Shown here: piece after piece, positions 1 to 64,000 of the stretch | Numbering within the stretch: position 1 is the first letter of the stretch | Layout of the letters: each line of letters starts with the position of its first letter | Origin: Phyllobacteriaceae bacterium | GTDB taxonomy: Bacteria; Pseudomonadota; Alphaproteobacteria; Rhizobiales; Rhizobiaceae | Direction of reading: 5' to 3' | Assembly (NCBI GenBank): GCA_024742765.1 | Contig: JANSXT010000023.1 | Coordinates: 1-64,000 of the forward strand | DNA: 64,000 bases | The notes under the pieces: generated by a model | What the model was told of the DNA's origin: nothing | Database searches by the model: none | Seen by the model: the letters and a program-made list of their open reading frames with translations, nothing else | Made by a program: the position numbers and the translations under genes

Positions 1-694
1 ACATCGCCTCCTTGGCCTCGGTGTAGTCGTCCCACTTGTCGAGCGAGGCCTTGTCGATCGGCGACAGTTTCCAGCGCTTGAGCGGATCCTTGCCGCGCGC
101 CTGGAACCGGCGATGCTGCTCGATGCGTGTGACGGAGAACCAGTATTTGAACAGGCGAATGCCCGAACGCGCCAGCATGCGCTCGAAATCGGGCGTCTGG
201 CGCATGAACTCGAGATAGTCGTTGGGCGAACAGAAGCCCATGACGCGCTCGACCCCCGCACGATTGTACCAGGACCGGTCGAACATGACGATCTCGCCGG
301 CCGCCGGCAGATGCTGCACGTAGCGCTGGAAATACCATTGCGAGCTCTCGCGCTCCGACGGTTTTTCAAGCGCGACGACGCGCGCACCGCGCGGATTGAG
401 ATGTTCCATGAAGCGCTTGATCGTGCCGCCCTTACCGGCGGCGTCGCGCCCCTCGAAAAGGACGACGACCTTCTGTCCGGTGTCCTTCACCCACTCCTGG
501 ACCTTGAGCAGTTCCACCTGCAGTTCGGCCTTGTGCTTTTCATAGGCCGCGCGCCGCATCTTGTTGCGATAGGGATATTCGCCGCTCTCGAATGCATGCG
601 CGATCGCCTGGGGATCGTTGCGCATCTCGGCGATCGTGGCGGGCCGCCCGGCATCCATGCCGGCGTCGCCGGCCATCGTGTCCTGGTCAATCAT
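1..694 (-). CDS. ppk2: Polyphosphate kinase 2 (3' end cut by window edge)
   Basis: Phosphotransferase between polyphosphate and nucleotides. About 231 codons are visible; the C-terminus lies left of the window. Translating the minus strand gives a P-loop GRDAAGKGGTIKRF near residue 75, followed by the PPK2 segments PRGARVVALEKPSERESSQWYF and FDRSWYNRAGVERVMGF, then FKYWFSVTRIEQHRRF. The ATG at 694 follows AGGA with good spacing. It diverges from plcP, so polyphosphate use and lipid remodelling may answer to the same phosphate signal (inference). The PPK2 family assignment is firm; whether it mainly makes or consumes polyphosphate cannot be read from sequence. Confidence 0.92.
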   Translation of the reverse strand, partial: MIDQDTMAGDAGMDAGRPATIAEMRNDPQAIAHAFESGEYPYRNKMRRAAYEKHKAELQVELLKVQEWVKDTGQKVVVLFEGRDAAGKGGTIKRFMEHLNPRGARVVALEKPSERESSQWYFQRYVQHLPAAGEIVMFDRSWYNRAGVERVMGFCSPNDYLEFMRQTPDFERMLARSGIRLFKYWFSVTRIEQHRRFQARGKDPLKRWKLSPIDKASLDKWDDYTEAKEAM

Positions 695-821
695 TTGCGT
701 ATCCTGTTCAAAACCGGAAAGATCATGTGGCAATATCTCCCTATCTCACGCCATTTTGTGGTGCGCCGCAATACGACTTGCGCCATATGACGTTGGGTCA
801 GGGCGCAGCGGCGTCACACCA

Positions 822-1703
822 ATGACACACGAGTCTGATTCTGCGAGGCATCTGAAACCGGTGGTAACGACCATGAACGAGCCCCGACGGTTCCGGACGC
901 TGTTTTTGTCCGACATTCATCTTGGGACGCGTGGCTGCCAGGCGGAGATGCTGATCGACTTTCTGCGCGAGCATGACGCGGACCGCATCTATCTGGTCGG
1001 CGACATCTTCGACGGTTGGCGCCTCAAGAAGGGATGGTACTGGCCGCAATCGCACAATGATGTCGTCCAGAAGCTGCTGCGCAAGGCGCGCAAGGGCGCC
1101 GAGATCATCTATATTCCGGGCAATCACGACGAGGTCATGCGGACGTATCTTGGTTCGCATTTCGGCGGGATCGAGGTGCGCGACCGCGACGTGCACGAGG
1201 CTGCCGACGGCACGCGCTATCTGGTCATCCATGGCGACCAGTTCGACATGGTCGTCATGCACGCCAAATGGCTCGCCCATGTCGGCGACTGGGCCTACAC
1301 GCTGGTGCTGTGGCTCAATGGCTGGATGAACCGTATCAAGCGGCTGTGGGGCGGGCAGTACTGGTCGCTGTCCAAATGGCTCAAGCTGAAGGTCAAGCAG
1401 GCCGTCAACTTCATCGGCGCCTTCGAGGAAACGCTGGCGGGCGAGGCGCGGCGCGCGGGCGTCGACGGCGTCATATGCGGCCATATCCACCATGCGACGA
1501 TCAAGCAGGAGAACGGCATTCGCTACATCAACACCGGCGACTGGGTGGAAAGCTGCACGGCGATCGCCGAGACCGACGAAGGCGAGATGGTGCTGATCGA
1601 CTGGGCCGCCATCAGCCGTGCTCGGCGCAAAGGCCGGATCGTCGATCTGGGCGCCGCCAAAAAAAGCAGGAAAACCGCTGGCAGCAAAACCCAAGCCGCC
1701 TGA
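822..1703 (+). CDS. plcP: PlcP-type metallophosphoesterase (phospholipase C, phosphate starvation)
   Basis: Calcineurin-like metallophosphoesterase of the LpxH-like branch. Metal-binding motifs are visible in order: LFLSDIHLGTRG, YLVGDIFDGWR, IYIPGNHDE, VIHGDQFD and VICGHIHHATI. In rhizobia and marine bacteria this branch (PlcP) removes phospholipid head groups under phosphate limitation to give diacylglycerol. Its place directly upstream of btaA, which uses diacylglycerol, supports PlcP over LpxH. Start choice is uncertain: ATG 822 or ATG 873 (MNEPRRF), neither with a strong ribosome site. The basic C-terminal tail is unremarkable. Confidence 0.85.
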   Translation: MTHESDSARHLKPVVTTMNEPRRFRTLFLSDIHLGTRGCQAEMLIDFLREHDADRIYLVGDIFDGWRLKKGWYWPQSHNDVVQKLLRKARKGAEIIYIPGNHDEVMRTYLGSHFGGIEVRDRDVHEAADGTRYLVIHGDQFDMVVMHAKWLAHVGDWAYTLVLWLNGWMNRIKRLWGGQYWSLSKWLKLKVKQAVNFIGAFEETLAGEARRAGVDGVICGHIHHATIKQENGIRYINTGDWVESCTAIAETDEGEMVLIDWAAISRARRKGRIVDLGAAKKSRKTAGSKTQAA

Positions 1704-1761
1704 TCCTTGGCAGACGCCACACATCCGCTAGAACAGATTCCATCCGACCACTGACAGGGCC

Positions 1762-3006
1762 ATGACCATGGGTTCGCCTTCCGCCACACCGACGGTGCGC
1801 ACGCAGCTTGGCGGCGCCGTGCAACAAAACAGCGCGTTTTCCATCACCGGCATTCTGGAGCGCGCCTTCGCGCAGACCTTCACCGGCCTCGTCTATCCGC
1901 AAATCTGGGAAGACCCGGTCGTCGACATGGCGGCGCTCGAGATCGGGCCGGACGATGCGATCGTCGCGATCGCCTCGGGCGGCTGCAATGTGATGAGCTA
2001 TCTGACCGCGAACCCCGCCTCCGTCGAGGCCGTCGATTTGTCGCCGGCGCACATCGCGCTCAACCGGCTGAAATATGCGGCGCCGGAGCATCTGCCCAAT
2101 CATGCGGCCTTCTTCCAACTGTTCGGCCGCGCGGACGTAGCCGGCAATGCGGCGCTTTTTGATCGCTATCTTGCGCCGCATCTGGACGCCACCACGGTCG
2201 ACTATTGGAACGGACGCAAGGGCGTGCGCGGACGCCGGATCGACATGTTCGAACAGGGCTTCTACCGGTTCGGCGCGCTGGGCCTGTTCATCGGGTGGGC
2301 GCATCGGATCGCCCGGCTCAAGGGCATCGATTTTTCCGACTTCATGGCCTGCTACGACATTGAAGAGCAGACGCGCTTTTTCGAGGACAAGGTCAAACCG
2401 GCGATCGACAGCCGCTTTATCAAATGGGTGACACGCAACCGGGCATCCTTGTTCGGGCTCGGCATCCCGCCGCAGCAATATGAGGCGCTGGCGGGCGCCG
2501 CCGGCGGTGACATGCATGCGGTCCTCACCGAGCGGACGCGCACCCTGATGTGCGGCTTTCCGCTGTCGGAGAACTATTTTGCCTGGGCCGCCTTCAACCG
2601 CGGCTATGATCCGTCCGGCGAAGGTCCGCTGCCGCCCTATCTGCAGCGGGACAATTTCGAGACCGTGCGCGCAAACGCGTACAAGGCATCGATCCGCAAC
2701 CGGACGCTCACGGATTTCCTGCGCAGCCAACCGGGAGCATCGAAGGACTGCTACGTGCTGCTCGACGCGCAGGACTGGATGACCGACGCGCAACTGAACG
2801 ATCTTTGGGCGCAGATCACGCGCACCGCGCGCGCCGGCGCGCGCGTTATCTTCCGCACCGCCGGCGTCGAGACGATCCTGCCCGGGCGTGTCTCCGAGAG
2901 CGTGCTCGGCCGGTGGCGCTATCATGAAGCGCGGTCCCGCGCACTGCACGACCAGGATCGCTCGGCGATCTATGGCGGCTTCCACCTCTATACGCTGGAA
3001 GGCTGA
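1762..3006 (+). CDS. btaA: BtaA: SAM-diacylglycerol 3-amino-3-carboxypropyl transferase
   Basis: First enzyme of betaine lipid (DGTS) synthesis: it moves the aminocarboxypropyl group of S-adenosylmethionine to diacylglycerol, releasing methylthioadenosine. The 414-residue length fits BtaA. Visible family blocks include LVYPQIWEDP near residue 50, the SAM-site segment IVAIASGGCNVMSYL near 75, VDLSPAHIALNRLK, and a C-terminal methyltransferase-like end. It lies 58 bp after plcP and 2 bp before btaB, so the three genes read as one operon that converts phospholipid into a phosphorus-free lipid. Confidence 0.93.
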   Translation: MTMGSPSATPTVRTQLGGAVQQNSAFSITGILERAFAQTFTGLVYPQIWEDPVVDMAALEIGPDDAIVAIASGGCNVMSYLTANPASVEAVDLSPAHIALNRLKYAAPEHLPNHAAFFQLFGRADVAGNAALFDRYLAPHLDATTVDYWNGRKGVRGRRIDMFEQGFYRFGALGLFIGWAHRIARLKGIDFSDFMACYDIEEQTRFFEDKVKPAIDSRFIKWVTRNRASLFGLGIPPQQYEALAGAAGGDMHAVLTERTRTLMCGFPLSENYFAWAAFNRGYDPSGEGPLPPYLQRDNFETVRANAYKASIRNRTLTDFLRSQPGASKDCYVLLDAQDWMTDAQLNDLWAQITRTARAGARVIFRTAGVETILPGRVSESVLGRWRYHEARSRALHDQDRSAIYGGFHLYTLEG

Positions 3007-3008
3007 TC

Positions 3009-3677
3009 ATGGCCGATGCGGCGGACACCCATTCGGGACTGATGGATGCGATCTATCGCAACCAGCGGCACATCTACGATCTTACCCGCAAATATTATCT
3101 GCTCGGCCGCGACCGGATGATCGAGGACCTTGATGTCCCACCCGGCGGAACGGTTCTCGAAGTCGCTTGCGGTACGGGCCGCAATCTCATCCAGGCCGCG
3201 CGCCGCTACCCCGATGCACGGTTTCACGGCTTCGACATTTCGGCCGAGATGCTGAAATCGGCGCAGGCGACGGTGTCCAGAAAAGAGTTTGGCGACCGGA
3301 TCGCGCTGTCGCGCGGCGACGCCACCGATTTCGATCCCGAGGCGTTGTTCGGCGTTGCGCGCTTCGATCGGGTCTTCATCTCCTATTCGGTGTCGATGAT
3401 CCCGGTCTGGAAGGAAGCGATCGCCCACGCCGCCACGGTTCTGAAGCCGGGCGGCGCATTGCATGTGGTCGATTTCGGCGAGCAGACGCGGTTGCCGGGC
3501 TGGTTCGGCGGGCTGCTCCGGGCCTGGCTGGCCAAGTTCCATGTCACCCCCCGCGGCGATCTCGAGGCGGTGATGCAGGATGTGGCCGACCGTCATGGCG
3601 CAGAGTTGGCGTTCACCGCGCTCTACCGCGACTATGCCCGCCACGGCCGCATCACCATGCCGGGCGCGAACGGCTGA
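3009..3677 (+). CDS. btaB: BtaB: diacylglyceryl-homoserine N-methyltransferase
   Basis: Class I SAM methyltransferase expected to add three methyl groups to diacylglycerylhomoserine, completing DGTS. The SAM motif VLEVACGTGRNL sits near residue 47, followed by FHGFDISAEML and the post-motif KPGGALHVVDFGE. It starts 2 bp after the btaA stop, which makes translational coupling likely. The length of 222 residues is normal for BtaB. The function is inferred from family plus the strict btaA neighbour. Confidence 0.92.
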   Translation: MADAADTHSGLMDAIYRNQRHIYDLTRKYYLLGRDRMIEDLDVPPGGTVLEVACGTGRNLIQAARRYPDARFHGFDISAEMLKSAQATVSRKEFGDRIALSRGDATDFDPEALFGVARFDRVFISYSVSMIPVWKEAIAHAATVLKPGGALHVVDFGEQTRLPGWFGGLLRAWLAKFHVTPRGDLEAVMQDVADRHGAELAFTALYRDYARHGRITMPGANG

Positions 3678-3707
3678 TCCGTCCCGTCGATTGACGATTG
3701 CATTGAT

Positions 3708-3723
3708 ATAAAGACTTCCTTAT
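3708..3723. promoter_or_regulatory. Imperfect palindrome upstream of homocysteine methyltransferase
   Basis: ATAAAGACTTCCTTAT is a 12-of-16 inverted repeat, 36 bp before the methyltransferase start in the only gap after btaB. A TTGACG hexamer lies just upstream at 3691-3696, so a repressor bound here could cover a promoter. Position and form suit a methionine-cycle regulator such as an ArsR-family SahR-like protein, but that identity is a guess. Confidence 0.35.
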
Positions 3724-3758
3724 GTGGTTATGCCGCCTGTGCCACAAGGACCCCTCGC

Positions 3759-4775
3759 ATGACCGCCGATAATCCGCTTGCCGCCCTGATCGCCGAAAAA
3801 GGCGTGCTGCTCGCCGATGGCGCGACCGGCACGAACCTGTTCGCCATGGGGCTTGAATCGGGCGATGCGCCGGAATTATGGAATATGGACGCGCCCGAAA
3901 AGATCACCGCGCTGCATCAGGGGTTCGTCGATGCGGGCTCGGACATCATCCTGACCAATTCGTTCGGCGGCACGCGGCATCGGCTGAAGCTGCATCACGC
4001 GCAGGATCGCGTGTTCGAACTCAACAAGGCGGCCGCCGAGCTCGCCTGCGAGGTCGCCGCATCGGCGCCGCGCCGGGTGCTTGTCGCAGGCTCGGTCGGG
4101 CCGACCGGCGAACTGCTCGAACCGCTCGGCGCGCTGACCTTCGATGGCGCGGTTGAAGCGTTTCGCGAGCAGATCAACGGCCTGAAGGCCGGCGGCGCGG
4201 AAGTCATCTGGATCGAGACCATGTCGGCGCCCGAAGAGATGCGCGCCGCCGCCGAAGCGGCAATCGCCGAAGAGATGCCCTATACCTGCACCGTCTCGTT
4301 CGACACGGCTGGCAAGTCGATGATGGGCCTTCATCCGAAAAATGTCGCACACGTCTTCGATGACGTGTCGGACAAGCCGGCGGCCGTGGGCGCCAATTGC
4401 GGTGTCGGCGCCTCGGACATCCTGTCGTCGCTGCTCGACATGCGCGCTGGCGCGCCGGATGCGACCATCATCGTCAAGGGCAATTGCGGCATCCCCGAAT
4501 TTCAGGGCGAAAACATCGTCTATTCGGGAACGCCCGACCTGATGGCGGACTATGTGCGGCTGGCCATCGATGCCGGCGCGCAGGTCATCGGCGGCTGCTG
4601 CGGCACCTCGTTCGAGCATCTCAAGGCGATGCGCGCGGCGCTCGACAGCCACAAAAAGGCAGAGCCGCCGACGCTGGAAGAGATCGCCGAGCGCATCGGC
4701 CCGCTGGTCAACAGCCCGGCTGCCGATGGCAATGCGGCGCCCAAACGCGAACGTCGCGGCCGGCGGCGCGCCTGA
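3759..4775 (+). CDS. Betaine-homocysteine S-methyltransferase
   Basis: Zinc-dependent methyltransferase making methionine from homocysteine, probably with glycine betaine as donor. The fold is shown by LADGATGTNLF near residue 18, ILTNSFGGTRHRL, VAGSVGPTGEL, the zinc-ligand region GANCGVGASD and the final Cys pair GGCCGT near residue 286. The last ~40 residues (KRERRGRRRA) form a basic tail. BtaA and BtaB use one and three SAM respectively, leaving methylthioadenosine and S-adenosylhomocysteine. A homocysteine methylase next door would help recycle these, though it has its own upstream region. Confidence 0.87.
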   Translation: MTADNPLAALIAEKGVLLADGATGTNLFAMGLESGDAPELWNMDAPEKITALHQGFVDAGSDIILTNSFGGTRHRLKLHHAQDRVFELNKAAAELACEVAASAPRRVLVAGSVGPTGELLEPLGALTFDGAVEAFREQINGLKAGGAEVIWIETMSAPEEMRAAAEAAIAEEMPYTCTVSFDTAGKSMMGLHPKNVAHVFDDVSDKPAAVGANCGVGASDILSSLLDMRAGAPDATIIVKGNCGIPEFQGENIVYSGTPDLMADYVRLAIDAGAQVIGGCCGTSFEHLKAMRAALDSHKKAEPPTLEEIAERIGPLVNSPAADGNAAPKRERRGRRRA

Positions 4776-4778
4776 GGA

Positions 4779-6071
4779 TCACACACCCGGTCCGATGGTC
4801 TCGATCTTCGGGTCGCCGGCGCCGTGGATCTCCAGCCATTCGCGGTCGATATCCGGCAGGTCCTTATCGTCGATGGCCGCCTCGAACGATTGCAGGCGCT
4901 TGTGGATCGACAGCAGCTCGACGATCGTCGTCCACGAGTTCACCAGATACTGGAACGAGTTGGACACCTGCCCGAAGGCCGTTAGGACCTGCTGCAGGAC
5001 GCCGAAGGTAAAGCCCACGGCAGCGCCGCCGACAATGGTCGGGATGAGCAGCAACATGACGAATATGTTGTCGGCCTGCAGGTACAGGAACCGGAAAATG
5101 TTGAAGTACATATATTCGAGATACAGCCGAAAATAATTGCGGCGCACATCGCCGAACAGTTCACGCACGGTCGGAGGCTGCGCGCGTTCCTCGCGGTCCT
5201 CGCCATAGACCAGTTCTTTGCGGTAGGCCGCTTCGACACGCTGGTTCTTGAACTCCAGACCCGGCAGCCGGATCCCGGCGAGCGCCAGCATGCCGGTTCC
5301 GAAGATCGACCAGACGATGGCCGCCGTAAACAAGGGCGCGGGAATGGCGCCGACAAGCGGCAGTTCGGTGACATATTCGGACAAGGCCCAAAGAACAGGC
5401 AAAAAGGCGATCAGCGTCATTACCGAATCGATGGCCGCCACGCCGAGATTTTCCGTGATGCCGGCAAAACGCATCGTGTCTTCCTGGACGCGCTGGGACG
5501 CGCCTTCGATGTGACGCACCTGCTTCCAGCGCGCCATGTAATAGTCGTTCATCGCCGTGCGCCAGCGGAACACATAGTGGCTGGTGAAGAAGCGCACGCC
5601 GACGCCGATGAAAATCGCCATGAACGCCAGTTGCGCGAACACCAGCAAAAGGCTGAACAGATCGGTCTGGGTGACCGTGGAACCCTCGGTGAGCGCGTCC
5701 TGCACTCCGTCGAAGAAGGGCCGCCGCCAATTGTTGACCGCGACCGAGACCTGAACGCCGTAATAGGTGACGAACAGGATCAGGGCCGAGCCGAGGATGG
5801 ACCACAATTCCCAAGGGTGCTTGGCGCGGCGATGCCAGAAGGCATAGAAAATCGCCACGGCGATGACGTAGTAGACGTAGAACCAGAGAAATTCCGGCGT
5901 TGTGAAATGGCCAAGGCCAATGACCGGGCCCGCTTCGGGATCAGGCGTTCCCAGGCCGATTAACGCGCCCCACTGGCTCGCACCGGCATACCAGGCGACC
6001 ATGACAATGACGGTCCAGACCAAGGCGGAGATGAAAAACAGCTTGGGTTGCGGGAAGAAGGATTTGAACAA
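4779..6071 (-). CDS. BacA/SbmA-family peptide transporter
   Basis: Inner-membrane transporter of the SbmA/BacA family, known to import proline-rich peptides and related compounds and needed by rhizobia in hosts. Of 430 residues, the N-terminal three quarters hold about seven hydrophobic segments. Family blocks include WRRPFFDGVQDAL, FRWRTAMNDYYMARWK, EGASQRVQEDTMRF and the C-terminal SWTTIVELLSIHKRLQSFE. It has no ATPase domain, separating it from the longer BclA type. The start is TTG at 6071, preceded by GAGAGG at about 9 nt; no upstream ATG is available. It converges with the methyltransferase, the stops being 3 bp apart. Confidence 0.9.
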   Translation of the reverse strand: MFKSFFPQPKLFFISALVWTVIVMVAWYAGASQWGALIGLGTPDPEAGPVIGLGHFTTPEFLWFYVYYVIAVAIFYAFWHRRAKHPWELWSILGSALILFVTYYGVQVSVAVNNWRRPFFDGVQDALTEGSTVTQTDLFSLLLVFAQLAFMAIFIGVGVRFFTSHYVFRWRTAMNDYYMARWKQVRHIEGASQRVQEDTMRFAGITENLGVAAIDSVMTLIAFLPVLWALSEYVTELPLVGAIPAPLFTAAIVWSIFGTGMLALAGIRLPGLEFKNQRVEAAYRKELVYGEDREERAQPPTVRELFGDVRRNYFRLYLEYMYFNIFRFLYLQADNIFVMLLLIPTIVGGAAVGFTFGVLQQVLTAFGQVSNSFQYLVNSWTTIVELLSIHKRLQSFEAAIDDKDLPDIDREWLEIHGAGDPKIETIGPGV

Positions 6072-6240
6072 GGGCGAATGCCTCTCGGAACGTCACGCGA
6101 TCAAAACATATGAAGCCAGTTGTAGGCCAAAAGCCGGTGAAAACCAGCGGTCGTGGTCACTTCGGCCTCAATTCGCCGTGTGCTCCACATCAAAGCGCAT
6201 TATCGTTGCGAGCAAGTGCGACCCAAGCAAAAGGTGTCCG

Positions 6241-6654
6241 ATGACCACAGCCCCCCTTGCCGCGGCCGGCCTTTATGCCGGGCTCAACATGCTGATCATG
6301 TTCTGGCTGGCCAACGCGATCGGCGTTCTGCGGCGCGGGCACAAGATTGCGGTTGGCGATGGCGGCAACAAGCATCTGGCGAAGATCATGCGCGGACAGG
6401 CCAATGCGGCGGAAAACATGCCCTTGTTCCTGATCATGCTGGTGATCGCCGCCGCAACCGGCATGGCCGCGTGGCTTGTCCATCTGTTCGGCCTCACCTT
6501 CACCGCCGGCCGCGCGCTGCATGCCTGGCACTTCATTCAGCCCAAGGCGCCGCTCTGGCAGCGGCTCGTCGGGTTCGGCATTGCCGGGCTTTCAACCTTC
6601 ATCCTGGCGATCTGGATGATCGTCGCCGGATTGCGCGCAGCGTTTACTGGCTGA
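6241..6654 (+). CDS. MAPEG-family membrane protein
   Basis: A 137-residue protein with four hydrophobic segments and the bacterial MAPEG pattern: GxxRRGHKI, then AKIMRGQANAAENMPLFL and FTAGRALHAWHF. The family includes glutathione-linked membrane enzymes, but bacterial members of this size are mostly uncharacterised. The ATG at 6241 was chosen because the preceding in-frame sequence does not resemble the family and lies in the BacA promoter area. It appears to be transcribed alone. Confidence 0.82.
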   Translation: MTTAPLAAAGLYAGLNMLIMFWLANAIGVLRRGHKIAVGDGGNKHLAKIMRGQANAAENMPLFLIMLVIAAATGMAAWLVHLFGLTFTAGRALHAWHFIQPKAPLWQRLVGFGIAGLSTFILAIWMIVAGLRAAFTG

Positions 6655-6676
6655 CCACAGAATTGGCCCGATGCCG

Positions 6677-7027
6677 TCAGGGCCGTCTGATGGCAAACGC
6701 CATGTTCTCGCCATTGACCGCAAGGTAGCCGTCGGCGGTCTTTTCGAACGTCACGCAGCGCCGCCGCATGCTGGCCATGGTCAGGCAGACCTGCTCGCCA
6801 TCGGAAGACCAGCTTCCGCCCATCGACATGATGCCGCGGCGCATGGTGAGCGTGCCGTCGGGATTGAACGTCATCTCGCCACGCCGGCCGTTGAACATGG
6901 TGACCTGCCACGGCTGGCCGTCGGCAATCTCGGCGACGTTTTCGCTCGCAAGCGCGGACGAAACCGGGGCCGCACTGCCAGCGATGCCCAGGGCGACGAC
7001 ACAGTTTGCGATGAAACGCGGGCGCAT
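6677..7027 (-). CDS. Small secreted protein, function unknown
   Basis: About 116 residues with a clear signal peptide (MRPRFIANCVVALGIAGSAA, likely cleaved around ALASEN). The mature part is a short beta-rich sequence with repeated turns (FNGRRGEMTFNPDGTLTM, GGSWSSDGEQVCLTM, MRRRCVTFEK) and two cysteines. The ATG at 7027 has GGAGAGAG just upstream and is preferred over the start 24 bp earlier. It is convergent with the MAPEG gene. I recognise no family; it resembles small periplasmic lipocalin-like or META-like proteins only in texture. Confidence 0.7.
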   Translation of the reverse strand: MRPRFIANCVVALGIAGSAAPVSSALASENVAEIADGQPWQVTMFNGRRGEMTFNPDGTLTMRRGIMSMGGSWSSDGEQVCLTMASMRRRCVTFEKTADGYLAVNGENMAFAIRRP

Positions 7028-7133
7028 GGCTCTCTCCGGCTGATGGATCATCTGCCGGAGCTTCTAACCGCTCTCAAGGCCGAAGTGGCGTTACGATTTC
7101 GCAATGTTGGCAGAAGCGAACCGTTCGGCGAAA

Positions 7134-8624
7134 TCAGCCGTCTAGCACGCCCTTCATCGCCGGATAGAGCGCCAGATAGCGTTCGTAGATCGGCCGGTAC
7201 CTTTCGACGTTGGCGGCGATTGGCTCGATGATACGCCCCGGATGGACCATGGCGCCGATGCCCTCGTCGATGGTGGCGAAATGACCGGCACCATGGGCGG
7301 CCAGCACCGCGGCGCCCGTCGATGGCGCATCGGGCGAGGCGGGCACGCGCACCGGCACGCCCGCCGTGTCAGCATGGATCTGCAGCCACAGGTCGGACGC
7401 CGTTGCGCCGCCGCCAACCGTCATCTCCGCGCTCTCATAGCCGGCGCGGGCGAACGCATCGAGAATGGCACGGGTGCCGAAGCCGATCCCTTCCATGATG
7501 GCGCGGAAGATGTGGTGTTTTTCATGGGCCAGCGTCAGCCCGACGATGGCGCCGCGCGACAGGGGATCGGTGTATGGCGTGCGGTTGCCCTGGAAATGGT
7601 CCTGCACGATCAGGCCGTCGCAGCCGGGTTCCAGCGCGGCGGCCTTGGCGTTCAGATCGTCGAAATCGAGACCGCCGGTCAGCCGGCCGAGCCAGTTGAT
7701 GATCGACCCGGTTGAGGTCTGCCCGCCTTCGACGACATAGCGGTCCGGATAGACGATGTCCGGATAGGCGCCCCAGACGCCCGGCGCATGGATGGGCGCA
7801 TTGGTGATGCCGAACTGCAGGTGCGATGAACCGGTGATCAGCGCCAGTTGTCCGGGCTGGGCGACACCCAGCCCGACCATGCCGATCAAAGCGTCGGCGC
7901 CGCCCTGGACGATTTTGACCGAACGGGGCAGGCCGAGCGCATTGGCGGCGGCGGCCGTCAGCGTGCCGATGACCCCACCGGGCGCAACGGTGCGGGACGG
8001 CCACTTGTCCAGAAGCGCGTCCATGCCCAAGGCCCTAACAAGGCTTTCGGGCGCGCCGCCCCGGTCGCTCGAGTGATGCCAGCGCAGACCGACATTGTTG
8101 AGGCTTGCCGCCCATTCGCCCGTCAGCTTGTAGGTCAGGAAATCCTGATACTCACAAATGCGGTGGGCGCGGTCGAAGTTGTCCGGCTCGTTGCGCTTCA
8201 GCCACAGCGCCTTGGGGATCATCCATTCCGCCGAGACGGGCCCCTGACCGTTGCCGTTGAGCGCCAGCGCTTCGTCGCCGGTCGCAAGCACGAGATCGGC
8301 TTCCTCGTGGGCGCGCACATCCATCCAGATCAGCGCCGGGCGCAGCGCATCGCCATTCTCATCGAGCGCAACAACACTACAACAGGTGGTCGCATAGGTA
8401 ATCGCCTCGATCGCGGCGGGATCGATACCGGCCTCGGCAATCGCGCCGCGCGATGCGCTGACGAAATTGGCCCACCAGTCGGCCGGGTCCTGCTCGGCGC
8501 GGGCGCCCGCCGAAAATGTCGTCTCGTAGGCGACCGCGACGCTGCTCAGGCACGTGCCGTCAAGGTCATAGATGCGCGCGCGCAGGCTTTCGGTGCCGCC
8601 ATCCGCCGTCAGAAAATATGCCAA
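7134..8624 (-). CDS. FGGY-family carbohydrate kinase (ribulokinase-like branch)
   Basis: Sugar kinase of the FGGY fold, 496 residues. Visible are the N-terminal phosphate loop LTADGGTESLRARIYD, WMDVRAHEEA, CEYQDFLTYKLTGEW, the hinge ITGSSHLQFGI and GGQTSTGSI, and the C-terminal ATP site VGGGATASDLWLQI. The branch resembles ribulokinase/COG1069 rather than glycerol or xylulose kinase; the substrate is unknown. It starts with TTG at 8624, placed about 8 nt after GGGAGGAG. It is the last gene of a leftward operon with acetoin-dehydrogenase-like genes, so its substrate or product probably feeds that complex (inference). Confidence 0.88.
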   Translation of the reverse strand: MAYFLTADGGTESLRARIYDLDGTCLSSVAVAYETTFSAGARAEQDPADWWANFVSASRGAIAEAGIDPAAIEAITYATTCCSVVALDENGDALRPALIWMDVRAHEEADLVLATGDEALALNGNGQGPVSAEWMIPKALWLKRNEPDNFDRAHRICEYQDFLTYKLTGEWAASLNNVGLRWHHSSDRGGAPESLVRALGMDALLDKWPSRTVAPGGVIGTLTAAAANALGLPRSVKIVQGGADALIGMVGLGVAQPGQLALITGSSHLQFGITNAPIHAPGVWGAYPDIVYPDRYVVEGGQTSTGSIINWLGRLTGGLDFDDLNAKAAALEPGCDGLIVQDHFQGNRTPYTDPLSRGAIVGLTLAHEKHHIFRAIMEGIGFGTRAILDAFARAGYESAEMTVGGGATASDLWLQIHADTAGVPVRVPASPDAPSTGAAVLAAHGAGHFATIDEGIGAMVHPGRIIEPIAANVERYRPIYERYLALYPAMKGVLDG

Positions 8625-8707
8625 GTCTTTCTCCTCCCGCTGTCCGGCCCGCGTTTCCGTCTCCGGTCAGCCATGCCGCAAAGCCTCCGATGCCGCTCCC
8701 GCATACA

Positions 8708-10021
8708 TCATCGCCGGCCCTCCCCCCAACCCGGCCTTGACCGGTCTTGTGCGGTCAGAAGGTCGAGCGTGTCGCGCAGCGCCTCGGCATGGGGCATGTG
8801 GCCGGCGCGCGGGAAATGGTGAACGGCGATGCGCGGCGAAAGCGCGGTTGCATCCCGCCAGTCGAAGATGCGGTCGCGATGGCCGACAAGGATGCGCACC
8901 GGCAGCTCGGCGGACAGGCGATCCAGCGCGTCGACAATGCTGACGGTCTGGCCCTGTCGCCCGACCATCTGTCCGGCCAGCTCTTTGAGCCGGCCGCGCT
9001 TCTGCACGTCGAAAATGCCGGCAACCGCCACATCGGAAAGAGATGCCGGCGCGTCGGTGAGCATTCGCAGCAGGTGGACGACCTCGCCGGGGCTCGACGG
9101 ATCGGCCATGCCGTCGACGAAATCGGCGTTGATCGACAGCCCGATGCCGGCCGGCGCGATCAGGTTCAAAGACGATACGGAAAACGTCTCGGCGAGTCTC
9201 ACGGCAGGGATGGCACCCAGCGAGTGGGCAATGAGATGAAAAGGGCGATCGGCGAACAGTGCGCGGGCAAAATCGGGAAGCGGGGCGGCCAGCGCGTCGA
9301 TGTCCGGCGCATCATGTTCGGTCGCGCCATGGCCGGGCATGTCGATGGCGACCACGCGGCGACCGGCCTTGACGAGGCCATTGACCAGCGAAGCGAAACT
9401 GGTGTGGTCGCCGGCAAATCCATGGACCAGCAGGAGCGGTTCGCCGGCCTCGGGACCCCGGTCGATATAGGCGATCTTGTTGGCGAACCGCAGATCGTCC
9501 AATCCGCCCTGCCCCGCGCCGGCCACGTCACGGGCCTCGATGCGGCCGCGCCTTCCCGATCCCGCGAGCGTTGCCAGATCGATGCCCTGCCGGCGCGCCA
9601 GCCGGCGTGCGACCGGTGTCGCCCGGACGGCGCCGCCGCCATTGGCTGCAGACGTTGGAGTTGCCGGCGTTGCCGCGTCGGGTTGTTCGGCTGGTTCGGA
9701 TGTTTCGCTGTCGGCTGATGACGCGGCTGGCTCCTGTTCCGCATCGTCGCCGTCGTCCTGGCCCGTCCAGTCCGGACCGTCGCCGACATCGACCCTGGCG
9801 ATCGGTTCGCCGACTTCGATCGTCTCGCCCACTTCGGCGAGTCTTTCCGTCAGGGTGCCAGCGCCGAGCGCGGGAAACTCGACGACCGTCTTGTCGGTCT
9901 CCACCTCGATCAGCGCATCGCCGCGGTCGAAACTCTGGCCGACATCGACCAGCCAGCCGACGATCTCGCCGCGTTCCATGGTCTCGCCGAGGCGCGGCAT
10001 GGTGAGGACCGCGTCGCTCAT
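8708..10021 (-). CDS. acoC: AcoC-like E2: lipoyl domain fused to alpha/beta hydrolase
   Basis: A 437-residue E2-like subunit. Residues 1-80 form a biotinyl/lipoyl domain with the lipoylated lysine in EVETDKTVVEFPA. An acidic, Pro/Ala-rich linker (about 85-125) leads to a peripheral-subunit-binding segment (ATPVARRLARRQGIDL). From about 180 there is an alpha/beta hydrolase (LLLVHGFAGDHTSF, nucleophile elbow LIAHSLGAIP, late His in FPRAGHMPHAEAL). This layout is that of acetoin dehydrogenase AcoC rather than a pyruvate dehydrogenase E2 with a CAT domain. The start overlaps the E1beta stop (ATGA). The overlap shows tight coupling. Confidence 0.88.
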   Translation of the reverse strand: MSDAVLTMPRLGETMERGEIVGWLVDVGQSFDRGDALIEVETDKTVVEFPALGAGTLTERLAEVGETIEVGEPIARVDVGDGPDWTGQDDGDDAEQEPAASSADSETSEPAEQPDAATPATPTSAANGGGAVRATPVARRLARRQGIDLATLAGSGRRGRIEARDVAGAGQGGLDDLRFANKIAYIDRGPEAGEPLLLVHGFAGDHTSFASLVNGLVKAGRRVVAIDMPGHGATEHDAPDIDALAAPLPDFARALFADRPFHLIAHSLGAIPAVRLAETFSVSSLNLIAPAGIGLSINADFVDGMADPSSPGEVVHLLRMLTDAPASLSDVAVAGIFDVQKRGRLKELAGQMVGRQGQTVSIVDALDRLSAELPVRILVGHRDRIFDWRDATALSPRIAVHHFPRAGHMPHAEALRDTLDLLTAQDRSRPGWGEGRR

Positions 10022-10992
10022 GCCAGCATCTTTCGTGCGGTTTCGGCAACGAGATCGGCGGAGGGAACCGACGCGGCCTCAAGGGCCACCGAGACCGAGA
10101 TGGGCACGTCCTCGCCCGCCACGCGGATGACCGGATCGTGCAGAAAGTCGAAACATTCCTCGGTGATACGCGCCGACAGTTCGGCGGCAACACCGGCGGT
10201 CAGCGGGCCTTCGGAGACGACCATCACGCGGCCGATGGGCTCGACCGCCTGTCTGATCGTCTCGAAATCGAGCGGGTTGAGCGTGCGCAGGTCGATGACC
10301 GTTGCTTCGACGCCCTGCCCGGCCAGCGCTTCAGCGGCCTGCAACGCATGATGGACCTGGCGCGAATAGGTGACGATGACCAGATCGGCGCCGCTGCGCC
10401 GCACCACCGCCTTGCCCCAATCGGGCGGCGGCACGTCCAGATCGACCTCCTCGGACATCGCATAGAGCGCCTTGTGCTCGATGAAGACGACCGGGTCGGG
10501 CTGGCGCAACGCCTGCCGCAGCAAATGATAGGCATCATAGACGGTGCCAGGCATGACGAGCCGCAGTCCGGGCGTGTGCATCACCCAGGCTTCAAGGCTC
10601 TGACTGTGCTGGGCGCCGGCGGAGCGGCCCGTGCCGCCCTGGGTGCGCAACACCATCGGCACGCCGATCTGGCCGCCGAACATGTAGCGGATCTTGGCCG
10701 CCTGGTTGCAGAGTTGGTCCATCGTCATGCCGATGAAATCGACATACATGAGTTCGGCGACGGGGCGCATGCCGGCCATCGCCGCACCGACCGCCGTGCC
10801 GACGATGGCCGGCTCGGAAATTGGCGTGTCGCGCAGCCGTTCGGGCCCGAACTCGTCGATCAGCCCCTTGGTGACGCCATAGGCGCCGCCATAACGGCCG
10901 ACTTCCTCGCCGATGACGAACACGTCCTCGTCTTCGCTCATCGCATCATGCAGCGCCTTCTTGAGCGCGTCGCGATAGGTCATCTGGGCCAT
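10018..10992 (-). CDS. acoB: Acetoin-dehydrogenase-like E1 beta subunit
   Basis: TPP-dependent 2-oxo-acid/acetoin dehydrogenase E1 beta, 324 residues. The family N-terminus (MTYRDALKKALHDAM) is followed by VFVIGEEVGRYGGAYGVTKGL, ELMYVDFIGMTMDQLCNQAAKI and the C-terminal transketolase-C region. It works as an alpha2-beta2 heterotetramer with the upstream alpha gene, 3 bp away. No E3 (lipoamide dehydrogenase) gene is present here, so the complex presumably borrows one encoded elsewhere. Confidence 0.9.
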   Translation of the reverse strand: MAQMTYRDALKKALHDAMSEDEDVFVIGEEVGRYGGAYGVTKGLIDEFGPERLRDTPISEPAIVGTAVGAAMAGMRPVAELMYVDFIGMTMDQLCNQAAKIRYMFGGQIGVPMVLRTQGGTGRSAGAQHSQSLEAWVMHTPGLRLVMPGTVYDAYHLLRQALRQPDPVVFIEHKALYAMSEEVDLDVPPPDWGKAVVRRSGADLVIVTYSRQVHHALQAAEALAGQGVEATVIDLRTLNPLDFETIRQAVEPIGRVMVVSEGPLTAGVAAELSARITEECFDFLHDPVIRVAGEDVPISVSVALEAASVPSADLVAETARKMLA

Positions 10993-10995
10993 CGG

Positions 10996-12036
10996 TCAGT
11001 CCCTCGCCAGCACGCGGTCGATGCGGTCCGCCAGCGGCTCAGGCTCCGGCTCGCCGACGGCGAAGACATCGCGGAACATGGACGACAGAGGCGGCTCTTC
11101 CGACCGGTCGGCGAAGTCGATCGTCGCATCCATTTCGGCGACCGCTGCCGCATCGATCGCGTCCAGTTCCGCTTCGTCATGGCCCGCCTCGACAAGCGCC
11201 GCGCGGGCGAAGGCGACCGGGTCCTTCCGGCGGCCTTCCTCCTCCTCGTCAGCGTCGCGATAGGGGCTCTTGTCCTTTCGGGCGTGGCCGAAGAAGCGGT
11301 AGCAATCGATGGCGAGAAAGCCGGGCGTGCCACCGCGCGCCGCATCGACGATGCGCTGGGCCGCGTCACGCACGGCAATGACGTCCAGCCCGTCGACGGT
11401 TTCGCCGTTGAGGCCGAAGGCAATGGCGCGCTCGTGCAGGGCGGTCGCGCGGGTGGCCTGATCGATGCGCGTGCCCATGCCATACTGGTTGTTGATGCAC
11501 ACGAAGACGGCCGGCAGGTTCCACAGGGCGGCCATGTTCATGCTCTCATACAAGATGCCCTGCTGCATGGCGCCATCGCCGAAAAAGGCGACCGAGACGG
11601 CACCGGTCTTGCGCTGCTGTGCGACGAGGGCCGCGCCGACAACAGCAGGAATGCCGCCACCGACGATCGCGTTGGCGCCCAGATGGCCAAGGCCCATGTC
11701 AGCGATGTGCATCGAGCCGCCCTTGCCGTGGCAATAGCCGGTCTGTTTGCCGGCGATCTCGGCCATCATCCGTTCCGGATCGGCGCCGCGCGCCAGAAAG
11801 ATGCCGTGGCCGCGATGGTGCGTGGTGAAGGTGTCGCCATCCTTCATCGCCGCGCAGACGCCGACAGCGGCGGATTCTTCGCCGATCGACAGGTGCAGCA
11901 TCGAACCGGCGCTCAGGCCGCGCACGAACAGTTCGCCGACCCGCTCCTCGAAGGTGCGCACCCGCCGCATCTGGCTGTACAGGCCGACAAGGTCGGTGTT
12001 CGAACCTTCGGTGGTCTTCGGATCGCGTTCGCCCAT
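10996..12036 (-). CDS. acoA: Acetoin-dehydrogenase-like E1 alpha subunit
   Basis: E1 alpha of a TPP-dependent dehydrogenase, 346 residues. The TPP/Mg motif GDGAMQQGILYESMNMAA lies near residue 150 and ends VFVCINN; upstream are THHRGHGIFLARG and GKGGSMHIAD. The ATG at 12036 is preceded by GAGGA at 7 nt. A much longer in-frame extension runs back into the divergent regulator region and is rejected. First gene of the operon E1alpha-E1beta-E2-kinase, opposite a SorC-type regulator. True substrate unknown; acetoin is only the best-known one for this subunit type. Confidence 0.9.
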   Translation of the reverse strand: MGERDPKTTEGSNTDLVGLYSQMRRVRTFEERVGELFVRGLSAGSMLHLSIGEESAAVGVCAAMKDGDTFTTHHRGHGIFLARGADPERMMAEIAGKQTGYCHGKGGSMHIADMGLGHLGANAIVGGGIPAVVGAALVAQQRKTGAVSVAFFGDGAMQQGILYESMNMAALWNLPAVFVCINNQYGMGTRIDQATRATALHERAIAFGLNGETVDGLDVIAVRDAAQRIVDAARGGTPGFLAIDCYRFFGHARKDKSPYRDADEEEEGRRKDPVAFARAALVEAGHDEAELDAIDAAAVAEMDATIDFADRSEEPPLSSMFRDVFAVGEPEPEPLADRIDRVLARD

Positions 12037-12139
12037 GAAGTCCTCGATTGAAACCGCCCGGCCATGGCCGAAGATGGATGCATCAGAGCGCTGAAACATC
12101 CGCGCGGGCCCATGCCGCCTTGCCACGGTTACGGCGCAG

Positions 12140-12173
12140 ATGATACAATTGTCAAGCCATGATACATTTGTTC
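12140..12173. promoter_or_regulatory. Two direct repeats, probable SorC operators
   Basis: ATGATACAATTGTC (12140) and ATGATACATTTGTTC (12159) are near-identical copies 19 bp apart in the gap between the E1alpha start and the sorC-like gene. The first copy covers a leftward TTGACA hexamer (complement of 12150-12155), a fair -35 for the dehydrogenase operon. Tandem operators at a divergent promoter suit the DeoR/SorC-type regulator next door; binding by that protein is inferred. Confidence 0.5.
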
Positions 12174-12217
12174 GAGCGGTCGCTTGATCGTCTCGTGTCC
12201 CGTACCAAGCCAGCCCC

Positions 12218-13222
12218 ATGAGCCAGATGACCGAAAACGAGCTGATGACCCGCGCCGCCTGGCTCTATTATGTCGGCGGCCTGAACCAGGAGCAGACGTC
12301 GGCGCGCATGGGGCTGACCCGCGCACGGGTGAACCGGCTGTTGCAGCAGGCCCGCGAGACGGGCCTCGTCGCGATCACAGTCGATCGCCGCGATCTCGGT
12401 CTTTTGCCGATCGAAGAGGCAATCCGCCGGGAATATGGACTTGATCACTGCATCGCCACGCCGGCGCTCGGCCTGACGGCGGCGGACAAGGCGGGCAATG
12501 CTGCGCTGGCCGAATTTCCGCTGCGCGCGGTCGGCTCGGCGGCGGCGACGTTCCTGCGCGATGCGCTGGCGGCCAAGCCCGATGCGGTTATCGGCACCGG
12601 TTGGGGCCGCACGCTGGCGCAGATGGCGCGGCACATGGCCGGCGTCAGCGCGCCCAGGGCCCGCTTCATCAGCCTGATGGGGTCGCTGACCGCCAACTCG
12701 GCCTTCAACCCGTTCGAGGTGGTGCAGTCGCTGGCCCAGGCGACGGGCGCCGAGGGTTATTTCCTGCCGGTGCCGTTCATCGCCGACAGCGCCGCCGACC
12801 GCGACGTGCTCCGCTCGCAGCGGGCGGTCGTCACAACGCTGGACCTGGCCCGCCATGCCCATCTGGCGCTGATCAGCGTGGGCGAACTGACCGAAACGTC
12901 GCTGCTGCGGCGTCAGAACATGATCAGCGCGGACGATCTGGCCTCATTACGCGAAGCCGGCGCGGTGGGCGACACGAACGGCATCTTCTTCGACGAAGAG
13001 GGGCGGCCGGTCGATCATCCGCTCAACGCGCGGACGCTGGCGGTCAGCCTCGACGATCTGCGGCGCGCCGAGACGATGGTTCTGTCCTTCGGTGCCGAGA
13101 AGGTGGAGGCGACCCGCGCCTTGTTGAAAAGCGGCGTGGCGAAGGGGCTGATCATCGACGGCGACGCGGCGCTCGCGCTTGCCGAAGGGCTGTCGGGGAC
13201 CGGCGCTCGAATGCCTTCGTAA
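12218..13222 (+). CDS. SorC/DeoR-type sugar-responsive regulator
   Basis: 334 residues. An N-terminal helix-turn-helix (AAWLYYVGGLNQEQTSARMG, then LTRARVNRLLQQARETGLV) is followed by a SorC sugar-binding domain from about residue 55, with the effector signature VIGTGWGRTLAQMA and the late SFGAEKVEATRALL and GLIIDGDAALALAE. Members respond to phosphorylated sugars, which fits the kinase in the divergent operon. The gene is transcribed away from that operon and probably controls both directions through the repeats at 12140-12173. Confidence 0.88.
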   Translation: MSQMTENELMTRAAWLYYVGGLNQEQTSARMGLTRARVNRLLQQARETGLVAITVDRRDLGLLPIEEAIRREYGLDHCIATPALGLTAADKAGNAALAEFPLRAVGSAAATFLRDALAAKPDAVIGTGWGRTLAQMARHMAGVSAPRARFISLMGSLTANSAFNPFEVVQSLAQATGAEGYFLPVPFIADSAADRDVLRSQRAVVTTLDLARHAHLALISVGELTETSLLRRQNMISADDLASLREAGAVGDTNGIFFDEEGRPVDHPLNARTLAVSLDDLRRAETMVLSFGAEKVEATRALLKSGVAKGLIIDGDAALALAEGLSGTGARMPS

Positions 13223-13235
13223 CCCGCGCTTCGCT

Positions 13236-14714
13236 TCATGCAGCGGCGACGGCGACCGAATGTAAATCTGACGAAATGGCCTTGTGGCGAAACCGTGCCG
13301 TCAGCGGGTCGACCTCATAGTCGCCGATGAAACGGTCGCAATGGGCGGCCAGCCAGGCCACACCATCGATGATCGCATCGGCCTTCTCGTCGGTCATCAG
13401 ATGGCTCAGATTGAGCCGCACCCAGCCCGGCTTGTCCAGTTCATGGCCCGCGCCGATCCGGCCAAACAGTTCCTTGGAGCGCGCCGCGTCGATGCCCAGC
13501 AGCCGGTGCCCGTATGAGCCGGCGCAAGCACAGCCGCCGCGGGCCTGAATGCCGAGCACATCGCTGAGCATGCGAGTGAAAAGCTGGTGATGGACGCGCT
13601 GCCCATCCGGGCCTATCACACGGAAGGAGAAGATGGGCAATTGGCCGTCCGTCTTCGTCTTGCCGAGCAGGTCGATCCCCGGCGCATCGCGCCATGCATT
13701 GATCGCTCTTTTTCTCAGTGCAGCGTTGCGCCGGACAATCCGGTCGCAGCCCACAGCGTCGCGTGCGATCATGGCGAGCGCGGCGCGGATGTCGCCGACG
13801 ACATTGGGCGTTCCCGCCTCTTCGCGCACGGCAGCCGATGCGTTGTAGACATGGTCCCATGGCGAAACGAACGTCACGGTGCCGCCACCGGGCGCCGTCG
13901 GCGTTGCGCGCCGGACGATCGTGTCGCGCACCACCATCACACCCGATGCGCCGGGACCGCCGATGAATTTGTGCGGCGAAAAGATGATCGCGTCCTTTGC
14001 GCAATCGGCGCCGGGCGTCATGTCCATGTCGAGATAGGGCGCGCCGCACGCATAGTCCCAGACGGCCAGCGCGCCATGCGCCTTCAAGAGCCGCGTCACC
14101 GGATCGGGATCGGTGAGGATGCCAGTGACGTTGGAGGCGGCCGAAAAGCTGCCGACGATCAGATCGGCGCCTTCCGCGGCGACGAGTTCGGCCTCGAGCC
14201 TGCCGAGATCGACCCCGCCGCCGGCCGCTTCGCCAATCTCGCGCACCTGGGCGCCGGATTCGCGCCAGGGCAAGATGTTGGAATGGTGCTCATAGGGGCC
14301 GATCAGCACGACCACCCGTTTGCCGGACGCAACGCGGCGGGCAATGTCGAGCAGGCCGACGATCCGGTTGATGCCGGAGGTGGCGCCGCTGCCGGTGAAG
14401 ACGGTGTGGCAATCGGGGCCGGCATTGACCGCATCGGCGATCACCGCACGCGCCTCGGCGCGCATCCGCGTCATCGCCTGTCCGCAATGGGACGCCTCGG
14501 TGTGGCTGTTGGCATAAAAGGGCAGCACACACCGGGCAACGAAGTCCTCGATCTGCGCCAGCGCGCGGCCCGAAGCGACATAATCCGCATAGAGCAGCGG
14601 CTTTTCACCGTATGGCGTCTCGAACGCCATGCCGTCGCCAATCAGGCCGGCGCGCTGGGTCTCGACCGGATCGCCGGTGGCAAGGCTGGCACGAAACTCA
14701 TCGAAAACGGACAT
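13236..14714 (-). CDS. Class V aminotransferase-fold PLP enzyme (cysteine-desulfurase-like)
   Basis: 492 residues with a strong ribosome site (GGAGGAG) before the ATG at 14714. The PLP lysine is in SPHKFIGGPGASGVMV near residue 240, with VWDYACGAPYLDMDM upstream as the PLP-binding Asp region. Near the C-terminus GGCACAGSYGHRLLG places a cysteine where NifS/SufS enzymes carry their catalytic Cys, so a lyase acting on a sulfur or selenium amino acid is possible. The enzyme is longer than SufS (~410). It lies divergent from an Lrp-type regulator and alone, which suggests amino-acid degradation under Lrp control rather than Fe-S assembly. Confidence 0.75.
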   Translation of the reverse strand: MSVFDEFRASLATGDPVETQRAGLIGDGMAFETPYGEKPLLYADYVASGRALAQIEDFVARCVLPFYANSHTEASHCGQAMTRMRAEARAVIADAVNAGPDCHTVFTGSGATSGINRIVGLLDIARRVASGKRVVVLIGPYEHHSNILPWRESGAQVREIGEAAGGGVDLGRLEAELVAAEGADLIVGSFSAASNVTGILTDPDPVTRLLKAHGALAVWDYACGAPYLDMDMTPGADCAKDAIIFSPHKFIGGPGASGVMVVRDTIVRRATPTAPGGGTVTFVSPWDHVYNASAAVREEAGTPNVVGDIRAALAMIARDAVGCDRIVRRNAALRKRAINAWRDAPGIDLLGKTKTDGQLPIFSFRVIGPDGQRVHHQLFTRMLSDVLGIQARGGCACAGSYGHRLLGIDAARSKELFGRIGAGHELDKPGWVRLNLSHLMTDEKADAIIDGVAWLAAHCDRFIGDYEVDPLTARFRHKAISSDLHSVAVAAA

Positions 14715-14825
14715 TGGCTCCTCCAAGGCTTTGCATGGAGGATATCGCGCCAGACGTCGATTTTTCTCCCTTCTGACATCCAATTTTGCTAATTGGTGGT
14801 GATTTTGATCGACAGACATACAAAA

Positions 14826-15284
14826 ATGGACAAGATTGATATTCTGCTGCTCGAAGCGATGCAGCGCCAGCCCGACCTGTCGCAGCGCGATCTCGCCGAT
14901 CGCGTCGGTCTGTCGCAGAATGCGTGCTGGCGGCGCCTCAAGAAGCTCGAGGAGAGCGGCGTCATCAAGGGCCGGAGCCTGAAGCTGAACCGCGAGGCAC
15001 TCGGCCTCAGCCTCGTCGTCTTCACCATGATCCGGACGCGCAGCCACTCGTCGCAATGGCTGGAGACCTTCCGGCGGCATGTCACCAACATCCCGGAAGT
15101 CACCGATTTTTTCCGCATCGGAGGCGATCAGGACTATCTTTTGAAGATCGTCGCCCGCGACATGGCGAGCTATGACCATGTCTATCAGCGGCTGATCGAC
15201 AAGGTCCAACTGGATTCGGTGACATCCTATTTCACCATGGAGGCGATCATCGAAAATCGCGGCCTGCCGCTGCGCGCAGGGTGA
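14826..15284 (+). CDS. Lrp/AsnC-family transcriptional regulator
   Basis: 152 residues: the N-terminal HTH (MDKIDILLLEAMQRQPDLSQ, DLADRVGLSQNACWRRLKKL) and then the RAM ligand domain with GGDQDYLLKIVARDMASY. The ATG at 14826 gives the standard Lrp N-terminus; the longer frame from 14793 does not. It is divergent from the class V PLP enzyme, with 111 bp between starts, and probably controls it in response to that enzyme's amino-acid substrate. Confidence 0.9.
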   Translation: MDKIDILLLEAMQRQPDLSQRDLADRVGLSQNACWRRLKKLEESGVIKGRSLKLNREALGLSLVVFTMIRTRSHSSQWLETFRRHVTNIPEVTDFFRIGGDQDYLLKIVARDMASYDHVYQRLIDKVQLDSVTSYFTMEAIIENRGLPLRAG

Positions 15285-15302
15285 AGGGCGCCGACAGGTC
15301 GT

Positions 15303-16157
15303 TCAGTCCAGCCTGAAGCCGGCAGCGCTCGATTGCTCGTGCAGGAAAGGCAAACCGGCATCGATCACATCGTCGGCCGGCTCGGCCACCGGCCGCCAGA
15401 TCGCCAGACCCGATGCGATGTCCGGGTCGACATGGTTCATGCTCTCGAGCGTGACGATGCCGCCGAAACCCGTGCCGGCGAGCGCGCGGAAAACCGCGTC
15501 CCAGGCGATCGTGCCGCGGCCCGGCACGCCTCTGTTGCTCTCGGATAAATGCACATAGCCCAGCCAGTGCCCGCACGCGGCAAAGCCGTCGGCGAACGAG
15601 GCTTCCTCGATGTTCATGTGATAGGTGTCGAGATGGATGAAGAGATTGTCGGCACCGACCGTCTCGCACATTTGGCGCGCCTGGGCGCCCGTGTTCATCA
15701 GATGCGTCTCGTAACGGTTGCACGGCTCGATGCCGAGTTGCAATTCGAACGTGGCCGCCAGCCGCGCCGCCTGTTCAAGGAACCGGCAGGTGCCATCCAG
15801 TTCACCATCGGACGGCGGCGCGCCGGTCGTTCGGCCGATCGTTCCGTAAGTGACACCTGACAATGATGACGCGCCGACGGCGCGCGTCACCTCGAAGGCG
15901 GGACGCAGAAAATCGAGCCCGGCCTGCAGATCGGCGATCACGTCGAGGTTCGCCGGAAGCCCGAGCGAGCAGACCGGTTCGAGACCCGTTTCCTCGAAAA
16001 AGGCCCTGGTCGTATCGACATCGATTTCCTCGGGCCGCAGAAGCGGGATTTCCAGCGCACGAACCTTGTGCTGGTTCAGCTTGGGCAAAAGTGCGTGCAT
16101 CGTCCCCACATCCCAGACGGGTGCGGCGGCGAAAGTGTGCAGGCCAAGCTTTGCCAT
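15303..16157 (-). CDS. Sugar phosphate isomerase/epimerase (xylose-isomerase-like TIM barrel)
   Basis: 284 residues of the AP endonuclease-2/xylose-isomerase fold. The metal-site regions are visible as LGIEPCNRYETHLMNT, LFIHLDTYHMNIEE, GYVHLSESNRGVPGRG and a final Glu in IVTLESMN. These resemble D-tagatose/psicose 3-epimerase-type enzymes. It sits 2 bp downstream of an ABC ATPase gene in a LacI-controlled sugar-import operon, so it most likely converts the imported sugar. The exact substrate cannot be called. Confidence 0.82.
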   Translation of the reverse strand: MAKLGLHTFAAAPVWDVGTMHALLPKLNQHKVRALEIPLLRPEEIDVDTTRAFFEETGLEPVCSLGLPANLDVIADLQAGLDFLRPAFEVTRAVGASSLSGVTYGTIGRTTGAPPSDGELDGTCRFLEQAARLAATFELQLGIEPCNRYETHLMNTGAQARQMCETVGADNLFIHLDTYHMNIEEASFADGFAACGHWLGYVHLSESNRGVPGRGTIAWDAVFRALAGTGFGGIVTLESMNHVDPDIASGLAIWRPVAEPADDVIDAGLPFLHEQSSAAGFRLD

Positions 16158-16159
16158 TT

Positions 16160-16930
16160 TCAGCCCCTCGCCTCATGGGCCGCCGCATCGGGCATGCCCG
16201 CGCCGCCGACGATCGCCGAAACCACCTCGGCCATGTCGGTCTCGGCGGTAACCAGATTGGCCGCCGCCGTGCCGTGGCGCAGCACGACGATCCGGTCGGT
16301 GACGCTCAGCACATCGTTGAGCCGGTGTGAGATGAGCACCGTGGTGATGCCCTGCTCCTTGAGCTGGCGGATCAGATCGAGGACGCCCTGAACCTCGCGC
16401 ACGGCAAGGGCGGCGGTCGGCTCGTCCATGATGACGACCTTGGGATCGAAGGTCAGCGCCCTTGCGATCGCCACCGTCTGCTGCTGGCCGCCGGAGAACG
16501 AGCCAACATTGCGGTTGATGGCCGGCAGATTGGCGCCGAGCCGGTCGATCATCTGTTGCGCCTGCGCCTTCATCATCGCGCGGTCGACGAACGGGATGCC
16601 AAGGATCGACCGGACCGGCTCGCGCCCCAGAAAGATGTTGCTGGCGACATCCTGTTGCCGGGCCAATGCCAGATCCTGATAGATCATCTCGATGCCCATG
16701 GCGCGCCGTTCACCGGGCGACAGGTGCATCAGCGGTTCGCCGCCAAGCGTGATCGCGCCGGCATCGGCCGTGTAGATGCCGGTGATGATCTTCATCAGGG
16801 TCGACTTGCCGGCGCCATTGTCGCCGACAAGGCCGACCACCTCGCCCGCATCGGCGGAGAAATCGACGCCATGCAGGACGCTGACCGCGCCGAAGCTCTT
16901 TTCGATGCCGCTGACCTCAAGAAGGCTCAT
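16160..16930 (-). CDS. Ribose/fructose-type ABC importer, ATP-binding subunit (single domain)
   Basis: 256 residues: Walker A GDNGAGKST at about 37, signature SGGQQQTVAIARAL, Walker B VVIMDEPTAAL. It is a single NBD like FrcA, not the double-domain RbsA/XylG type. The gene overlaps the permease stop by 4 bp, so the order SBP-permease-ATPase-epimerase is one unit. It powers uptake of a sugar bound by the product of 18034-19023. Confidence 0.92.
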   Translation of the reverse strand: MSLLEVSGIEKSFGAVSVLHGVDFSADAGEVVGLVGDNGAGKSTLMKIITGIYTADAGAITLGGEPLMHLSPGERRAMGIEMIYQDLALARQQDVASNIFLGREPVRSILGIPFVDRAMMKAQAQQMIDRLGANLPAINRNVGSFSGGQQQTVAIARALTFDPKVVIMDEPTAALAVREVQGVLDLIRQLKEQGITTVLISHRLNDVLSVTDRIVVLRHGTAAANLVTAETDMAEVVSAIVGGAGMPDAAAHEARG

Positions 16931-17922
16931 ACGCGCGTCTCCTTGCGGACCTGGTACTGGTCGATGAAGACCGCAAGGATCAGCACGGCACCGATCGCCA
17001 TCTGCTGGTAGTAGGATTGCACGGCCAGAAGGTTCAGCCCGTTCTGCAACACGCCCATGATCAGCGCGCCGACCATGGTGCCCAGGATCGATCCGCGCCC
17101 GCCGAACAGGTTGGTTCCGCCAATGATGGCGGCGGTGATCGCGGTCAACTCATAAGTCAGGCCCGCCGTCGGGTCGCCCGCATTGATGCGTGCGGCGAAC
17201 AGGAGCCCGGCCAACCCCGCAAGCGCGCCGGACAGCGTATAGAGAAGCCGCCTCTGCCAGTCGACCGCGATGCCGGCGCTACGCGCGGCGTTCTCGCTGT
17301 CGCCGATCGCCAGCGTGTGGCGCCCGAACCGGGTGTAGGCCAAAAGGCAATGCATGATGAAGGCCGTCACGACGAAGATGATCACCGGCATGGGAATGCC
17401 GAACGGCCGGCCCTGGCCGATAAAGACCATCGCCGAGGGTAGGCCGTAAATGACCCGCCCGTCGGAGATGACCAACGCGATGCCCCGGGCGATGCCGAGC
17501 ATGCCAAGCGTGACGATGAAGGCGGGCACGAACGCGCGGGTGATGATGGTGCCGTTGACGAAGCCGGCCAGCGCGCCGGCGGCGATGCAGGCCAGAACGG
17601 CCAAGGGCGCCGGAAGCCCCATCGTGACGCCAACATAGGCGCCGACCACGCCCGACAGGCCCATCACCGAGCCGAGCGACAGGTCGAGCCCGCCGGCGCC
17701 GATGACGAAGGTCGCCGCGATTGCGAGAACCCCGATGGTCGATGTGGCCAGCAGGATGTTCATGAAATTGCTGACCGACAGGAAAAAGGGCGACAGCACC
17801 GACATGAGCGCGCACAGCGCCAGAAGAACGATCAGTGACTCCAGCCGCACGTGAAGCTGTTCGATCGAACCGGCCTGAAGCCGGGACCAGAGGCCTTTTT
17901 GCTGCGCCTTGGTGGATGACAT
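16927..17922 (-). CDS. Ribose/fructose-type ABC importer, permease
   Basis: 331 residues with about 8-10 hydrophobic segments and the CUT2 permease signature (ATFVIGAGGLDLSLGSVMGLSGV, later GLLFAARINAGDPTAG and GGTNLFGGRGSI). The ATG at 17922 (MSSTKAQQK) is used; a 20-codon extension upstream is Pro/His-rich and not family-like. A stable hairpin lies between this gene and the binding-protein gene upstream. Forms the transmembrane pore, probably as a homodimer. Confidence 0.92.
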   Translation of the reverse strand: MSSTKAQQKGLWSRLQAGSIEQLHVRLESLIVLLALCALMSVLSPFFLSVSNFMNILLATSTIGVLAIAATFVIGAGGLDLSLGSVMGLSGVVGAYVGVTMGLPAPLAVLACIAAGALAGFVNGTIITRAFVPAFIVTLGMLGIARGIALVISDGRVIYGLPSAMVFIGQGRPFGIPMPVIIFVVTAFIMHCLLAYTRFGRHTLAIGDSENAARSAGIAVDWQRRLLYTLSGALAGLAGLLFAARINAGDPTAGLTYELTAITAAIIGGTNLFGGRGSILGTMVGALIMGVLQNGLNLLAVQSYYQQMAIGAVLILAVFIDQYQVRKETRV

Positions 17923-17996
17923 GGTTGGATGCGCCGTTCGATGGGTTGGCCCGGCACAGAACGTGTCGCGGGCCGAAAGCAAGGGTGGAGAAAGGT

Positions 17997-18027
17997 GGCC
18001 GGCGGGGCCGGGAGCGCCCCGCCGGCC
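17997..18027 (-). terminator. 12-bp perfect stem-loop after the sugar-binding-protein gene
   Basis: GGCCGGCGGGGC (17997-18008) pairs perfectly with its complement at 18016-18027 across a 7-nt loop. It begins 7 nt beyond the binding-protein stop and lies before the permease. There is no T-tract, so it is more likely a partial terminator or a 3' mRNA-stabilising hairpin that raises the ratio of binding protein to membrane subunits. Confidence 0.7.
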
Positions 18028-18033
18028 GGCTGC

Positions 18034-19023
18034 TTATTTGACGAACTCAAGCAGCGGTTCGGTTCCGGCGTCCATCACGTCCTTGGTCAGGACGAGCGTC
18101 GGCACGATGACGCTGGTGGGCACGTCTTCGCCTTCGAGCGCCATCTTGACGTTCTCGACGGCCTGTTTGCCGACCAGATAGGGAAGCTGCGCGACCGAGG
18201 CGGTCAGTCGGCCGTCATTGATCGACTTGACCGCATCGGAATTGCCGTCGACGCCGATGATGACGACATCGCCGCCCTTGCCCGCGGCGAAGACGGATTC
18301 GACCGCGCCCAGCGCCATGCCGTCATTGGCGGCGAAGATGCCGACCAGGTCCGGATTGCGGGTCAGAATGTCGTTGGTGATGTTGGCCGCCTTGCCGCGG
18401 TCCCAGTCGCCCGGAAGCGAGGCGATGATCTCTAGGCCCGGCGCCAGTTCGGCCAGCTTGTCGGCAAAGCCCTGGGCACGCTTCTGGCCGGTCACATTGC
18501 CCGAAAGTCCCTCGATCACCAGCACCGGCCCGGTGGCATCGGCGCCAAGCTGTTCGACCATGTATTCGGCGCCCTGGGCACCGGCGAGCACATTGTCCGA
18601 CCCGATCGAGAAGGTGATCTCGATGCCTTCGGCTTCAAGGATCGTCGGGTCGAGATTGCCGTCCAGATCGACCACTTCGATGCCCGCTTCGCGCGCGGCC
18701 TTCAGGCACGGCAGAAGGTTGGTGGAGTTGATCGCGGCGGTGATCATCGCCACCGGCTGGCGTTCAAGCATGGTGTTGCAGACGTTCAGCTGGCTTTCCG
18801 CCGCCTGATCGCTTTCCACGGCCTGCACGAAATAGGGAACGCCGGCTTCGGTCGCGCCATCTTCGACGCCCTGGCCCATCGCGCCCCAGAACGGGTTGGC
18901 GAGCGTCTTCATCAGCACGCCATATTCGCCCTCGGCCTGGGCGGTTGCCGGCATGGCGGTCGCGGCGACTGCAACCGCTGCGGCCGCGGCCAGTGTCTTC
19001 ATCGTTACGGGTTTGGTCATCAT
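18034..19023 (-). CDS. Periplasmic sugar-binding protein of the ABC importer
   Basis: 329 residues with a signal peptide (TMKTLAAAAAVAVAATAMPATAQA) and a type I periplasmic-binding fold: GEYGVLMKTLANPFWGAMGQG, NVCNTMLERQPVAMITAAIN, GIFAANDGMALGAVES, VVIIGVDGNSDAVKSI. The family is ribose/fructose-binding (Peripla_BP_4). ATG 19023 and ATG 19020 both follow AGGAGG; the second has the better spacing. First gene after the LacI-type regulator on the same strand. Confidence 0.92.
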   Translation of the reverse strand: MMTKPVTMKTLAAAAAVAVAATAMPATAQAEGEYGVLMKTLANPFWGAMGQGVEDGATEAGVPYFVQAVESDQAAESQLNVCNTMLERQPVAMITAAINSTNLLPCLKAAREAGIEVVDLDGNLDPTILEAEGIEITFSIGSDNVLAGAQGAEYMVEQLGADATGPVLVIEGLSGNVTGQKRAQGFADKLAELAPGLEIIASLPGDWDRGKAANITNDILTRNPDLVGIFAANDGMALGAVESVFAAGKGGDVVIIGVDGNSDAVKSINDGRLTASVAQLPYLVGKQAVENVKMALEGEDVPTSVIVPTLVLTKDVMDAGTEPLLEFVK

Positions 19024-19047
19024 TTTCCTCCTCTTGAACGTTTGACT

Positions 19048-20133
19048 TTATGTGTGCGGGCGCCGGCGTCTGGCGGGCGGATCACCTTGCGCGCCCTGCC
19101 GTGCGGGTTCACCGAACGACTCGCGAATGATGAATGTGCACGGTTCGAGATGCTGGGCGGTGAATTCCGGCGTGCCTTCGACACGCGCCAAAAGCGCGGA
19201 AACCGCCTTGCGGGCCATGGTCCTGACCGGCTGGGCGACCGCCGAAACAGACGGCCATGTGGTCTGCATCCATTCGGCATCGTCAAAGCCGACCAATGCC
19301 ATGTCCTGCGGGCAGGCAATCCCCAGACGGCGCATCTCGGAAAGAACAAGTAGCGTGCTGTGCTGTGACAGGGAAAAAACCGCCGTGGCGGTGCGCGCAC
19401 CACGGGCTTTTTCAAGATAGGCCCGAATGGCCGGCCTTTGCTCGTCCAGCGCGTCATCGCTGAGCAGCGTGTCGACGATCATGGCCGGCTCGAACGTCCG
19501 CGCGCGATCGGTGAAACCCTCGACGCGGGTGCGCACGGACTTGGAGATTGTCGTCGCGCCATGCAGCAGGACATGCCTGTGTCCGGCCGCCCACAAGCGC
19601 TCGGCCACATGGGCGCTGGCCTCGAAATTGTCGGCCGTCACCGTATCGAAAGCCCCGCCGGCGGACACGCGGTCGACCAGAACGGCGGTCATGCCCAGAC
19701 CTGCGAGCGTTTCGGCGCCGGCACCGCGTTCCGAACGCACCGGGGCGAGCACCGTGCCCGCGACGCGCCAGTCATCCATGCGCGCGACGAGATCGGCCTC
19801 GCGCTCTTCCGACTCGCGGCTCGAAGCGATGATGACATTGTATCCAGCGTCCTCGGCGGCCTGCTCGAGCGCGGTCGCGAACGCGCCGAAGAATTCGCTC
19901 TCAAGGTCGGGAACGACGGCGCCGATGATGCGGCGGCGTTCCTGCCGCAGCCCCGCGGCCAGCGGATCGAGCCGGTAATTGAGATCGGCGACCGCCTGTC
20001 GGACCCGCTCCACATTGTCGGGCTTGACCGATTCGACGCCCCGCAAGACCTTGGAGACGGTCGCAGCGGAGACGCCGGCACGCGCCGCGACATCGTGGAT
20101 CGTCGCCCTTGAACTGGACGGCCCGTTCGCCAT
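19048..20133 (-). CDS. LacI-family transcriptional regulator
   Basis: 361 residues. The DNA-binding head TIHDVAARAGVSAATVSKVLRG is at residue 10, followed by NYRLDPLAAGLRQERRRIIG and a periplasmic-binding-like effector domain. The ATG at 20133 has GGGAGGA upstream. It lies directly upstream of the sugar-import genes and divergent from a hydroxyacid dehydrogenase. Two palindromic sites in the divergent gap are its probable operators. Confidence 0.92.
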   Translation of the reverse strand: MANGPSSSRATIHDVAARAGVSAATVSKVLRGVESVKPDNVERVRQAVADLNYRLDPLAAGLRQERRRIIGAVVPDLESEFFGAFATALEQAAEDAGYNVIIASSRESEEREADLVARMDDWRVAGTVLAPVRSERGAGAETLAGLGMTAVLVDRVSAGGAFDTVTADNFEASAHVAERLWAAGHRHVLLHGATTISKSVRTRVEGFTDRARTFEPAMIVDTLLSDDALDEQRPAIRAYLEKARGARTATAVFSLSQHSTLLVLSEMRRLGIACPQDMALVGFDDAEWMQTTWPSVSAVAQPVRTMARKAVSALLARVEGTPEFTAQHLEPCTFIIRESFGEPARQGAQGDPPARRRRPHT

Positions 20134-20175
20134 TGTTCCTCCCAACCCGCCGTGGCACGGCGGCAATCCTTGCGA

Positions 20176-20208
20176 TAAACCGATTTACAGAAAAAGTAAA
20201 TCGATTTA
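20176..20208. promoter_or_regulatory. Paired LacI-type operators
   Basis: TAAATCGATTTA (20197-20208) is a perfect 12-bp palindrome with a central CpG, typical of LacI-family sites. TAAACCGATTTA (20176-20187) is a one-base variant 21 bp away, two helical turns. Both lie in the 103-bp gap between the lacI-type gene and the divergent dehydrogenase, so they can control both. Confidence 0.7.
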
Positions 20209-20236
20209 TTCATGTGATCCACAGGGAGGGATGCCA

Positions 20237-21268
20237 ATGCCCCAGACCGGCAAGCCGCTCGTGATCAGCGCACCGCAGCCGCGGTCGCTCGATCTGATCT
20301 TCACCGATGATGCGCGACAGACGCTTTACGACCGGTACGCGATCATCGAAACCGATCCGGATGCGGTGGCCGCGCTCGATGCCGAAACCCTCAGTGCAGC
20401 ACGCTATGTGCTGGGACAGCCGCCGATTTCCGCGGACACGCTGTCGCGCATGACGAAGCTGCGCGCCGTGCTCAATGTCGAATCCAACCTGATCGACAAT
20501 ATGCCTTATGAGGAGGTGTTCCGGCGCGGCATCCATGTGCTGACAACAGGTGCGGTGTTCGCCGTGCCCGTTGCCGAGATGGGTCTGGCAATGGCGCTGA
20601 TCCTAGCGCGCCAGATCATCGATGCAGACGTCGATTTCCGCAACGGCCGGGAGAAATGGGGCGGCGACGGCAACCGGCATGCGCGACTGATCACCGGTGC
20701 CGAGATCGGCATTATCGGCTTCGGCGATCTGGGGCGGGCGCTCCGGCGTCTGCTCGCCGGCTTTCGCTGCACGGTGCGGGCGCACGATCCATGGCTGCCG
20801 GCTTCCGTCCTGCGCGATGCGGACGTCATCCCCGCGTCATTGGACGAAGTGCTTGCGCACAGCGATTTCACTTTCGTGCTGGCCGCCGTCACCACCGAAA
20901 ATCGCGGCTTTCTAGGCGCGGCCGAATTTGTGCGAATGAAGAAAGGCGCGGCGCTGATCCTGCTCAGCCGGGCGGATGTGGTCGATTTCGATGCGATGAT
21001 GGATGCCGTGCGGTCTGGACACATCGTTGCCGCCAGCGACGTGTTCCCCGAAGAGCCCCTGCCCCCCGACCATCCGGTGCGCAGCCTGCCGGGCTTTGTG
21101 CGCTCCGCGCACCGGGCCGGCGCGCTCGACGGCGCCTTCAAGCAAATGGGCGACATGGTGCTCGAGGACATGGAGTTGATGGATCAAGGCCTACCGCCGG
21201 TTCGCTGCAAGCGGGCCGAGCGCGAGACGGTGGCCCGCATGCGCTCCAAGCCGGTCACCGTCAACTGA
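20237..21268 (+). CDS. D-2-hydroxyacid dehydrogenase family protein
   Basis: About 343 residues. The Rossmann motif GIIGFGDLGRAL lies near 155. The catalytic Arg is in LSRADVVD, the Asp/Glu region in ASDVFPEEPLP, and the His in RSAHRAG. It starts at ATG 20237, 6 nt after GGGAGGG (an ATG at 20231 directly abuts that site). The product may oxidise or reduce a 2-keto/2-hydroxy acid derived from the sugar taken up by the divergent ABC operon; both share the LacI operator region. The substrate is unknown. Confidence 0.85.
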   Translation: MPQTGKPLVISAPQPRSLDLIFTDDARQTLYDRYAIIETDPDAVAALDAETLSAARYVLGQPPISADTLSRMTKLRAVLNVESNLIDNMPYEEVFRRGIHVLTTGAVFAVPVAEMGLAMALILARQIIDADVDFRNGREKWGGDGNRHARLITGAEIGIIGFGDLGRALRRLLAGFRCTVRAHDPWLPASVLRDADVIPASLDEVLAHSDFTFVLAAVTTENRGFLGAAEFVRMKKGAALILLSRADVVDFDAMMDAVRSGHIVAASDVFPEEPLPPDHPVRSLPGFVRSAHRAGALDGAFKQMGDMVLEDMELMDQGLPPVRCKRAERETVARMRSKPVTVN

Positions 21269-21319
21269 CGATCGGTGCCTCGCTATCGCCGTCTTGACGC
21301 GATCGGATCCGGTGCGCGG

Positions 21320-21724
21320 TCATGCCCCGCGGGTCAACTGCGCCGTCGCTTCGATCTCGATCAGCGCCTCGTCCTCGATCAGGCCGCTGACCACGATCAC
21401 CGACATTGCGGGATAATGCTTGCCGAACACCGCGCGATAGGCGGCGCCCACCTCCTTTTGCCGGGCGACATAGGCCCGTTTGTCGGTGATGAACCAGGTC
21501 AGCCGGGTGATGTCGGTGACCTGGCCGCCGGCGGCGTCCACAATCGCGGCGATGTTGCGCAATGTCTGTTTAAGCTGCCCGACAAAATCGTGCGTCTCGA
21601 AAATCTGATCCTTGTTCCAGCCGATCTGCCCGCCAATGTGCAATGTGCCGTCCGGCGTCAGCATGCCATTGGCATAGCCCCGGGCGGGCGCCCAATTGTC
21701 CGGCTGTATCGTCTTGATGGTCAT
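21320..21724 (-). CDS. RidA/YjgF-family enamine/imine deaminase
   Basis: 134 residues of the Rid family, trimeric barrel proteins that hydrolyse reactive enamines and imines. Visible are YANGMLTPDGTLHIGGQIGWN, ITRLTWFITDKRAYV and YPAMSVIVVSGLIEDEALIEIEATA, the last holding the acidic residue of the active site. RidA's catalytic Arg region reads MSVIVVS, without the usual R after the P-x-R motif, so it may be a non-canonical subgroup. It is the last gene of the anthranilate operon, 72 bp after livF, where an amino-cyclohexene intermediate needs its nitrogen removed. Confidence 0.85.
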   Translation of the reverse strand: MTIKTIQPDNWAPARGYANGMLTPDGTLHIGGQIGWNKDQIFETHDFVGQLKQTLRNIAAIVDAAGGQVTDITRLTWFITDKRAYVARQKEVGAAYRAVFGKHYPAMSVIVVSGLIEDEALIEIEATAQLTRGA

Positions 21725-21796
21725 GATCGTTGGTCCATACTCTGTTCGGCCTTCAGGCGGGGATGGTCCAGACGCGGTGCCCGGCGAAGACCCGCA

Positions 21797-22483
21797 TCAG
21801 ACCCCCACATATTTCTCGGTTATGTCGTTGGTCAGCGCCGCCATATTGTCGCTCCAGACCGTCCGGCCGCGTTCGATGATCGTCGCGCCGTCACAGATCG
21901 CGCGCAGTTCCTTGAGCGATTTGTCGATCATCAGGATGGACAGGCCGGTCTCCGATTTCAGCCGGGCGATGGCAGCCCAGATCTCCTGCTTGATGATCGG
22001 CGCCAGGCCCTCGGTCGCCTCGTCCAGGATCAGCAGCGTCGGATTGGTCATCAGCGCCCGGCCGATCGCCAGCATCTGCTGCTCGCCGCCGGAAAGGGAT
22101 GCCGAGATCTGGTTGCGGCGCTCGCCCAGCCGCGGAAACAGCTCGACGACGCGGCTGTGGCTCCAATAACCCGGGCGCGCCGCCGCGATCAGGTTCTCAT
22201 AAACTGTCAGCCCTGCAAAACAGCGCCGGCCCTCGGGCACGAGCCCAAGCCCCAGCCGCGCGGCCCGGTGGCTCGGCAGCCGGCCCAGATCGTGTCCGCC
22301 GAACGTGATCGACCCGTTGAATGGCAGCATGCCGCAGATGCATTTAACGGTCGTCGTCTTGCCCATGCCATTGCGGCCCATCAGCGCGACGACCTGACCC
22401 TCGGCGATCTGAAGATCGACGCCGAACAGGGCCTGGCTCGCGCCATAGGTGGCCGCGATGTTGGAAACCGACAAAAGGCTCAC
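21797..22483 (-). CDS. livF: Branched-chain-type ABC importer ATPase LivF
   Basis: 228 residues: Walker A GRNGMGKTT, signature LSGGEQQMLAIGRAL, Walker B LLILDEATEGL, all typical of LivF. The start is GTG at 22483 overlapping the livG stop (GTGA), so the two are translationally coupled. In this operon the importer probably brings in an aromatic substrate such as anthranilate or a related acid rather than leucine (inference from context). Confidence 0.92.
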   Translation of the reverse strand: MSLLSVSNIAATYGASQALFGVDLQIAEGQVVALMGRNGMGKTTTVKCICGMLPFNGSITFGGHDLGRLPSHRAARLGLGLVPEGRRCFAGLTVYENLIAAARPGYWSHSRVVELFPRLGERRNQISASLSGGEQQMLAIGRALMTNPTLLILDEATEGLAPIIKQEIWAAIARLKSETGLSILMIDKSLKELRAICDGATIIERGRTVWSDNMAALTNDITEKYVGV

Positions 22484-23229
22484 GCATCCTCTCCCAGATA
22501 GGCTTCGCGGACCTGCCTGTCCGACTGGATGTCATCGACGCTGCCGCTGGCGATCACCTTGCCATAGACCAGAACGCTGATCCGGTCGGCAAGCGAGAAC
22601 ACGGCATCCATATCGTGCTCGACCAAAAGGATCGGCGCCTCGTGGCGCAGTTCATCCAAGAACCCTGTCAGGCGCTTCGAGCCTTCCGAACCAAGGCCCG
22701 CCATCGGTTCATCCATGACGAAGACGCGCGGTTCCAGCGTCAACGCGACGGCCACTTCGAGCTGACGCCGCTGGCCGTGGCTCAGTTCGGCCGTGCGCGT
22801 CGCCGCATGATCCTGAAGGCCGACGCGCTCCAGCGCCGCCTCGGCGCGGGCGCGCAGATCGGCATCCCCAAGCGCCGGCGCCAAAAAGCGCCATGGCCGG
22901 CCCGAAGCGCCCAAGGCTCCCAGAACCACGTTCTGAAGCACGGTGTCCTGCATCGCCAGGGCCGAAATCTGGAAGGTGCGGCCGAGCCCGGCCTTGGCGC
23001 GCGCGCGCGTCGTGTGCTGGGTGACATCGCGCCCGAGCAGGTTGACGCTGCCCGCGTCCGGTTTCAGCGTGCCGCAAATCTGCGCGATCAGCGTCGATTT
23101 GCCCGCGCCATTGGGGCCGATGATGGCATGGATCTCGCCCGGCCGCAGATCGATCGAGACATCGTCGCTGGCCTTCAGCGCACCGAAGCTTTTCGAAATG
23201 CCACGGGTCGCCAGAACGGGTTCAGCCAT
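22480..23229 (-). CDS. livG: Branched-chain-type ABC importer ATPase LivG
   Basis: 249 residues: Walker A GPNGAGKST at about 37, signature LSHGQRRQLEVAVAL, Walker B VFVMDEPMAGL, and the LivG C-terminal extension ending REAYLGEDA. It overlaps livM by 8 bp. Partner of LivF in the cytoplasmic ATPase heterodimer. Confidence 0.92.
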   Translation of the reverse strand: MAEPVLATRGISKSFGALKASDDVSIDLRPGEIHAIIGPNGAGKSTLIAQICGTLKPDAGSVNLLGRDVTQHTTRARAKAGLGRTFQISALAMQDTVLQNVVLGALGASGRPWRFLAPALGDADLRARAEAALERVGLQDHAATRTAELSHGQRRQLEVAVALTLEPRVFVMDEPMAGLGSEGSKRLTGFLDELRHEAPILLVEHDMDAVFSLADRISVLVYGKVIASGSVDDIQSDRQVREAYLGEDA

Positions 23230-24205
23230 GGGCTTTCTCCCGGCCGGACACGATCCCGATCACGCCGCCGCGGCCGAACAGGACGATCAACAGCAGCAAC
23301 AGACCCAGATAGACCAGCCAATAATCGCTCAGACCGCCGAGGAAATGTTCGAGCCCTACGAACACCAGCGCGCCGGCAACCGGCCCGAACAGGCGCGCGA
23401 CGCCGCCAATGATGATGAACACCATGATTTCGCCGCTCATCTGCCAGGAAAACATGGTCGGGCTGACGAAGCGGTTGAGGTCCGCAAACAGCGCGCCGGC
23501 CAGCCCGGTGATGGCGCCGGAGATCACGAAGGCCACCAGCTTGAGCCGGGTCGGGTTCAGCCCGACCGTCTCGACCCGCTGCGGCACCTGACGCGCCGCG
23601 TTCAGCGCCAAGCCGAACGGCGAGCGGGCCAGCCGATGGGTGAACCAGAGCACGGCGCACAGGATCGCAAGACACAGGCCGTAGAACTGGATCGGTTGCA
23701 GCGTGTTCAGCCCGGGAAAATCGTTGCGCACCCAGATCGACAGACCGTCCTCGCCGCCATAGGCCGACCAGCTGATCGAAAAGAAGAAGAACATCTGGCC
23801 GAACGCCAGGGTGATCATGATGAAATAGACGCCGGACGTGCGCATCGACAGATGCCCGATCAGCAGCGCGGCCAGCGCGGACAGGACGATGGCCGTCAGC
23901 CAGATGACGGGCATCGATTTCGTGCCCTCGATGACGAAGGGCCATTCCATCAGCGGCGTGACGGTCTGCGCGTGAAAGGCGAGGATGCCCATCGCGTAGC
24001 CGCCAATGCCGAAAAACACCGCATGGCCCAGGCTGACCAGTCCGCCCAGCCCCAGCGCGATGTTCAGGCCGACCGCCGCCAGCGCGAAAATCGCTGCCCG
24101 CGTCATCAGCGTGATGGTGAACGGCTCGTTGGCCCACAAGGCCCAGGCCGGCACGATGAAGAAAATCGCGAGGATCGCAGCGTTGAGATAGCGTTCGGCG
24201 ATCAT
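23222..24205 (-). CDS. livM: Branched-chain-type ABC importer permease LivM
   Basis: 327 residues with about nine hydrophobic segments and LivM blocks (ALAAVGLNIALGLGGLVSLGHAVFFGIG near 40, later GAITGLAGALFADLNRFVSP). The ATG overlaps the livH stop by 4 bp. Forms the pore with LivH. Confidence 0.92.
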   Translation of the reverse strand: MIAERYLNAAILAIFFIVPAWALWANEPFTITLMTRAAIFALAAVGLNIALGLGGLVSLGHAVFFGIGGYAMGILAFHAQTVTPLMEWPFVIEGTKSMPVIWLTAIVLSALAALLIGHLSMRTSGVYFIMITLAFGQMFFFFSISWSAYGGEDGLSIWVRNDFPGLNTLQPIQFYGLCLAILCAVLWFTHRLARSPFGLALNAARQVPQRVETVGLNPTRLKLVAFVISGAITGLAGALFADLNRFVSPTMFSWQMSGEIMVFIIIGGVARLFGPVAGALVFVGLEHFLGGLSDYWLVYLGLLLLLIVLFGRGGVIGIVSGREKAHG

Positions 24206-25122
24206 GATCTGGCTCCGAACAGGCCGGTCGGCCGCCAGATCAGGATCGCGCCCATCAGGATGTAGATGGCCATCGACGCCAGCGACGAGCCGATCGATGT
24301 CGCCGTCGCAGGATCGGTGAAGAGCTTGAGCAGTTCGGGCAGGAAAATGCCGCCAAGCGTGTCGGTGAGACCGACGAGGATCGCGCCGATCAGGGCGCCT
24401 TTCATCGAGCCGATCCCGCCAATGACGATGACCACGAAGGCGAGGATCAGCACCGGTTCGCCCATACCGACCTGGACCGACTGGATTGCGCCGACAAGGG
24501 CACCGGCGATCCCAGCAAGCCCGGCGCCGAGCGCGAAGACCAGCGTATAAAGGCGCGAAATGTCGATGCCGAGCGCGGCGATCATCTCGCGATCGTTTTC
24601 ACCGGCGCGAATCTGGATACCGATCCGGGTCTTGGTGATCAGCGCGCCAAGGCCGATGGCGATCAGGAGCCCGACCACGATCAGGAACAGCCTGTAGAGC
24701 GGATACTGGATGCCGCCGGGCAAGGTGACCGGTCCGGACAGATAGTCGGGAATGTCGAGAAACAGCGGGAACGAGCCGAACAGCCAGCGCGTGCCTTCCG
24801 AAAAGATCAGGATCAGCGCGAAGGTCGCCAGCACTTGATCGAGATGATCCTTGTCGTAGAGCCTGCGGATCACGACCAGTTCGACGATGGCGCCGACGAT
24901 CGCCGCCGCCGCCAGCGCTGCCGCAAGCGCCAGCACGAACGAGCCGGTGTAGCCGGCGACCGCTGCGGCGGCAAAGGCGCCGATCATGTAGAGCGAGCCA
25001 TGCGCCAGATTGATCAGCCCCATGACGCCGAAGATCAGCGTCAGCCCGGCGGCCATCAAAAACAGCATGATGCCGAACTGCAGACCGTTCAGGACCTGCT
25101 CGACAAGGAGGATGAAGGACAT
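24202..25122 (-). CDS. livH: Branched-chain-type ABC importer permease LivH
   Basis: 306 residues, strongly hydrophobic, with the LivH start (QVLNGLQFGIMLFLMAAGLTLIFGVMGLINLAHGS) and GMGEPVLILAFVVIVIGGIGSMKGAL near residue 220. It lies downstream of the binding-protein gene with a hairpin between. Confidence 0.93.
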   Translation of the reverse strand: MSFILLVEQVLNGLQFGIMLFLMAAGLTLIFGVMGLINLAHGSLYMIGAFAAAAVAGYTGSFVLALAAALAAAAIVGAIVELVVIRRLYDKDHLDQVLATFALILIFSEGTRWLFGSFPLFLDIPDYLSGPVTLPGGIQYPLYRLFLIVVGLLIAIGLGALITKTRIGIQIRAGENDREMIAALGIDISRLYTLVFALGAGLAGIAGALVGAIQSVQVGMGEPVLILAFVVIVIGGIGSMKGALIGAILVGLTDTLGGIFLPELLKLFTDPATATSIGSSLASMAIYILMGAILIWRPTGLFGARS

Positions 25123-25138
25123 GGGAAAAGGTTCCAGT

Positions 25139-25166
25139 GGCCGGCCCCCACGGCGGGGAGCCGGCC
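25139..25166 (-). terminator. GC-rich stem-loop after the aromatic-acid binding-protein gene
   Basis: GGCCGGC-C-CCCC pairs with GGGG-A-GCCGGCC across a 5-nt loop, 11 of 12 positions matched. It starts 7 nt after the binding-protein stop and lies before livH. There is no T-tract, so partial termination or 3' mRNA protection is likelier than full termination. The layout mirrors the hairpin at 17997-18027. Confidence 0.6.
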
Positions 25167-25173
25167 GATCGGG

Positions 25174-26313
25174 TTACATCTGGCAGTCGCCCGCATAGGC
25201 GTCGGCGTGGTTTTCCAGCGCCGGGCCGATCAGCTTGTTGGTGAACACATCGCCCTCCTTGATCACCTCGCGGGCGTAAATGGTCTGGATCGGGTGATGG
25301 TTCGGGCCGAACTCGAAATCGCCGCGCGTGCTGTTAAAGTCGGCGGCCCGTAGCGCGTCGCGGAACGCGTCCGCGTCGGACACATCAGCCGTCTCAAGCG
25401 CCGAGATCAGAAGATTGGCGGTGTCGAACCCCTGGCTGGCGTAGAGCGAGGGAAGACGGCCATATTCGGCTTCAAAGCTCTCGACGAAGGCCGCATTGGT
25501 CGGGTTGTCGATGTCCTTGCTCCACTGCGAGGTGTTGACGACACCGAGCGCCGCATCTCCGACCGCCTGCAAAATGCCCTGATCGAACGAGAAGGCCGGG
25601 CCGACGACCGGGATGTCGATGCCCGAATCCTGATATTGTTTCAGGAAGGCGATGCCCATGCCGCCGGGCAGGAAGAAGAATACGCTGTCGGCGTCCGACG
25701 CGCGGATCTGGGCGATTTCGGCGGCGTAATCGGTCTGGCCAAGCGTCGTGTAGATTTCGCCCGCCAGTTCGCCCTCGAAGAAGCGCTTGTAGCCGGTCAG
25801 CGCATCCTGCCCGGCCGGATAGTTCGGCGCCAGGATGAAGGACTTGCTGTAACCCGCGCTGTTCGCATAGGCGCCGGCCGCTTCGTGCAGATTGTCGTTC
25901 TGCCAGGCAACATTGAAATAGTTGGGATGGCAGCCCGCTCCGGCGAGCGCAGACGGGCCGGCATTGGGCGAAAGATAGAATTTGCCCTGGGCGGTCACCG
26001 AGGGCACGACCGCCATCGCCAGGTTGGACCAGATGATGCCGGTCAGCACGTCGACCTGCTCGGCCTGGACCATCTTGTCGGCCAGTTGGACAGCGACATC
26101 GGGCTTGCGCTGGTCGTCCTCGACGATCACTTCGATATCGTCGCGGCCGGACTGCTTGATCGCCAGAAGGAAACCGTCGCGCACGTCGATGCCGAGCCCG
26201 GCACCGCCGCCCGAAAGGGTGGTGATCATCCCGACCTTGGTTTCCGCGATCGCGCTGGCCGGCAGCGCAACGGCCGCCGCCATGGCGGCAATCATCAGGC
26301 TTTTCAGTTTCAT
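25174..26313 (-). CDS. LivK-like substrate-binding protein
   Basis: 379 residues with a signal peptide (MKLKSLMIAAMAAAVALPASAIAE) and a type I periplasmic-binding fold (Peripla_BP_6): KVGMITTLSGGGAGLGIDVRDGF, PNAGPSALAGAGCHPNYF, then ILAPNYPAGQDALTGYKRFF and FFLPGGMGIAFLKQY. It belongs to the group of branched-chain-type binding proteins that often bind aromatic acids. Placed between a CoA ligase/RAM pair and livHMGF, it probably delivers the substrate of the anthranilate pathway. Confidence 0.9.
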   Translation of the reverse strand: MKLKSLMIAAMAAAVALPASAIAETKVGMITTLSGGGAGLGIDVRDGFLLAIKQSGRDDIEVIVEDDQRKPDVAVQLADKMVQAEQVDVLTGIIWSNLAMAVVPSVTAQGKFYLSPNAGPSALAGAGCHPNYFNVAWQNDNLHEAAGAYANSAGYSKSFILAPNYPAGQDALTGYKRFFEGELAGEIYTTLGQTDYAAEIAQIRASDADSVFFFLPGGMGIAFLKQYQDSGIDIPVVGPAFSFDQGILQAVGDAALGVVNTSQWSKDIDNPTNAAFVESFEAEYGRLPSLYASQGFDTANLLISALETADVSDADAFRDALRAADFNSTRGDFEFGPNHHPIQTIYAREVIKEGDVFTNKLIGPALENHADAYAGDCQM

Positions 26314-26347
26314 GCTTCTCTCCCTGTTTGATGGTCGATTGTTGGTG

Positions 26348-26584
26348 TCAAAACGCCCTGAAAGTCAGCGTCGTCAGCGACCGCTCGATCCCATCGATAT
26401 CGTGCAGCCTGTCATTGATGAAGCGGCCGATATCCTCCTCATTGGGGATGTACAGCTTGGCCAGCAGGTCATATTCGCCGCTCGTGGAATAAAGTTCGGA
26501 ATGGATTTCCCGCTTGGCGATCTCATCGGCCACGTCATAGGTGGTCCCGGGGCGGCATCGGAGTTGAACGAAAACACACTGCAT
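26348..26584 (-). CDS. Stand-alone Lrp/AsnC ligand-binding (RAM) domain
   Basis: 78 residues covering only the RAM effector domain (VFVQLRCRPGTTYDVADEIA, YSTSGEYDLLAKLYIPNEED, IDGIERSLTTLTF). There is no HTH. Such short proteins form the same oligomers as Lrp and may bind an amino acid or aromatic ligand, or modulate a full-length Lrp. Located between the CoA ligase (10 bp upstream) and the binding protein, it may sense the imported aromatic acid. Confidence 0.85.
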   Translation of the reverse strand: MQCVFVQLRCRPGTTYDVADEIAKREIHSELYSTSGEYDLLAKLYIPNEEDIGRFINDRLHDIDGIERSLTTLTFRAF

Positions 26585-26594
26585 GACGGCCTCT

Positions 26595-28220
26595 TCAGTG
26601 GCGGGTTGCCGGCTTCAGCCGGAATCGTTGCACCTTGCCGGTCTGGGTCTTGGGCAAGGCATCGACGAAGATGATGCTGCGCGGGTATTTGTAGGGCGCA
26701 ATCGTCGTCTTGACGTGATCCTGCAGCGCCTTGACGAGCGGCTCGCCCGGTGATGCATCCGGACCAAGGACGACATGCGCCTGAACGATCGTCCCGCGTT
26801 CCTCGTCCGGCGCGCCGATGACCGCGCATTCGGCCACATCGGGATGGGCGAGCAGCGCCGCCTCCACTTCCGGTCCGGCAATGTTGTAGCCGGCCGAGAC
26901 GATGATGTCGTCATTGCGCGCGGCGAAATGGAAATAGCCGTCCTCGTCCACCCAGAAGGTGTCGCCGGTGATGTTCCAGCCGTCCTTGATGTATTTGGCC
27001 TGGCTCTCGCCGCGCAGATAGCGGCAGCCGGTCGGCCCGCGCACGGCCAGCCGTCCCATCTCTCCGGTCGCGACGATGCCGCCCTTGTCGTCCACCACTT
27101 TCGCCTCATACCCGGTGACAGGCTTGCCCGTGCATGCGGGCCGGTGGTCATCAAAACGGTTGGAGATGAAAATGTGAAGCAATTCCGTCGCGCCGATGCC
27201 ATCAAGCATCGGTTTTCCGGTTTTTTCCCGCCACTCCTCATAGACCGGCGCGGGCAGCGTCTCGCCCGCCGAGACCGCCGCGCGCAGCGAACTGAGGTCG
27301 GCCCCCTCCTCCATGCTGCGCAGCATGGCCCGATAGGCGGTCGGCGCGGTGAAACACACCGTCGCTTTGTATTTCTCGATGATCTCGATCATGTTGGGCG
27401 GGCTTGCATTTTCAAGCAGCGTGGCGGTCGCGCCGAAGCGCAGCGGAAAGATGGCCAGTCCGCCCAGGCCGAAGGTGAAGGCCAGCGGCGGCGAGCCGAC
27501 GAAGACATCGTCGGGCGTCACACCCAGAACCTCCCTGGCATAGCCGTCAGCGATGATCATCAGGTCGCGGTGGAAATGCATCGTCGCCTTGGGCTCGCCC
27601 GTTGACCCGGATGTGAAGCCGAGAAGCGCGACATCATCCTGCGCGGTCTCGACGGCATCGAACCGGACGGGTTTTTCCAGCGCCAGCTGGTCCAGTTCGG
27701 CGTCATGGTTGGAGGTGCCGTCAAAGCCGACGACGCGCTTGAGGAAGCCGTTCGTGCCGGCGCATGCCTCCATCTCCTCCATCAGCCGCGTGTCGCAAAG
27801 CGCGAACGCGATCTCAGCCTTGTCGGCATATTTGGACAGTTCGGCAGCACGCAGCATCGGCATCGTGTTGATGACGACGGCCCCCGCCTTGGTCGCCGCC
27901 AGCCAGCAGGCCACCATGGCCGGATTGTTGGCCGAGCGGATCAGCACCCGATTGCCCGGTTTCACCCCGATATCGTCGACCAGCGCATGCGCAAGCCGGT
28001 TGGTCCAGTCGGTCAGTTCCTTGTAGGTCCGCCGCCGGCCATTTCCGATCAGCGCCGTGTGGTCGCCAAAGCCCTTGTCGACCATCGCATCGGTCAGTTC
28101 GACCGCCGCGTTCAGCCTTTCGGGATAGTCGAAACCGTCCAGCAGCAGATCCGGCCACTGGTCGAGCGGCGGCAGATTGTCCCGCGCAAAGCTGTCGGTA
28201 TGGGCGGACGGCACTGGCAT
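26595..28220 (-). CDS. Benzoate/2-aminobenzoate-CoA ligase-like AMP-forming enzyme
   Basis: 541-residue adenylate-forming ligase. Core motifs are visible: A3 LLGFTSGSTGEPKATMHFH, A5 region DGIGATELLHIF, A7 TGDTFWVDEDGYFHF, A8 RNDDIIVSAGYNIAGPEVE, and the catalytic Lys in PKTQTGKVQRFRL. The A5 segment is that of the benzoate-CoA ligase group. Together with a 2-aminobenzoyl-CoA monooxygenase/reductase in the same operon, 2-aminobenzoate (anthranilate) is the best substrate guess, matching AbmG-type enzymes. It ends 10 bp before the RAM-domain gene. Confidence 0.87.
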   Translation of the reverse strand: MPVPSAHTDSFARDNLPPLDQWPDLLLDGFDYPERLNAAVELTDAMVDKGFGDHTALIGNGRRRTYKELTDWTNRLAHALVDDIGVKPGNRVLIRSANNPAMVACWLAATKAGAVVINTMPMLRAAELSKYADKAEIAFALCDTRLMEEMEACAGTNGFLKRVVGFDGTSNHDAELDQLALEKPVRFDAVETAQDDVALLGFTSGSTGEPKATMHFHRDLMIIADGYAREVLGVTPDDVFVGSPPLAFTFGLGGLAIFPLRFGATATLLENASPPNMIEIIEKYKATVCFTAPTAYRAMLRSMEEGADLSSLRAAVSAGETLPAPVYEEWREKTGKPMLDGIGATELLHIFISNRFDDHRPACTGKPVTGYEAKVVDDKGGIVATGEMGRLAVRGPTGCRYLRGESQAKYIKDGWNITGDTFWVDEDGYFHFAARNDDIIVSAGYNIAGPEVEAALLAHPDVAECAVIGAPDEERGTIVQAHVVLGPDASPGEPLVKALQDHVKTTIAPYKYPRSIIFVDALPKTQTGKVQRFRLKPATRH

Positions 28221-28223
28221 GGC

Positions 28224-28673
28224 TCACTCATTGGCTTCCGGTGGCAGGAAATCGACATCGTGCTCGGCGGACACTTTCACGACGGCCTCGACATCGGTCA
28301 TGTTGTGCAGTTCCTCGAACAATTCCTTCAGCTTGCCCGCCGGCGAGACCCAGAACAATGCCCGGCACGGCTTGTCGGACTTGTTGAAATAACCATGCGG
28401 GATGCCGCGCGGCATGCGCACCAGATCGCCTTCGCGCGCCTTGGTCCATTTGCCGTCAAGCTTGAGGGCGAGTTCGCCTTCCTGCACGAGAATGAATTCG
28501 TCCTGGGTCGGGTGGATGTGCACCGGAACCGCATCGCCAGGTGCCGAGTTGGTCTCGAATGCGAACGTGCTCTCGCAGACGGCCTTGGGATAGTAAGTCT
28601 GGCCGAGAATGTTCCAGGTCGTTTCCTTGTAGCCGACGCCGTTTTCGGTGATGCCTTTTTCGAGATCTGTCAT
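28224..28673 (-). CDS. Cupin-domain protein in the anthranilate operon
   Basis: 149 residues with both cupin motifs intact: HIHPTQDEF (two His and a Glu) and GDLVRMPRGIPHGYFN (the last His), so a metal site is expected. It is clearly paralogous to the cupin at 41936-42376 (shared HIHPTQDE, RMP-GI-HG-FN and VDFLPP endings). It lies 3 bp upstream of the CoA ligase. A role as a small dioxygenase, isomerase or ligand sensor is possible; none is established by sequence. Confidence 0.85.
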   Translation of the reverse strand: MTDLEKGITENGVGYKETTWNILGQTYYPKAVCESTFAFETNSAPGDAVPVHIHPTQDEFILVQEGELALKLDGKWTKAREGDLVRMPRGIPHGYFNKSDKPCRALFWVSPAGKLKELFEELHNMTDVEAVVKVSAEHDVDFLPPEANE

Positions 28674-28691
28674 TGCGGTTCTCCTCCTCTT

Positions 28692-29834
28692 TCAGCCGCC
28701 AAGTGTCTGGCGCGCTATGATCACTTTCTGCACATCGGACGCCCCTTCATAGATGCGCAATGCCCGGATTTCGCGGTAGAGCGTTTCAACGGCATGGCCG
28801 GACCGGACGCCGTCCGCGCCGTGCAACTGCACGGCCTTGTCGATCACCTCTTGCGCGCGGTCGGTGGCGAAGAGCTTGGCCATCGCCGCCTCGCGGGTGA
28901 TGCGCGGCGCGCCCATGTCCTTGGTCCACGCGGCGCGATAGACGAGAAGCGCTGCGGCATCGATGTCGAGCGCCATGTCGGCGATATGGCCCTGGACGAT
29001 CTGAAGATCGGACAACGGCGCGCCCTGCACATGACGCTTTGCAACCCGCTTGGCCGACTCGTCGAGCGCCCTGCGCGCAAAGCCGAGCGCCGCTGCGCCC
29101 ACGGTCGAACGGAAAATGTCGAGCACCGACATGGCGATCTTGAAACCCTCGCCGGGCCTGCCGATCATGGCCGAGGCCGGGATGCGGCAATCGGTGAACC
29201 GCAGGGTGGCCAGCGGATGGGGCGCGATCGTGTCGAGCCGTTCGGCGATCTCAAGACCTTCGACTTCGGCGGGAACGATGAAGGCCGACAGGCCCTTGGC
29301 GCCGGGCGCTTCGCCGGTTCGCGCGAACAGCGTGTAGACATCTGCAATGCCGCCATTGGAAATCCAAGTCTTTTCGCCATTGAGCACGAAATCATCGCCA
29401 TCACGGGCGGCCGTCATCGTGCTGTTGGCGACATCGGAACCCGATTGCGGCTCGGTGAGCGCAAAGGCCGAGATTGCCTTGCCGGACCGTGTGGCCGGCA
29501 GCCATTGCGCCTTCTGGTCCGGCGTTCCGAAAAGCGAGATCGCGCCGGTGCCGAGCCCCTGCATGGCAAAGGCGAAGTCGGCCAGCCCGTCATGGCGTGC
29601 CAGCGTCTCGCGGATTAGGCACAGCGTCCGCACATCGAGTTTGCCGTCCTCGGCGCCCGTGTGCTGCAGAAACCCGGCCGCACCGAGCCCGGAAACGAGC
29701 GCGCGGCAGGCCGCATCGACATCGCCATGGTCGACACCGGCCAGATGCTGGTCCGCCCAGCCTTCGACCGCATCGGCGAGCGCGCGATGCCGATCATCGA
29801 AAAAGGGCCAGTCGAGGAAGCTCCGGTCCGCCAT
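28692..29834 (-). CDS. Acyl-CoA dehydrogenase
   Basis: 380 residues of the flavin acyl-CoA dehydrogenase family: [18 protein letters not shown] (FAD region), [36 protein letters not shown], and the end [21 protein letters not shown], where the Glu is the usual catalytic base. The ATG at 29834 has GAGGG upstream and overlaps the hydratase stop by one base. In this operon it should oxidise an alicyclic or ring-opened CoA ester formed after ring reduction. Confidence 0.88.
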
Positions 29835-30634
29835 CAATCGCCCTCAAAGACCGACTTTTTCTTCGCCGCAAACGCCTCATAGGCGCGACGAAAATCATTG
29901 CCCTGCATGCAGATGGCCTGCGCCTGCGCTTCGGCTTCGATCGCCTGTTCGAGCGACATCGACCATTCCTGGGCCAGCATCGTCTTGGTCATCGCATTGG
30001 CAAATGTCGGCCCCGCGCAGATGCGTTCGGCCATTTCCATCGCCGCCGCTTCCAGTTCGGCAGGCTCCGCCAGACGATTGAAGAACCCCCAGGCATGACC
30101 CTCCTCGGCGCTCATCGAGCGGCCCAGATACAGCAATTCATTGGCCCGCCCCTGCCCGATAATGCGCGGCAGCATGGCGCAGGCGCCCATGTCGCAGCCG
30201 GCAAGGCCGACCCGGTTGAACAGGAAGGCGACCTTGGCATCGGGCGTCGCGATGCGCAGATCCGACGCCATGGCGATGATCGCGCCGGCACCTGCGCACA
30301 CCCCGTCGACGGCGGCAATGATCGGCTTGCCGCAGCCGATCATGGCCTTGACCAGATCGCCGGTCATCCGGGTGAAGGCCAGAAGCTCCTTCATGCTCAT
30401 CTGCGTCAGCGGGCCGATAATGTCATGCACATCGCCGCCGGAACTGAAATTGCCGCCATTGGGCAGGAACACAACGGCATGGACTGAGTCGTCATAATGC
30501 AGGTCACGGAACCAGTCGCGCAGTTCGGCATAGCTGTCGAAGGTCAGCGGATTTTTGCGCTCAGGGCGGTTCAACGCAATGCGCGCCACCGGGCCGTCGA
30601 TCGTGCATTTGAAATGCTGTGTGTCGCTGCGCAT
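29834..30634 (-). CDS. Enoyl-CoA hydratase/isomerase family protein
   Basis: 266 residues with crotonase-fold landmarks: [20 protein letters not shown], oxyanion loops in [17 protein letters not shown] and [24 protein letters not shown], and the [15 protein letters not shown] region. The ATG at 30634 (MRSDTQHF) follows AGGACG; 22 upstream codons are not family-like. It lies 4 bp after the MarR gene. Likely hydrates or hydrolyses a cyclic enoyl-CoA in the anthraniloyl-CoA route. Confidence 0.85.
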
Positions 30635-30638
30635 CGTC

Positions 30639-31112
30639 CTAGTTCCCGCCTTCGCCAAGATGGTCGAACACTCCGTCGAGCAATGCGCCCAACGCTTCAA
30701 GTTCGTTCGGGCCTAGGCCGCCAAGCATCTCATCGAGCCATGCTTCATGGGCTTGCGCGAGTTCCGCAAAGGCCGTTTGGCCCGCCGGCGTCAGCCGCAC
30801 CAATTGGGCCCGGCGGTCGCCCGGAACCGCAACCCGGAGCGCCAGACCGTCCTGCGTGAGACGGTCGACAATGCCGGTGACATTGCCGTTCGACACTTTC
30901 AGAAGGCCGGAGATCTCGCTCATCTTCAAACCGTCGGGAAACCGCGCCAAGGCCGACATGACATCGAAACGCGGCAGGGTGGAGCCATACTGGTCGCGCA
31001 GCCGCCGCCGGATCTCGGCCTCTATAGAGCTCTGCGCCTTCAGGAACCGGAGCCACAGGCGCAGCCTCTGCTTGGACAGCGGTTCGGCGGAGGGGCGGGT
31101 GTCGGGGATCAT
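30639..31112 (-). CDS. MarR-family regulator
   Basis: 157 residues with a winged-helix: [68 protein letters not shown]. MarR members of this group (BadR/HcaR-like) answer to aromatic CoA esters. It is inside the operon (start overlapping the SDR stop by 4 bp), pointing to autoregulation. Probable site: the palindrome at 34203-34230. Confidence 0.9.
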
Positions 31113-31864
31113 ATCTCGCCTCCCGACAGGCTCAGCGCATGTCCGTTGACCGACTGCGCGGCGTCGCTCGCCAGCCACAGCGCGGTCTGCGCCACTTCGC
31201 CTGGCTGGATGAAGCGATCCTGCGGATTGCCGGAACGCAGCGATTTGGCGGCCTCTTCAGCGCTCATGCCGGTCTTTGCCGTGATCGTCTCGATGGACCG
31301 GTCCAGAAGCGGCGTCTCGATGAAGCCGGGGCAGATGGCGTTGACGGTGATGCCCGTGCGCGCCAATTCAATCGCCAGCGCGCGCGTCAGCCCGACGACG
31401 CCATGCTTGGCCGCGCAATAGCCCGACACATAGCCATAGCCCTTGAGGCCGGCGGTGGAGGCGGTCGCGATCATGCGTCCCCAACCCTGCGCCTGCATGT
31501 CGGCCAGAGCGGCCTTGTAGGCGTTGAAGACGCCAGTGACGTTGACCGCCAGCATGACATCGAGATCGATCGCCTGCATGGAAGAAAACGGTTTCGACGC
31601 CGCATCGCCCGCATTGGCGACCACGATCGACACCGGCCCGAACGCATCGCGCGCAGCATCGAAGGCCCTTGTCACCGCATCGGCATCGGTGACATCGCAG
31701 ACCTGATAGCCGATCCGCTCATGCTCGGCCTGGGCGCGCAGCGGCTCTTCGCGCCGGCCCATCACCGTGACCATGGCGCCGGCCTCTGCGAAAGCGCGCG
31801 CGGTGGCGGCCCCGACGCCGGAGCCGCCGCCCGTGATCACCGCATGCCGACCGTCCAGCGTCAT
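31109..31864 (-). CDS. Short-chain dehydrogenase (3-hydroxyacyl-CoA dehydrogenase-like)
   Basis: 251 residues: cofactor motif [17 protein letters not shown] (TGxxxGxG), NAGDAAS, catalytic Ser in [17 protein letters not shown] with YxxxK as YCAAKHGVV, then [13 protein letters not shown]. The sequence resembles SDR beta-hydroxyacyl-CoA dehydrogenases found in aromatic CoA clusters. The start overlaps the monooxygenase/reductase stop (ATGA), so it is the second gene of the operon. Confidence 0.9.
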
Positions 31865-34155
31865 ACGCGCACCGCCATGTCCGCCTCGCGGTCGGCCAGC
31901 CGCCACAACTGGTCGCGGCCGGCCAGATAGGGATCGAGCCATTTTTCGTGGCGGTCGCCGATCCCGGCGCCGGCATGAAACGTCCAATAGGGGTCGGCCA
32001 GGTGCGGCCGCGCCAGACAGACCAGATCGGCCCGGCCCGCCATCAAAATCGAATTGACGTGGTCAGCCTCGTAGATGTTGCCGACGGCCATCGTCGCAAC
32101 GCCCGTCTCGTTGCGGATGCGGTCGGAAAAAGGCGTCTGGAACATGCGGCCATAGACCGGCCTGGCCTCGGTCGAGGTCTGGCCGGCCGACACGTCGATA
32201 ATGTCGGCGCCGGCCTGTTCGAACATCTGCGCGATCGCCACCGCATCGTCCGGCGTCACGCCCTCATCGCCAACCCAGTCATTTGCGGAGATGCGCACCG
32301 ACATCGGCTTGTCGGTGGGCCAGACCGCACGCATCGCCTTGAAGACTTCGAGCGGCCAGCGCATGCGGTTTTCTAGGCTGCCGCCATAATCGTCCGTGCG
32401 CCGGTTCGACAGGGGCGAGATGAAGGACGAGACCAGATAGCCATGCGCGGCATGCAGTTCGATCATGTCGAAGCCGGCGCGGTCGGCCATTTCCGCCGCG
32501 GCGACAAACTGGTCGCGCACCGCGTCCATGTCGGCCCGGCTCATCTCACGCGGGGCGCGATTGCGGTCCGACCACGGGATCGGCGACGCCGAGACGGTCT
32601 CCCAATTGCCCTCGGCCAACGGCGCGTCCATCTCCTCCCAGCCCAGCTGGGTCGAGCCCTTGCGGCCCGAATGACCGATCTGGCAGCAGATCTTGGCATC
32701 CGTCTCCGCATGCACAAAGTCGGTCAGCCGGCGCCATGCGGTTTCGTGGTCGGGCGCATAAAGGCCCGGGCAGCCGGGCGTGATCCGCCCTTCGGGCGAA
32801 ACGCAGGTCATCTCGGTATAGACCAACCCCGCGCCGCCCTTGGCGCGCTCGGCATAATGGACGAAATGCCAGTCGGTGGGGCAGCCCTCGACGGCCTTGT
32901 ACTGGGCCATCGGTGAGACGACGACCCGGTTCTTGAGATCCATCCCGCGCAGCCGGAACGGCGCGAACATCGGCGCGCGCACCGGCGCGTTGGCACCAAC
33001 CCCTGCCTGCTCTTGGAACCAATGCTCGGCCGAACGCAGCCAGTCAGGGTCGCGCAGGCGCAGATTTTCATGGCTGATCCGCTGCGACCGGGTGAGCATC
33101 GAATAATAGAACTGCACCGGGTCGAGATGCAGATAGCGGTCGACATGCTCGAACCATTCCAGCGAGTTGCGGGCCGCCGATTGCAGCCGCAGGACCTCGA
33201 GCCGCCGCTCATCCTCATATTTGGCGAACGCGGCAGCCATGTCGGCTTCCGTGTGCAGATATTCGGCCAGCGCGATGGCCGATTCGAAAGCCAGCTTGGT
33301 GCCCGATCCGATCGAGAAATGCGCCGTCGCCGCCGCATCTCCGAGCAGGACAACGTTCTCGTGGCTCCACTTTTCGCACAGGACCCGCGGGAAGCGCAGC
33401 CAGGCCGAACCGCGAATGTGGCTGGCATTGGTCATCAGCGCGTGCCCGCCCAGATGATCCTTGAAGATCGCCTCGCAGACCGCGATGCTCTCCTCCTGGC
33501 TCATCTCGCCAAAGCCGAACGCGTCGAACGTGTCCTGCGCGCATTCGACGATGAATGTCGCGGTCTCGTCATCGAACTGGTAGGCGTGGGCCCAGACCCA
33601 GCCATGCTCGGTCTGCTCGAAGATGAAGGTGAAGGCATCGGCGAAGGTCTGGCGTGTGCCGAGCCAGACGAACTGGCACAGGCGCCGGTCGATGTCCGGT
33701 TTGAACGTGTCGGCGTAAAGGGCCCGGGTCTTCGAGTTCAGCCCGTCTGAGGCAACCACCAGATCGAAGTCGCGCCGATAGTCTTCCGCGCTTTCGATCT
33801 CGGTCTCAAAACGCATCTCGATGCCCAGTTCGCAGGCGCGATGCTGCAGCAGTTCCAACAGCTTCATGCGGCCGATGCCGCAAAATCCATGGCCCGTGGA
33901 GACCAGCCTTTGTCCTTCGAAATGAAGGGCAATGTCATCCCAATAGGCGAAGTTCGCGCCGATCGCCTTGGCGCTGACCGGGTCGTTTTCGGCCAGATTG
34001 CCGAGCGTTTCGTCGGACAGCACAACGCCCCATCCGAACGTGTCGTCCGGCCGGTTGCGCTCGATCACGACGATGTCGTGCGACGGATCGCGAAGCTTCA
34101 TCGAGATCGCAAAATATAGGCCCGCCGGCCCTCCTCCCAGGCACGCAATGCGCAT
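31861..34155 (-). CDS. 2-aminobenzoyl-CoA monooxygenase/reductase (FAD monooxygenase fused to OYE)
   Basis: 764-residue bifunctional flavoprotein. Residues 1 to ~390 form an FAD aromatic hydroxylase ([13 protein letters not shown], then [20 protein letters not shown], like salicylyl-CoA 5-hydroxylase). Residues ~400-764 form an Old-Yellow-Enzyme domain ([50 protein letters not shown]). This exact fusion is the enzyme that hydroxylates and then reduces 2-aminobenzoyl-CoA to an alicyclic ketone in the aerobic hybrid anthranilate pathway. The ATG at 34155 follows GGGAGAGG. It heads the long leftward operon. Confidence 0.93.
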
Positions 34156-34202
34156 CTGCCTCTCCCTGCTGCGAACCGAAGCGTTGCACGAGGTCACATC
34201 TA

Positions 34203-34230
34203 TTTCAAGCATAAAATTTCTTACTTGAAA
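34203..34230. promoter_or_regulatory. 28-bp palindrome in the divergent promoter, candidate MarR operator
   Basis: TTTCAAG (34203-34209) and CTTGAAA (34224-34230) are perfect 7-bp arms around an AT-rich centre; 22 of 28 positions are symmetric. It lies between the monooxygenase/reductase start and gcdH, so one bound dimer could govern both the leftward catabolic operon and the rightward beta-oxidation genes. The MarR protein of the operon is the likely ligand (inference). Confidence 0.6.
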
Positions 34231-34281
34231 CATCCAGTGGGTATCGATAGCGTCAGGGCGATCCAGCAGGGGAGATCGCCG

Positions 34282-35514
34282 ATGGCCGACACAGCGCCGA
34301 ATGTGGGACAGACGCCCGAAACCGCCCGCGCCCGGCCGGCACGGCTGAACTGGGAGGATCCGTTTCTCATCGAGGACCAGTTGACCGACGAGGAACGGAT
34401 GATCCGCGACAGCGCGGCCGCCTATTGCCGGGAAAGGCTGGCATCGCGCGTGGTCGAGGCCAACCGGCACGAAGTGTTCCACCGCGAAATCATGACCGAG
34501 ATGGGCGAACTGGGCCTGCTCGGTTCGACGATCCCAGAAGAGTATGGCGGCGTCGGCGCCAACTATGTCGGCTACGGTCTGGTCGCCCGCGAGGTCGAGC
34601 GCATCGATTCGGGCTATCGCTCGGCCCTTTCGGTCCAGTCCAGCCTCGTCATGCATCCGATCTTCGCCTATGGCACCGATGCGCAGCGGTCCAAATATCT
34701 GCCAAGGCTGGCAAGCGGAGAATGGGTGGGCTGCTTCGGCCTGACCGAGCCCGATCATGGCTCCGACCCCGGCGGCATGACCACCCGCGCCAAGCCGGTC
34801 GATGGCGGTTATCGGCTGTCGGGCGCCAAGAACTGGATCACCAACAGCCCGATCGCCGATGTGTTCGTGGTCTGGGCCAAGTCCGACGCGCACGACGGCA
34901 AGATCAAGGGGTTCGTTCTGGAACGCGGAATGGACGGTCTGGAAGCGCCGAAGATCGACGGCAAGTTCAGCCTGCGCGCCTCGACCACGGGCATGATCCA
35001 GATGGACGAGTTCTTCGTGCCCGAGGACAATCTGCTGCCGCACGCCGAGGGCCTGGCCGGCCCGTTCGGCTGCCTCAACCGCGCCCGCTACGGCATCGCC
35101 TGGGGCGCGATGGGCGCCGCCGAGGCCTGCTGGTTCGCCGCGCGCGCCTACACGATGGACCGCAAGCAGTTCGGCAAGCCGCTTGCCGCCACCCAGCTCA
35201 TCCAGAAGAAGCTGGCCGACATGCAGACCGATATCAGCCTTGGGCTTCTTGGCGCGCTCAGGCTTGGCCGGATGATCGACGATCACACGGCTTCCGCCGA
35301 ACTGATCAGCCTGATGAAACGGAACAATTGCGGCAGGGCGCTGGCGATCGCGCGCGAGGCCCGCGACATGCATGGCGGCAACGGCATTTCAGACGAATAT
35401 GGCGTCATCCGGCACGTGATGAACCTTGAAGCGGTCAACACCTATGAGGGCACGCACGACGTGCATGCGCTGATCCTCGGTCGTGGCCAGACCGGCCTGC
35501 AGGCGTTTCAGTGA
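34282..35514 (+). CDS. gcdH: Glutaryl-CoA dehydrogenase
   Basis: 410 residues, the size of GcdH. Family features are [22 protein letters not shown] at the N-terminus, [53 protein letters not shown], and the catalytic Glu in [16 protein letters not shown]. It oxidatively decarboxylates glutaryl-CoA to crotonyl-CoA. It is divergent from the anthraniloyl-CoA operon and 3 bp upstream of a FadJ-like fusion, consistent with glutaryl-CoA as the end product of ring cleavage. Confidence 0.92.
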
Positions 35515-35517
35515 ACC

Positions 35518-37467
35518 ATGGCCATCACCCTTGAACGGGACGGCGATTGCGCCGTCGTCATTATCGACAATCCGCCGGTCAATGCCGCGTCACACGCCGT
35601 CCGCCAGGGGCTGATGGATGCCGTCACCACCTGCGACGCCGACCCGGCCATATCCGCCGTCATCCTGCGCTGCGCGGGCCGGACGTTCGTCGCCGGCGCC
35701 GACATCCGCGAGTTGGGCCAGCCGCCGAAGGAACCGCATCTGCCAGATGTGGTCAGCGCAATCGAGACAGCCGACACGCCATGGATCGCCGCGATCCACG
35801 GCACCGCCCTTGGCGGCGGGCTCGAACTGGCGATGGCCTGCCGCGCGCGGGTCGCCGATGCAAACGCAAAGCTCGGATTGCCGGAAGTCAATCTCGGCCT
35901 GATCCCCGGCGCCGGCGGCACGGTGCGGCTGCCGCGCCTTGTTGACGCTGAGACCGCATTGACGATGGTCGCCGGCGGCAAGCCGGTCGGTGCGGCCGAG
36001 GCCCATCGCGCCGGGTTGGTCGAGGGGGTCGACGAAGGCGATCTCCTCACCGCGGCAAAGGAGTTGGCGCGATCGATGACCGGCGAAGAACCGCGGACTC
36101 TCGGACGTCCCATCCGACAGCCGGCGGATGCGGACGCGTTTGCCGCGCAGAAAGCCAAAACGATCGCCAAAGCGCGCGGCCAGCATTCGATCAATGCGGC
36201 GGTCGAGGCCGTCGCGCGGGCGCTCGAACTGCCGGCCGATGAGGCATTGGGCGCCGAGCGGGACGCCTTTCTCGCCCTCAAGGCTTCCGAACAGTCGGCG
36301 GCGTTGCGGCACATCTTCATGGCCGAGCGGGCAACCCTGTCCGATCCGCGCTGCAAGGGCACGCCGCGTCCCTTCGACACGGCCGGCGTGGTCGGCGGCG
36401 GCACGATGGGCGCGGGTATCGCGGCGGCCTGTCTGTTGGCCGGACTGACCGTGATCCTGATCGAGCGTGACGGCCAAGCCGCTCAAGCCGCGCACGAACG
36501 CGTGTCGTCGATCCTCGATCAAAGCGCCAGGCGCGGCATCATCGATGAGACCACACGCGCCGATATCGGCAACCGCTTCTCAACCCATGACGATCACGGC
36601 CCGCTGTCGCAGGCCGATCTGGTTATCGAGGCGATCTTCGAGGAGATGGACGTCAAAAAGGCGGTGTTCGCGAGGCTGAACGCGGCCACAAGGCCCGATG
36701 CGATCCTTGCGACCAACACCTCCTATCTCGATGTCGACGCCATCGCGTCCACCGTCGCCGATCCATCCCGCGTCATCGGCCTGCACTTCTTTTCGCCGGC
36801 CCACATCATGAAGCTTCTGGAGATTGTCGTGCCGGCGAGCGTCGCCGACGATGTCGTGGCCACCGCAGCGGCCTTCGCCAAGCGCCTGAGGAAGACCGCC
36901 GTCCTGTCGGGCGTCTGCGACGGCTTCATCGCCAACCGCATCATGTCGGCCTATCGGCGGGAGGCCGACTATCTGATCGAGGACGGCGCCCTGCCGGCCG
37001 ATGTCGATCGCGCCATGCGCGATTTCGGCTTTCCCATCGGCGTCTTCGAAATGCAGGATCTGGCCGGCCTCGACATTGCCTGGGCGATGCGCAAGCGCCG
37101 CGCCAAGACGCGCGATCCGAATGAGCGCTATGTGGCGATCGCCGACGGGCTCTGCGAACAGGGCCGCTTCGGCCGCAAGACCGGCGCCGGCTGGTATCGC
37201 TATGAGGATGGAAAGCCCGTTGCCGACCCGGACGTGACCGCACTGATCGAGGCCGAGCGCGCCCGCAAGGGCATCGCGCCCGTCAGCCTGACGGACGAGG
37301 CGATCATGGACCGCATCCTGTCGGCCATGCAGAGCGAGGCGCAGGCGGTCCTCGATGAGGGCATTGCGTCCAAACCCGGCGACATCGATGTCGTCATGAC
37401 CAGCGGCTACGGCTTCCCGAGCTGGCGCGGCGGGCCGATGTTCATGAAGGCGCAGCAGGACACCTAG
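35518..37467 (+). CDS. Enoyl-CoA hydratase/3-hydroxyacyl-CoA dehydrogenase fusion (FadJ-like)
   Basis: 649 residues. Residues 1 to ~190 are crotonase ([44 protein letters not shown]). From about 285 there is an NAD-binding 3-hydroxyacyl-CoA dehydrogenase ([55 protein letters not shown]). It is somewhat shorter than FadB/FadJ (~715). It would take crotonyl-CoA from GcdH to acetoacetyl-CoA. No thiolase is adjacent. Confidence 0.92.
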
Positions 37468-37485
37468 AGCCAGACCTGAAGCGCG

Positions 37486-38706
37486 TCAGGTCACCCGGCC
37501 GCGCGCCCGATAGGCCGGATCGTCCCAAAGACGCTTGTCGAGCACATCGGCCAGGATATCGACGGCCGCCCGTACATCACCTTCATCAATGTAGAGCGGC
37601 GTGAAGCCGAACCGCATGATGTCCGGCGCGCGGAAGTCGCCGATCACATTGCGCGCGATCAGCGCCTGCATCGCCGCATAGCCGTGCTCAAAGGCGAACG
37701 AGACCTGGCTGCCGCGCTTGGCGGCATCGCGTGGGCTGGCCAGCGTCAGTTCCGGACATCGTGCCTCGACCTCGGCAATGAACGTCTCGCACAGCGCGAT
37801 GCTCGCCGCGCGCACATCGTCCATGTCGATATCGTCCCAGACCTTCAGCGCTTCGTCGAGCGCGGCGATCTGGATGATCGGCGGTGTGCCCACCCGCATC
37901 CGTTCGATGCCCGTGGCGGGCCGGTAGTGCGGTTCGAAGGCAAACGGTGCGTCATGGCCCAGCCAGCCGCTCAGCGCCGGCTGAACATCATCGACGATGT
38001 CCGGGCGGACATGGACGAAGGCCGGCGCGCCCGGCCCGCCATTGAGATATTTGTAGGTGCAGCCAACCGCGAACTCGGCCTTGCAGGCCGCCAGATCGAC
38101 CGGCACAGCGCCGGCGCTGTGGGCGAGATCCCAGATCATCACGGCGCCGGCCCGATGGGCCAGCTTCGTGATCGCATCCATGTCGTGCATGCGTCCGGTC
38201 CGGTAATCGACATGGGTGAGCATCACCGCTGCAACCTCATCGGTGATCGAGTCAACCACAGTTTCGGGATCGACAACGCGCAGTTCGTGCCCCTTGTCCA
38301 ACTGTCCGATCAGCCCCTCAGCCATATAGAGATCGGTCGGGAAGTTGCCGCTGTCGGACAGGATCACCCGTCGGTCCGGCCGCATGGCCAACGCCGCCGA
38401 CAAGGCCTGATGGACCTTGATGGAGAGCGTGTCGCCGAGCACGACGGAGCCTGGTGGCGCGCCGATCAGACGGCCGATCCGGTCGGCGACCCCGACCGGC
38501 TGCGCCATCCATCCATCGATGTTCCAGCCCTTGATCAGGTGTTCGCCCCATTCGTCGCCGACCATCGACGCGACGCGGCCCGGCACCGCACGCGGCAGCG
38601 GTCCGAGCGAATTGCCGTCCAGATAGATCATCCCGTCGGGCAGATGAAACCGCTCCTTAACGGGAAGCGTTGTCGCCGCGCTTTCGAGGTTCGTCGCTCC
38701 GCTCAC
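37486..38706 (-). CDS. kynU: Kynureninase
   Basis: 406-residue PLP enzyme splitting kynurenine into anthranilate and alanine. Landmarks: [49 protein letters not shown], and the Schiff-base Lys in [16 protein letters not shown]. The start is GTG at 38706, overlapping the kynA stop (GTGA), with a G-rich ribosome site just before; the longer frame from 38937 runs inside kynA and is rejected. Converges with the FadJ-like gene. Confidence 0.94.
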
Positions 38707-39536
38707 AATTGCCCCCTGACGTTCCACAATTCGGGAAACAGTTCGACCTCCAGCATCCGGCGCAGATATTTCACACCTGACGTGCCGCCGGTGCCGCGCT
38801 TGAAGCCGATGATCCGCTCGACAGTCGTGACATGGTTGAACCGCCAGCGCCGGAAATAGTCTTCCAGATCGACCAGCTTTTCCGCCAGCTCGTACATCGA
38901 CCAGTGCCTGCGCGGATCGGCATAGATTTCGGCCCATGCGGCCATCACAGCGTCATCGGCTCGGTGCGGCGCGTCCATGCGATAGATTTCGGGCGAAAGC
39001 TCCCGCCCCAGATGCTCGGACAATTGATCGAGTGCGACATGGTAGAGTGACTTGCGCGCCAATTCGGCGGTCAGCCTGGCATGCAGTTCGGGCCGATGTT
39101 CGTGCACCTTCATCATCGCCGGATTGCGGTTGCCGAGCACGAACTCGATCAGCCGGTACTGGTGCGACTGAAAGCCGGACGAGGCGCCGAGATCCTCGCG
39201 GAAGGCGGTATATTCGCTGGGCGTCATGGTGCGCAGCACGTCCCAGGCGCCGTTCAACTGCTCGAAGATGCGGGCGACGCGGGTCAGCATCTTGAAGACC
39301 GGTGGGAAATCGCCATCCGCCAACGCATCGCGCGCCGCGTTCAACTCATGCAGCGCCAGCCGCATCCAGAGTTCCGAGGTCTGATGCTGGATGATGAACA
39401 GCATCTCGTCATGGGCATCGGAGAGCGGGCTCTGCGCCGTCAGGATCGGATCGAGCGATAGATAGTCGCCATAGCTCATGTCGCGCGCAAACGATGTCTT
39501 GGCGCCGTCCTCGGTCGGATCATAGGCATCGGTCAA
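38703..39536 (-). CDS. kynA: Tryptophan 2,3-dioxygenase
   Basis: 277-residue heme dioxygenase opening the indole ring of Trp to N-formylkynurenine. Landmarks: [48 protein letters not shown], the heme-ligand region [14 protein letters not shown] and the substrate loop [15 protein letters not shown]. The only reasonable start is TTG at 39536 with GGAG about 9 nt upstream. It is coupled to kynU. Confidence 0.94.
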
Positions 39537-39620
39537 TGTGCGATCTCCACGTCTGTCGGCGCCCGGCCGCCCGACATTTGCCGGACGGACACCCGAACCC
39601 GGGACCCTACAGGAACCGCC

Positions 39621-40424
39621 CTAGCCGACAAACATGCGCGTGATGGCGCTGTCGGGCGTCCGCAACCCTTCAATTACCGTGAAATGATTGTGGTCGCCAT
39701 CGACCAGACACGCGGTCTGCGCATCGAGCCCCTCCCAGACGGCGGCCAGAATGCGTGCCTGACGGATGAATTCCGGTCGCTCGCCACCGCCGACCCAGGC
39801 GGTCACATGCGGGGTGCCGGCCGGCCGGTGCAGCACGGCGCTTTCCGCATCGGCTTCCGCGGCATCAAGGCGCAACGTGTCGTTCATCGCCGTCTTCATC
39901 AGGGGCCGCAGATCGTGCAGCCCGCTGATCGAGAGCGTATGCTCGATGCGCGCCAGAACGTCCGGCGGCAGAGGCGTGTCGTCGCACACCATGCGGGTCA
40001 CCAGATGCCCGCCCGCCGAATGGCCCGACAGGCGGATCGGGCCGGCGACGCGTTCGGCGGCCACCGTCAGTGCCCGGCCGATCTGCGCGGTGATCCCAGC
40101 AATGCGGATGTCCGGTGTCAGCGTGTAGCTCGGCAGCGCCACGGCCCATCCCCGGGCGCGGGCGCCTTCGGCATAGTGCGTCCAGTGGGCCTTGGACAGC
40201 CGCATCCAGTACCCGCCATGGACGAAGACGGCGAGCCCCTCGGGCGCAGCGTCCGGCCATACGATATCGAGCCGCTCGCGCGGCGCATCGCCATAGGCGA
40301 TGTCGGTCTCCACCTTCACCCCGCTGGCGCGATAGGCCGCCGCATCGTTTGCCCAACGCTCCGGCAATTCGCCCGAACCCGGCACATGGGCCATGTTGGC
40401 GAACGCATCGTCCCAATCGGTCAT
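39621..40424 (-). CDS. Alpha/beta hydrolase, probable kynurenine formamidase (AFMID-like)
   Basis: 267 residues with the HGGYWMRLSKAHW oxyanion motif near residue 70, the nucleophile elbow SGHSAGGHL near 135, and a late His in DGDHNHFTVIE. HGGYW is typical of arylformamidases of the alpha/beta-hydrolase type, unlike the metal-dependent bacterial KynB. Placed 84 bp upstream of kynA it supplies the missing step from N-formylkynurenine to kynurenine. Activity is inferred. Confidence 0.82.
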   Translation of the reverse strand: MTDWDDAFANMAHVPGSGELPERWANDAAAYRASGVKVETDIAYGDAPRERLDIVWPDAAPEGLAVFVHGGYWMRLSKAHWTHYAEGARARGWAVALPSYTLTPDIRIAGITAQIGRALTVAAERVAGPIRLSGHSAGGHLVTRMVCDDTPLPPDVLARIEHTLSISGLHDLRPLMKTAMNDTLRLDAAEADAESAVLHRPAGTPHVTAWVGGGERPEFIRQARILAAVWEGLDAQTACLVDGDHNHFTVIEGLRTPDSAITRMFVG

Positions 40425-40431
40425 CTCGCTG

Positions 40432-41919
40432 TCACCCCGCCTGATAGTCCGGTGTCGTCGACAGGAATGTGCCGTAGGCGCGCGCGTCGGGATAGCTGAA
40501 ATTTTCGATCAGCGGATTGGACCGCTTCCACTGCCGCGCGCCCATATCCTGCATCAGTTCGTCGAAATGCTTGAAATGGAACGGTGCCGAGCAGAGCCCG
40601 CCATAGATCTGGGCTGCCGGCCTTTCATTGCGCCGCCAGTCGAGCATTTTGTCCATATCCGCTTCCATCGCAGTGCGGCTTGGCTGGTTGGCCAGCTTGC
40701 CATCTGCATAGCGCACCAGCCAGTTGGCGATGATCTCCGCCGAAAGGACGGTGCAGAAGCTGGAGTTGAACCCGACAAAGCCCATGTCCGGCAGGTCCGG
40801 GTTCACCGCCAGGCGATAGACGCGATATTGTCCGTCCTCTTCGATCAGCTTGTCGCGATAGTCCTGCGGCAGATAGGGCACGCCGAGTTTCCAGCCGACC
40901 GCCAGGATCGCCACGTCGCAATCGACCGTCTCGCCATTTGTCAGGTGCAGCTTTTTGCCTTCATACCGGTCGAAGCTGCCGATCACCGGCCTGATCTTGC
41001 CGTCATTCAGGCATTCGAACAGCCCCGGCGTGACGATCGGCACCGAGCAGGATATGTCCTTTTCGATCGGGATGTCGGGCACCATATTGTGCTTCTTCAG
41101 GCCAAGCTGCAGCTTGAGCAGCGTTTCCAGCCCGCGAAAATTCGCCCAGACGAGCGGCTTTGTGATAGCGGCGAGCGTGCGGGCGGCGACGCCCCGGCCC
41201 CAGCCGTTGAACTGCATTTCCTGCGCCCGCAGGTAGAGCAGGCGCTTGAAGTTGATGCCCCCGACGAAATACGGAATGCGCCAGACATTCTCCCGATAGA
41301 CGAGTGTCACTGACTTGGCACCGTTTTGCGCGGCATTGACGGCGATGTCGGTCGCCGATTTGGAGCCGCCCAGTACCGCCACATGCTTGCCGGCGCAGAC
41401 ATCCGGATCGGTATATTCCGACGAATGCATCACCTGACCACCTTGGGCTGTGAAGTCGTCCTGACCGGGGTGGCTGATGATGTTCTTCTCCGAGAACTGG
41501 CCGGTGCAGATGGCGACGAAGTCGAAGTCCTCGGTCCAGCGCTGATTGCCCGCTTCAAGGGTCAGCGTCCAGCCCGGTTCGCCATCGGCGCGGCGATCCA
41601 TCGACGCAACAGCCGTGTTGAGCTGGAACAGCCGCGCGAGCCGATGCTTGTCGGCATAGGAATGCAGATAGGCATGCACCTGAGGGCCCTTCGGCCATTC
41701 GGGATAATCATCCGGCATGGGATGATCGGTGAAACAGTAAAGGTCCTTCGGCGATTGGGTCTGCACGTCCGGATAGGAGCGCGACAGTTCCCAGACACCG
41801 CCGAAGTCGTGGCTACGCTCGAACCCGCAGACCCGGTGACCCTTTTCGTCGAATGCCTTGGCGGCGGCCAGACCACTGACCCCGCCGCCAATGACGGCGA
41901 CCTTCTTGCGCTTGACCAT
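40432..41919 (-). CDS. Flavin-containing monooxygenase
   Basis: 495 residues: FAD site VAVIGGGVSGLAAAKAF, then an FMO-like CGFERSHDFGGVWELS, the NADPH site AVLGGSKSATDIAVNAA, and a late DVAILAVGWKLGVPYL. Such enzymes N- or S-oxygenate or act as Baeyer-Villiger oxygenases. It sits in the kynurenine operon between a cupin (16 bp) and the formamidase (7 bp), where no oxygenation step is required by the textbook route. It may act on an indole or amino-aromatic side substrate. The ATG at 41919 was preferred over an 18-codon extension. Confidence 0.87.
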   Translation of the reverse strand: MVKRKKVAVIGGGVSGLAAAKAFDEKGHRVCGFERSHDFGGVWELSRSYPDVQTQSPKDLYCFTDHPMPDDYPEWPKGPQVHAYLHSYADKHRLARLFQLNTAVASMDRRADGEPGWTLTLEAGNQRWTEDFDFVAICTGQFSEKNIISHPGQDDFTAQGGQVMHSSEYTDPDVCAGKHVAVLGGSKSATDIAVNAAQNGAKSVTLVYRENVWRIPYFVGGINFKRLLYLRAQEMQFNGWGRGVAARTLAAITKPLVWANFRGLETLLKLQLGLKKHNMVPDIPIEKDISCSVPIVTPGLFECLNDGKIRPVIGSFDRYEGKKLHLTNGETVDCDVAILAVGWKLGVPYLPQDYRDKLIEEDGQYRVYRLAVNPDLPDMGFVGFNSSFCTVLSAEIIANWLVRYADGKLANQPSRTAMEADMDKMLDWRRNERPAAQIYGGLCSAPFHFKHFDELMQDMGARQWKRSNPLIENFSYPDARAYGTFLSTTPDYQAG

Positions 41920-41935
41920 GATATGCCTCCGCCGA

Positions 41936-42376
41936 TCAGGCCGCGTCCGGCGGCGGCAGGAAATCGACCTCATGCATGGCCGACAGGCGAACCAGTTCCT
42001 CGGGATCGGTCACGCCATCAAGCACGACGAACAGGTCGAACAGCTTGCGCGCCGGCGCCACGCCGAAGACACATGTCGCCGCCGCGCCCGAGCGGTTGAA
42101 GATGCCATGGGCGATGCCCTTGGGCATGCGGATCGTATCGCCGGGGCCGGCCTTGTGAACATCGCCGCCGAATTCGACCTCGAGCGCGCCGTCGAGCATG
42201 ATGATCCACTCATCCTGCGTCGGGTGGATGTGCGGCGGAACGAAGGTGCCATCGGGAATGGCCGCGTGCCACAGGAACGCGTTGGGGGTGTGCAGCTTCG
42301 GCGTATAGGTGTGGCCGACAACATTCCAGCTCTTGCCTTCCAGCCCGTCCGCCGCCGGTGTGATGCCCTGGTCCAT
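41936..42376 (-). CDS. Cupin-domain protein in the kynurenine operon
   Basis: 146 residues, full cupin motifs PPHIHPTQDEWII and GDTIRMPKGIAHGIFN, so the metal ligands are intact. Paralogue of the cupin at 28224-28673. The ATG at 42376 follows GAGGGAGGAAA. First gene of the operon cupin-FMO-formamidase-kynA-kynU. Having a copy at the head of each half of the pathway suggests a shared role; function not established. Confidence 0.85.
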   Translation of the reverse strand: MDQGITPAADGLEGKSWNVVGHTYTPKLHTPNAFLWHAAIPDGTFVPPHIHPTQDEWIIMLDGALEVEFGGDVHKAGPGDTIRMPKGIAHGIFNRSGAAATCVFGVAPARKLFDLFVVLDGVTDPEELVRLSAMHEVDFLPPPDAA

Positions 42377-42515
42377 GGTTTCCTCCCTCGACATGTCGCA
42401 TTGGCGTCGGCCATCATGACCGAGGATCGCCGATCGGCTTATCCAGATTGCGAATCCAATTCGTGCTTCGATATTTTCAGCTTGAAATAAATAGGACCGG
42501 CGCTACGCTTCGATC

Positions 42516-43502
42516 ATGGTAAGCACACCGTGGACAGATCAGCTTCTCGGCGCATTTCCGGTGCTGCGCACGGACGATCTCGACGCAGCCCGGCACGCGG
42601 TGGCCGGCCGGTTTTGCGATCACCGGCTGACTTTGGACGGCGGCAAGGGCGTGTCGGTGCGCCACAACCATGTGGGCGGCGCCCATATCTCGCTCAACAT
42701 GCTGGGCTATGGTGGCGACGTCGCGATCGATCCGGGCATGCTGGGTGACTTCTACCTTTTGCAGATTCCGCTGACCGGGACGGCGCTGATCGCGCATCGC
42801 GGCGAAGAGGTCTGCGCCGCCCCGGAACGGGCAACCATCCTGAACCCGGATCGGCCAACGCGCATGCAATGGCGCGCCGATTGCCGCAAGCTGCTGGTTC
42901 AGATCGACGAGCGGTTTCTGCACCGGGTCGCCGAAGAGGCCGTCGGCGCCGCGCTGCCCGGCCCGGTGCGGTTCGACCCGGCCATCGACTTGCGCGCAAG
43001 GGCCGGACGCAAGCTGCGCATGCTGGCGCTGACGATGGTCGGCGCCGCCGATGAGGGCCGGCTTTTCACGGGGCGACCCGGCTTGCGCGACATGTCGACG
43101 GAGCGCGAGTTTGTGCGCCTTCTGCTGACACTGCAGCCGAGCAACGTGGCGCACATGATGCGCCCCGACGCCGACGCCGCGCGGCCGGTCCATCTGCGCC
43201 GGGCGGTGGACTTCATCCACGGCCACTATGCCGAGCCGATCTGCCTTGACGACATTGCGGCGAGCGCCGGCGTGCATCCGCGCAACCTCCAGATCGGTTT
43301 CAAGAAGGCGTTCGGCCGCTCGCCGATCCGCTATCTGCGCGATGTTCGGCTGGATGCGGCGCGCTATCACCTGTCGGCGCGTCAGAACCGTGAAAGCGTG
43401 ACCGAAACCGCTTTCGCCTGCGGCTTTTCGCATCTGGGCCGCTTTTCGCGCGACTATCGCGCCCGTTTCGGCCAATTGCCCAGCCTGTCCGGCGAGGCCT
43501 GA
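42516..43502 (+). CDS. AraC-family transcriptional regulator
   Basis: 328 residues. The N-terminal half resembles the AraC-binding-like domain of XylS/NahR-type aromatic activators (YLLQIPLTGTALIAHRGEE, ATILNPDRPTRMQW). The C-terminal double HTH is clear: HYAEPICLDDIAASAGVHPRNLQIGFKKAFG and FACGFSHLGRFSRDYRARFG. It is divergent from the cupin-FMO-kynAU operon and is its probable activator, with kynurenine or anthranilate as a likely effector. Confidence 0.9.
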   Translation: MVSTPWTDQLLGAFPVLRTDDLDAARHAVAGRFCDHRLTLDGGKGVSVRHNHVGGAHISLNMLGYGGDVAIDPGMLGDFYLLQIPLTGTALIAHRGEEVCAAPERATILNPDRPTRMQWRADCRKLLVQIDERFLHRVAEEAVGAALPGPVRFDPAIDLRARAGRKLRMLALTMVGAADEGRLFTGRPGLRDMSTEREFVRLLLTLQPSNVAHMMRPDADAARPVHLRRAVDFIHGHYAEPICLDDIAASAGVHPRNLQIGFKKAFGRSPIRYLRDVRLDAARYHLSARQNRESVTETAFACGFSHLGRFSRDYRARFGQLPSLSGEA

Positions 43503-43579
43503 TCGACACTCGACCCAGAGCTCGTCACGCCACCGATCGACCCCCGATCCGGCGCGGGACAGACGGTCATTTTCCCGTT

Positions 43580-43601
43580 TGACTGACCGATCAATCAGTC
43601 A
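43580..43601. promoter_or_regulatory. TetR-type operator palindrome
   Basis: TGACTGA (43580-43586) and TCAGTCA (43595-43601) are perfect arms around an 8-bp centre with partial symmetry (18 of 22 positions overall). It lies 12 bp before the tetR start, so it should autoregulate that gene and probably the TRAP operon behind it. Confidence 0.6.
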
Positions 43602-43613
43602 TACCGTACGGGC

Positions 43614-44276
43614 ATGGTTGCTCCACAGGTCAAGCCGCAAACCGCCGACCACACGCGGGAACGCATTCTGGCGGCCGCAGAGGGCGAGTTCTCGCGTCTG
43701 GGCTTTGAGGGCGCGGGCATGAAGGGCATCGCCGTTGCCGCCGGCGTGTCGCAGGGCCTTCTGCACTATCATTTCGGCACCAAGGACGGGCTCTACGCGG
43801 CAGTGATCGAACGCCGTTCGGCGATGATCAACGCAGCCCGGCATGATCTGCTCGACGCCGTTGACCTTGTAGCACCCGATGCCGTCGAAGCGATCTTTCG
43901 CGCCGTGTTCGAACCGCCGCTTGGTCCGGAAGGCGGCGGCCAGGTCTATGCGCGCATCTTTGCCAGTCTGGCGGTCGGGCCGGAGCGCGATCAGGATCTG
44001 GTGCGCCGGCATTATGATGCGACCGCGTTGCGCTTCATCGACGCCATCCAGATCGCCGAGCCGCGCGCCGACCGCGAGGTGGCGACCTGGGCCTACAGTT
44101 TCGCAATCGGCGCGCTGATCGGCACGGTCAATCGCGACGGCCGCCCCGGCCGGTTGATGGGGCGCAAGCCCGACGACCGGCAAACGGCGACGGGCGAACT
44201 TGTGCGCCGTCTCGCCGCACACGCGACCGGTGGCCTTTATGCGCTGATCGAGGAGCAGCACAGCCAATCGACCTGA
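43614..44276 (+). CDS. TetR-family regulator
   Basis: 220 residues. The N-terminal HTH is standard (TRERILAAAEGEFSRLGFEG, MKGIAVAAGVSQGLLHYHFG, KDGLYAAVI). The C-terminal effector domain is of the type common in RutR-like members. It is followed after 46 bp by a TRAP transporter and hydrolase genes, which it probably represses until their substrate is present. Confidence 0.9.
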   Translation: MVAPQVKPQTADHTRERILAAAEGEFSRLGFEGAGMKGIAVAAGVSQGLLHYHFGTKDGLYAAVIERRSAMINAARHDLLDAVDLVAPDAVEAIFRAVFEPPLGPEGGGQVYARIFASLAVGPERDQDLVRRHYDATALRFIDAIQIAEPRADREVATWAYSFAIGALIGTVNRDGRPGRLMGRKPDDRQTATGELVRRLAAHATGGLYALIEEQHSQST

Positions 44277-44280
44277 CCGA

Positions 44281-44295
44281 CCCGCACGATGCGGG
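44281..44295 (+). terminator. Short hairpin between tetR and dctP
   Basis: CCCGCA and TGCGGG pair across a 3-nt loop 4 bp after the tetR stop, followed 8 nt later by TTTT. The stem is only 6 bp, so it is a weak terminator or attenuator at most. Confidence 0.4.
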
Positions 44296-44322
44296 CCCGT
44301 TCGTTTTCAAAGGGAGGAACCG

Positions 44323-45381
44323 ATGAAACATCTGAAAACCGCCGCCCTGGCGGCCATCATCACCGCAACACCGCTCAGCGCGATCGCCGCGGACTTCAAC
44401 GCCACCGTCGCGGCCGGCCACCCGCCGGTCTTTCGCTGGGTCAAGATGATCGACGAGGCCTTCGTGCCGGCAACCCAAGCGGCGCTTGAGGGCACCGAAC
44501 ATGCCATCAGTTTCACGGGCCAGTATGGCGGCGCGATCGCCGGCGTTGGCGAGGAACTCGAAGCTGTCGAATCTGGCCTCGCCGAGATCGGCATCTGCCA
44601 GTCGCTGTTCGATCCGGCCAAGCTCGCCGTTCAAAATGTCACCTATTATACGCCGTTCGTCAGCGACGATGCCCGCGCGGTCAGCGACCTGATGCACCGG
44701 CTTCATGTCGAGGATGAGCGTATGCGCCAGGCCTATGCCGACAATGGCGTGGTCTATCTGGGCGCGCCGGTGGCCATCGACGACTATCTGATGATGACCA
44801 ATTTCCCGGTCGAGAGCCTTGCCGATCTCGAAGGCCGCAAGATCGCCGCGCCCGGCCCGGCGATCAACTGGCTGTCGGGCACCGGCGCGGTCGGCGTGTC
44901 GGGAAATCTGACGACCTACTACAATGAGCTGAAGACCGGCGTCTATGATGGCGTGATCGTCTTCGCCTCGGCCGCGCTTCCCGGCAAGCTCTACGAGGTC
45001 GCCCCGTACGTCACCCGCGCGGGGCTGGGTGCGCAATATGCCGGCGCGCTGTGCGCCAATGCCGACTGGTGGGACGGATTGCCCCAGGAGGTGCAAACCG
45101 CGCTGACGACCGGCGCCGATGCTGCGGCGGACTGGTATCTCGATGCGCTGGAGGCGGCGGTCGGAAACGCGTTCACCGCGATGGAAGCGGAAGGCGCGAC
45201 GATCACCGAAGCATCGGAAGACATGCGGGCGGCCTGGGCCCAGGGCATGGACAATGCCGCCAAGACCTGGGCGGCAGAGCTCGACGCGCAGGGCAAGCCC
45301 GGTTCGGACATCCTCGCGCTTTACATGGAGACCATGCGCGAGACCGGCGCGACGCCGCTGCGTGACTGGGACCAGGAATAG
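44323..45381 (+). CDS. TRAP transporter solute-binding protein (DctP family)
   Basis: 352 residues, signal peptide MKHLKTAALAAIITATPLSAIAA. The DctP fold is shown by NATVAAGHPPVFRWVKMIDEAFVP, IGICQSLFDPAKLAVQNVTYYTPF and the ligand-contact region GRKIAAPGPAINWLSGTGAVGV. TRAP binding proteins deliver carboxylates, often through an Arg contact. Strong ribosome site AGGGAGGA. First of seven genes in one direction. Confidence 0.9.
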   Translation: MKHLKTAALAAIITATPLSAIAADFNATVAAGHPPVFRWVKMIDEAFVPATQAALEGTEHAISFTGQYGGAIAGVGEELEAVESGLAEIGICQSLFDPAKLAVQNVTYYTPFVSDDARAVSDLMHRLHVEDERMRQAYADNGVVYLGAPVAIDDYLMMTNFPVESLADLEGRKIAAPGPAINWLSGTGAVGVSGNLTTYYNELKTGVYDGVIVFASAALPGKLYEVAPYVTRAGLGAQYAGALCANADWWDGLPQEVQTALTTGADAAADWYLDALEAAVGNAFTAMEAEGATITEASEDMRAAWAQGMDNAAKTWAAELDAQGKPGSDILALYMETMRETGATPLRDWDQE

Positions 45382-45384
45382 GCA

Positions 45385-45933
45385 ATGGCATCGGAAGGAG
45401 ATCTTGAGCGGCGGCGCGATCCGCTGCCGCTCCGGCTTCTCGATGCGCTGACGCAGATGCTCAACATCTGCGGCTCGCTTTTGATCTTCGCGTTGATGAT
45501 GCTGATCGGCGCGGACGTGCTCGGCCGTAACCTGTTCGGCACACCGATCTCCGGCGTTCCCGAAATGGTGACCCTGTCCATCGTCGCAATCGTGTTCCTG
45601 CAAATTCCACAGGCCCTGCGTGCCGGGCGAATGACGCGGGCGGAAGCCGTGCTCGGCGCGCTCAAAAAAAGGCGTCCCGCACTTGGCCGCACGATCGAAA
45701 CGGTCTTCGATCTGGCCGCGATGCTGGTGGCGGGGATCATCGTCTATGCGACCTGGCCGATCTTCACCCGGGCGCTGGAACGCAACGAATTTGTCGGTGC
45801 GGTCGGCGATTTCACTGCGCCTGTCTGGCCGGTCAAGGCGATGGTTCTCGTGGGTGCCGGCGTGCTGACACTGCAATTTGCCGCCCGGATCGTTCGCCGC
45901 CACGGCTATGGGACATATGATGACGCCCTTTGA
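45385..45933 (+). CDS. TRAP transporter small permease (DctQ)
   Basis: 182 residues with four hydrophobic segments and the DctQ signature GADVLGRNLFGTPISGVPEMVTLSIVAIVFLQIPQALR. It starts 3 bp after dctP and overlaps dctM. Confidence 0.88.
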   Translation: MASEGDLERRRDPLPLRLLDALTQMLNICGSLLIFALMMLIGADVLGRNLFGTPISGVPEMVTLSIVAIVFLQIPQALRAGRMTRAEAVLGALKKRRPALGRTIETVFDLAAMLVAGIIVYATWPIFTRALERNEFVGAVGDFTAPVWPVKAMVLVGAGVLTLQFAARIVRRHGYGTYDDAL

Positions 45934-47227
45934 GATCGGCCTTTTTGCGCTCGCCGGCATGGGTGCCCTGGTGCTGTTCGGCCTTTATGTGCCGATTGCG
46001 CTGATGGTGTGCTCGTTCCTTGGCATGTGGGCCATTCGCGGCTCGCCGGAACTGGCCGCGCGGATGCTCGGCCTTGCCGCCAACGACGCGATTGCCAGCT
46101 ATTTCTTCGGCGTGGTGCCCCTGTTCGTCCTGATGGGCTTCATCGTTTCCGAGGCGGGCCTGGGGCGCGACGCGTTCGATGTCGCCAATGCCATGTTCAG
46201 GCGCATCAAGGGCGGACTTGGCGTGGGCACGGTGGGCGCCAACGCCATCTTCGCGGCGATCACCGGCATCTCGATCGCCTCGGCGGCCGTCTTCACCAAG
46301 ATCGCCGTCCCGCAGATGATCCGCCACGGCTACAAGCCGCGCTTTGCGGTCGGTGTCGTCGCCGGCAGTTCGGTGCTCGGCATGATGATCCCGCCGAGCC
46401 TGCTGCTCATCCTCTACGGGCTCCTGACGGAACAGTCGATCGGCCACCTGTTCATCGCCGGCATCGGTCCGGGCCTTCTTCTGGCGCTGTTCTTCGGCGT
46501 CGGCATCGTGCTGATGGCAATCTTCGCGCCCGGTTTTGTCGGCCGCCCCGAAATGTCTGACGAGGGCGCGCTGAGCGGCCAGGAACTGCTCGCCAAGGGT
46601 TTTCCGATCACGCTTTTGATCGCCCTGGTGCTTGGCGGCATCTATGGCGGCGCGTTCACGCCGGTCGAGGCCGGGGCCGTCGGCGCGATCGGCGCCCTCG
46701 TCATCGGGCTGGTCAAGGGCAAGCTGCCGCCCCGCGCGCTGCTGAGGGTCCTGATCGAAACCGGTCTGGTCACAGCGGCGATCTGTTTCCTGATCATCGC
46801 CGCGCAGATGTATTCACGCATGCTTGCCTTTTCCGGCGTGCCGGCCGGCTTCGGCGCATTCGTCGCCAGCGCCGATATCGGCTTCTGGTCGCTGATGCTG
46901 CTTTATGTGCTGGTGGTCGTCGGGCTGGGTATGATCCTGGACTCCTCGTCGATCATGCTCATCCTGGTGCCGCTCATGCTGCCGGTCGTGCAGCCCATGG
47001 GGATCGACCTGATCTGGTTCGGCATCGTCACCGTTCTGGCCGTCGAAATCGGCCTTCTGACGCCGCCCTTCGGCATATCGGTCTATGTGATCAAGTCGAC
47101 GCTCGACGACGCGGCGATCACGCTGGGCGACATTTTCCGCGGCGCGTTTCCGTTCGCGGTGATGATGGCGATGGTGCTGGCGCTGGTGTTGGCATTTCCC
47201 GCGATCGCAACCGGACTTCTGAGATAA
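45917..47227 (+). CDS. TRAP transporter large permease (DctM)
   Basis: About 436 residues, 12 or so hydrophobic segments, with DctM blocks YFFGVVPLFVLMGFIVSEAGLG, ITGISIASAAVFTKIAVPQM, GMMIPPSLLLILYGLLTEQS and LILVPLMLPVVQPMGID. ATG 45917 and 45920 are both possible; each overlaps the dctQ end by ~15 bp. Carries Na+-coupled uptake with DctQ. Confidence 0.92.
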   Translation: MMTPFEIGLFALAGMGALVLFGLYVPIALMVCSFLGMWAIRGSPELAARMLGLAANDAIASYFFGVVPLFVLMGFIVSEAGLGRDAFDVANAMFRRIKGGLGVGTVGANAIFAAITGISIASAAVFTKIAVPQMIRHGYKPRFAVGVVAGSSVLGMMIPPSLLLILYGLLTEQSIGHLFIAGIGPGLLLALFFGVGIVLMAIFAPGFVGRPEMSDEGALSGQELLAKGFPITLLIALVLGGIYGGAFTPVEAGAVGAIGALVIGLVKGKLPPRALLRVLIETGLVTAAICFLIIAAQMYSRMLAFSGVPAGFGAFVASADIGFWSLMLLYVLVVVGLGMILDSSSIMLILVPLMLPVVQPMGIDLIWFGIVTVLAVEIGLLTPPFGISVYVIKSTLDDAAITLGDIFRGAFPFAVMMAMVLALVLAFPAIATGLLR

Positions 47228-47240
47228 GGGGGAACACGCA

Positions 47241-48017
47241 ATGGCCCGACGGTTCGTCGACATTTCGGTGGCGCTGGAAGCGGACATTGCGTCCGACCCG
47301 CCGATCATGCTGCCGCAGATCACCTATCTCGACCACAGCCAGACCGCCGGGCAGGTCGCCTCGTTCTTTCCCGGCCTTCAAGCCTCCGACCTGCCGGGCG
47401 GGGAAGGCTGGGCCATCGAGATGCTGTCGATCGCAACCCACAACGGCACCCATCTGGACGCGCCCTACCATCACCATTCGACGATGAACGGCGGTGAGCC
47501 GGCGGCGACGATCGACGAAGTGCCGCTTGAATGGTGCTTCAATCCCGGCGTCAAACTCGACTTCCGGCATCTGCCGGACGGCCATGTGGTCAGCGCCGAG
47601 GAAGTTGCGGCCGAACTAGAACGCATCGGCCACACGCTGTCGCCGCTGGACATCGTGGTGATCAACACATCTGCCGGCGCGCGCTACGGCGATGCCGACT
47701 ATATCGATGCGGGCTGCGGCATGGGCCGCGAGGCGACATTGTTCCTGCTCGAACAGGGCGTGCGGGTGACGGGCACCGATGCCTGGTCATGGGATGCGCC
47801 CTTCTCGCATACCGCCAGGCGATGGGCCGAGAGCCACGATCCCGCGATCATCTGGGAAGGGCACCGCGCCTCCATGGAGATCGGCTACTGCCACATGGAG
47901 AAGCTCGCCAATCTCGATCAGCTTCCGCCGACCGGGTTCATGATTTCCTGCTTCCCCTACAAGATCAAACGCGCTTCGGCCGGGTTCACGCGCGCCGTTG
48001 CGATCTTCGAAGAGTGA
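47241..48017 (+). CDS. Cyclase-family metal-dependent hydrolase (PF04199 type)
   Basis: 258 residues with the metal motif HNGTHLDAPYHHH near residue 73 (HxGTHxDxPxH) and later WEGHRASMEIGYCHMEKL and SCFPYKIKRASAGFTRAVAI. The superfamily includes bacterial KynB formamidase, isatin hydrolase and cyclic imide or lactone hydrolases. It follows the TRAP genes by 13 bp and precedes a beta-keto acid cleavage enzyme, so it probably opens an amide or lactone of the imported carboxylate. Substrate unknown. Confidence 0.85.
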   Translation: MARRFVDISVALEADIASDPPIMLPQITYLDHSQTAGQVASFFPGLQASDLPGGEGWAIEMLSIATHNGTHLDAPYHHHSTMNGGEPAATIDEVPLEWCFNPGVKLDFRHLPDGHVVSAEEVAAELERIGHTLSPLDIVVINTSAGARYGDADYIDAGCGMGREATLFLLEQGVRVTGTDAWSWDAPFSHTARRWAESHDPAIIWEGHRASMEIGYCHMEKLANLDQLPPTGFMISCFPYKIKRASAGFTRAVAIFEE

Positions 48018-48027
48018 GTTCGAACCG

Positions 48028-48963
48028 ATGAAGAAAACGGAAAAAGTCATCATCACCTGTGCGGTCACGGGCGGCATTCACACGCCGACCATGTCCGAGG
48101 CTCTACCGATCACGCCCGATGAGATCGCCCACCAATCCATTGAGGCGGCGGAAGCGGGCGCATCGATCATCCACCTGCATGCGCGCGACCCGGAAACCGG
48201 AATGCCGACACCGGACCCGGACGTCTTCATGCAGTTTTTGCCGCGCATCAAGCAGAGCTGCGATGCGGTGGTGAACATTACAACGGGCGGCGGCCTGGGC
48301 ATGACGGTGGAGCAGCGGCTGGCCGCGCCGATGCGCGCGGCGCCTGAAATGTGTTCCCTCAACATGGGGTCGATGAACTTCGCGCTGCATCCGCTCGCCG
48401 CGCGCTACGACGGTTGGAAGCATGACTGGGAGAAGCCGTTTCTGGAAGCGAGCGACGACTTCATCTTCCGCAACACGTTCCGCGACATCAGCTACATTCT
48501 CGAACATCTGGGCAAGGGCCACGGCACCCGCTTCGAGCATGAGTGCTACGATATCGGCCACCTCTACAATCTGGCCCATTTCGTCGATGCCGGCGTGATC
48601 GAACCGCCGTTCCTGGTGCAATCGATCTTCGGCATTCTGGGCGGCATCGGCGCGGAGATGCAGAACGTCATGTTCATGAAGGAGACCGCCGATCGCCTGT
48701 TTGGCGACGACTATGTCTGGTCGGTACTGGCGGCCGGCCGCTTTCAGATGCCGTTCGTGACGCAGGCGGCAATGCTGGGCGGCAGCGTCCGCGTGGGCCT
48801 TGAGGATTCGCTCTATACCGGCAAGGGCAAGCTGGCCGGCTCCAACGCCGAGCAGGTCGTCAAGATCCGGCGCATCCTGGAAGAACTCGGCCTGAGCATC
48901 GCCAGCCCGGATGATGCCCGGCAGATCCTCGGCCTTAAGGGCGGCGACCGTGTCGCTTTCTAA
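48028..48963 (+). CDS. Beta-keto acid cleavage enzyme (BKACE, DUF849 family)
   Basis: 311-residue TIM barrel. The zinc-site region AGASIIHLHARDPETGMPTPD, ITTGGGLGMTVEQRL, EMCSLNMGSMNF, and late RVGLEDSLYTGKGKLA are family markers. BKACE enzymes condense a beta-keto acid with acetyl-CoA, giving acetoacetate and a shorter CoA ester. The ATG at 48028 is 10 bp after the cyclase gene. It implies that the pathway produces a beta-keto acid. Confidence 0.9.
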   Translation: MKKTEKVIITCAVTGGIHTPTMSEALPITPDEIAHQSIEAAEAGASIIHLHARDPETGMPTPDPDVFMQFLPRIKQSCDAVVNITTGGGLGMTVEQRLAAPMRAAPEMCSLNMGSMNFALHPLAARYDGWKHDWEKPFLEASDDFIFRNTFRDISYILEHLGKGHGTRFEHECYDIGHLYNLAHFVDAGVIEPPFLVQSIFGILGGIGAEMQNVMFMKETADRLFGDDYVWSVLAAGRFQMPFVTQAAMLGGSVRVGLEDSLYTGKGKLAGSNAEQVVKIRRILEELGLSIASPDDARQILGLKGGDRVAF

Positions 48964-49996
48964 AGGGCCCAATCCCATTGACGGGTTCGAAATCGATCCG
49001 GTGACCATCCGGCATGTCGGCGCGGACCTGCAACGGCCCGAATGTATCCTCGCTGAACCGGATGGCAGCCTTTGGGTGGCCGATGCGCGCGGCGGTGTGG
49101 TGCACATCCGGCCCGATGGCAGCCAGGGCCTGATCGTTCAGTCCGAGCAGGCAGGCTTTGCTGGCGATGATCGCTCGGACGTCAATCGCTTCATCGAAGG
49201 CACCCTGCCGAACGGGCTCGCCTTTGACCGCAACGGCGACATTCTGATCTCCAATTTTGGCACCGATCGGCTCGAGCGGATGACGCGCACGGGCGAAACC
49301 AGCGTCATCCACGACACGATCGACGGCCAGCCGATCGGCAAGGTCAATTTCGTGCTGCGCGATTCACGGAACCGCATCTGGCTGACAATCTCGACCCGCA
49401 TCAAGAACTGGATGCAGGCGATCAGCCCCAATGTCCGCGACGGCTACGTGGCACTGGCCGATGAGAACGGCCTGCGGATCGTCGCCGACGGCTTTGCCTT
49501 CACCAACGAAATCCGTCTCGATGCGCAGGAGGAATGGCTCTATGTGGTCGAGACCACGGGACCCAGGATCACCCGCCTTCGCGTCGGGGAGGACGGGTCG
49601 CTTTCGGGCCGTGAAACCTTTGGCCCCGAGGACCATGGCGCCTTCATCGACGGGATCGCCTTCGATGCCCATGGCAATCTGTGGGGCACGCATGTCATGC
49701 GCGACCGCATTTTCGCGATCACGCCGGACGGCGATTTGCGCATTCTTCTCGATGACGACCAGGGCGCGCCGGCTGGCAAGGCGTTGATGGAGGCATTTGC
49801 CCGCGACGCCGTGACGCCGGAACTGGCCATGGCGGCGCACGGCTCGATCGCGCCATGGATGGCGAGCCTGACCTTCGGCGGGCCGGACCTGCGGCGCGTT
49901 CATATCGGCAGCCTGCGCGGCACCACGATCCCATGGTTTAACGCGCCGGTCGCCGGCCTGCCCATGGTGCACTGGAACGAACGGAGAGCGTCATGA
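48950..49996 (+). CDS. SMP-30/gluconolactonase-type hydrolase
   Basis: 348 residues of a six-bladed beta-propeller: RPECILAEPDGSLWVADARG, PNGLAFDRNGDILISNFG, FTNEIRLDAQEEWLYVVETTG, FIDGIAFDAHGNLWGTHV. The GTG start at 48950 follows AAGGGCGG and overlaps the BKACE stop. The family hydrolyses lactones with a divalent metal. In this operon it may open a lactone intermediate. Confidence 0.87.
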   Translation: MSLSKGPNPIDGFEIDPVTIRHVGADLQRPECILAEPDGSLWVADARGGVVHIRPDGSQGLIVQSEQAGFAGDDRSDVNRFIEGTLPNGLAFDRNGDILISNFGTDRLERMTRTGETSVIHDTIDGQPIGKVNFVLRDSRNRIWLTISTRIKNWMQAISPNVRDGYVALADENGLRIVADGFAFTNEIRLDAQEEWLYVVETTGPRITRLRVGEDGSLSGRETFGPEDHGAFIDGIAFDAHGNLWGTHVMRDRIFAITPDGDLRILLDDDQGAPAGKALMEAFARDAVTPELAMAAHGSIAPWMASLTFGGPDLRRVHIGSLRGTTIPWFNAPVAGLPMVHWNERRAS

Positions 49997-50484
49997 CACA
50001 GCAGCCCACCCGGCCGGTGGTCGTCCGGTTCGAATGCACGGGCACCGCGACCGGCAAGATGCGCAACGAACTCGATGTGCGCATGGTGACGCCGATGGAA
50101 GAGCGTTTCACGCTGGCCTCCGACGAGGGCCCGTTCCATGGCGGCGATGCCAGCGCGCCGCCGCCACTGGCGCTGTTCATCGGCGGGCTGACCGGCTGCA
50201 TCATGACGCAGATCCGCGCCTTTGCGAAACGGCTCAAGGTCAATCTGACGGGCCTGTCCGTTGAGACGACCGTGGAGTGGCAATGGACGCCGAAAGCGCC
50301 GGTTTACGAGACCGCGCCGAAGTCTTTTGCGATGGACGTGATCATCGAGAGCGACGACCCGATCGAGCGGCAACGGCAACTGCTCGATGCCGCCAAGAAG
50401 GGTTGTTTCCTCGAGCAGACGTTGGGGGTCTCCAACACGATCCGGCATCGGCTGAAGACGGCCGACGGATGGCTGGACGCGTGA
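49993..50484 (+). CDS. OsmC-family protein
   Basis: 163 residues. An OsmC fold is indicated by GGDASAPPPLALFIGGLTGCIMTQIRAFAK, with the first catalytic Cys in LTGCIMT, and KKGCFLEQTL with the second. OsmC/Ohr proteins reduce peroxides using the two Cys; some lie in catabolic operons. The start overlaps the SMP-30 stop by 4 bp. Last gene of the TRAP operon. Confidence 0.85.
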   Translation: MTQQPTRPVVVRFECTGTATGKMRNELDVRMVTPMEERFTLASDEGPFHGGDASAPPPLALFIGGLTGCIMTQIRAFAKRLKVNLTGLSVETTVEWQWTPKAPVYETAPKSFAMDVIIESDDPIERQRQLLDAAKKGCFLEQTLGVSNTIRHRLKTADGWLDA

Positions 50485-50860
50485 GCACGGACGCCATCGC
50501 GCGCCGCGCGGACTGAAAGACAGGGAAGGCCGGCTCTGGCCCAAGGCCGTTGATATGATCGCGCGGCACGAAGGCCCTCTATGCACCGATGTGCCGGACG
50601 TGACATTTGCCATGCCCGCGCGCATCGCGGCCACCACACCACTCAATGCCCCCGCGTCACGCCAAAATCGTGGACATGCGAGGTGTCCGCTGGACCGCAG
50701 CTTTGCGTGCGGCGTGCGCCCTTCACGGGAAGGCTGCGGACCGAGCAGACCGGGCACTGCCTGACGGCCGGCATCATACTCTTTTCGTCATCGGAGGTTT
50801 TGCGGCCTCGCCGGCGTCCGGGTTTGCGCCGGTCCGTCCGCGCGCATGGTTCAATTTGGG
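50485..50860. other. Gap of ~375 bp without a convincing gene
   Basis: Short frames on both strands show Arg/Pro-rich translations with no family features or ribosome sites. I see no strong terminator. The right end merges with the tRNA promoter region. Confidence 0.5.
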
Positions 50861-50890
50861 TTGGACGCATGCGCATCGCTTTGATATGGC
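50861..50890 (+). promoter_or_regulatory. Probable tRNA promoter upstream of the 5' tRNA fragment
   Basis: TTGGAC at 50861-50866 is followed after 17-18 bp by ATATGG/TATGGC, 18 bp before the first tRNA-like copy. This looks like the original promoter of the tRNA-Arg; the intact gene 180 bp downstream may now depend on read-through from it. Confidence 0.4.
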
Positions 50891-50907
50891 AAACCCGCAC
50901 CTGCGAA

Positions 50908-50952
<45 letters not shown>

Positions 50953-51032
50953 TGTCAAGTCTGGCGATGGCGAAAGGTGCTGGAAGAAAGAAGTGACTTA
51001 ACAATGGCTTGAGCGGATATCGGGTTCGCTCT

Positions 51033-52688
51033 TCAAGGAGCCAAAAATCTCGCGTAAGCATGGCGTAAGCATCTCGCGAACGGTATGCACCCGTAGCTCA
51101 GCTGGATAGAGCGCCGCCCTCCGAAGGCGGAGGCCAGAGGTTCGAATCCTCTCGGGTGCGCCATATCGCATTTTTGACTGCATATTTCGGTTAAAGCCTT
51201 GAAGGGTAAGGCTAAATTTGGTGTTCGAAGTCCCTTGTTTCGGCAGTAGGGTAGAGGCTCCAAAAAGGCCAGTCTGAGGACTGTTTTCTTGAGAGCCAAG
51301 TCGGCGTTTTGCCAGATTTTCCAAGGGTTTGACAGAAATTGGAGGGCGTGTTCGAACGACTCCTCCAGCGTGTGCTTTGGCTGGCCTGCTTTTGACAGTT
51401 GTTCTTGGGCCAAGAGCTTTTCGCGTTCCAGTTTGGCGATACGCTTTTCATAGGCCCTGACGACCGAGTCGCTGCTCGCTTCGACGATGCGGTCGAGCAG
51501 TTGGTCGATCTGCTTTTCGGTTTTGGCGATCTGCGCTTTCAGCGTGTCTTTGGCCGCTGCTGCTTTGCCGAGGCGCAGGTTCCATGCGTCGTGGAACATG
51601 GCCTTCACGAGGCCAAACAAGCCCTGTGACGGTTCCAGACGCTTGAGCACGTCTTCGAATGCGCCTTCGAGGTCTTCGCGCTTGATGGACTTGCGATAGC
51701 TCACACAGCCCTTTGTCGCGCAAAGGTAATAGGGATATTTCTGTTTCTTGCCCTGCGACCAGCAGGCCGTCAGGGGCTTGTTGCAGTCGTCGCACAGGAT
51801 GAAGCCGCGCAGCGGGAAATCGGCGTTGATGTCCTTGCGGGCCGGAGCCTTGGCCGTGCCCTTGAGGCGCGCTTGAATCTTCTCGAAGGTTGCGAAGTTG
51901 ATCAGGCCGTCATGCTGGCCTTTTCGCAAGCTGACGCCCCAATTCGGCGCTTCGACATAGCCCGCATAGACGGGGCGCTGCAAAAGCTCGGCAATGCGCT
52001 GGTTGCGGATTTCGCCGTTTGGCAGGTCTTTCGGGAAGGAGGGTTGCCGCTCAAGGAAGCGCTTCACTTCCACCTGCGTTTCGAAGCGGCCTGAGGCGTA
52101 GCCTTCAAGGGCCTCCTGAATGGCGGATGCGTTGGGTTCATCGCGCACCAACAGCTTGCCGTGACCGCTCTTACGTTCATAGCGGTAGCCGACAGGCGCC
52201 TGAAACACCCAGTAGCCGTTTTGCACCCGTGCCCGCATGCGGTTGATGGTTTGCTCGCCGTTCTTCTGGCGCTGGTGTTGCGACACCGATGCCAGTAGGT
52301 TTTCGACAAGCTGCGAGTCGGAGTCTTCGCCGAACTCGATGGACGGGCTGACCAGTACGCCGCCCGCTTCGTCGATCTTTACGCGCAATTCAAAGTGCGC
52401 CATCAGGCCGCGCGCAAGGCGGCTGATATCGTCGATGATCACCGCCTGCGGCGCTTTGCGGTTGGCCTTCAAATGCGCCAGCATCGCCTGCATACCGGGG
52501 CGTGTCGTCAGGCTTCCCGACGTATCGTCGCTAAAGACCTCCACAACCTCATAGCCCTTGTACTTGGCAAACTCCCGGCAGCGGGTTTCTTGGGAAGCGA
52601 GGCCGTCACCGCGCACCGTTTGCTTCGCACTCGATACGCGGCAATAGATGACGGCTTGCTTGATATTTTTGTGTTCTTCGTTGTTCAT
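51033..52688 (-). CDS. Large serine recombinase (integrase), C-terminus read through the tRNA
   Basis: 551 residues. The resolvase catalytic domain starts AVIYCRVSSAKQTVRGDG with the nucleophile Ser, then VIIDDISRLARGL. The recombinase domain follows (GYWVFQAPVGYRYERK), a zinc ribbon (CDDCNKPLTAC...CATKGC) and a long coiled coil (about 400-470). The ATG at 52688 was chosen; an in-frame run to 52808 lies in the previous gene. The last ~45 codons are unusual: they are antisense to the complete tRNA-Arg (MAHPRGFEPLASAFGG...) and to the spacer beyond it. This indicates that the gene end was swapped on integration. Confidence 0.92.
   Translation of the reverse strand: MNNEEHKNIKQAVIYCRVSSAKQTVRGDGLASQETRCREFAKYKGYEVVEVFSDDTSGSLTTRPGMQAMLAHLKANRKAPQAVIIDDISRLARGLMAHFELRVKIDEAGGVLVSPSIEFGEDSDSQLVENLLASVSQHQRQKNGEQTINRMRARVQNGYWVFQAPVGYRYERKSGHGKLLVRDEPNASAIQEALEGYASGRFETQVEVKRFLERQPSFPKDLPNGEIRNQRIAELLQRPVYAGYVEAPNWGVSLRKGQHDGLINFATFEKIQARLKGTAKAPARKDINADFPLRGFILCDDCNKPLTACWSQGKKQKYPYYLCATKGCVSYRKSIKREDLEGAFEDVLKRLEPSQGLFGLVKAMFHDAWNLRLGKAAAAKDTLKAQIAKTEKQIDQLLDRIVEASSDSVVRAYEKRIAKLEREKLLAQEQLSKAGQPKHTLEESFEHALQFLSNPWKIWQNADLALKKTVLRLAFLEPLPYCRNKGLRTPNLALPFKALTEICSQKCDMAHPRGFEPLASAFGGRRSIQLSYGCIPFARCLRHAYARFLAP
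51052..51072. repeat. Tandem GCGTAAGCAT repeat between the tRNA copies
   Basis: Two exact GCGTAAGCAT units (51052-51061 and 51063-51072) separated by one base, bounded by CTCGCG-like sequence on both sides, 15 bp before the intact tRNA. Could be protein-binding arm sites of a former attachment site. Confidence 0.5.
51087..51163 (+). tRNA. tRNA-Arg (anticodon CCG)
   Basis: 77 nt including an encoded CCA. Acceptor GCACCCG pairs with CGGGTGC; D arm AGCTC...GAGC; anticodon stem CCGCC/GGCGG around loop CTCCGAA giving anticodon CCG; T arm AGAGG-TTCGAAT-CCTCT. All arms pair. It reads CGG arginine codons. It marks the left end of the mobile region. Confidence 0.96.
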
Positions 52689-52701
52689 TTTTCTTGTGAC
52701 C

Positions 52702-53028
52702 TTATGGGTGAGGTTCTCCTTTTTTGTCGTTACTTTCGTTGTCTTCAGATGATAGCAGATTGAAGTTTGTACTTGTGCTGAAAGTGGGGATTTCGGGGTT
52801 TTGTCCACCTGCTTCCTGTGTGGGATGCGTGCCGAATCCGAGTTCTACGAAGCCTGTGACGATGTCCCAGAGGGCTTGCAGGAACTCGGCTTTCTGATCC
52901 TCGGTCATGTCCATGTCTTTGAGGAATTCGCGGTAGTTTGCGAAGTTCACGGTGACTTCGGGTGCGGCGTAGGGAGCGAAGTGTTCGCGCAGGTCTTTGC
53001 CTGTCTTTGTCTCGCTGTAGTGCTTCAT
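52702..53028 (-). CDS. Small protein of unknown function upstream of the recombinase
   Basis: 108 residues. The ATG at 53028 follows GAGGGAGAAAGC; alternatives at 53043 and 53064 lack such a site. The N-terminal half is helical (KHYSETKTGKDLREHFAPYA, ANYREFLKDMDMTEDQKAEFLQALWDIV); the C-terminal 40 residues are polar and Ser/Asn-rich, probably disordered. It ends 13 bp before the recombinase, so it may be an accessory or directionality factor. No family recognised. Confidence 0.65.
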   Translation of the reverse strand: MKHYSETKTGKDLREHFAPYAAPEVTVNFANYREFLKDMDMTEDQKAEFLQALWDIVTGFVELGFGTHPTQEAGGQNPEIPTFSTSTNFNLLSSEDNESNDKKGEPHP

Positions 53029-53062
53029 TGCTTTCTCCCTCATAAGAGATTTCCATAACTCC

Positions 53063-53092
53063 ATTATACCACCTAGGGTTGTAACCCTACAA
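53063..53092 (-). promoter_or_regulatory. Promoter with operator in its spacer
   Basis: On the minus strand TTGTAG and a perfect TATAAT are 18 bp apart. The spacer carries TAGGGTT-GT-AACCCTA (53074-53089), a palindrome with 7-bp arms. A repressor there would block transcription of 52702-53028 and the recombinase. Confidence 0.6.
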
Positions 53093-53128
53093 ATTTTGTG
53101 GGAAAGGCGGCCTGCTGGCCGCCCGCCC

Positions 53129-53365
53129 TTAGTTGAGGTGGTTTTGGCTGCCGCCTTGCTTCCGTGCCTCGATGATTTTCTCGAAATCGTCGCGATGCAT
53201 TCGAAACAGTTCGGCGTGCATCTGGTCTTCAGCGCGCGAAATCTCATGGTTGAGAATTGCGCCGATGAACGCTCCAGCACTTTCCCAGCCGAAATATTCG
53301 GCCAGTTGTTCAATTTGCTGCTTATGATCTTCGCAGACTGGGATGATGATGTTTGGATTTTCCAT
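53129..53365 (-). CDS. Small hypothetical protein, possible RHH-like
   Basis: 78 residues: MENPNIIIPVCEDHKQQIEQLAEYFGWESAGAFIGAILNHEIS and then a charged helix. The start (a short beta strand followed by two helices) has the layout of a ribbon-helix-helix DNA-binding protein, though I cannot name a family. It lies 3 bp after the preceding gene in the coupling-protein operon and could be the repressor for the palindrome at 53074-53089. Confidence 0.6.
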   Translation of the reverse strand: MENPNIIIPVCEDHKQQIEQLAEYFGWESAGAFIGAILNHEISRAEDQMHAELFRMHRDDFEKIIEARKQGGSQNHLN

Positions 53366-53368
53366 TTT

Positions 53369-53722
53369 TCAGGCTCCTTTCAGTTTTTTCCAGTCGATGG
53401 TCATCAGTTTGAAAAGGGTGCACATCTCCCCGGCTTCGGGGCGGTCGATGCGGCGGCCTTGGAGGCCGTAATAGGCGCACCAGCGGGCCGCTTCGCAGGT
53501 GCCGATGCCGTGCATCTGGTGGGCGCATTGGTAGTCCCACGCGATGTGCGGGGTGCCGAAGTACAAGACGCCGCCGATCAGTGCGCCTGCTGTCAGGAGG
53601 CGCGGGCGCATCAGCACCGCGTGCAGTGCCCCCTTCGCCCGTGCGCGCAGCAGGCCCGGACGCCGTTGCGGCGTCCGCCGCCTTTTGCCTTTCCGTTCGA
53701 TTTTCACTTCGATCTTGCTCAT
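53369..53722 (-). CDS. Small membrane-anchored protein downstream of traG-like gene
   Basis: 117 residues: a very basic N-terminus (MSKIEVKIERKGKRRRTPQRR), one transmembrane helix (LLTAGALIGGVLYFG) near residue 45, then a Cys-rich tail (YQCAHQMHGIGTCEAARWCAYYG), probably periplasmic with disulfides. The ATG at 53722 is 5 bp after the coupling-protein stop. It may assist conjugation; no family recognised. Confidence 0.65.
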   Translation of the reverse strand: MSKIEVKIERKGKRRRTPQRRPGLLRARAKGALHAVLMRPRLLTAGALIGGVLYFGTPHIAWDYQCAHQMHGIGTCEAARWCAYYGLQGRRIDRPEAGEMCTLFKLMTIDWKKLKGA

Positions 53723-53727
53723 CGTCT

Positions 53728-55401
53728 TCACTCCGTTCCGGCGTTCAGGCCGTAGGACAGCGCGAACAGCGGTTTGACTTGCGGATAGGCACCTTCGACG
53801 GGGTTGGCTTCGGCCCATCCGCCCCAAGGGCTGACGAACCAGAAGGGGACGCGCACGGCCCGAACCGGGCGCAGACCCTTCACCAGCAGCAGTTGCTCGT
53901 GCGGCTGCATCAGCAGGATGTCTTCCGGGCGCATCAGCGGCTGGCCCGTCTCGGACAGGCTTTCGCCGATATCGTCGTCATCCGTGCGGCCCAGATTGTG
54001 GCTGCGCGTCTTCGCCGTCCTCTGGCCCAGCGTGTCGGACAGCAGCTTCGCGGATTCGAACGTGTTGACCGCGAAGAACTGCTTCACCTCGGCTTGCGAC
54101 TGGATCGTCTTCGCCGTGTGCGGGCCGTAAATCCGCACCAGTTCGGCAAACTCCTGCACATGCATCCAAACCCGGACACCCAGTCCCGGCAGCGCCGTCA
54201 GGCTTTCCGCCAGACCCGACAGCTTGCCGAGATTGGCGAACTCATCGAGCATGAACAGCGCCTTGCCTTGCTTTGGCGACCGCGCCACGCTTGTGATCGT
54301 CTGGTTGACAATCAAGCCGAGCGCCGCACCGTGCGAGGCGATGCGATCCTGCGGGAAAGCCAGATAGATGCTGACATCGCCGCCTTTCACATCGGCCAGA
54401 TCGATATCCGACCCACCAACGGCGTCGGCCAGAAAGTCACCCGGCTGGTAGATGTCCAGCGCCTGCACAGCCCCGGCGCGGAAGTCGGCAAACTGGTCGG
54501 CATTGTCGGCCATCTGGACGGCGAGATCGTCGCCAAGATCAGCCAGCAGGCCGCCGAGCAAATCGCTCCGTTGCATGGCGTCCACCGTCATCGCCAACCG
54601 TCTCGGGTTGGCCACGTGCCGCCACATCTCCGGCAAGGTGCAGAGTTGCGGCTTGTGCAGCGCCAGATACATCAGGACTCCGCGCAGGATCGCCCGCGAA
54701 CCGTCACGGAAGAAGCGGTTGCGCGCATCTTCCGGCTCCGGTAGCAACTGCAAGGCGACGACCTTGACCTCACCCGCCAGGCCGCGCTGAAGCACCGGAT
54801 CACCCGCCAGCCGGATTACTTCCTGCAACGGGTTGATCCGGTCTTGCGGCAGGCCATGCAGGCCCCACGGATTAAGCACGACGACCTTGTGGCCGAACCG
54901 CTCCGCGCGGTGTTTGGCGGTGACGGCAGCAAGCTCACCCTTGGGATCGGTAACAACGACCGCACCCGGATAATGCAGCAGGTTCGGGATCACGGCATTG
55001 ATACCCTTGCCCTGCCGCGCAGGCGCACAGGTCAGCAGATGGGCTTTGCCATTGTAGAAAAGCGGCTCACCATCCAGCAGGCCGAGATACAGGCCATTTG
55101 GATTGTCCATCCCGGCAGCGTCGCACTCTTCCAGCGATGCGAAGTCAGCCGTACCGAAAACACCGGATGTTTGCGCCGCCGCCTTACGCTGTTCACGCCG
55201 CCGATACGAACCGTACAGACCCGCCACGCCGCCCGCCGTCGTCAGGAACCCGAACCCGCCAAGCAGGCCCAGATAAAGTTGACCGCCCGCATCCGGCGCG
55301 GTTCCGGTCAATGAAGGCCACCCCGCCGACAACGCCAGCATCGACACGCCAAGCAGAAGCATGCCGGTCGGGGAACCCTGTTTTTGATTGTTGCCAGCCA
55401 T
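53728..55401 (-). CDS. Type IV coupling protein (VirD4/TraG family)
   Basis: 557 residues. Two N-terminal hydrophobic segments (GMLLLGVSMLALSAGWPSL, YLGLLGGFGFLTTAGGVAGLYG) are followed by the Walker A-like CAPARQGKGINAVIPN near 130, VVTDPKGELAAVTAKHRAERFGHKV, Walker B KALFMLDEFANLGKL near 385, and VKQFFAVNTFESAKLLSDTLG. It links DNA-relaxase complexes to a mating channel. Its presence shows that the element can be conjugative or mobilised. Confidence 0.92.
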   Translation of the reverse strand: MAGNNQKQGSPTGMLLLGVSMLALSAGWPSLTGTAPDAGGQLYLGLLGGFGFLTTAGGVAGLYGSYRRREQRKAAAQTSGVFGTADFASLEECDAAGMDNPNGLYLGLLDGEPLFYNGKAHLLTCAPARQGKGINAVIPNLLHYPGAVVVTDPKGELAAVTAKHRAERFGHKVVVLNPWGLHGLPQDRINPLQEVIRLAGDPVLQRGLAGEVKVVALQLLPEPEDARNRFFRDGSRAILRGVLMYLALHKPQLCTLPEMWRHVANPRRLAMTVDAMQRSDLLGGLLADLGDDLAVQMADNADQFADFRAGAVQALDIYQPGDFLADAVGGSDIDLADVKGGDVSIYLAFPQDRIASHGAALGLIVNQTITSVARSPKQGKALFMLDEFANLGKLSGLAESLTALPGLGVRVWMHVQEFAELVRIYGPHTAKTIQSQAEVKQFFAVNTFESAKLLSDTLGQRTAKTRSHNLGRTDDDDIGESLSETGQPLMRPEDILLMQPHEQLLLVKGLRPVRAVRVPFWFVSPWGGWAEANPVEGAYPQVKPLFALSYGLNAGTE

Positions 55402-55531
55402 TTTGTCTTTCCATCGCGTGACGCGGTTTCATGTGCTGGCCCGGCATATTTGGGCTGGGACGCTATTTGTCTTGGACAGAAGCTGGACAGTCAGTCTGCC
55501 TGCATGTTGAAAAGAGAAAGGGAGTGAGGCC

Positions 55532-56374
55532 GTGAGCAGCTACACTGATAGTGAACTCGACCTGATCAGGCGGGCCGTTGCCAAATACCGCGCCGCCAGA
55601 GGCAAGCTCGGCATTCCAACAACCTGCATGGACATCAATCGCTGGCACGATCCGAACGGAATCGGCAGCACTGTGGAGCCGCTAAACCAGAAAACCCTTC
55701 AGCGCTTCACCTCAGGAAAACGCATCCAGCCAGAATCGGCGCGGCTCATTGCGGACTTCATGGACGCCATGGAACCGCTGGAAGATATCGAGCGCGTCGG
55801 CGATGCTGCGGCCCAACTGTTCAGCACGATGTTTGCCAGCGTGACGGGCGACGGACCGCTTGGCGACAAACTGGCAAGAGATTTTGTCGCCAACTACGAC
55901 GTGTTCCTTGAAGGCAGAGCGCTAACGCGCAACCCAGACCCGCAAGCCCGCAACCACTGGATTCCAAAATATCCGGACCGCGAATATGCCTGGGATCGAC
56001 CGTTCGAGATACCCTACAGCCGCATATCACTCATCCACGAGCCTTACGCCAACTGGCTTCGCGTTGTGGAGCACGTGTTCAACACGGCCATGGACGCCGC
56101 CGATGAAGAGTGGATCGGTGGCGAAGTCTACAAAGGGGTCTTGACCGCTTCCGGCCTCGATTCCCAGTACGTGATCGTGCTCAAAGACAAATCACTGGAA
56201 AACGCGCGGACATACATCATCGAACCAGACCAGAACACTTGGGGCCAGCCCCTCGACAAGCAGCGGCTCGTTGGCGGCGGCGTCGGCTATGTTGGCGAAA
56301 AGTACGTGAGTACGATTGGGGCGCGGCAGATCATGTTCGTGCCCACCGAAGGTGAAGCCCCGCTGTCTGATTGA
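55532..56374 (+). CDS. Unknown protein with HTH-like N-terminus
   Basis: 280 residues, GTG start after AAAGGGAGTGAG, divergent from the coupling protein. Residues 50-80 (LNQKTLQRFTSGKRIQPESARLIADFM) look like a phage-repressor-type helix-turn-helix. The remaining ~190 residues include conserved-looking aromatic and Gly patches (RVVEHVFNTAMDAADEEWIGGEVYKG, YVIVLKDKSLENARTY) that I cannot place. Could be an element regulator or a defence/sensor protein. Confidence 0.6.
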   Translation: MSSYTDSELDLIRRAVAKYRAARGKLGIPTTCMDINRWHDPNGIGSTVEPLNQKTLQRFTSGKRIQPESARLIADFMDAMEPLEDIERVGDAAAQLFSTMFASVTGDGPLGDKLARDFVANYDVFLEGRALTRNPDPQARNHWIPKYPDREYAWDRPFEIPYSRISLIHEPYANWLRVVEHVFNTAMDAADEEWIGGEVYKGVLTASGLDSQYVIVLKDKSLENARTYIIEPDQNTWGQPLDKQRLVGGGVGYVGEKYVSTIGARQIMFVPTEGEAPLSD

Positions 56375-56413
56375 TCCTCACGCCTTCAGACAACCCTATT
56401 CAGGTTTCAGGTC

Positions 56414-56752
56414 ATGAAAGTCCTTTTCGTCTGCACCGCCAACAAACTGCGAAGCCCGACAGCGGAAGACGTCTTCCGCAACTGGCCGGGGGCCGAGGTC
56501 CTGTCCGCAGGCACCGACGCCGACTGCCCGCGCCCCCTGAACAAAGACCTTGTCGCCGGCGCCGATGTCATCTTCGCGATGGAACCCCACCACCGCGAAC
56601 GCATCCGCAAGAAGTTCAAACAACGTCCCGCCGATCACCGCATCATCACCCTTCACATTCCCGACGAATACGAGCGCGGCGACCCCGTGCTGATCGAACT
56701 ACTCAAATCCAAAGTCGAGCGCAGGCTGGCAGCCATCATCGAGTCTGGCTGA
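56414..56752 (+). CDS. Predicted protein tyrosine phosphatase (low-molecular-weight type, COG4551-like)
   Basis: 112 residues. The P-loop VCTANKLRSPTAE near residue 7 has the C-x5-R signature, and the late HIPDEYERGDPVLIELL carries the Asp general acid. It is shorter than classic LMW phosphatases (~150) and matches the compact COG4551 type. Such genes often travel with mobile elements; the substrate is unknown. Confidence 0.85.
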   Translation: MKVLFVCTANKLRSPTAEDVFRNWPGAEVLSAGTDADCPRPLNKDLVAGADVIFAMEPHHRERIRKKFKQRPADHRIITLHIPDEYERGDPVLIELLKSKVERRLAAIIESG

Positions 56753-56797
56753 TTTTCGCGACAGCCGCGGAATTCGCAATTCTCCCTGTATCCATAG

Positions 56798-56803
56798 TAT
56801 AAT
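56798..56803 (+). promoter_or_regulatory. TATAAT -10 element
   Basis: Perfect TATAAT, 24 bp before the ATG at 56828, in an AT-rich stretch between two genes; a weak TTCGCA lies 19 bp upstream. The downstream gene has GAGGG before its start. Confidence 0.45.
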
Positions 56804-56827
56804 TATAGAAACAGAACTTGAGGGTGA

Positions 56828-57556
56828 ATGACGACCGCGAAAACCGAATTCCAACGAAGCGCCACACCGGGCGAAGACCTCTCCCGCCGTCTCGCCTACC
56901 TTGCCACACAGGACAACGGCTCAGTGATGACGGGCGGTTTCGCCAAGGCACCGGGCCTCAACGGCACCGATGACGACCAACCGTCAAAACGCCAATCCAT
57001 CACCGCCATGGAATTCCTCACCCAACAGGAACAAATCCGCCAAGACCAGATCGCCCGCCTCAACAGCCAATTCGACACCCTCGAACAAGCCGCCCGCGAC
57101 GCCCTGATCGACGCCGAAAACAACCTCGCCACCATCCTCAGCAACGCCAACCGCGCCCTCGATGGCCGCGCCGTCTTCAAGGACAAGGACGGCAACATCC
57201 GCGATGAGGACGGCCAGATTGTCGATGTGGCTGATGTCGATATGTCTGATTGGGATGCAAGCGGCTCGACTTGGGAACAGAAAGCGCAAGCGACAGAACG
57301 CTTAACCGCCGCAACCGAAATCTACGAAAATGTGACGGCAATAGGTGACCGCCTTGATTCCGGCGATCTGGAAGACAGCGATCTGTCCGCACTTGAAAGC
57401 GATCTCGACGATATTGAGAGCGACCTGAACACGTTTTTGACGGCATCAGATGCACTGGACGCCGACAAACCAACGGCGTTGGCCGACGACAAGCCGCAAA
57501 TGGCGTCGACTGACATGACGGCAACAAATGCCGTTTCGCATATGAAGCCCCTCTAA
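56828..57556 (+). CDS. Acidic coiled-coil protein of unknown function
   Basis: 242 residues. An N-terminal polar region is followed by a coiled coil (about 60-115: EFLTQQEQIRQDQIARLNSQ, FDTLEQAARDALIDAENNLA), a short Asp/Gly-rich turn segment (KDKDGNIRDEDGQIVDV) and a second helical acidic repeat (LDSGDLEDSDLSALESDLDD). No signal peptide. The DKDGNIRDEDG part resembles a calcium-binding loop but a second is absent. Unrecognised. Confidence 0.7.
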   Translation: MTTAKTEFQRSATPGEDLSRRLAYLATQDNGSVMTGGFAKAPGLNGTDDDQPSKRQSITAMEFLTQQEQIRQDQIARLNSQFDTLEQAARDALIDAENNLATILSNANRALDGRAVFKDKDGNIRDEDGQIVDVADVDMSDWDASGSTWEQKAQATERLTAATEIYENVTAIGDRLDSGDLEDSDLSALESDLDDIESDLNTFLTASDALDADKPTALADDKPQMASTDMTATNAVSHMKPL

Positions 57557-57563
57557 GTCGCGC

Positions 57564-57893
57564 TCAATCCGCCGCGCACGTTCGGTTCATCAAGACGAAC
57601 AAGACAGGATGCGCTTGGCGGTCTTTGAAATGATTGAGCGCCTGCACAATCTCCTCCGGGCCACTACCGCCCCCAAAAAACCAGTCCATGATACAGGACG
57701 ACCTCTCGGGATCACCTTGCTGGTGCGCGATGAAAGCAGCCATCTCGACGGCCCCAGTCAGATAACCGTTCCGCTCATCCTCGCCCATCTTCGTCATCAA
57801 ATCTTCGCCCGTCAGCGCCGCCGCCGAGCTGGCCGACAGCGCCAAAGCCAACAAAGCCGCGGCATAGCGGCCAGCAAAAGAGTTCTTGAACAT
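57564..57893 (-). CDS. Small secreted protein (Rap1a-like pattern)
   Basis: 109 residues, signal peptide MFKNSFAGRYAAALLALALS with cleavage near SSAAA/LTGED. The mature 80 residues have GYLTGAVEMAAFI, two Cys (SSCIMDWFF and RTC) and FKDRQAHPVLFVLMNR, reminiscent of the Rap1a/Tai immunity-type fold, but the match is by eye only. Convergent with the coiled-coil gene. One of the inverted 26-bp sites lies 20 bp before its start. Confidence 0.6.
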   Translation of the reverse strand: MFKNSFAGRYAAALLALALSASSAAALTGEDLMTKMGEDERNGYLTGAVEMAAFIAHQQGDPERSSCIMDWFFGGGSGPEEIVQALNHFKDRQAHPVLFVLMNRTCAAD

Positions 57894-57912
57894 CAGATTT
57901 ACTCACATCTGA

Positions 57913-57938
57913 CAGTCAAAAGGGAACCCTTTTGTCAA
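57913..57938. repeat. Hin/Pin-like crossover site, left copy
   Basis: Two 12-bp half-sites in inverted order around a central AA: CAGTCAAAAGGG-AA-CCCTTTTGTCAA. The 12+2+12 plan and the TCAAAA core match DNA-invertase crossover sites (hix/gix type). It is the reverse complement of the copy at 58040 over at least 21 of 22 inner bases. Confidence 0.65.
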
Positions 57939-57946
57939 TAAAACTG

Positions 57947-57975
57947 TGGACGCAGATTCTCTACTTTGGTAGAAT
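57947..57975 (+). promoter_or_regulatory. Promoter inside the segment between inverted sites
   Basis: TGGACG (57947-57952), 17 bp, then TAGAAT (57970-57975). As drawn it points right, toward the serine recombinase at 58144. If the segment inverts it would point at the secreted-protein gene ending at 57564. Confidence 0.45.
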
Positions 57976-57981
57976 CAATAG

Positions 57982-58100
57982 TGAAGCTGAGCGCGGTGAA
58001 TTGACAATTTCTACTCCCACACCGCACCCGTCCACCGTACGGTCAAAAGGGTTCCCTTTTGACAAGGCGCACACAGCGCCCAAAACGGCGCTCAGCTTCA
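57982..58100. repeat. 13-bp perfect inverted repeat around the right crossover site
   Basis: TGAAGCTGAGCGC (57982-57994) and its exact complement GCGCTCAGCTTCA (58088-58100). The right arm lies outside the proposed invertible segment, the left arm inside it. Confidence 0.6.
58040..58065. repeat. Hin/Pin-like crossover site, right copy (inverted)
   Basis: CGGTCAAAAGGG-TT-CCCTTTTGACAA: the same half-sites around a central TT, so this copy is in opposite orientation to the one at 57913. The inner 22 bp (58042-58063) are a perfect palindrome. It lies 78 bp before the recombinase start. Confidence 0.65.
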
Positions 58101-58143
58101 TTTCAACCCTGACCAAGGCGCCCCGCGCCGCCACCGCAAAACC

Positions 58144-58620
58144 ATGAATATCGGCTACGCCCGCGTCTCCACCGACGAACAAAATCTTAACCTCCAAATC
58201 GACGCTCTCACAAGGGCAGGCTGCACCCAAATCTTCAAAGACGAAGGCCTCTCCGCCACCGCCAAAAACCGCCCCCAATTCACCGCCGCCCTCAACGCCC
58301 TCAAACCCGGCGACCGCCTCGTTATCTGGAAAATGGACCGCGCCTTCCGCTCCCTCCTGGACGCCCTCAAAGTCCTCGAAGATCTCGAAAAACGCGGCAA
58401 CGCCTTCCACTCCCTAACCGAAGCCATAGACACACAAACCCCCATGGGACGCTTCGCCTACCAAATCATCAACGCCTTTGGCGAACTCGAACGGGCGCTG
58501 ATCTCAGAACGGACGAAGGCGGGGATGAAGGCGGCGAAGGACAGAGGGGTTCATGTGGGGCGGCCAGCAACGCGGCGCGCAGATCGGACGTCCTCGCAAG
58601 CTCTCAGTTCCCCAGATTGA
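58144..58620 (+). CDS. Small serine recombinase (DNA invertase/resolvase), C-terminus frameshifted
   Basis: 158 residues. The N-terminal catalytic domain is complete: MNIGYARVSTDEQNLNLQID with the catalytic Ser, FKDEGLSATAKNRPQF, GDRLVIWKMDRAFRS, HSLTEAIDTQTPMGRFAYQ and ERALISERTKAG. It is closest in pattern to Hin/Pin invertases. The frame then leaves the normal GRPRKL-HTH end and reads GRPATRRADRTSSQ to a stop. The HTH is encoded in the +1 frame (next entry), so the gene looks broken or frameshifted. Confidence 0.85.
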   Translation: MNIGYARVSTDEQNLNLQIDALTRAGCTQIFKDEGLSATAKNRPQFTAALNALKPGDRLVIWKMDRAFRSLLDALKVLEDLEKRGNAFHSLTEAIDTQTPMGRFAYQIINAFGELERALISERTKAGMKAAKDRGVHVGRPATRRADRTSSQALSSPD

Positions 58621-58780
58621 GTGGGCGATGTTCGAGCTTCAACTCGGCATCCATACGCCAGCAGAAATCGCGGCAGCCCTCAGCGTTTCGGAGCGCACGC
58701 TAAGACGAGCATTGCCCAAGTCCGTTTTCCTGCACCCACAATCGATCTTTCAGCAACCATTTGAGGAGAAAACTGTATGA
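58553..58780 (+). pseudogene. Detached HTH domain of the serine recombinase (+1 frame)
   Basis: About 75 codons overlapping the recombinase end. The sequence AQIGRPRKLSVPQIEWAMFELQLGIHTPAEIAAALSVSERTLRRAL is the usual hinge and DNA-binding helix-turn-helix of resolvase/invertase proteins. An ATG exists at 58553 but no ribosome site. Either a one-base change near 58555-58590 split the gene, or a ribosomal frameshift joins the parts. Confidence 0.65.
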
Positions 58781-58806
58781 GATTGGGAACGACCTACCCA
58801 TACTGA
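58777..58806 (+). CDS. Nine-codon leader ORF (MRLGTTYPY)
   Basis: ATG at 58777 is 8 nt after GAGGAG, the best ribosome site in the area. Nine codons end in TGA, which overlaps the ATG of the next gene (TGATG). Its ATG in turn overlaps the stop of the HTH fragment (ATGA). It may serve translational coupling. Confidence 0.35.
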   Translation: MRLGTTYPY

Positions 58807-59045
58807 TGACCGTCAGGAGCGTCGCCAGAACCCGCAGAATAGCCGCGAAATGGGGCCGCTTGGAAGTCGTCCGGCTGTCCGACGCCGAACTCTACAACGC
58901 CCTTGCCTTCGTGCATCGCGCGAACTGGCTGGACTACAACGAAGCCATGTTCGTCGATCTGGAAGCGGCGCATCGGCAAATCACGTCCGAAGCGAAACGC
59001 TATGTCGCGATTCGCTGTTTCAATCCAGATGAGAATTTTCTCTGA
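58806..59045 (+). CDS. Small hypothetical protein
   Basis: 79 residues from ATG 58806: a basic N-terminus (MTVRSVARTRRIAAKWGRLE) then a helical stretch (RLSDAELYNALAFVHRANWL, DYNEAMFVDLEAAHRQIT). No own ribosome site; it may depend on the leader ORF. A TTG start at 58761 would add 15 residues. Unrecognised. Confidence 0.5.
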   Translation: MTVRSVARTRRIAAKWGRLEVVRLSDAELYNALAFVHRANWLDYNEAMFVDLEAAHRQITSEAKRYVAIRCFNPDENFL

Positions 59046-59099
59046 ACCGCGGGGTGATAAAAGCGCCAAACTTAACAATCTGCTACGGTACCTGTATCA

Positions 59100-59945
59100 G
59101 TGAAGCCGACTAACCCCCGTACTGTTTGCTACAGAGTACTTGATGCGATTGGATTGCCGACAATGAACCCATTGTACGCTGCCGCTGCTGCCAACGAGTT
59201 TCCTGATACATCGGCATTTCGCAAGCTCGTCCAAGCGCAGTTCAAGAACGGAAGCGTCAATCGGTATCGGAACTACCTGCCGCCACTTGTTCCCGTCGAG
59301 ATTTTCCGGCCCGCCGACCCGCATATGCATTACGAGGCAATGCGTCTAGGCGACCGAGGCGACCTAACGGAAGAGCAAGAAGAAGCAATACGCGTGCAAT
59401 CCGAAGTCAAAGAGGCTCTACGGCACAAAGATATACAAGATATATTAGACAACCATGCAGAAAAAGTCCTTAGCGAAATTGAAAAGAATAAGAAGATAGA
59501 TATAACCATCATCAACAATTCAGCGAAGGAATCAGAGCACCTTATTTCAAAGAAATCATTCAATGTTATTGTTCGAGGGATAATTGTTCTCATAATGTAT
59601 TCAATGATTCCAGTTGCCTCTCCGGGAAAAGAAAATCAAAAGCCTGCACAAGTGGATATCGCGGCTGAAACTGAGTTTTCTGGCCTCAGTAACCAGTCCG
59701 TGTTTGTCGTCAGAACGCAATCTCCTGACAGTCGGTTACGCGTTCGAGACCGTCCATCTGTGGATGAATCAAATGTAATAGGTCACTTGTCAAACGGACA
59801 ACTCGTTGAAGTAGTCGAAAGACGAGGTTATATGAGAGAGATTAAATGCGAAGGCGTTAGCATGGCTAGCTATGATGGACCATGCTATGTTCATTCCGAA
59901 TACTTGCTGAAACTAATCGTTCCGCAGGGCGATGTCTACGACTGA
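59100..59945 (+). CDS. Membrane protein with C-terminal SH3-like domain
   Basis: 281 residues from a GTG at 59100 (ATG at 59163 is an alternative). The N-terminal ~130 residues are charged and helical, one transmembrane segment follows (NVIVRGIIVLIMYSMIPVAS near 157), and the last ~80 residues match a bacterial SH3 domain (SRLRVRDRPSVDESNVIGHL, NGQLVEVVERRGYMREI). Base composition is much AT-richer than all neighbours, pointing to recent separate acquisition. Function unknown. Confidence 0.65.
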   Translation: MKPTNPRTVCYRVLDAIGLPTMNPLYAAAAANEFPDTSAFRKLVQAQFKNGSVNRYRNYLPPLVPVEIFRPADPHMHYEAMRLGDRGDLTEEQEEAIRVQSEVKEALRHKDIQDILDNHAEKVLSEIEKNKKIDITIINNSAKESEHLISKKSFNVIVRGIIVLIMYSMIPVASPGKENQKPAQVDIAAETEFSGLSNQSVFVVRTQSPDSRLRVRDRPSVDESNVIGHLSNGQLVEVVERRGYMREIKCEGVSMASYDGPCYVHSEYLLKLIVPQGDVYD

Positions 59946-60104
59946 CATTATCGCCGTGCCTGCGACGGTAAAAGCCGCAATATCGAAACTGACTTGTAGC
60001 AAGCTATCTTGACCGTTCATGATATGGATGAGCGGCAGGCCAATAGCGCCTACAGCACCAAATTGAACTGCATTCTTGGCAACAACATTAAATAATCTAT
60101 TCAT
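59913..60104 (-). CDS. Small two-helix membrane protein
   Basis: 63 residues, hydrophobic in two spans (AVQFGAVGAIGLPLIHIM and FDIAAFTVAGTAIMSVVDIAL). It converges with and overlaps the end of the previous gene by 33 bp. AT-rich like that gene. Small membrane proteins in such positions can be holin-, toxin- or immunity-like; no evidence decides. Confidence 0.45.
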   Translation of the reverse strand: MNRLFNVVAKNAVQFGAVGAIGLPLIHIMNGQDSLLQVSFDIAAFTVAGTAIMSVVDIALRND

Positions 60105-60497
60105 CTATCGTCTCGCGTATTTGATAATATAAAATCATTTCGATATATGATCTTGTAAATATATACAAGAAAAAAATGGAATAATGTCGCCCAAATAAAA
60201 AAGTCATAGATGGATAGAATATCGGTATTTATCTTTTTGGCACACGAATTGAATTGTAGACAGCATTTTTGATTCTCGGTGACTCTGGGAAACGCGCGAA
60301 CTTTGTCATTGTTTTGCGCGCGCTAATTCTCTGAATCCTGAGATCGCGCTCGGCGCTCGCAAGATGTGTTTTGTAGTACAAAACCACCTTGGCAAGGGGA
60401 CCCGCTGCGCGTCCCCGTTGCATCCCCCCGGCCTGTGGCTCCGTCAGGGCATTGAACCCATCCTGAGCCATTAGAACGTATCGCCGTTCAACCACTC
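60105..60497. other. Gap: AT-rich leader then GC-rich non-coding stretch
   Basis: The first ~120 bp are strongly AT-rich with several TATAAT-like hexamers. The rest turns GC-rich. A leftward frame from 60612 to 60229 exists but has no family features or ribosome site. GGGGAC/GTCCCC hairpin arms lie near 60397-60417. No gene supported. Confidence 0.4.
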
Positions 60498-60521
60498 GCA
60501 GGGAGACTTCGTTCTCCCTGC
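60498..60521. repeat. 9-bp perfect hairpin
   Basis: GCAGGGAGA pairs with TCTCCCTGC across a 6-nt loop (CTTCGT). No T-tract on either side. Could be a structured RNA, a transfer-origin hairpin or a protein site. Confidence 0.5.
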
Positions 60522-60563
60522 ACCCATCGACTTGGGCGGCGTGCCTGCCCCCAAGACCCCAGC

Positions 60564-60704
60564 CCATGCCATGGAGGCCAACCCTGCGCGGATTGGATGC
60601 GCGCCATGTCATGGAGACGACTTCATCGAGACCAACCGTCCGCCGATTGGATGCCGATCAGGTCTTTCGCAACCCGATACCCACGACCATGCCATGGAGG
60701 CCAA
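60564..60704. repeat. Dispersed direct repeats (CCATGCCATGGAGG family)
   Basis: CCATGCCATGGAGGCCAA occurs exactly at 60564-60581 and 60687-60704; a variant CCATGTCATGGAG is at 60604-60616. GATTGGATGC also occurs twice (60591, 60645). Each CCATGCCATGG unit is nearly palindromic. The block lies next to the Abi-alpha-type gene, in non-coding sequence. Confidence 0.6.
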
Positions 60705-60800
60705 GCCCTCGCGCTTGGAGGCGACCAAGGCCCCTTCGATCCCCTTGGAACCACGGCCAGCCCTTTGCGTATTGGAACACGCCATCTTGCCAAAGATGGT

Positions 60801-61712
60801 TCACGATTGTGGGGACGTTTTGGGACCAGTGCACGCAGCAACGAATTGATGCCCAAATCGCGTGAGACTGAAGTTCAGGGAAGGTACCGCGCCGTAGTCG
60901 CTGACCAACCTAGCGTCGGCGATATCCTGATCTTGCTGTTCGCTCATTGAAACAATGATGTCATTAAGCCTGTCGGCCAATCGGTCGGGATCGACATATC
61001 CCTTTATCTCGCTAAAATGTGGTTCCAGATCCCATTTGTGAATCCGGTCAAATGTGACGTCCGATCTTTGAGCAAGCCCCTGACGAACGAGATTCTGGAT
61101 CGCAAACAAAACTCGTTCTTCGGTCACCCCAGACATGATCGCATCGACGACCGCCTTCGTCTTGTTCGTCAGCGTGGATTGATCCTCCTCCATCAGCTTG
61201 CGGGACTGCCCTTCCACATCTTCGGTTGCTTCGAAGACCTGCATCGGCGGCCAGCGTCGATTGTAGTCACTCAGGGCAGCGTCTATCTCCTGCATGGCTT
61301 CGAGGATGCGCGCTTCGAGCGGCGTCAAGTTTGCCAAGACCGAAACAATGGCGCGCTTGTCGTGCACGTCGCTGGTTAGCGAGTTGGCCAGCAGGCCTGC
61401 GTAAAGCGCTTGTATTTCAGGTTCGTCGCTCCGCGACATGCCTTCAAATAAGGCATAGATTTCTCCGGTTGGTAGGGAATGACACCTGTCCAGCGGTATT
61501 CCCTTCTCTTTCAAGAAATCTGCCGTCTTTGCCGCTGAACTAATGAGATTACGCGTGCGCCATTCGCGCACGCGATCTCCAATGATGGCGCCGAGCAAGT
61601 CCTTTGAAAACCCGACAAGGCCGGAGGCCGTTTCACCCGCCGCCACCTTGATCACTTCTGCTGCCGCTTCATCGACTGCTGGCGCGATACCGATCTTCTG
61701 CATTTTCGTCAT
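60801..61712 (-). CDS. Abi-alpha (DUF4393)-like protein, putative phage defence
   Basis: 303 residues. The N-terminal half follows the DUF4393 plan: ASGLVGFSKDLLGAIIGDRVREWRTRNLI, TADFLKEKGIPLDRCHSLPTGEIYALFEGMS and EIQALYAGLLANSLTSD, then VSVLANLTPLEARILEAMQ. DUF4393 is the Abi-alpha family, linked to abortive infection. The C-terminal half (ILFAIQNLVRQGLAQRS-type) looks like a winged helix. A lone defence-type gene between repeat blocks of an integrative element fits a cargo gene. Activity is inferred. Confidence 0.72.
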   Translation of the reverse strand: MTKMQKIGIAPAVDEAAAEVIKVAAGETASGLVGFSKDLLGAIIGDRVREWRTRNLISSAAKTADFLKEKGIPLDRCHSLPTGEIYALFEGMSRSDEPEIQALYAGLLANSLTSDVHDKRAIVSVLANLTPLEARILEAMQEIDAALSDYNRRWPPMQVFEATEDVEGQSRKLMEEDQSTLTNKTKAVVDAIMSGVTEERVLFAIQNLVRQGLAQRSDVTFDRIHKWDLEPHFSEIKGYVDPDRLADRLNDIIVSMSEQQDQDIADARLVSDYGAVPSLNFSLTRFGHQFVAACTGPKTSPQS

Positions 61713-62243
61713 ATGTCACACTACCAGCATTTGCGGATTCCTAACCAGACGAGCCTGAGCGGTTTTTCGCGATCCAATCGGTCGATATTAGAAATTGAGA
61801 ACTCTGCAAAGTGTTTGACGCTCTCGATTCTTGCATAATTCGGCACAGTCGTTGTGGGCGCACCCTTCGGGCCGGGCTGTCGTGAACCGGGCCTATAGTC
61901 CCGGCCATGCGGCTTCCATCCCTAGCGCTGAACTCATGACAGTCCTGACGGGCTGACGTTTTTGTTTTTGGGGCGTGCCGCCCGTCTTCCGTCAAGACCA
62001 AGCCCCGTGGGCGCAGCCAACGGTTTCCCCATCCTTCCGCGCCGTTGGCTTGTGCAGGACGGGTGATCCCCCTCCGCTGTCTGCGGTCTGGACGGCTTCC
62101 CCCGCTCATTGGCGCATGCCTAGTCCGGTTGCATCCTCAACCGCAACCGTCGATAATCAGGTGATTTTCGTTTCGTCGTGGACAGCTTTCGACACCGTTA
62201 GCATTTGAATTCACAGCACATTTTAATCTGCTAGGCTCACGTT
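61713..62243. other. Gap of ~530 bp with a repeat copy and no gene
   Basis: Contains short GC-rich inverted segments (for example GGGCCGGG...CCCGGCC around 61870-61910) and the first of the ~67-bp repeats. No frame on either strand has both a ribosome site and recognisable protein texture. Confidence 0.5.
62076..62142. repeat. ~67-bp direct repeat, left copy
   Basis: Shares GACGGCTTCCCCC, CTCATTGGCGC and CCTAGTCCGGTTGCAT in the same order with the copy at 63361-63430, with a few substitutions and small indels. The two copies bracket the DUF3800 gene. Confidence 0.75.
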
Positions 62244-63071
62244 ATGAGCAAGAAACTCCATCTCTACTTTGACGACACGGGGAGCCGCGATCCTGACCGC
62301 GTTTCAAGTCCTGACGCTAAACGCCGAGATGGCATGGATTGCTTCGGCCTTGGCGGTGTGCTGATTCGCGAGGAAGACATCGACGGTGTTTTCGCCGCTC
62401 ACAAGGCCTTTTGTGCCGATTGGGAAATAGACTACCCGCTGCACTCATCAAAGATTCGCGGCGGGCAGGGAAAATTCGGCTGGCTCAAGAAACCCGACAA
62501 TGCGGCTTCTTTCTTGCCCGCGCTTGAGGATTACTTGCTGTCGCTGCCGATTATAAGCATCGCCTGCGCGGTGCATCGCCCCGGCTACGTCCACCGCTAC
62601 AAAGACCGCTACCAAGAGCGGCTTTGGTTTATGTGCAAGACCGCTTACTCGATTCTCATCGAGCGGGCAGCCAAATACGCAGACTCCGAAGGCCGCAAGC
62701 TGGAAGTCTTTTTCGAGATGACAGGAAGAAAGGAAGACAAGGATATCGCGCAGTACACCAAGGAACTCAAAAAGACTGGCCCGCCGTTCGCTACGGGCAC
62801 TTCTGAGGCCTACACGCCGTTCACGGCGAGTGACTTTCGGCGCATTGTTCTTGGGGAACCGCGACAACGCACCAAGAAGACACCGATGATTCAGATTGCC
62901 GATCTTGTGCTGTATCCGATGGCAAAGGGCCGATATGACCCGACATATCGACCGTATGTAAGGTTATCGGATGGCGGCAAGCTGATCGATTGCTATCTGG
63001 CCGAGGACGAGCGTCCATTGCGCGGCATCAAATATAGCTGCTTTGACGATGTCGCACCGCCAAAAGAATAA
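62244..63071 (+). CDS. DUF3800 domain protein
   Basis: 275 residues. The start KLHLYFDDTGSRDPD and the segment FGLGGVLIREEDIDGV are typical of DUF3800. Later KLEVFFEMTGRKEDK and TPMIQIADLVLYPMAKGRYDP supply the conserved acidic residues of its RNase H-like fold. DUF3800 genes are common on mobile elements and in defence islands, but the activity is unproven. It is flanked by direct repeats and ended by a hairpin, so it looks like an independent cassette. Confidence 0.83.
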   Translation: MSKKLHLYFDDTGSRDPDRVSSPDAKRRDGMDCFGLGGVLIREEDIDGVFAAHKAFCADWEIDYPLHSSKIRGGQGKFGWLKKPDNAASFLPALEDYLLSLPIISIACAVHRPGYVHRYKDRYQERLWFMCKTAYSILIERAAKYADSEGRKLEVFFEMTGRKEDKDIAQYTKELKKTGPPFATGTSEAYTPFTASDFRRIVLGEPRQRTKKTPMIQIADLVLYPMAKGRYDPTYRPYVRLSDGGKLIDCYLAEDERPLRGIKYSCFDDVAPPKE

Positions 63072-63097
63072 AGGCTCGGTGTGACCCGAGCCTCTTT
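63072..63097 (+). terminator. Intrinsic terminator after the DUF3800 gene
   Basis: AGGCTCGG pairs with CCGAGCCT across a 6-nt loop right after the stop codon, followed by CTTT. The stem is perfect (8 bp) and preceded by AAs, though the T-run is short. Confidence 0.75.
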
Positions 63098-63481
63098 AGT
63101 CTTTAGGCCTGCTAGCTGAGCGCAGACCCCCGGGCCCAATGCCCACATCTTCATAATAGGCGAAAAGAGTTAAGAATTCTACAAGAATTTTCTAAGCGCC
63201 TGATTTCTATGGGGATAAGGCGTTTCAGAAAGGGTGCAGAAACATCGAAGAAAGCGACTGGCCGCGTACGGCCAATCGCCATGGGTTAAAAGCCCGGCGG
63301 ACGCATCGCCAGTTCGGCTTCGATATTTTGCATCGAAGCCAGCGCGATGCGCTGTTCGTGGCTGTCGCGGCGGTCTTGACGGCTTCCCCCGGCTCATTGG
63401 CGCGGGCCTAGTCCGGTTGCATGTGCAACCGGTTAATCAAATGGGAAAGTCGCGGCAGACTTACCGCGATTGCGGAAGCTA
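63098..63481. other. Gap of ~380 bp holding the right repeat copy
   Basis: After the terminator comes non-coding sequence with no convincing frame, then the right copy of the ~67-bp repeat and the converging end of the next gene. Confidence 0.5.
63361..63430. repeat. ~67-bp direct repeat, right copy
   Basis: Same order of blocks as the copy at 62076-62142. This one continues into CCGGTTGCATGTGCAACCGG, a perfect palindrome (63413-63432) that the left copy has only in degenerate form. Confidence 0.75.
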
Positions 63482-64000
63482 TCATCTCGGCTGCACCACA
63501 AAGAATTGGCTGCCGAAGCCATGCAGAGCTTCATCGCTAATGCTACGCAGTGCTTCTTCGTCCGGTGACAATTGCCGTCCTTCACTGATATCTGGTCCCG
63601 GCTCAGTGCTCGCTGAAACGTCATCTTCTTGCTGTGGTTCTTCTCGAATTCGTCGTTCTTGACGCCTGATAAAGTCCTCTAGACGAGGATATGCTCCGTC
63701 AATTTTCTGCCGTGCAACCCGTTTCTGTTCGTCGATGTCGGCTTGAATTTCAGACTGTGTCTCACGTGCCTGCCTCCGTTTGGTGCGGACGTTTTCCAAC
63801 CATTCGGAAAGCTGTTCTTTCACGGGTCTGGTGTCTCTGGTCAGCCGTTCTTTGATTTCTTTCTCCAGCTTTGAAGCGGAAATCGGTTCGATCCGCTTCG
63901 GTTCCGAACAGAAAAAGGCTTCTGTTGCATCATAGGATACATGGTGACGGTCATTGTCGTAGATGAGGCCGATGGTGCGCGGAGCCACGAATATCGAACG
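63482..64000 (-). CDS. C-terminal part of a charged protein, runs off the right edge
   Basis: At least 172 codons, open to the edge; a GTG at 63988 is possible but the frame continues upstream (RSIFV). The visible part is highly charged and helical (SASKLEKEIKERLTRDTRPV, KEQLSEWLENVRTKRRQARE, TQSEIQADIDEQKRVARQKI) with an acidic tail. This texture is common at the ends of relaxase or mobilisation proteins, but no motif is visible. Function not called. Confidence 0.6.
   Translation of the reverse strand, partial: RSIFVAPRTIGLIYDNDRHHVSYDATEAFFCSEPKRIEPISASKLEKEIKERLTRDTRPVKEQLSEWLENVRTKRRQARETQSEIQADIDEQKRVARQKIDGAYPRLEDFIRRQERRIREEPQQEDDVSASTEPGPDISEGRQLSPDEEALRSISDEALHGFGSQFFVVQPR

Follow-up and report, generated by a model that had tools for sequence, protein, structure and literature searches.

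The 64,000-nucleotide stretch of Phyllobacteriaceae DNA analysed here (hereafter, the window) carries two palindromes in inverted orientation beside a gene for a Hin/Gin-like small serine recombinase. We consider it likely that this recombinase flips the segment between its two sites and thereby redirects a promoter between its own gene and a divergent neighbour, gene X. In the mechanism we propose, the two palindromes are the recombination sites of the adjacent enzyme, and a recombinase dimer would bind each of them. The dimers would meet directly through a loop of ~9–14 helical turns, cut the 2-bp centres and rotate; the centres match in inverted alignment only (AA versus TT), so the segment of ~100–130 bp would be flipped. 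This segment lies between the recombinase gene and a divergent gene, often one predicted to encode an exported or membrane protein, and its inversion would turn a promoter from the recombinase towards the neighbouring gene or back. Comparison of sequences strongly supports inversion for the family to which the window pair belongs, in which paired sites have complementary cores and phased spacing and in which relatives carry naturally inverted segments with exchanged half-sites.

The putative far recombination site occupies positions 57913..57938 (core 57917–57934, centre AA at 57925–57926) and the putative near site positions 58040..58065 (core 58044–58061, centre TT at 58052–58053). The far core reads CAAAAGGG-AA-CCCTTTTG and the near core CAAAAGGG-TT-CCCTTTTG; each is a near-perfect palindrome, and the two start 127 bp apart. 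Since the cores are symmetric, their direction is given by the centre only, and AA against TT places the sites in inverted orientation. A preliminary description of the window had proposed exactly this, two 26-bp sites with a 12+2+12 layout and AA/TT centres, and it was borne out both by palindrome matching and by inverted-repeat analysis, in which the two sites form a 20-nt inverted repeat that is 100% complementary. The likeness to hix and gix sites suggested at the same time holds for the 12+2+12 layout, but not for the inner triplets, which are GGG/CCC at the window sites and ACC/GGT in cixL of P7, the site whose letters were compared. When up to 3 mismatches were allowed, the pattern TCAAAAGGGNNCCCTTTTG matched four times in the window (the two palindromes on both strands) against 0.09 matches expected, and none of 100 shuffles reached four (maximum 2). 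With up to 2 mismatches to the 18-letter core, the two window sites were the only places in the 3.95-Mb genome. Between the two centres lies a segment of 125 bp (57927..58051), which is predicted to invert on the basis of site geometry and of homologous segments that are mutually inverted in other loci. Invertons are defined by inverted repeats of 10–40 nt (PMC11892184); the window pair falls within this range and encloses an intergenic segment, as expected of a promoter inverton.

The adjacent recombinase is encoded on the forward strand in two pieces. The catalytic part (58144..58620), whose frame ends early, is an open reading frame with a PF00239 match (E 1.4e-43), and its residues 1–141 match those of the nearest relative, locus L079, at 86% identity; the catalytic domain proper spans 58144–58566. 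The DNA-binding part (58553..58780) lies in another frame and is 79% identical to L079 residues 128–200; the two halves overlap in homology, so that one stretch is present twice. The catalytic part is a Resolvase domain with a YxRVST motif and is closest to the invertases: two DNA-invertase chains were the top PDB matches, the best solved relative being the DNA-invertase 4m6f (E 2.1e-38), which we take to be Gin, and identity was 50% to Gin of phage SfMu and 49% to Cin of P7. No single frame of the window recombinase holds an intact C-terminal DNA-binding part. In the family, recombinase open reading frames of at least 180 aa were found in 36 of 43 cases among the matches listed, including L079 (200 aa). 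A search of the window's genome for a second recombinase that might act in trans returned the window recombinase as the only match. Because its gene is split over two frames, the window copy may be locked: unless the split is a sequencing error, the enzyme would be broken and the switch fixed with its promoter facing the broken gene.

To place the window pair among its relatives, an exact site scan with a free centre was used, which gave at least 115 loci in genome contigs and 2 in viral contigs. Relatives of the window recombinase were present in 39 of 119 loci among the matches listed (the window's two overlapping entries included), and pattern searches in genomes close to that of the window contributed 12 more recombinase loci, for a total of 51 among the matches listed. 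Left out were L001, a duplicate of L002, as well as L082, L116, L057 and the second recombinase copies of L025 and L109, which have no scorable near site or upstream DNA. Sites were scored by their 16 arm bases alone, and the centres were not used to choose them. A second site lay 96–139 bp upstream of the near site in 42 of the 47 scored loci (among the matches listed); at the far-site threshold of 12/16 arm bases, which was our own choice, five loci fell below, namely L161 (11) and L056, L080, L088 and L090 (7–9). By the same threshold and at 70–160 bp, a second site was present at 30 of the 36 scanned loci that have a recombinase no more than 600 bp away and at 6 of the 81 that do not, again among the matches listed. 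Eighty viral loci carry relatives of one such recombinase, one of them with only ~100 bp of upstream DNA, and three have a site within 450 bp upstream; these three are the best matches, at 48–69% identity versus 41–45% for the rest.

In pattern searches among the window's relatives, allowing up to 2 mismatches gave matches in 27 of 61 genomes, many of them single and chance-like. With up to 1 mismatch, the pattern occurred in 6 of 385 genomes of the class and in 27 of 397 genomes of the order, and an exact pattern of slightly looser form occurred in 11 of 394 genomes of the taxonomic family. Each of these counts includes the window's own genome. When 4.25 kb of window DNA was compared with 20 relatives, no match extended over the sites or the segment, and G038 and G042 matched the start of the recombinase gene only.

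If the two sites of a pair recombine with each other, their centres should agree. Under arms-only scoring, the centres were reverse-complementary in 40 of 42 site pairs among the matches listed. Five pairs were added by hand: L188–L190, selected through blastn, plus L156 and L184, neither of which has a confirmed recombinase (L156 gave no tblastn hit). With these the count was 45 of 47 among the matches listed, the matching cores that characterize an invertase. After removal of seven near-duplicates, 38 of 40 pairs were complementary; in 20,000 permutations the mean was 10.1 and the highest count 21. The agreement runs through the centre pairs AA/TT, TT/AA, GA/TC, TC/GA, GT/AC, AC/GT, AT/AT and TA/TA. 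In the two exceptions, L099 and L160, the centres are not complementary in the scored register, and by eye they read GT/AC if the far site is shifted by one base. Three further viral pairs, with spacings of 118, 129 and 150 bp, are all TT/AA. Six pairs lack a detected recombinase; judged by eye, the centres agree in four of them and disagree in L105 and L113. Hin is unable to ligate in the inverted orientation once one of the hix sites carries a single altered core base (PMC4817059). That the centres still match when inverted, although their letters have changed several times, is what exchange between the two sites predicts, and neither operators nor the subsites of a res site need any such match.

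The distance between paired sites is also constrained. Spacings fall into clusters of 96–99, 105–107, 115–119, 124–129 and 136–139 bp, with a vector strength R of 0.73 at a period of 10.5 bp (n = 40, a set that does not contain the three further viral pairs). The best R over periods of 10–11 bp was reached by none of 5000 uniform sets, and without the 115–119 cluster R was 0.66 (n = 17, p ~6e-4); the loci are related, so that the counts here and above are not independent and the p-values are optimistic.

Segments that have inverted in nature were found among the relatives. The roseobacter plasmid loci of Roseivivax marinus (L188; NZ_CP090156.1), Sulfitobacter pontiacus (L189; AP027377.1) and Phaeobacter piscinae (L190; NZ_CP010686.1) share the same arrangement, with recombinase and near flank colinear, and by eye gene X of L188 resembles gene X of L190. 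The L188 segment aligned with those of L190 and L189 in reverse (z = 16.0 and 14.2) and not forward (z = 1.7 and 1.2), and the L110 segment likewise aligned in reverse with those of L136 and L154 (z = 6.0 and 6.7), so that both orientations, as expected of an inverton, are represented in each of these groups. When the L190 segment was inverted computationally at the site centres, the near site of L188 was obtained exactly and its far site bar one outer base. The same operation on L110 gave the near site of L136 exactly and left two differences in the L136 far site; the near site of L154 is without the moved half-site variant. That half-site variants moved with the segment places the crossover at the centre, where a serine recombinase would be expected to make it. 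In a multiple alignment, in which the orientations of L189, L190 and L110 were set by hand from the pairwise scores, 11 of 13 Rhodobacterales segments lay in one orientation, suggesting that flipping is rare, biased or slow. The window segment has the same orientation as that of its nearest relative, L079 (forward z 8.9, reverse 2.8), and among the relatives searched none carried an inverted copy of it. The comparison of strains suggested in the preliminary description has therefore recovered both orientations among relatives, and the inversion claimed there stands for the family, through covarying complementary cores and natural inversions, but not for the window segment itself, for which one orientation was found. 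Taken as a separate part of the explanation, we regard the existence of an inversion module as very probable.

The second part of the explanation concerns the promoter. A σ70-like promoter, TGGACG-17-TAGAAT with TG ahead of the −10 element, lies at 57947..57975 on the forward strand, and the same hexamers and 17-bp spacer occur in L079. It was the only match in a σ70 scan of 57850–58200 (shuffle mean 0.2), in agreement with the earlier placement of this promoter between the sites and facing the recombinase. Its score reached significance in the window (p 0.02) and was a borderline case in L079 (p 0.08). A dyad, GATTCT...AGAATC, read by eye at 57955..57976 across the −10 region and also present in L079, is a possible site for an accessory protein.

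On the other side of the segment, gene X (57564..57893, reverse strand) is an open reading frame for a small protein of 109 aa that is likely secreted, given its hydrophobic N-terminus. No Pfam family scored above the cutoff for it; homologues adjoin the far site in L079 (59% identity) and L041 (39%). Its start codon is 23 bp from the far-site core. Where a start lies as close as this, the gene X promoter must overlap the far site or sit in the segment, which is the chief reason for proposing a switch. As a control for such neighbours, 1720 random places in the same loci were used. A divergent open reading frame of at least 45 aa was present no more than 250 bp from the far site in 40 of the 43 loci and at 86% of the random places, so that the mere presence of one says little. 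Closeness and hydrophobicity were strengthened by the control: a divergent start lay no more than 45 bp from the far site in 27 of the 43 loci versus 550 of 1720 random places (32%), and a hydrophobic N-terminal stretch was found in 28 of 40 divergent open reading frames (70%) versus 271 of 1484 at random places (18%). Inversion should change the upstream signals of these divergent genes, and from this we infer promoter switching.

The strongest competitor to the proposed switch accepts that inversion is real and holds that no gene is switched by it, the flipping being a by-product of a recombinase and sites that are retained together for some other reason, for instance on plasmids or integrated elements. 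Across 50 segments there was no enrichment of σ70 promoters (median p 0.52, with 12% under 0.1), which is in keeping with this explanation, as are the dominance of one orientation in the Rhodobacterales and the finding that gene X is not a single protein family, the divergent open reading frames beside far sites belonging to several unrelated ones. It is also favoured by a promoter-like stretch that 7 of the 43 loci have between the near site and the recombinase, outside the segment; ahead of some Rhodobacterales recombinases it is ambiguous whether this stretch is promoter or coding sequence. Against a by-product stand the enrichment of close divergent starts and of hydrophobic N-termini described above and the promoter hexamers common to the window and L079. 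In addition, L136, L154, L156, L196 and L197 have a TTG-type −35 element separated by 17 bp from a −10 element that is preceded by TG, facing the recombinase, and L110 has the same type of promoter in the opposite direction, none of the six being significant alone. We consider the by-product explanation unlikely. The promoter switch of the preliminary description fared unevenly, and direct promoter evidence for it is thin: the promoter is significant in the window and borderline in L079 but has no family-wide enrichment, and switching is a plausible reading of its position. Taken separately, we hold the promoter switch to be somewhat more probable than its absence.

Two further explanations, both raised in the preliminary description, deny inversion. 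If the palindromes were two subsites of one res site, the enzyme would resolve plasmid dimers or cointegrates. The enzymes do belong to the small serine group, and siblings that lack a second site (L179; less clearly, L176 and L177; and the metagenome-assembled loci L080 and L088) have, by eye, one palindrome plus half-site-like repeats near the start codon, a layout that resembles the res sites of Sin and beta. At a res site, strand exchange is generally confined to copies of site I; the accessory sites are not known to be its exchange partners and need no matching core. Resolution therefore needs no match between subsites, yet the centres of the family covary and match in inverted alignment only, and the segment has been inverted in nature with exchange of half-sites at the centre. 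The two sites thus behave as partners of each other and not as site I and an accessory site, and a res site as the sole role of the pair is very improbable. Equally improbable as a sole role is a pair of plain operators, at which recombinase dimers would bridge both sites in a repression loop with no strand exchange: the phased spacing and the position around a likely promoter region would suit it, and autorepression may well coexist with inversion, but complementary central dinucleotides are not expected for operator binding and operators do not invert DNA.

The siblings L176, L177 and L179 were also noted in their own right. They are plasmid recombinases (two plasmids typed conjugative, one mobilizable) beside ImmA/PIN, ABC-three-component or Swt1-HEPN genes. 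By eye, L179 has one perfect palindrome ~98 bp upstream and L176 and L177 have weaker ones, and all three have CGCAAAAACCTCRTGCAAAAAG-like repeats at the start codon. This looks like a different, res-like layout.

To return to inversion by paired sites, we compared the family with known systems. Hin/hix, Gin/gix and Cin/cix share with it the recombinase subfamily, inverted 12+2+12 palindromes and a recombinase gene beside the segment. They differ in scale, the C-segment of P7 being annotated at ~4 kb (35363–39360) and the family segment measuring ~100–130 bp. In a midpoint-rooted tree of 58 recombinases, the owners of inverted pairs formed one group of 13 rows that includes the window (support 97/96), a second of 22 rows (100/99) and 10 scattered rows, and Gin and Cin fell elsewhere, with weakly supported neighbours. 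Two well-supported groups and scattered rows indicate that the arrangement is old or arose more than once. Activation of Hin comes from an enhancer bound by Fis, which lies ~100 bp from one of the sites and has 47 bp between the centres of its Fis sites (PMC3798978). The loop of the family seems too short to hold a two-site Fis enhancer plus two loops. This raises a mechanistic question, as wild-type Hin needs its Fis-bound enhancer in a looped complex and the inter-site loop of the family is about as short as the loop between hixL and the enhancer.

Small regulatory segments, often beside surface genes, are likewise flipped by a serine recombinase in the Mpi system of Bacteroides fragilis and in gut promoter invertons. 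Mpi is described as a single master enzyme that serves at least thirteen dispersed regions (PMC5903667), whereas each family segment has its own adjacent recombinase, and the hosts of the family are Pseudomonadota plus one metagenome-assembled genome labelled Myxococcota (L031, in the tree). The flagellar switch of Clostridioides difficile (RecV) is another short invertible regulatory segment between inverted repeats, with 154 bp between 21-bp repeats (PMC5386303); it was first spotted, as here, by reverse-complement alignment of strains, and it is flipped by a tyrosine recombinase (PMC5903667). The Sin, beta and Tn3-type resolvases are related enzymes that also have phased sites upstream of the recombinase gene; in the family, the two sites appear to exchange with each other, in inverted alignment. 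Taken together, the family would act as a Hin/Gin inversion system with the anatomy of a promoter inverton, set apart by its very small, phased loop.

Hin/Gin inversion and promoter invertons are known; what would be new is the miniature form of a serine-recombinase promoter inverton. In its broadest version, the proposal is of widespread, self-contained mini-invertons on plasmids, integrated elements and chromosomes, in which a Hin-type recombinase with sites 96–150 bp apart on one helix face would act by direct synapsis through a loop of 9–14 turns, without a Fis enhancer, on a flipped promoter segment common to the recombinase and to varied genes for exported proteins. We put the chances of this version at about even. 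If it is true, environmental bacteria may possess an entire class of phase switches that has escaped notice owing to the small size of its members, barely 150 bp each. No description of the motif or family was found in the open-licence PMC literature, a result that, given the partial coverage, is weak evidence of absence, and four motif strings occurred there only in works unrelated by title. The matched central dinucleotides also provide a test of inversion that draws on sequence alone and is applicable to other recombinase-site pairs.

Several further features were seen in the window and its relatives. A 16-nt inverted repeat (94%) has one arm inside the segment (57982–57997) and the other outside it (58085–58100), and a repeat as long was found in none of 200 shuffles of the region; its helix could be formed in the present orientation only. 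The predicted leader RNA (57982–58143) has a fold z of −5.3. As the L079 leader has no unusual fold (z −0.7, with only the outer 6 pairs predicted), the leader structure was not built upon, and Rfam gave no match within 57500–60500.

In the Rhodobacterales loci L012, L023, L040, L049, L059, L061, L083 and L188–L190, TTTTCCACAG or TTATCCACAG occurs in mid-segment. It resembles a DnaA box and might be bound by a protein that helps the small loop to bend. L067 has a complete, matching site pair at 4835–4969 with a segment like that of L101 (by eye) and no recombinase detected alongside, and is apparently an orphaned switch. Many Rhizobium contigs (L008, L016, L019, L039, L045, L140, L170 and others) carry one longer palindrome, GGCCAAAAGGG-WW-CCCTTTTGGCC, with no recombinase detected in the stretch examined; L140 and L170 come from genomes of the window's taxonomic family.

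The surroundings of the window pair include, beyond metabolic genes, a large serine recombinase (51036–52808) and a TraG/VirD4-like coupling protein (53731–55401), and an Abi_alpha gene lies at 60804–61712. Together these genes suggest an integrated conjugative element. A stretch at ~60357–60530 recurs, whole or in part, in G002, G003 (90%), G004, G037 and G042, and is probably a repeat family of the window's lineage.
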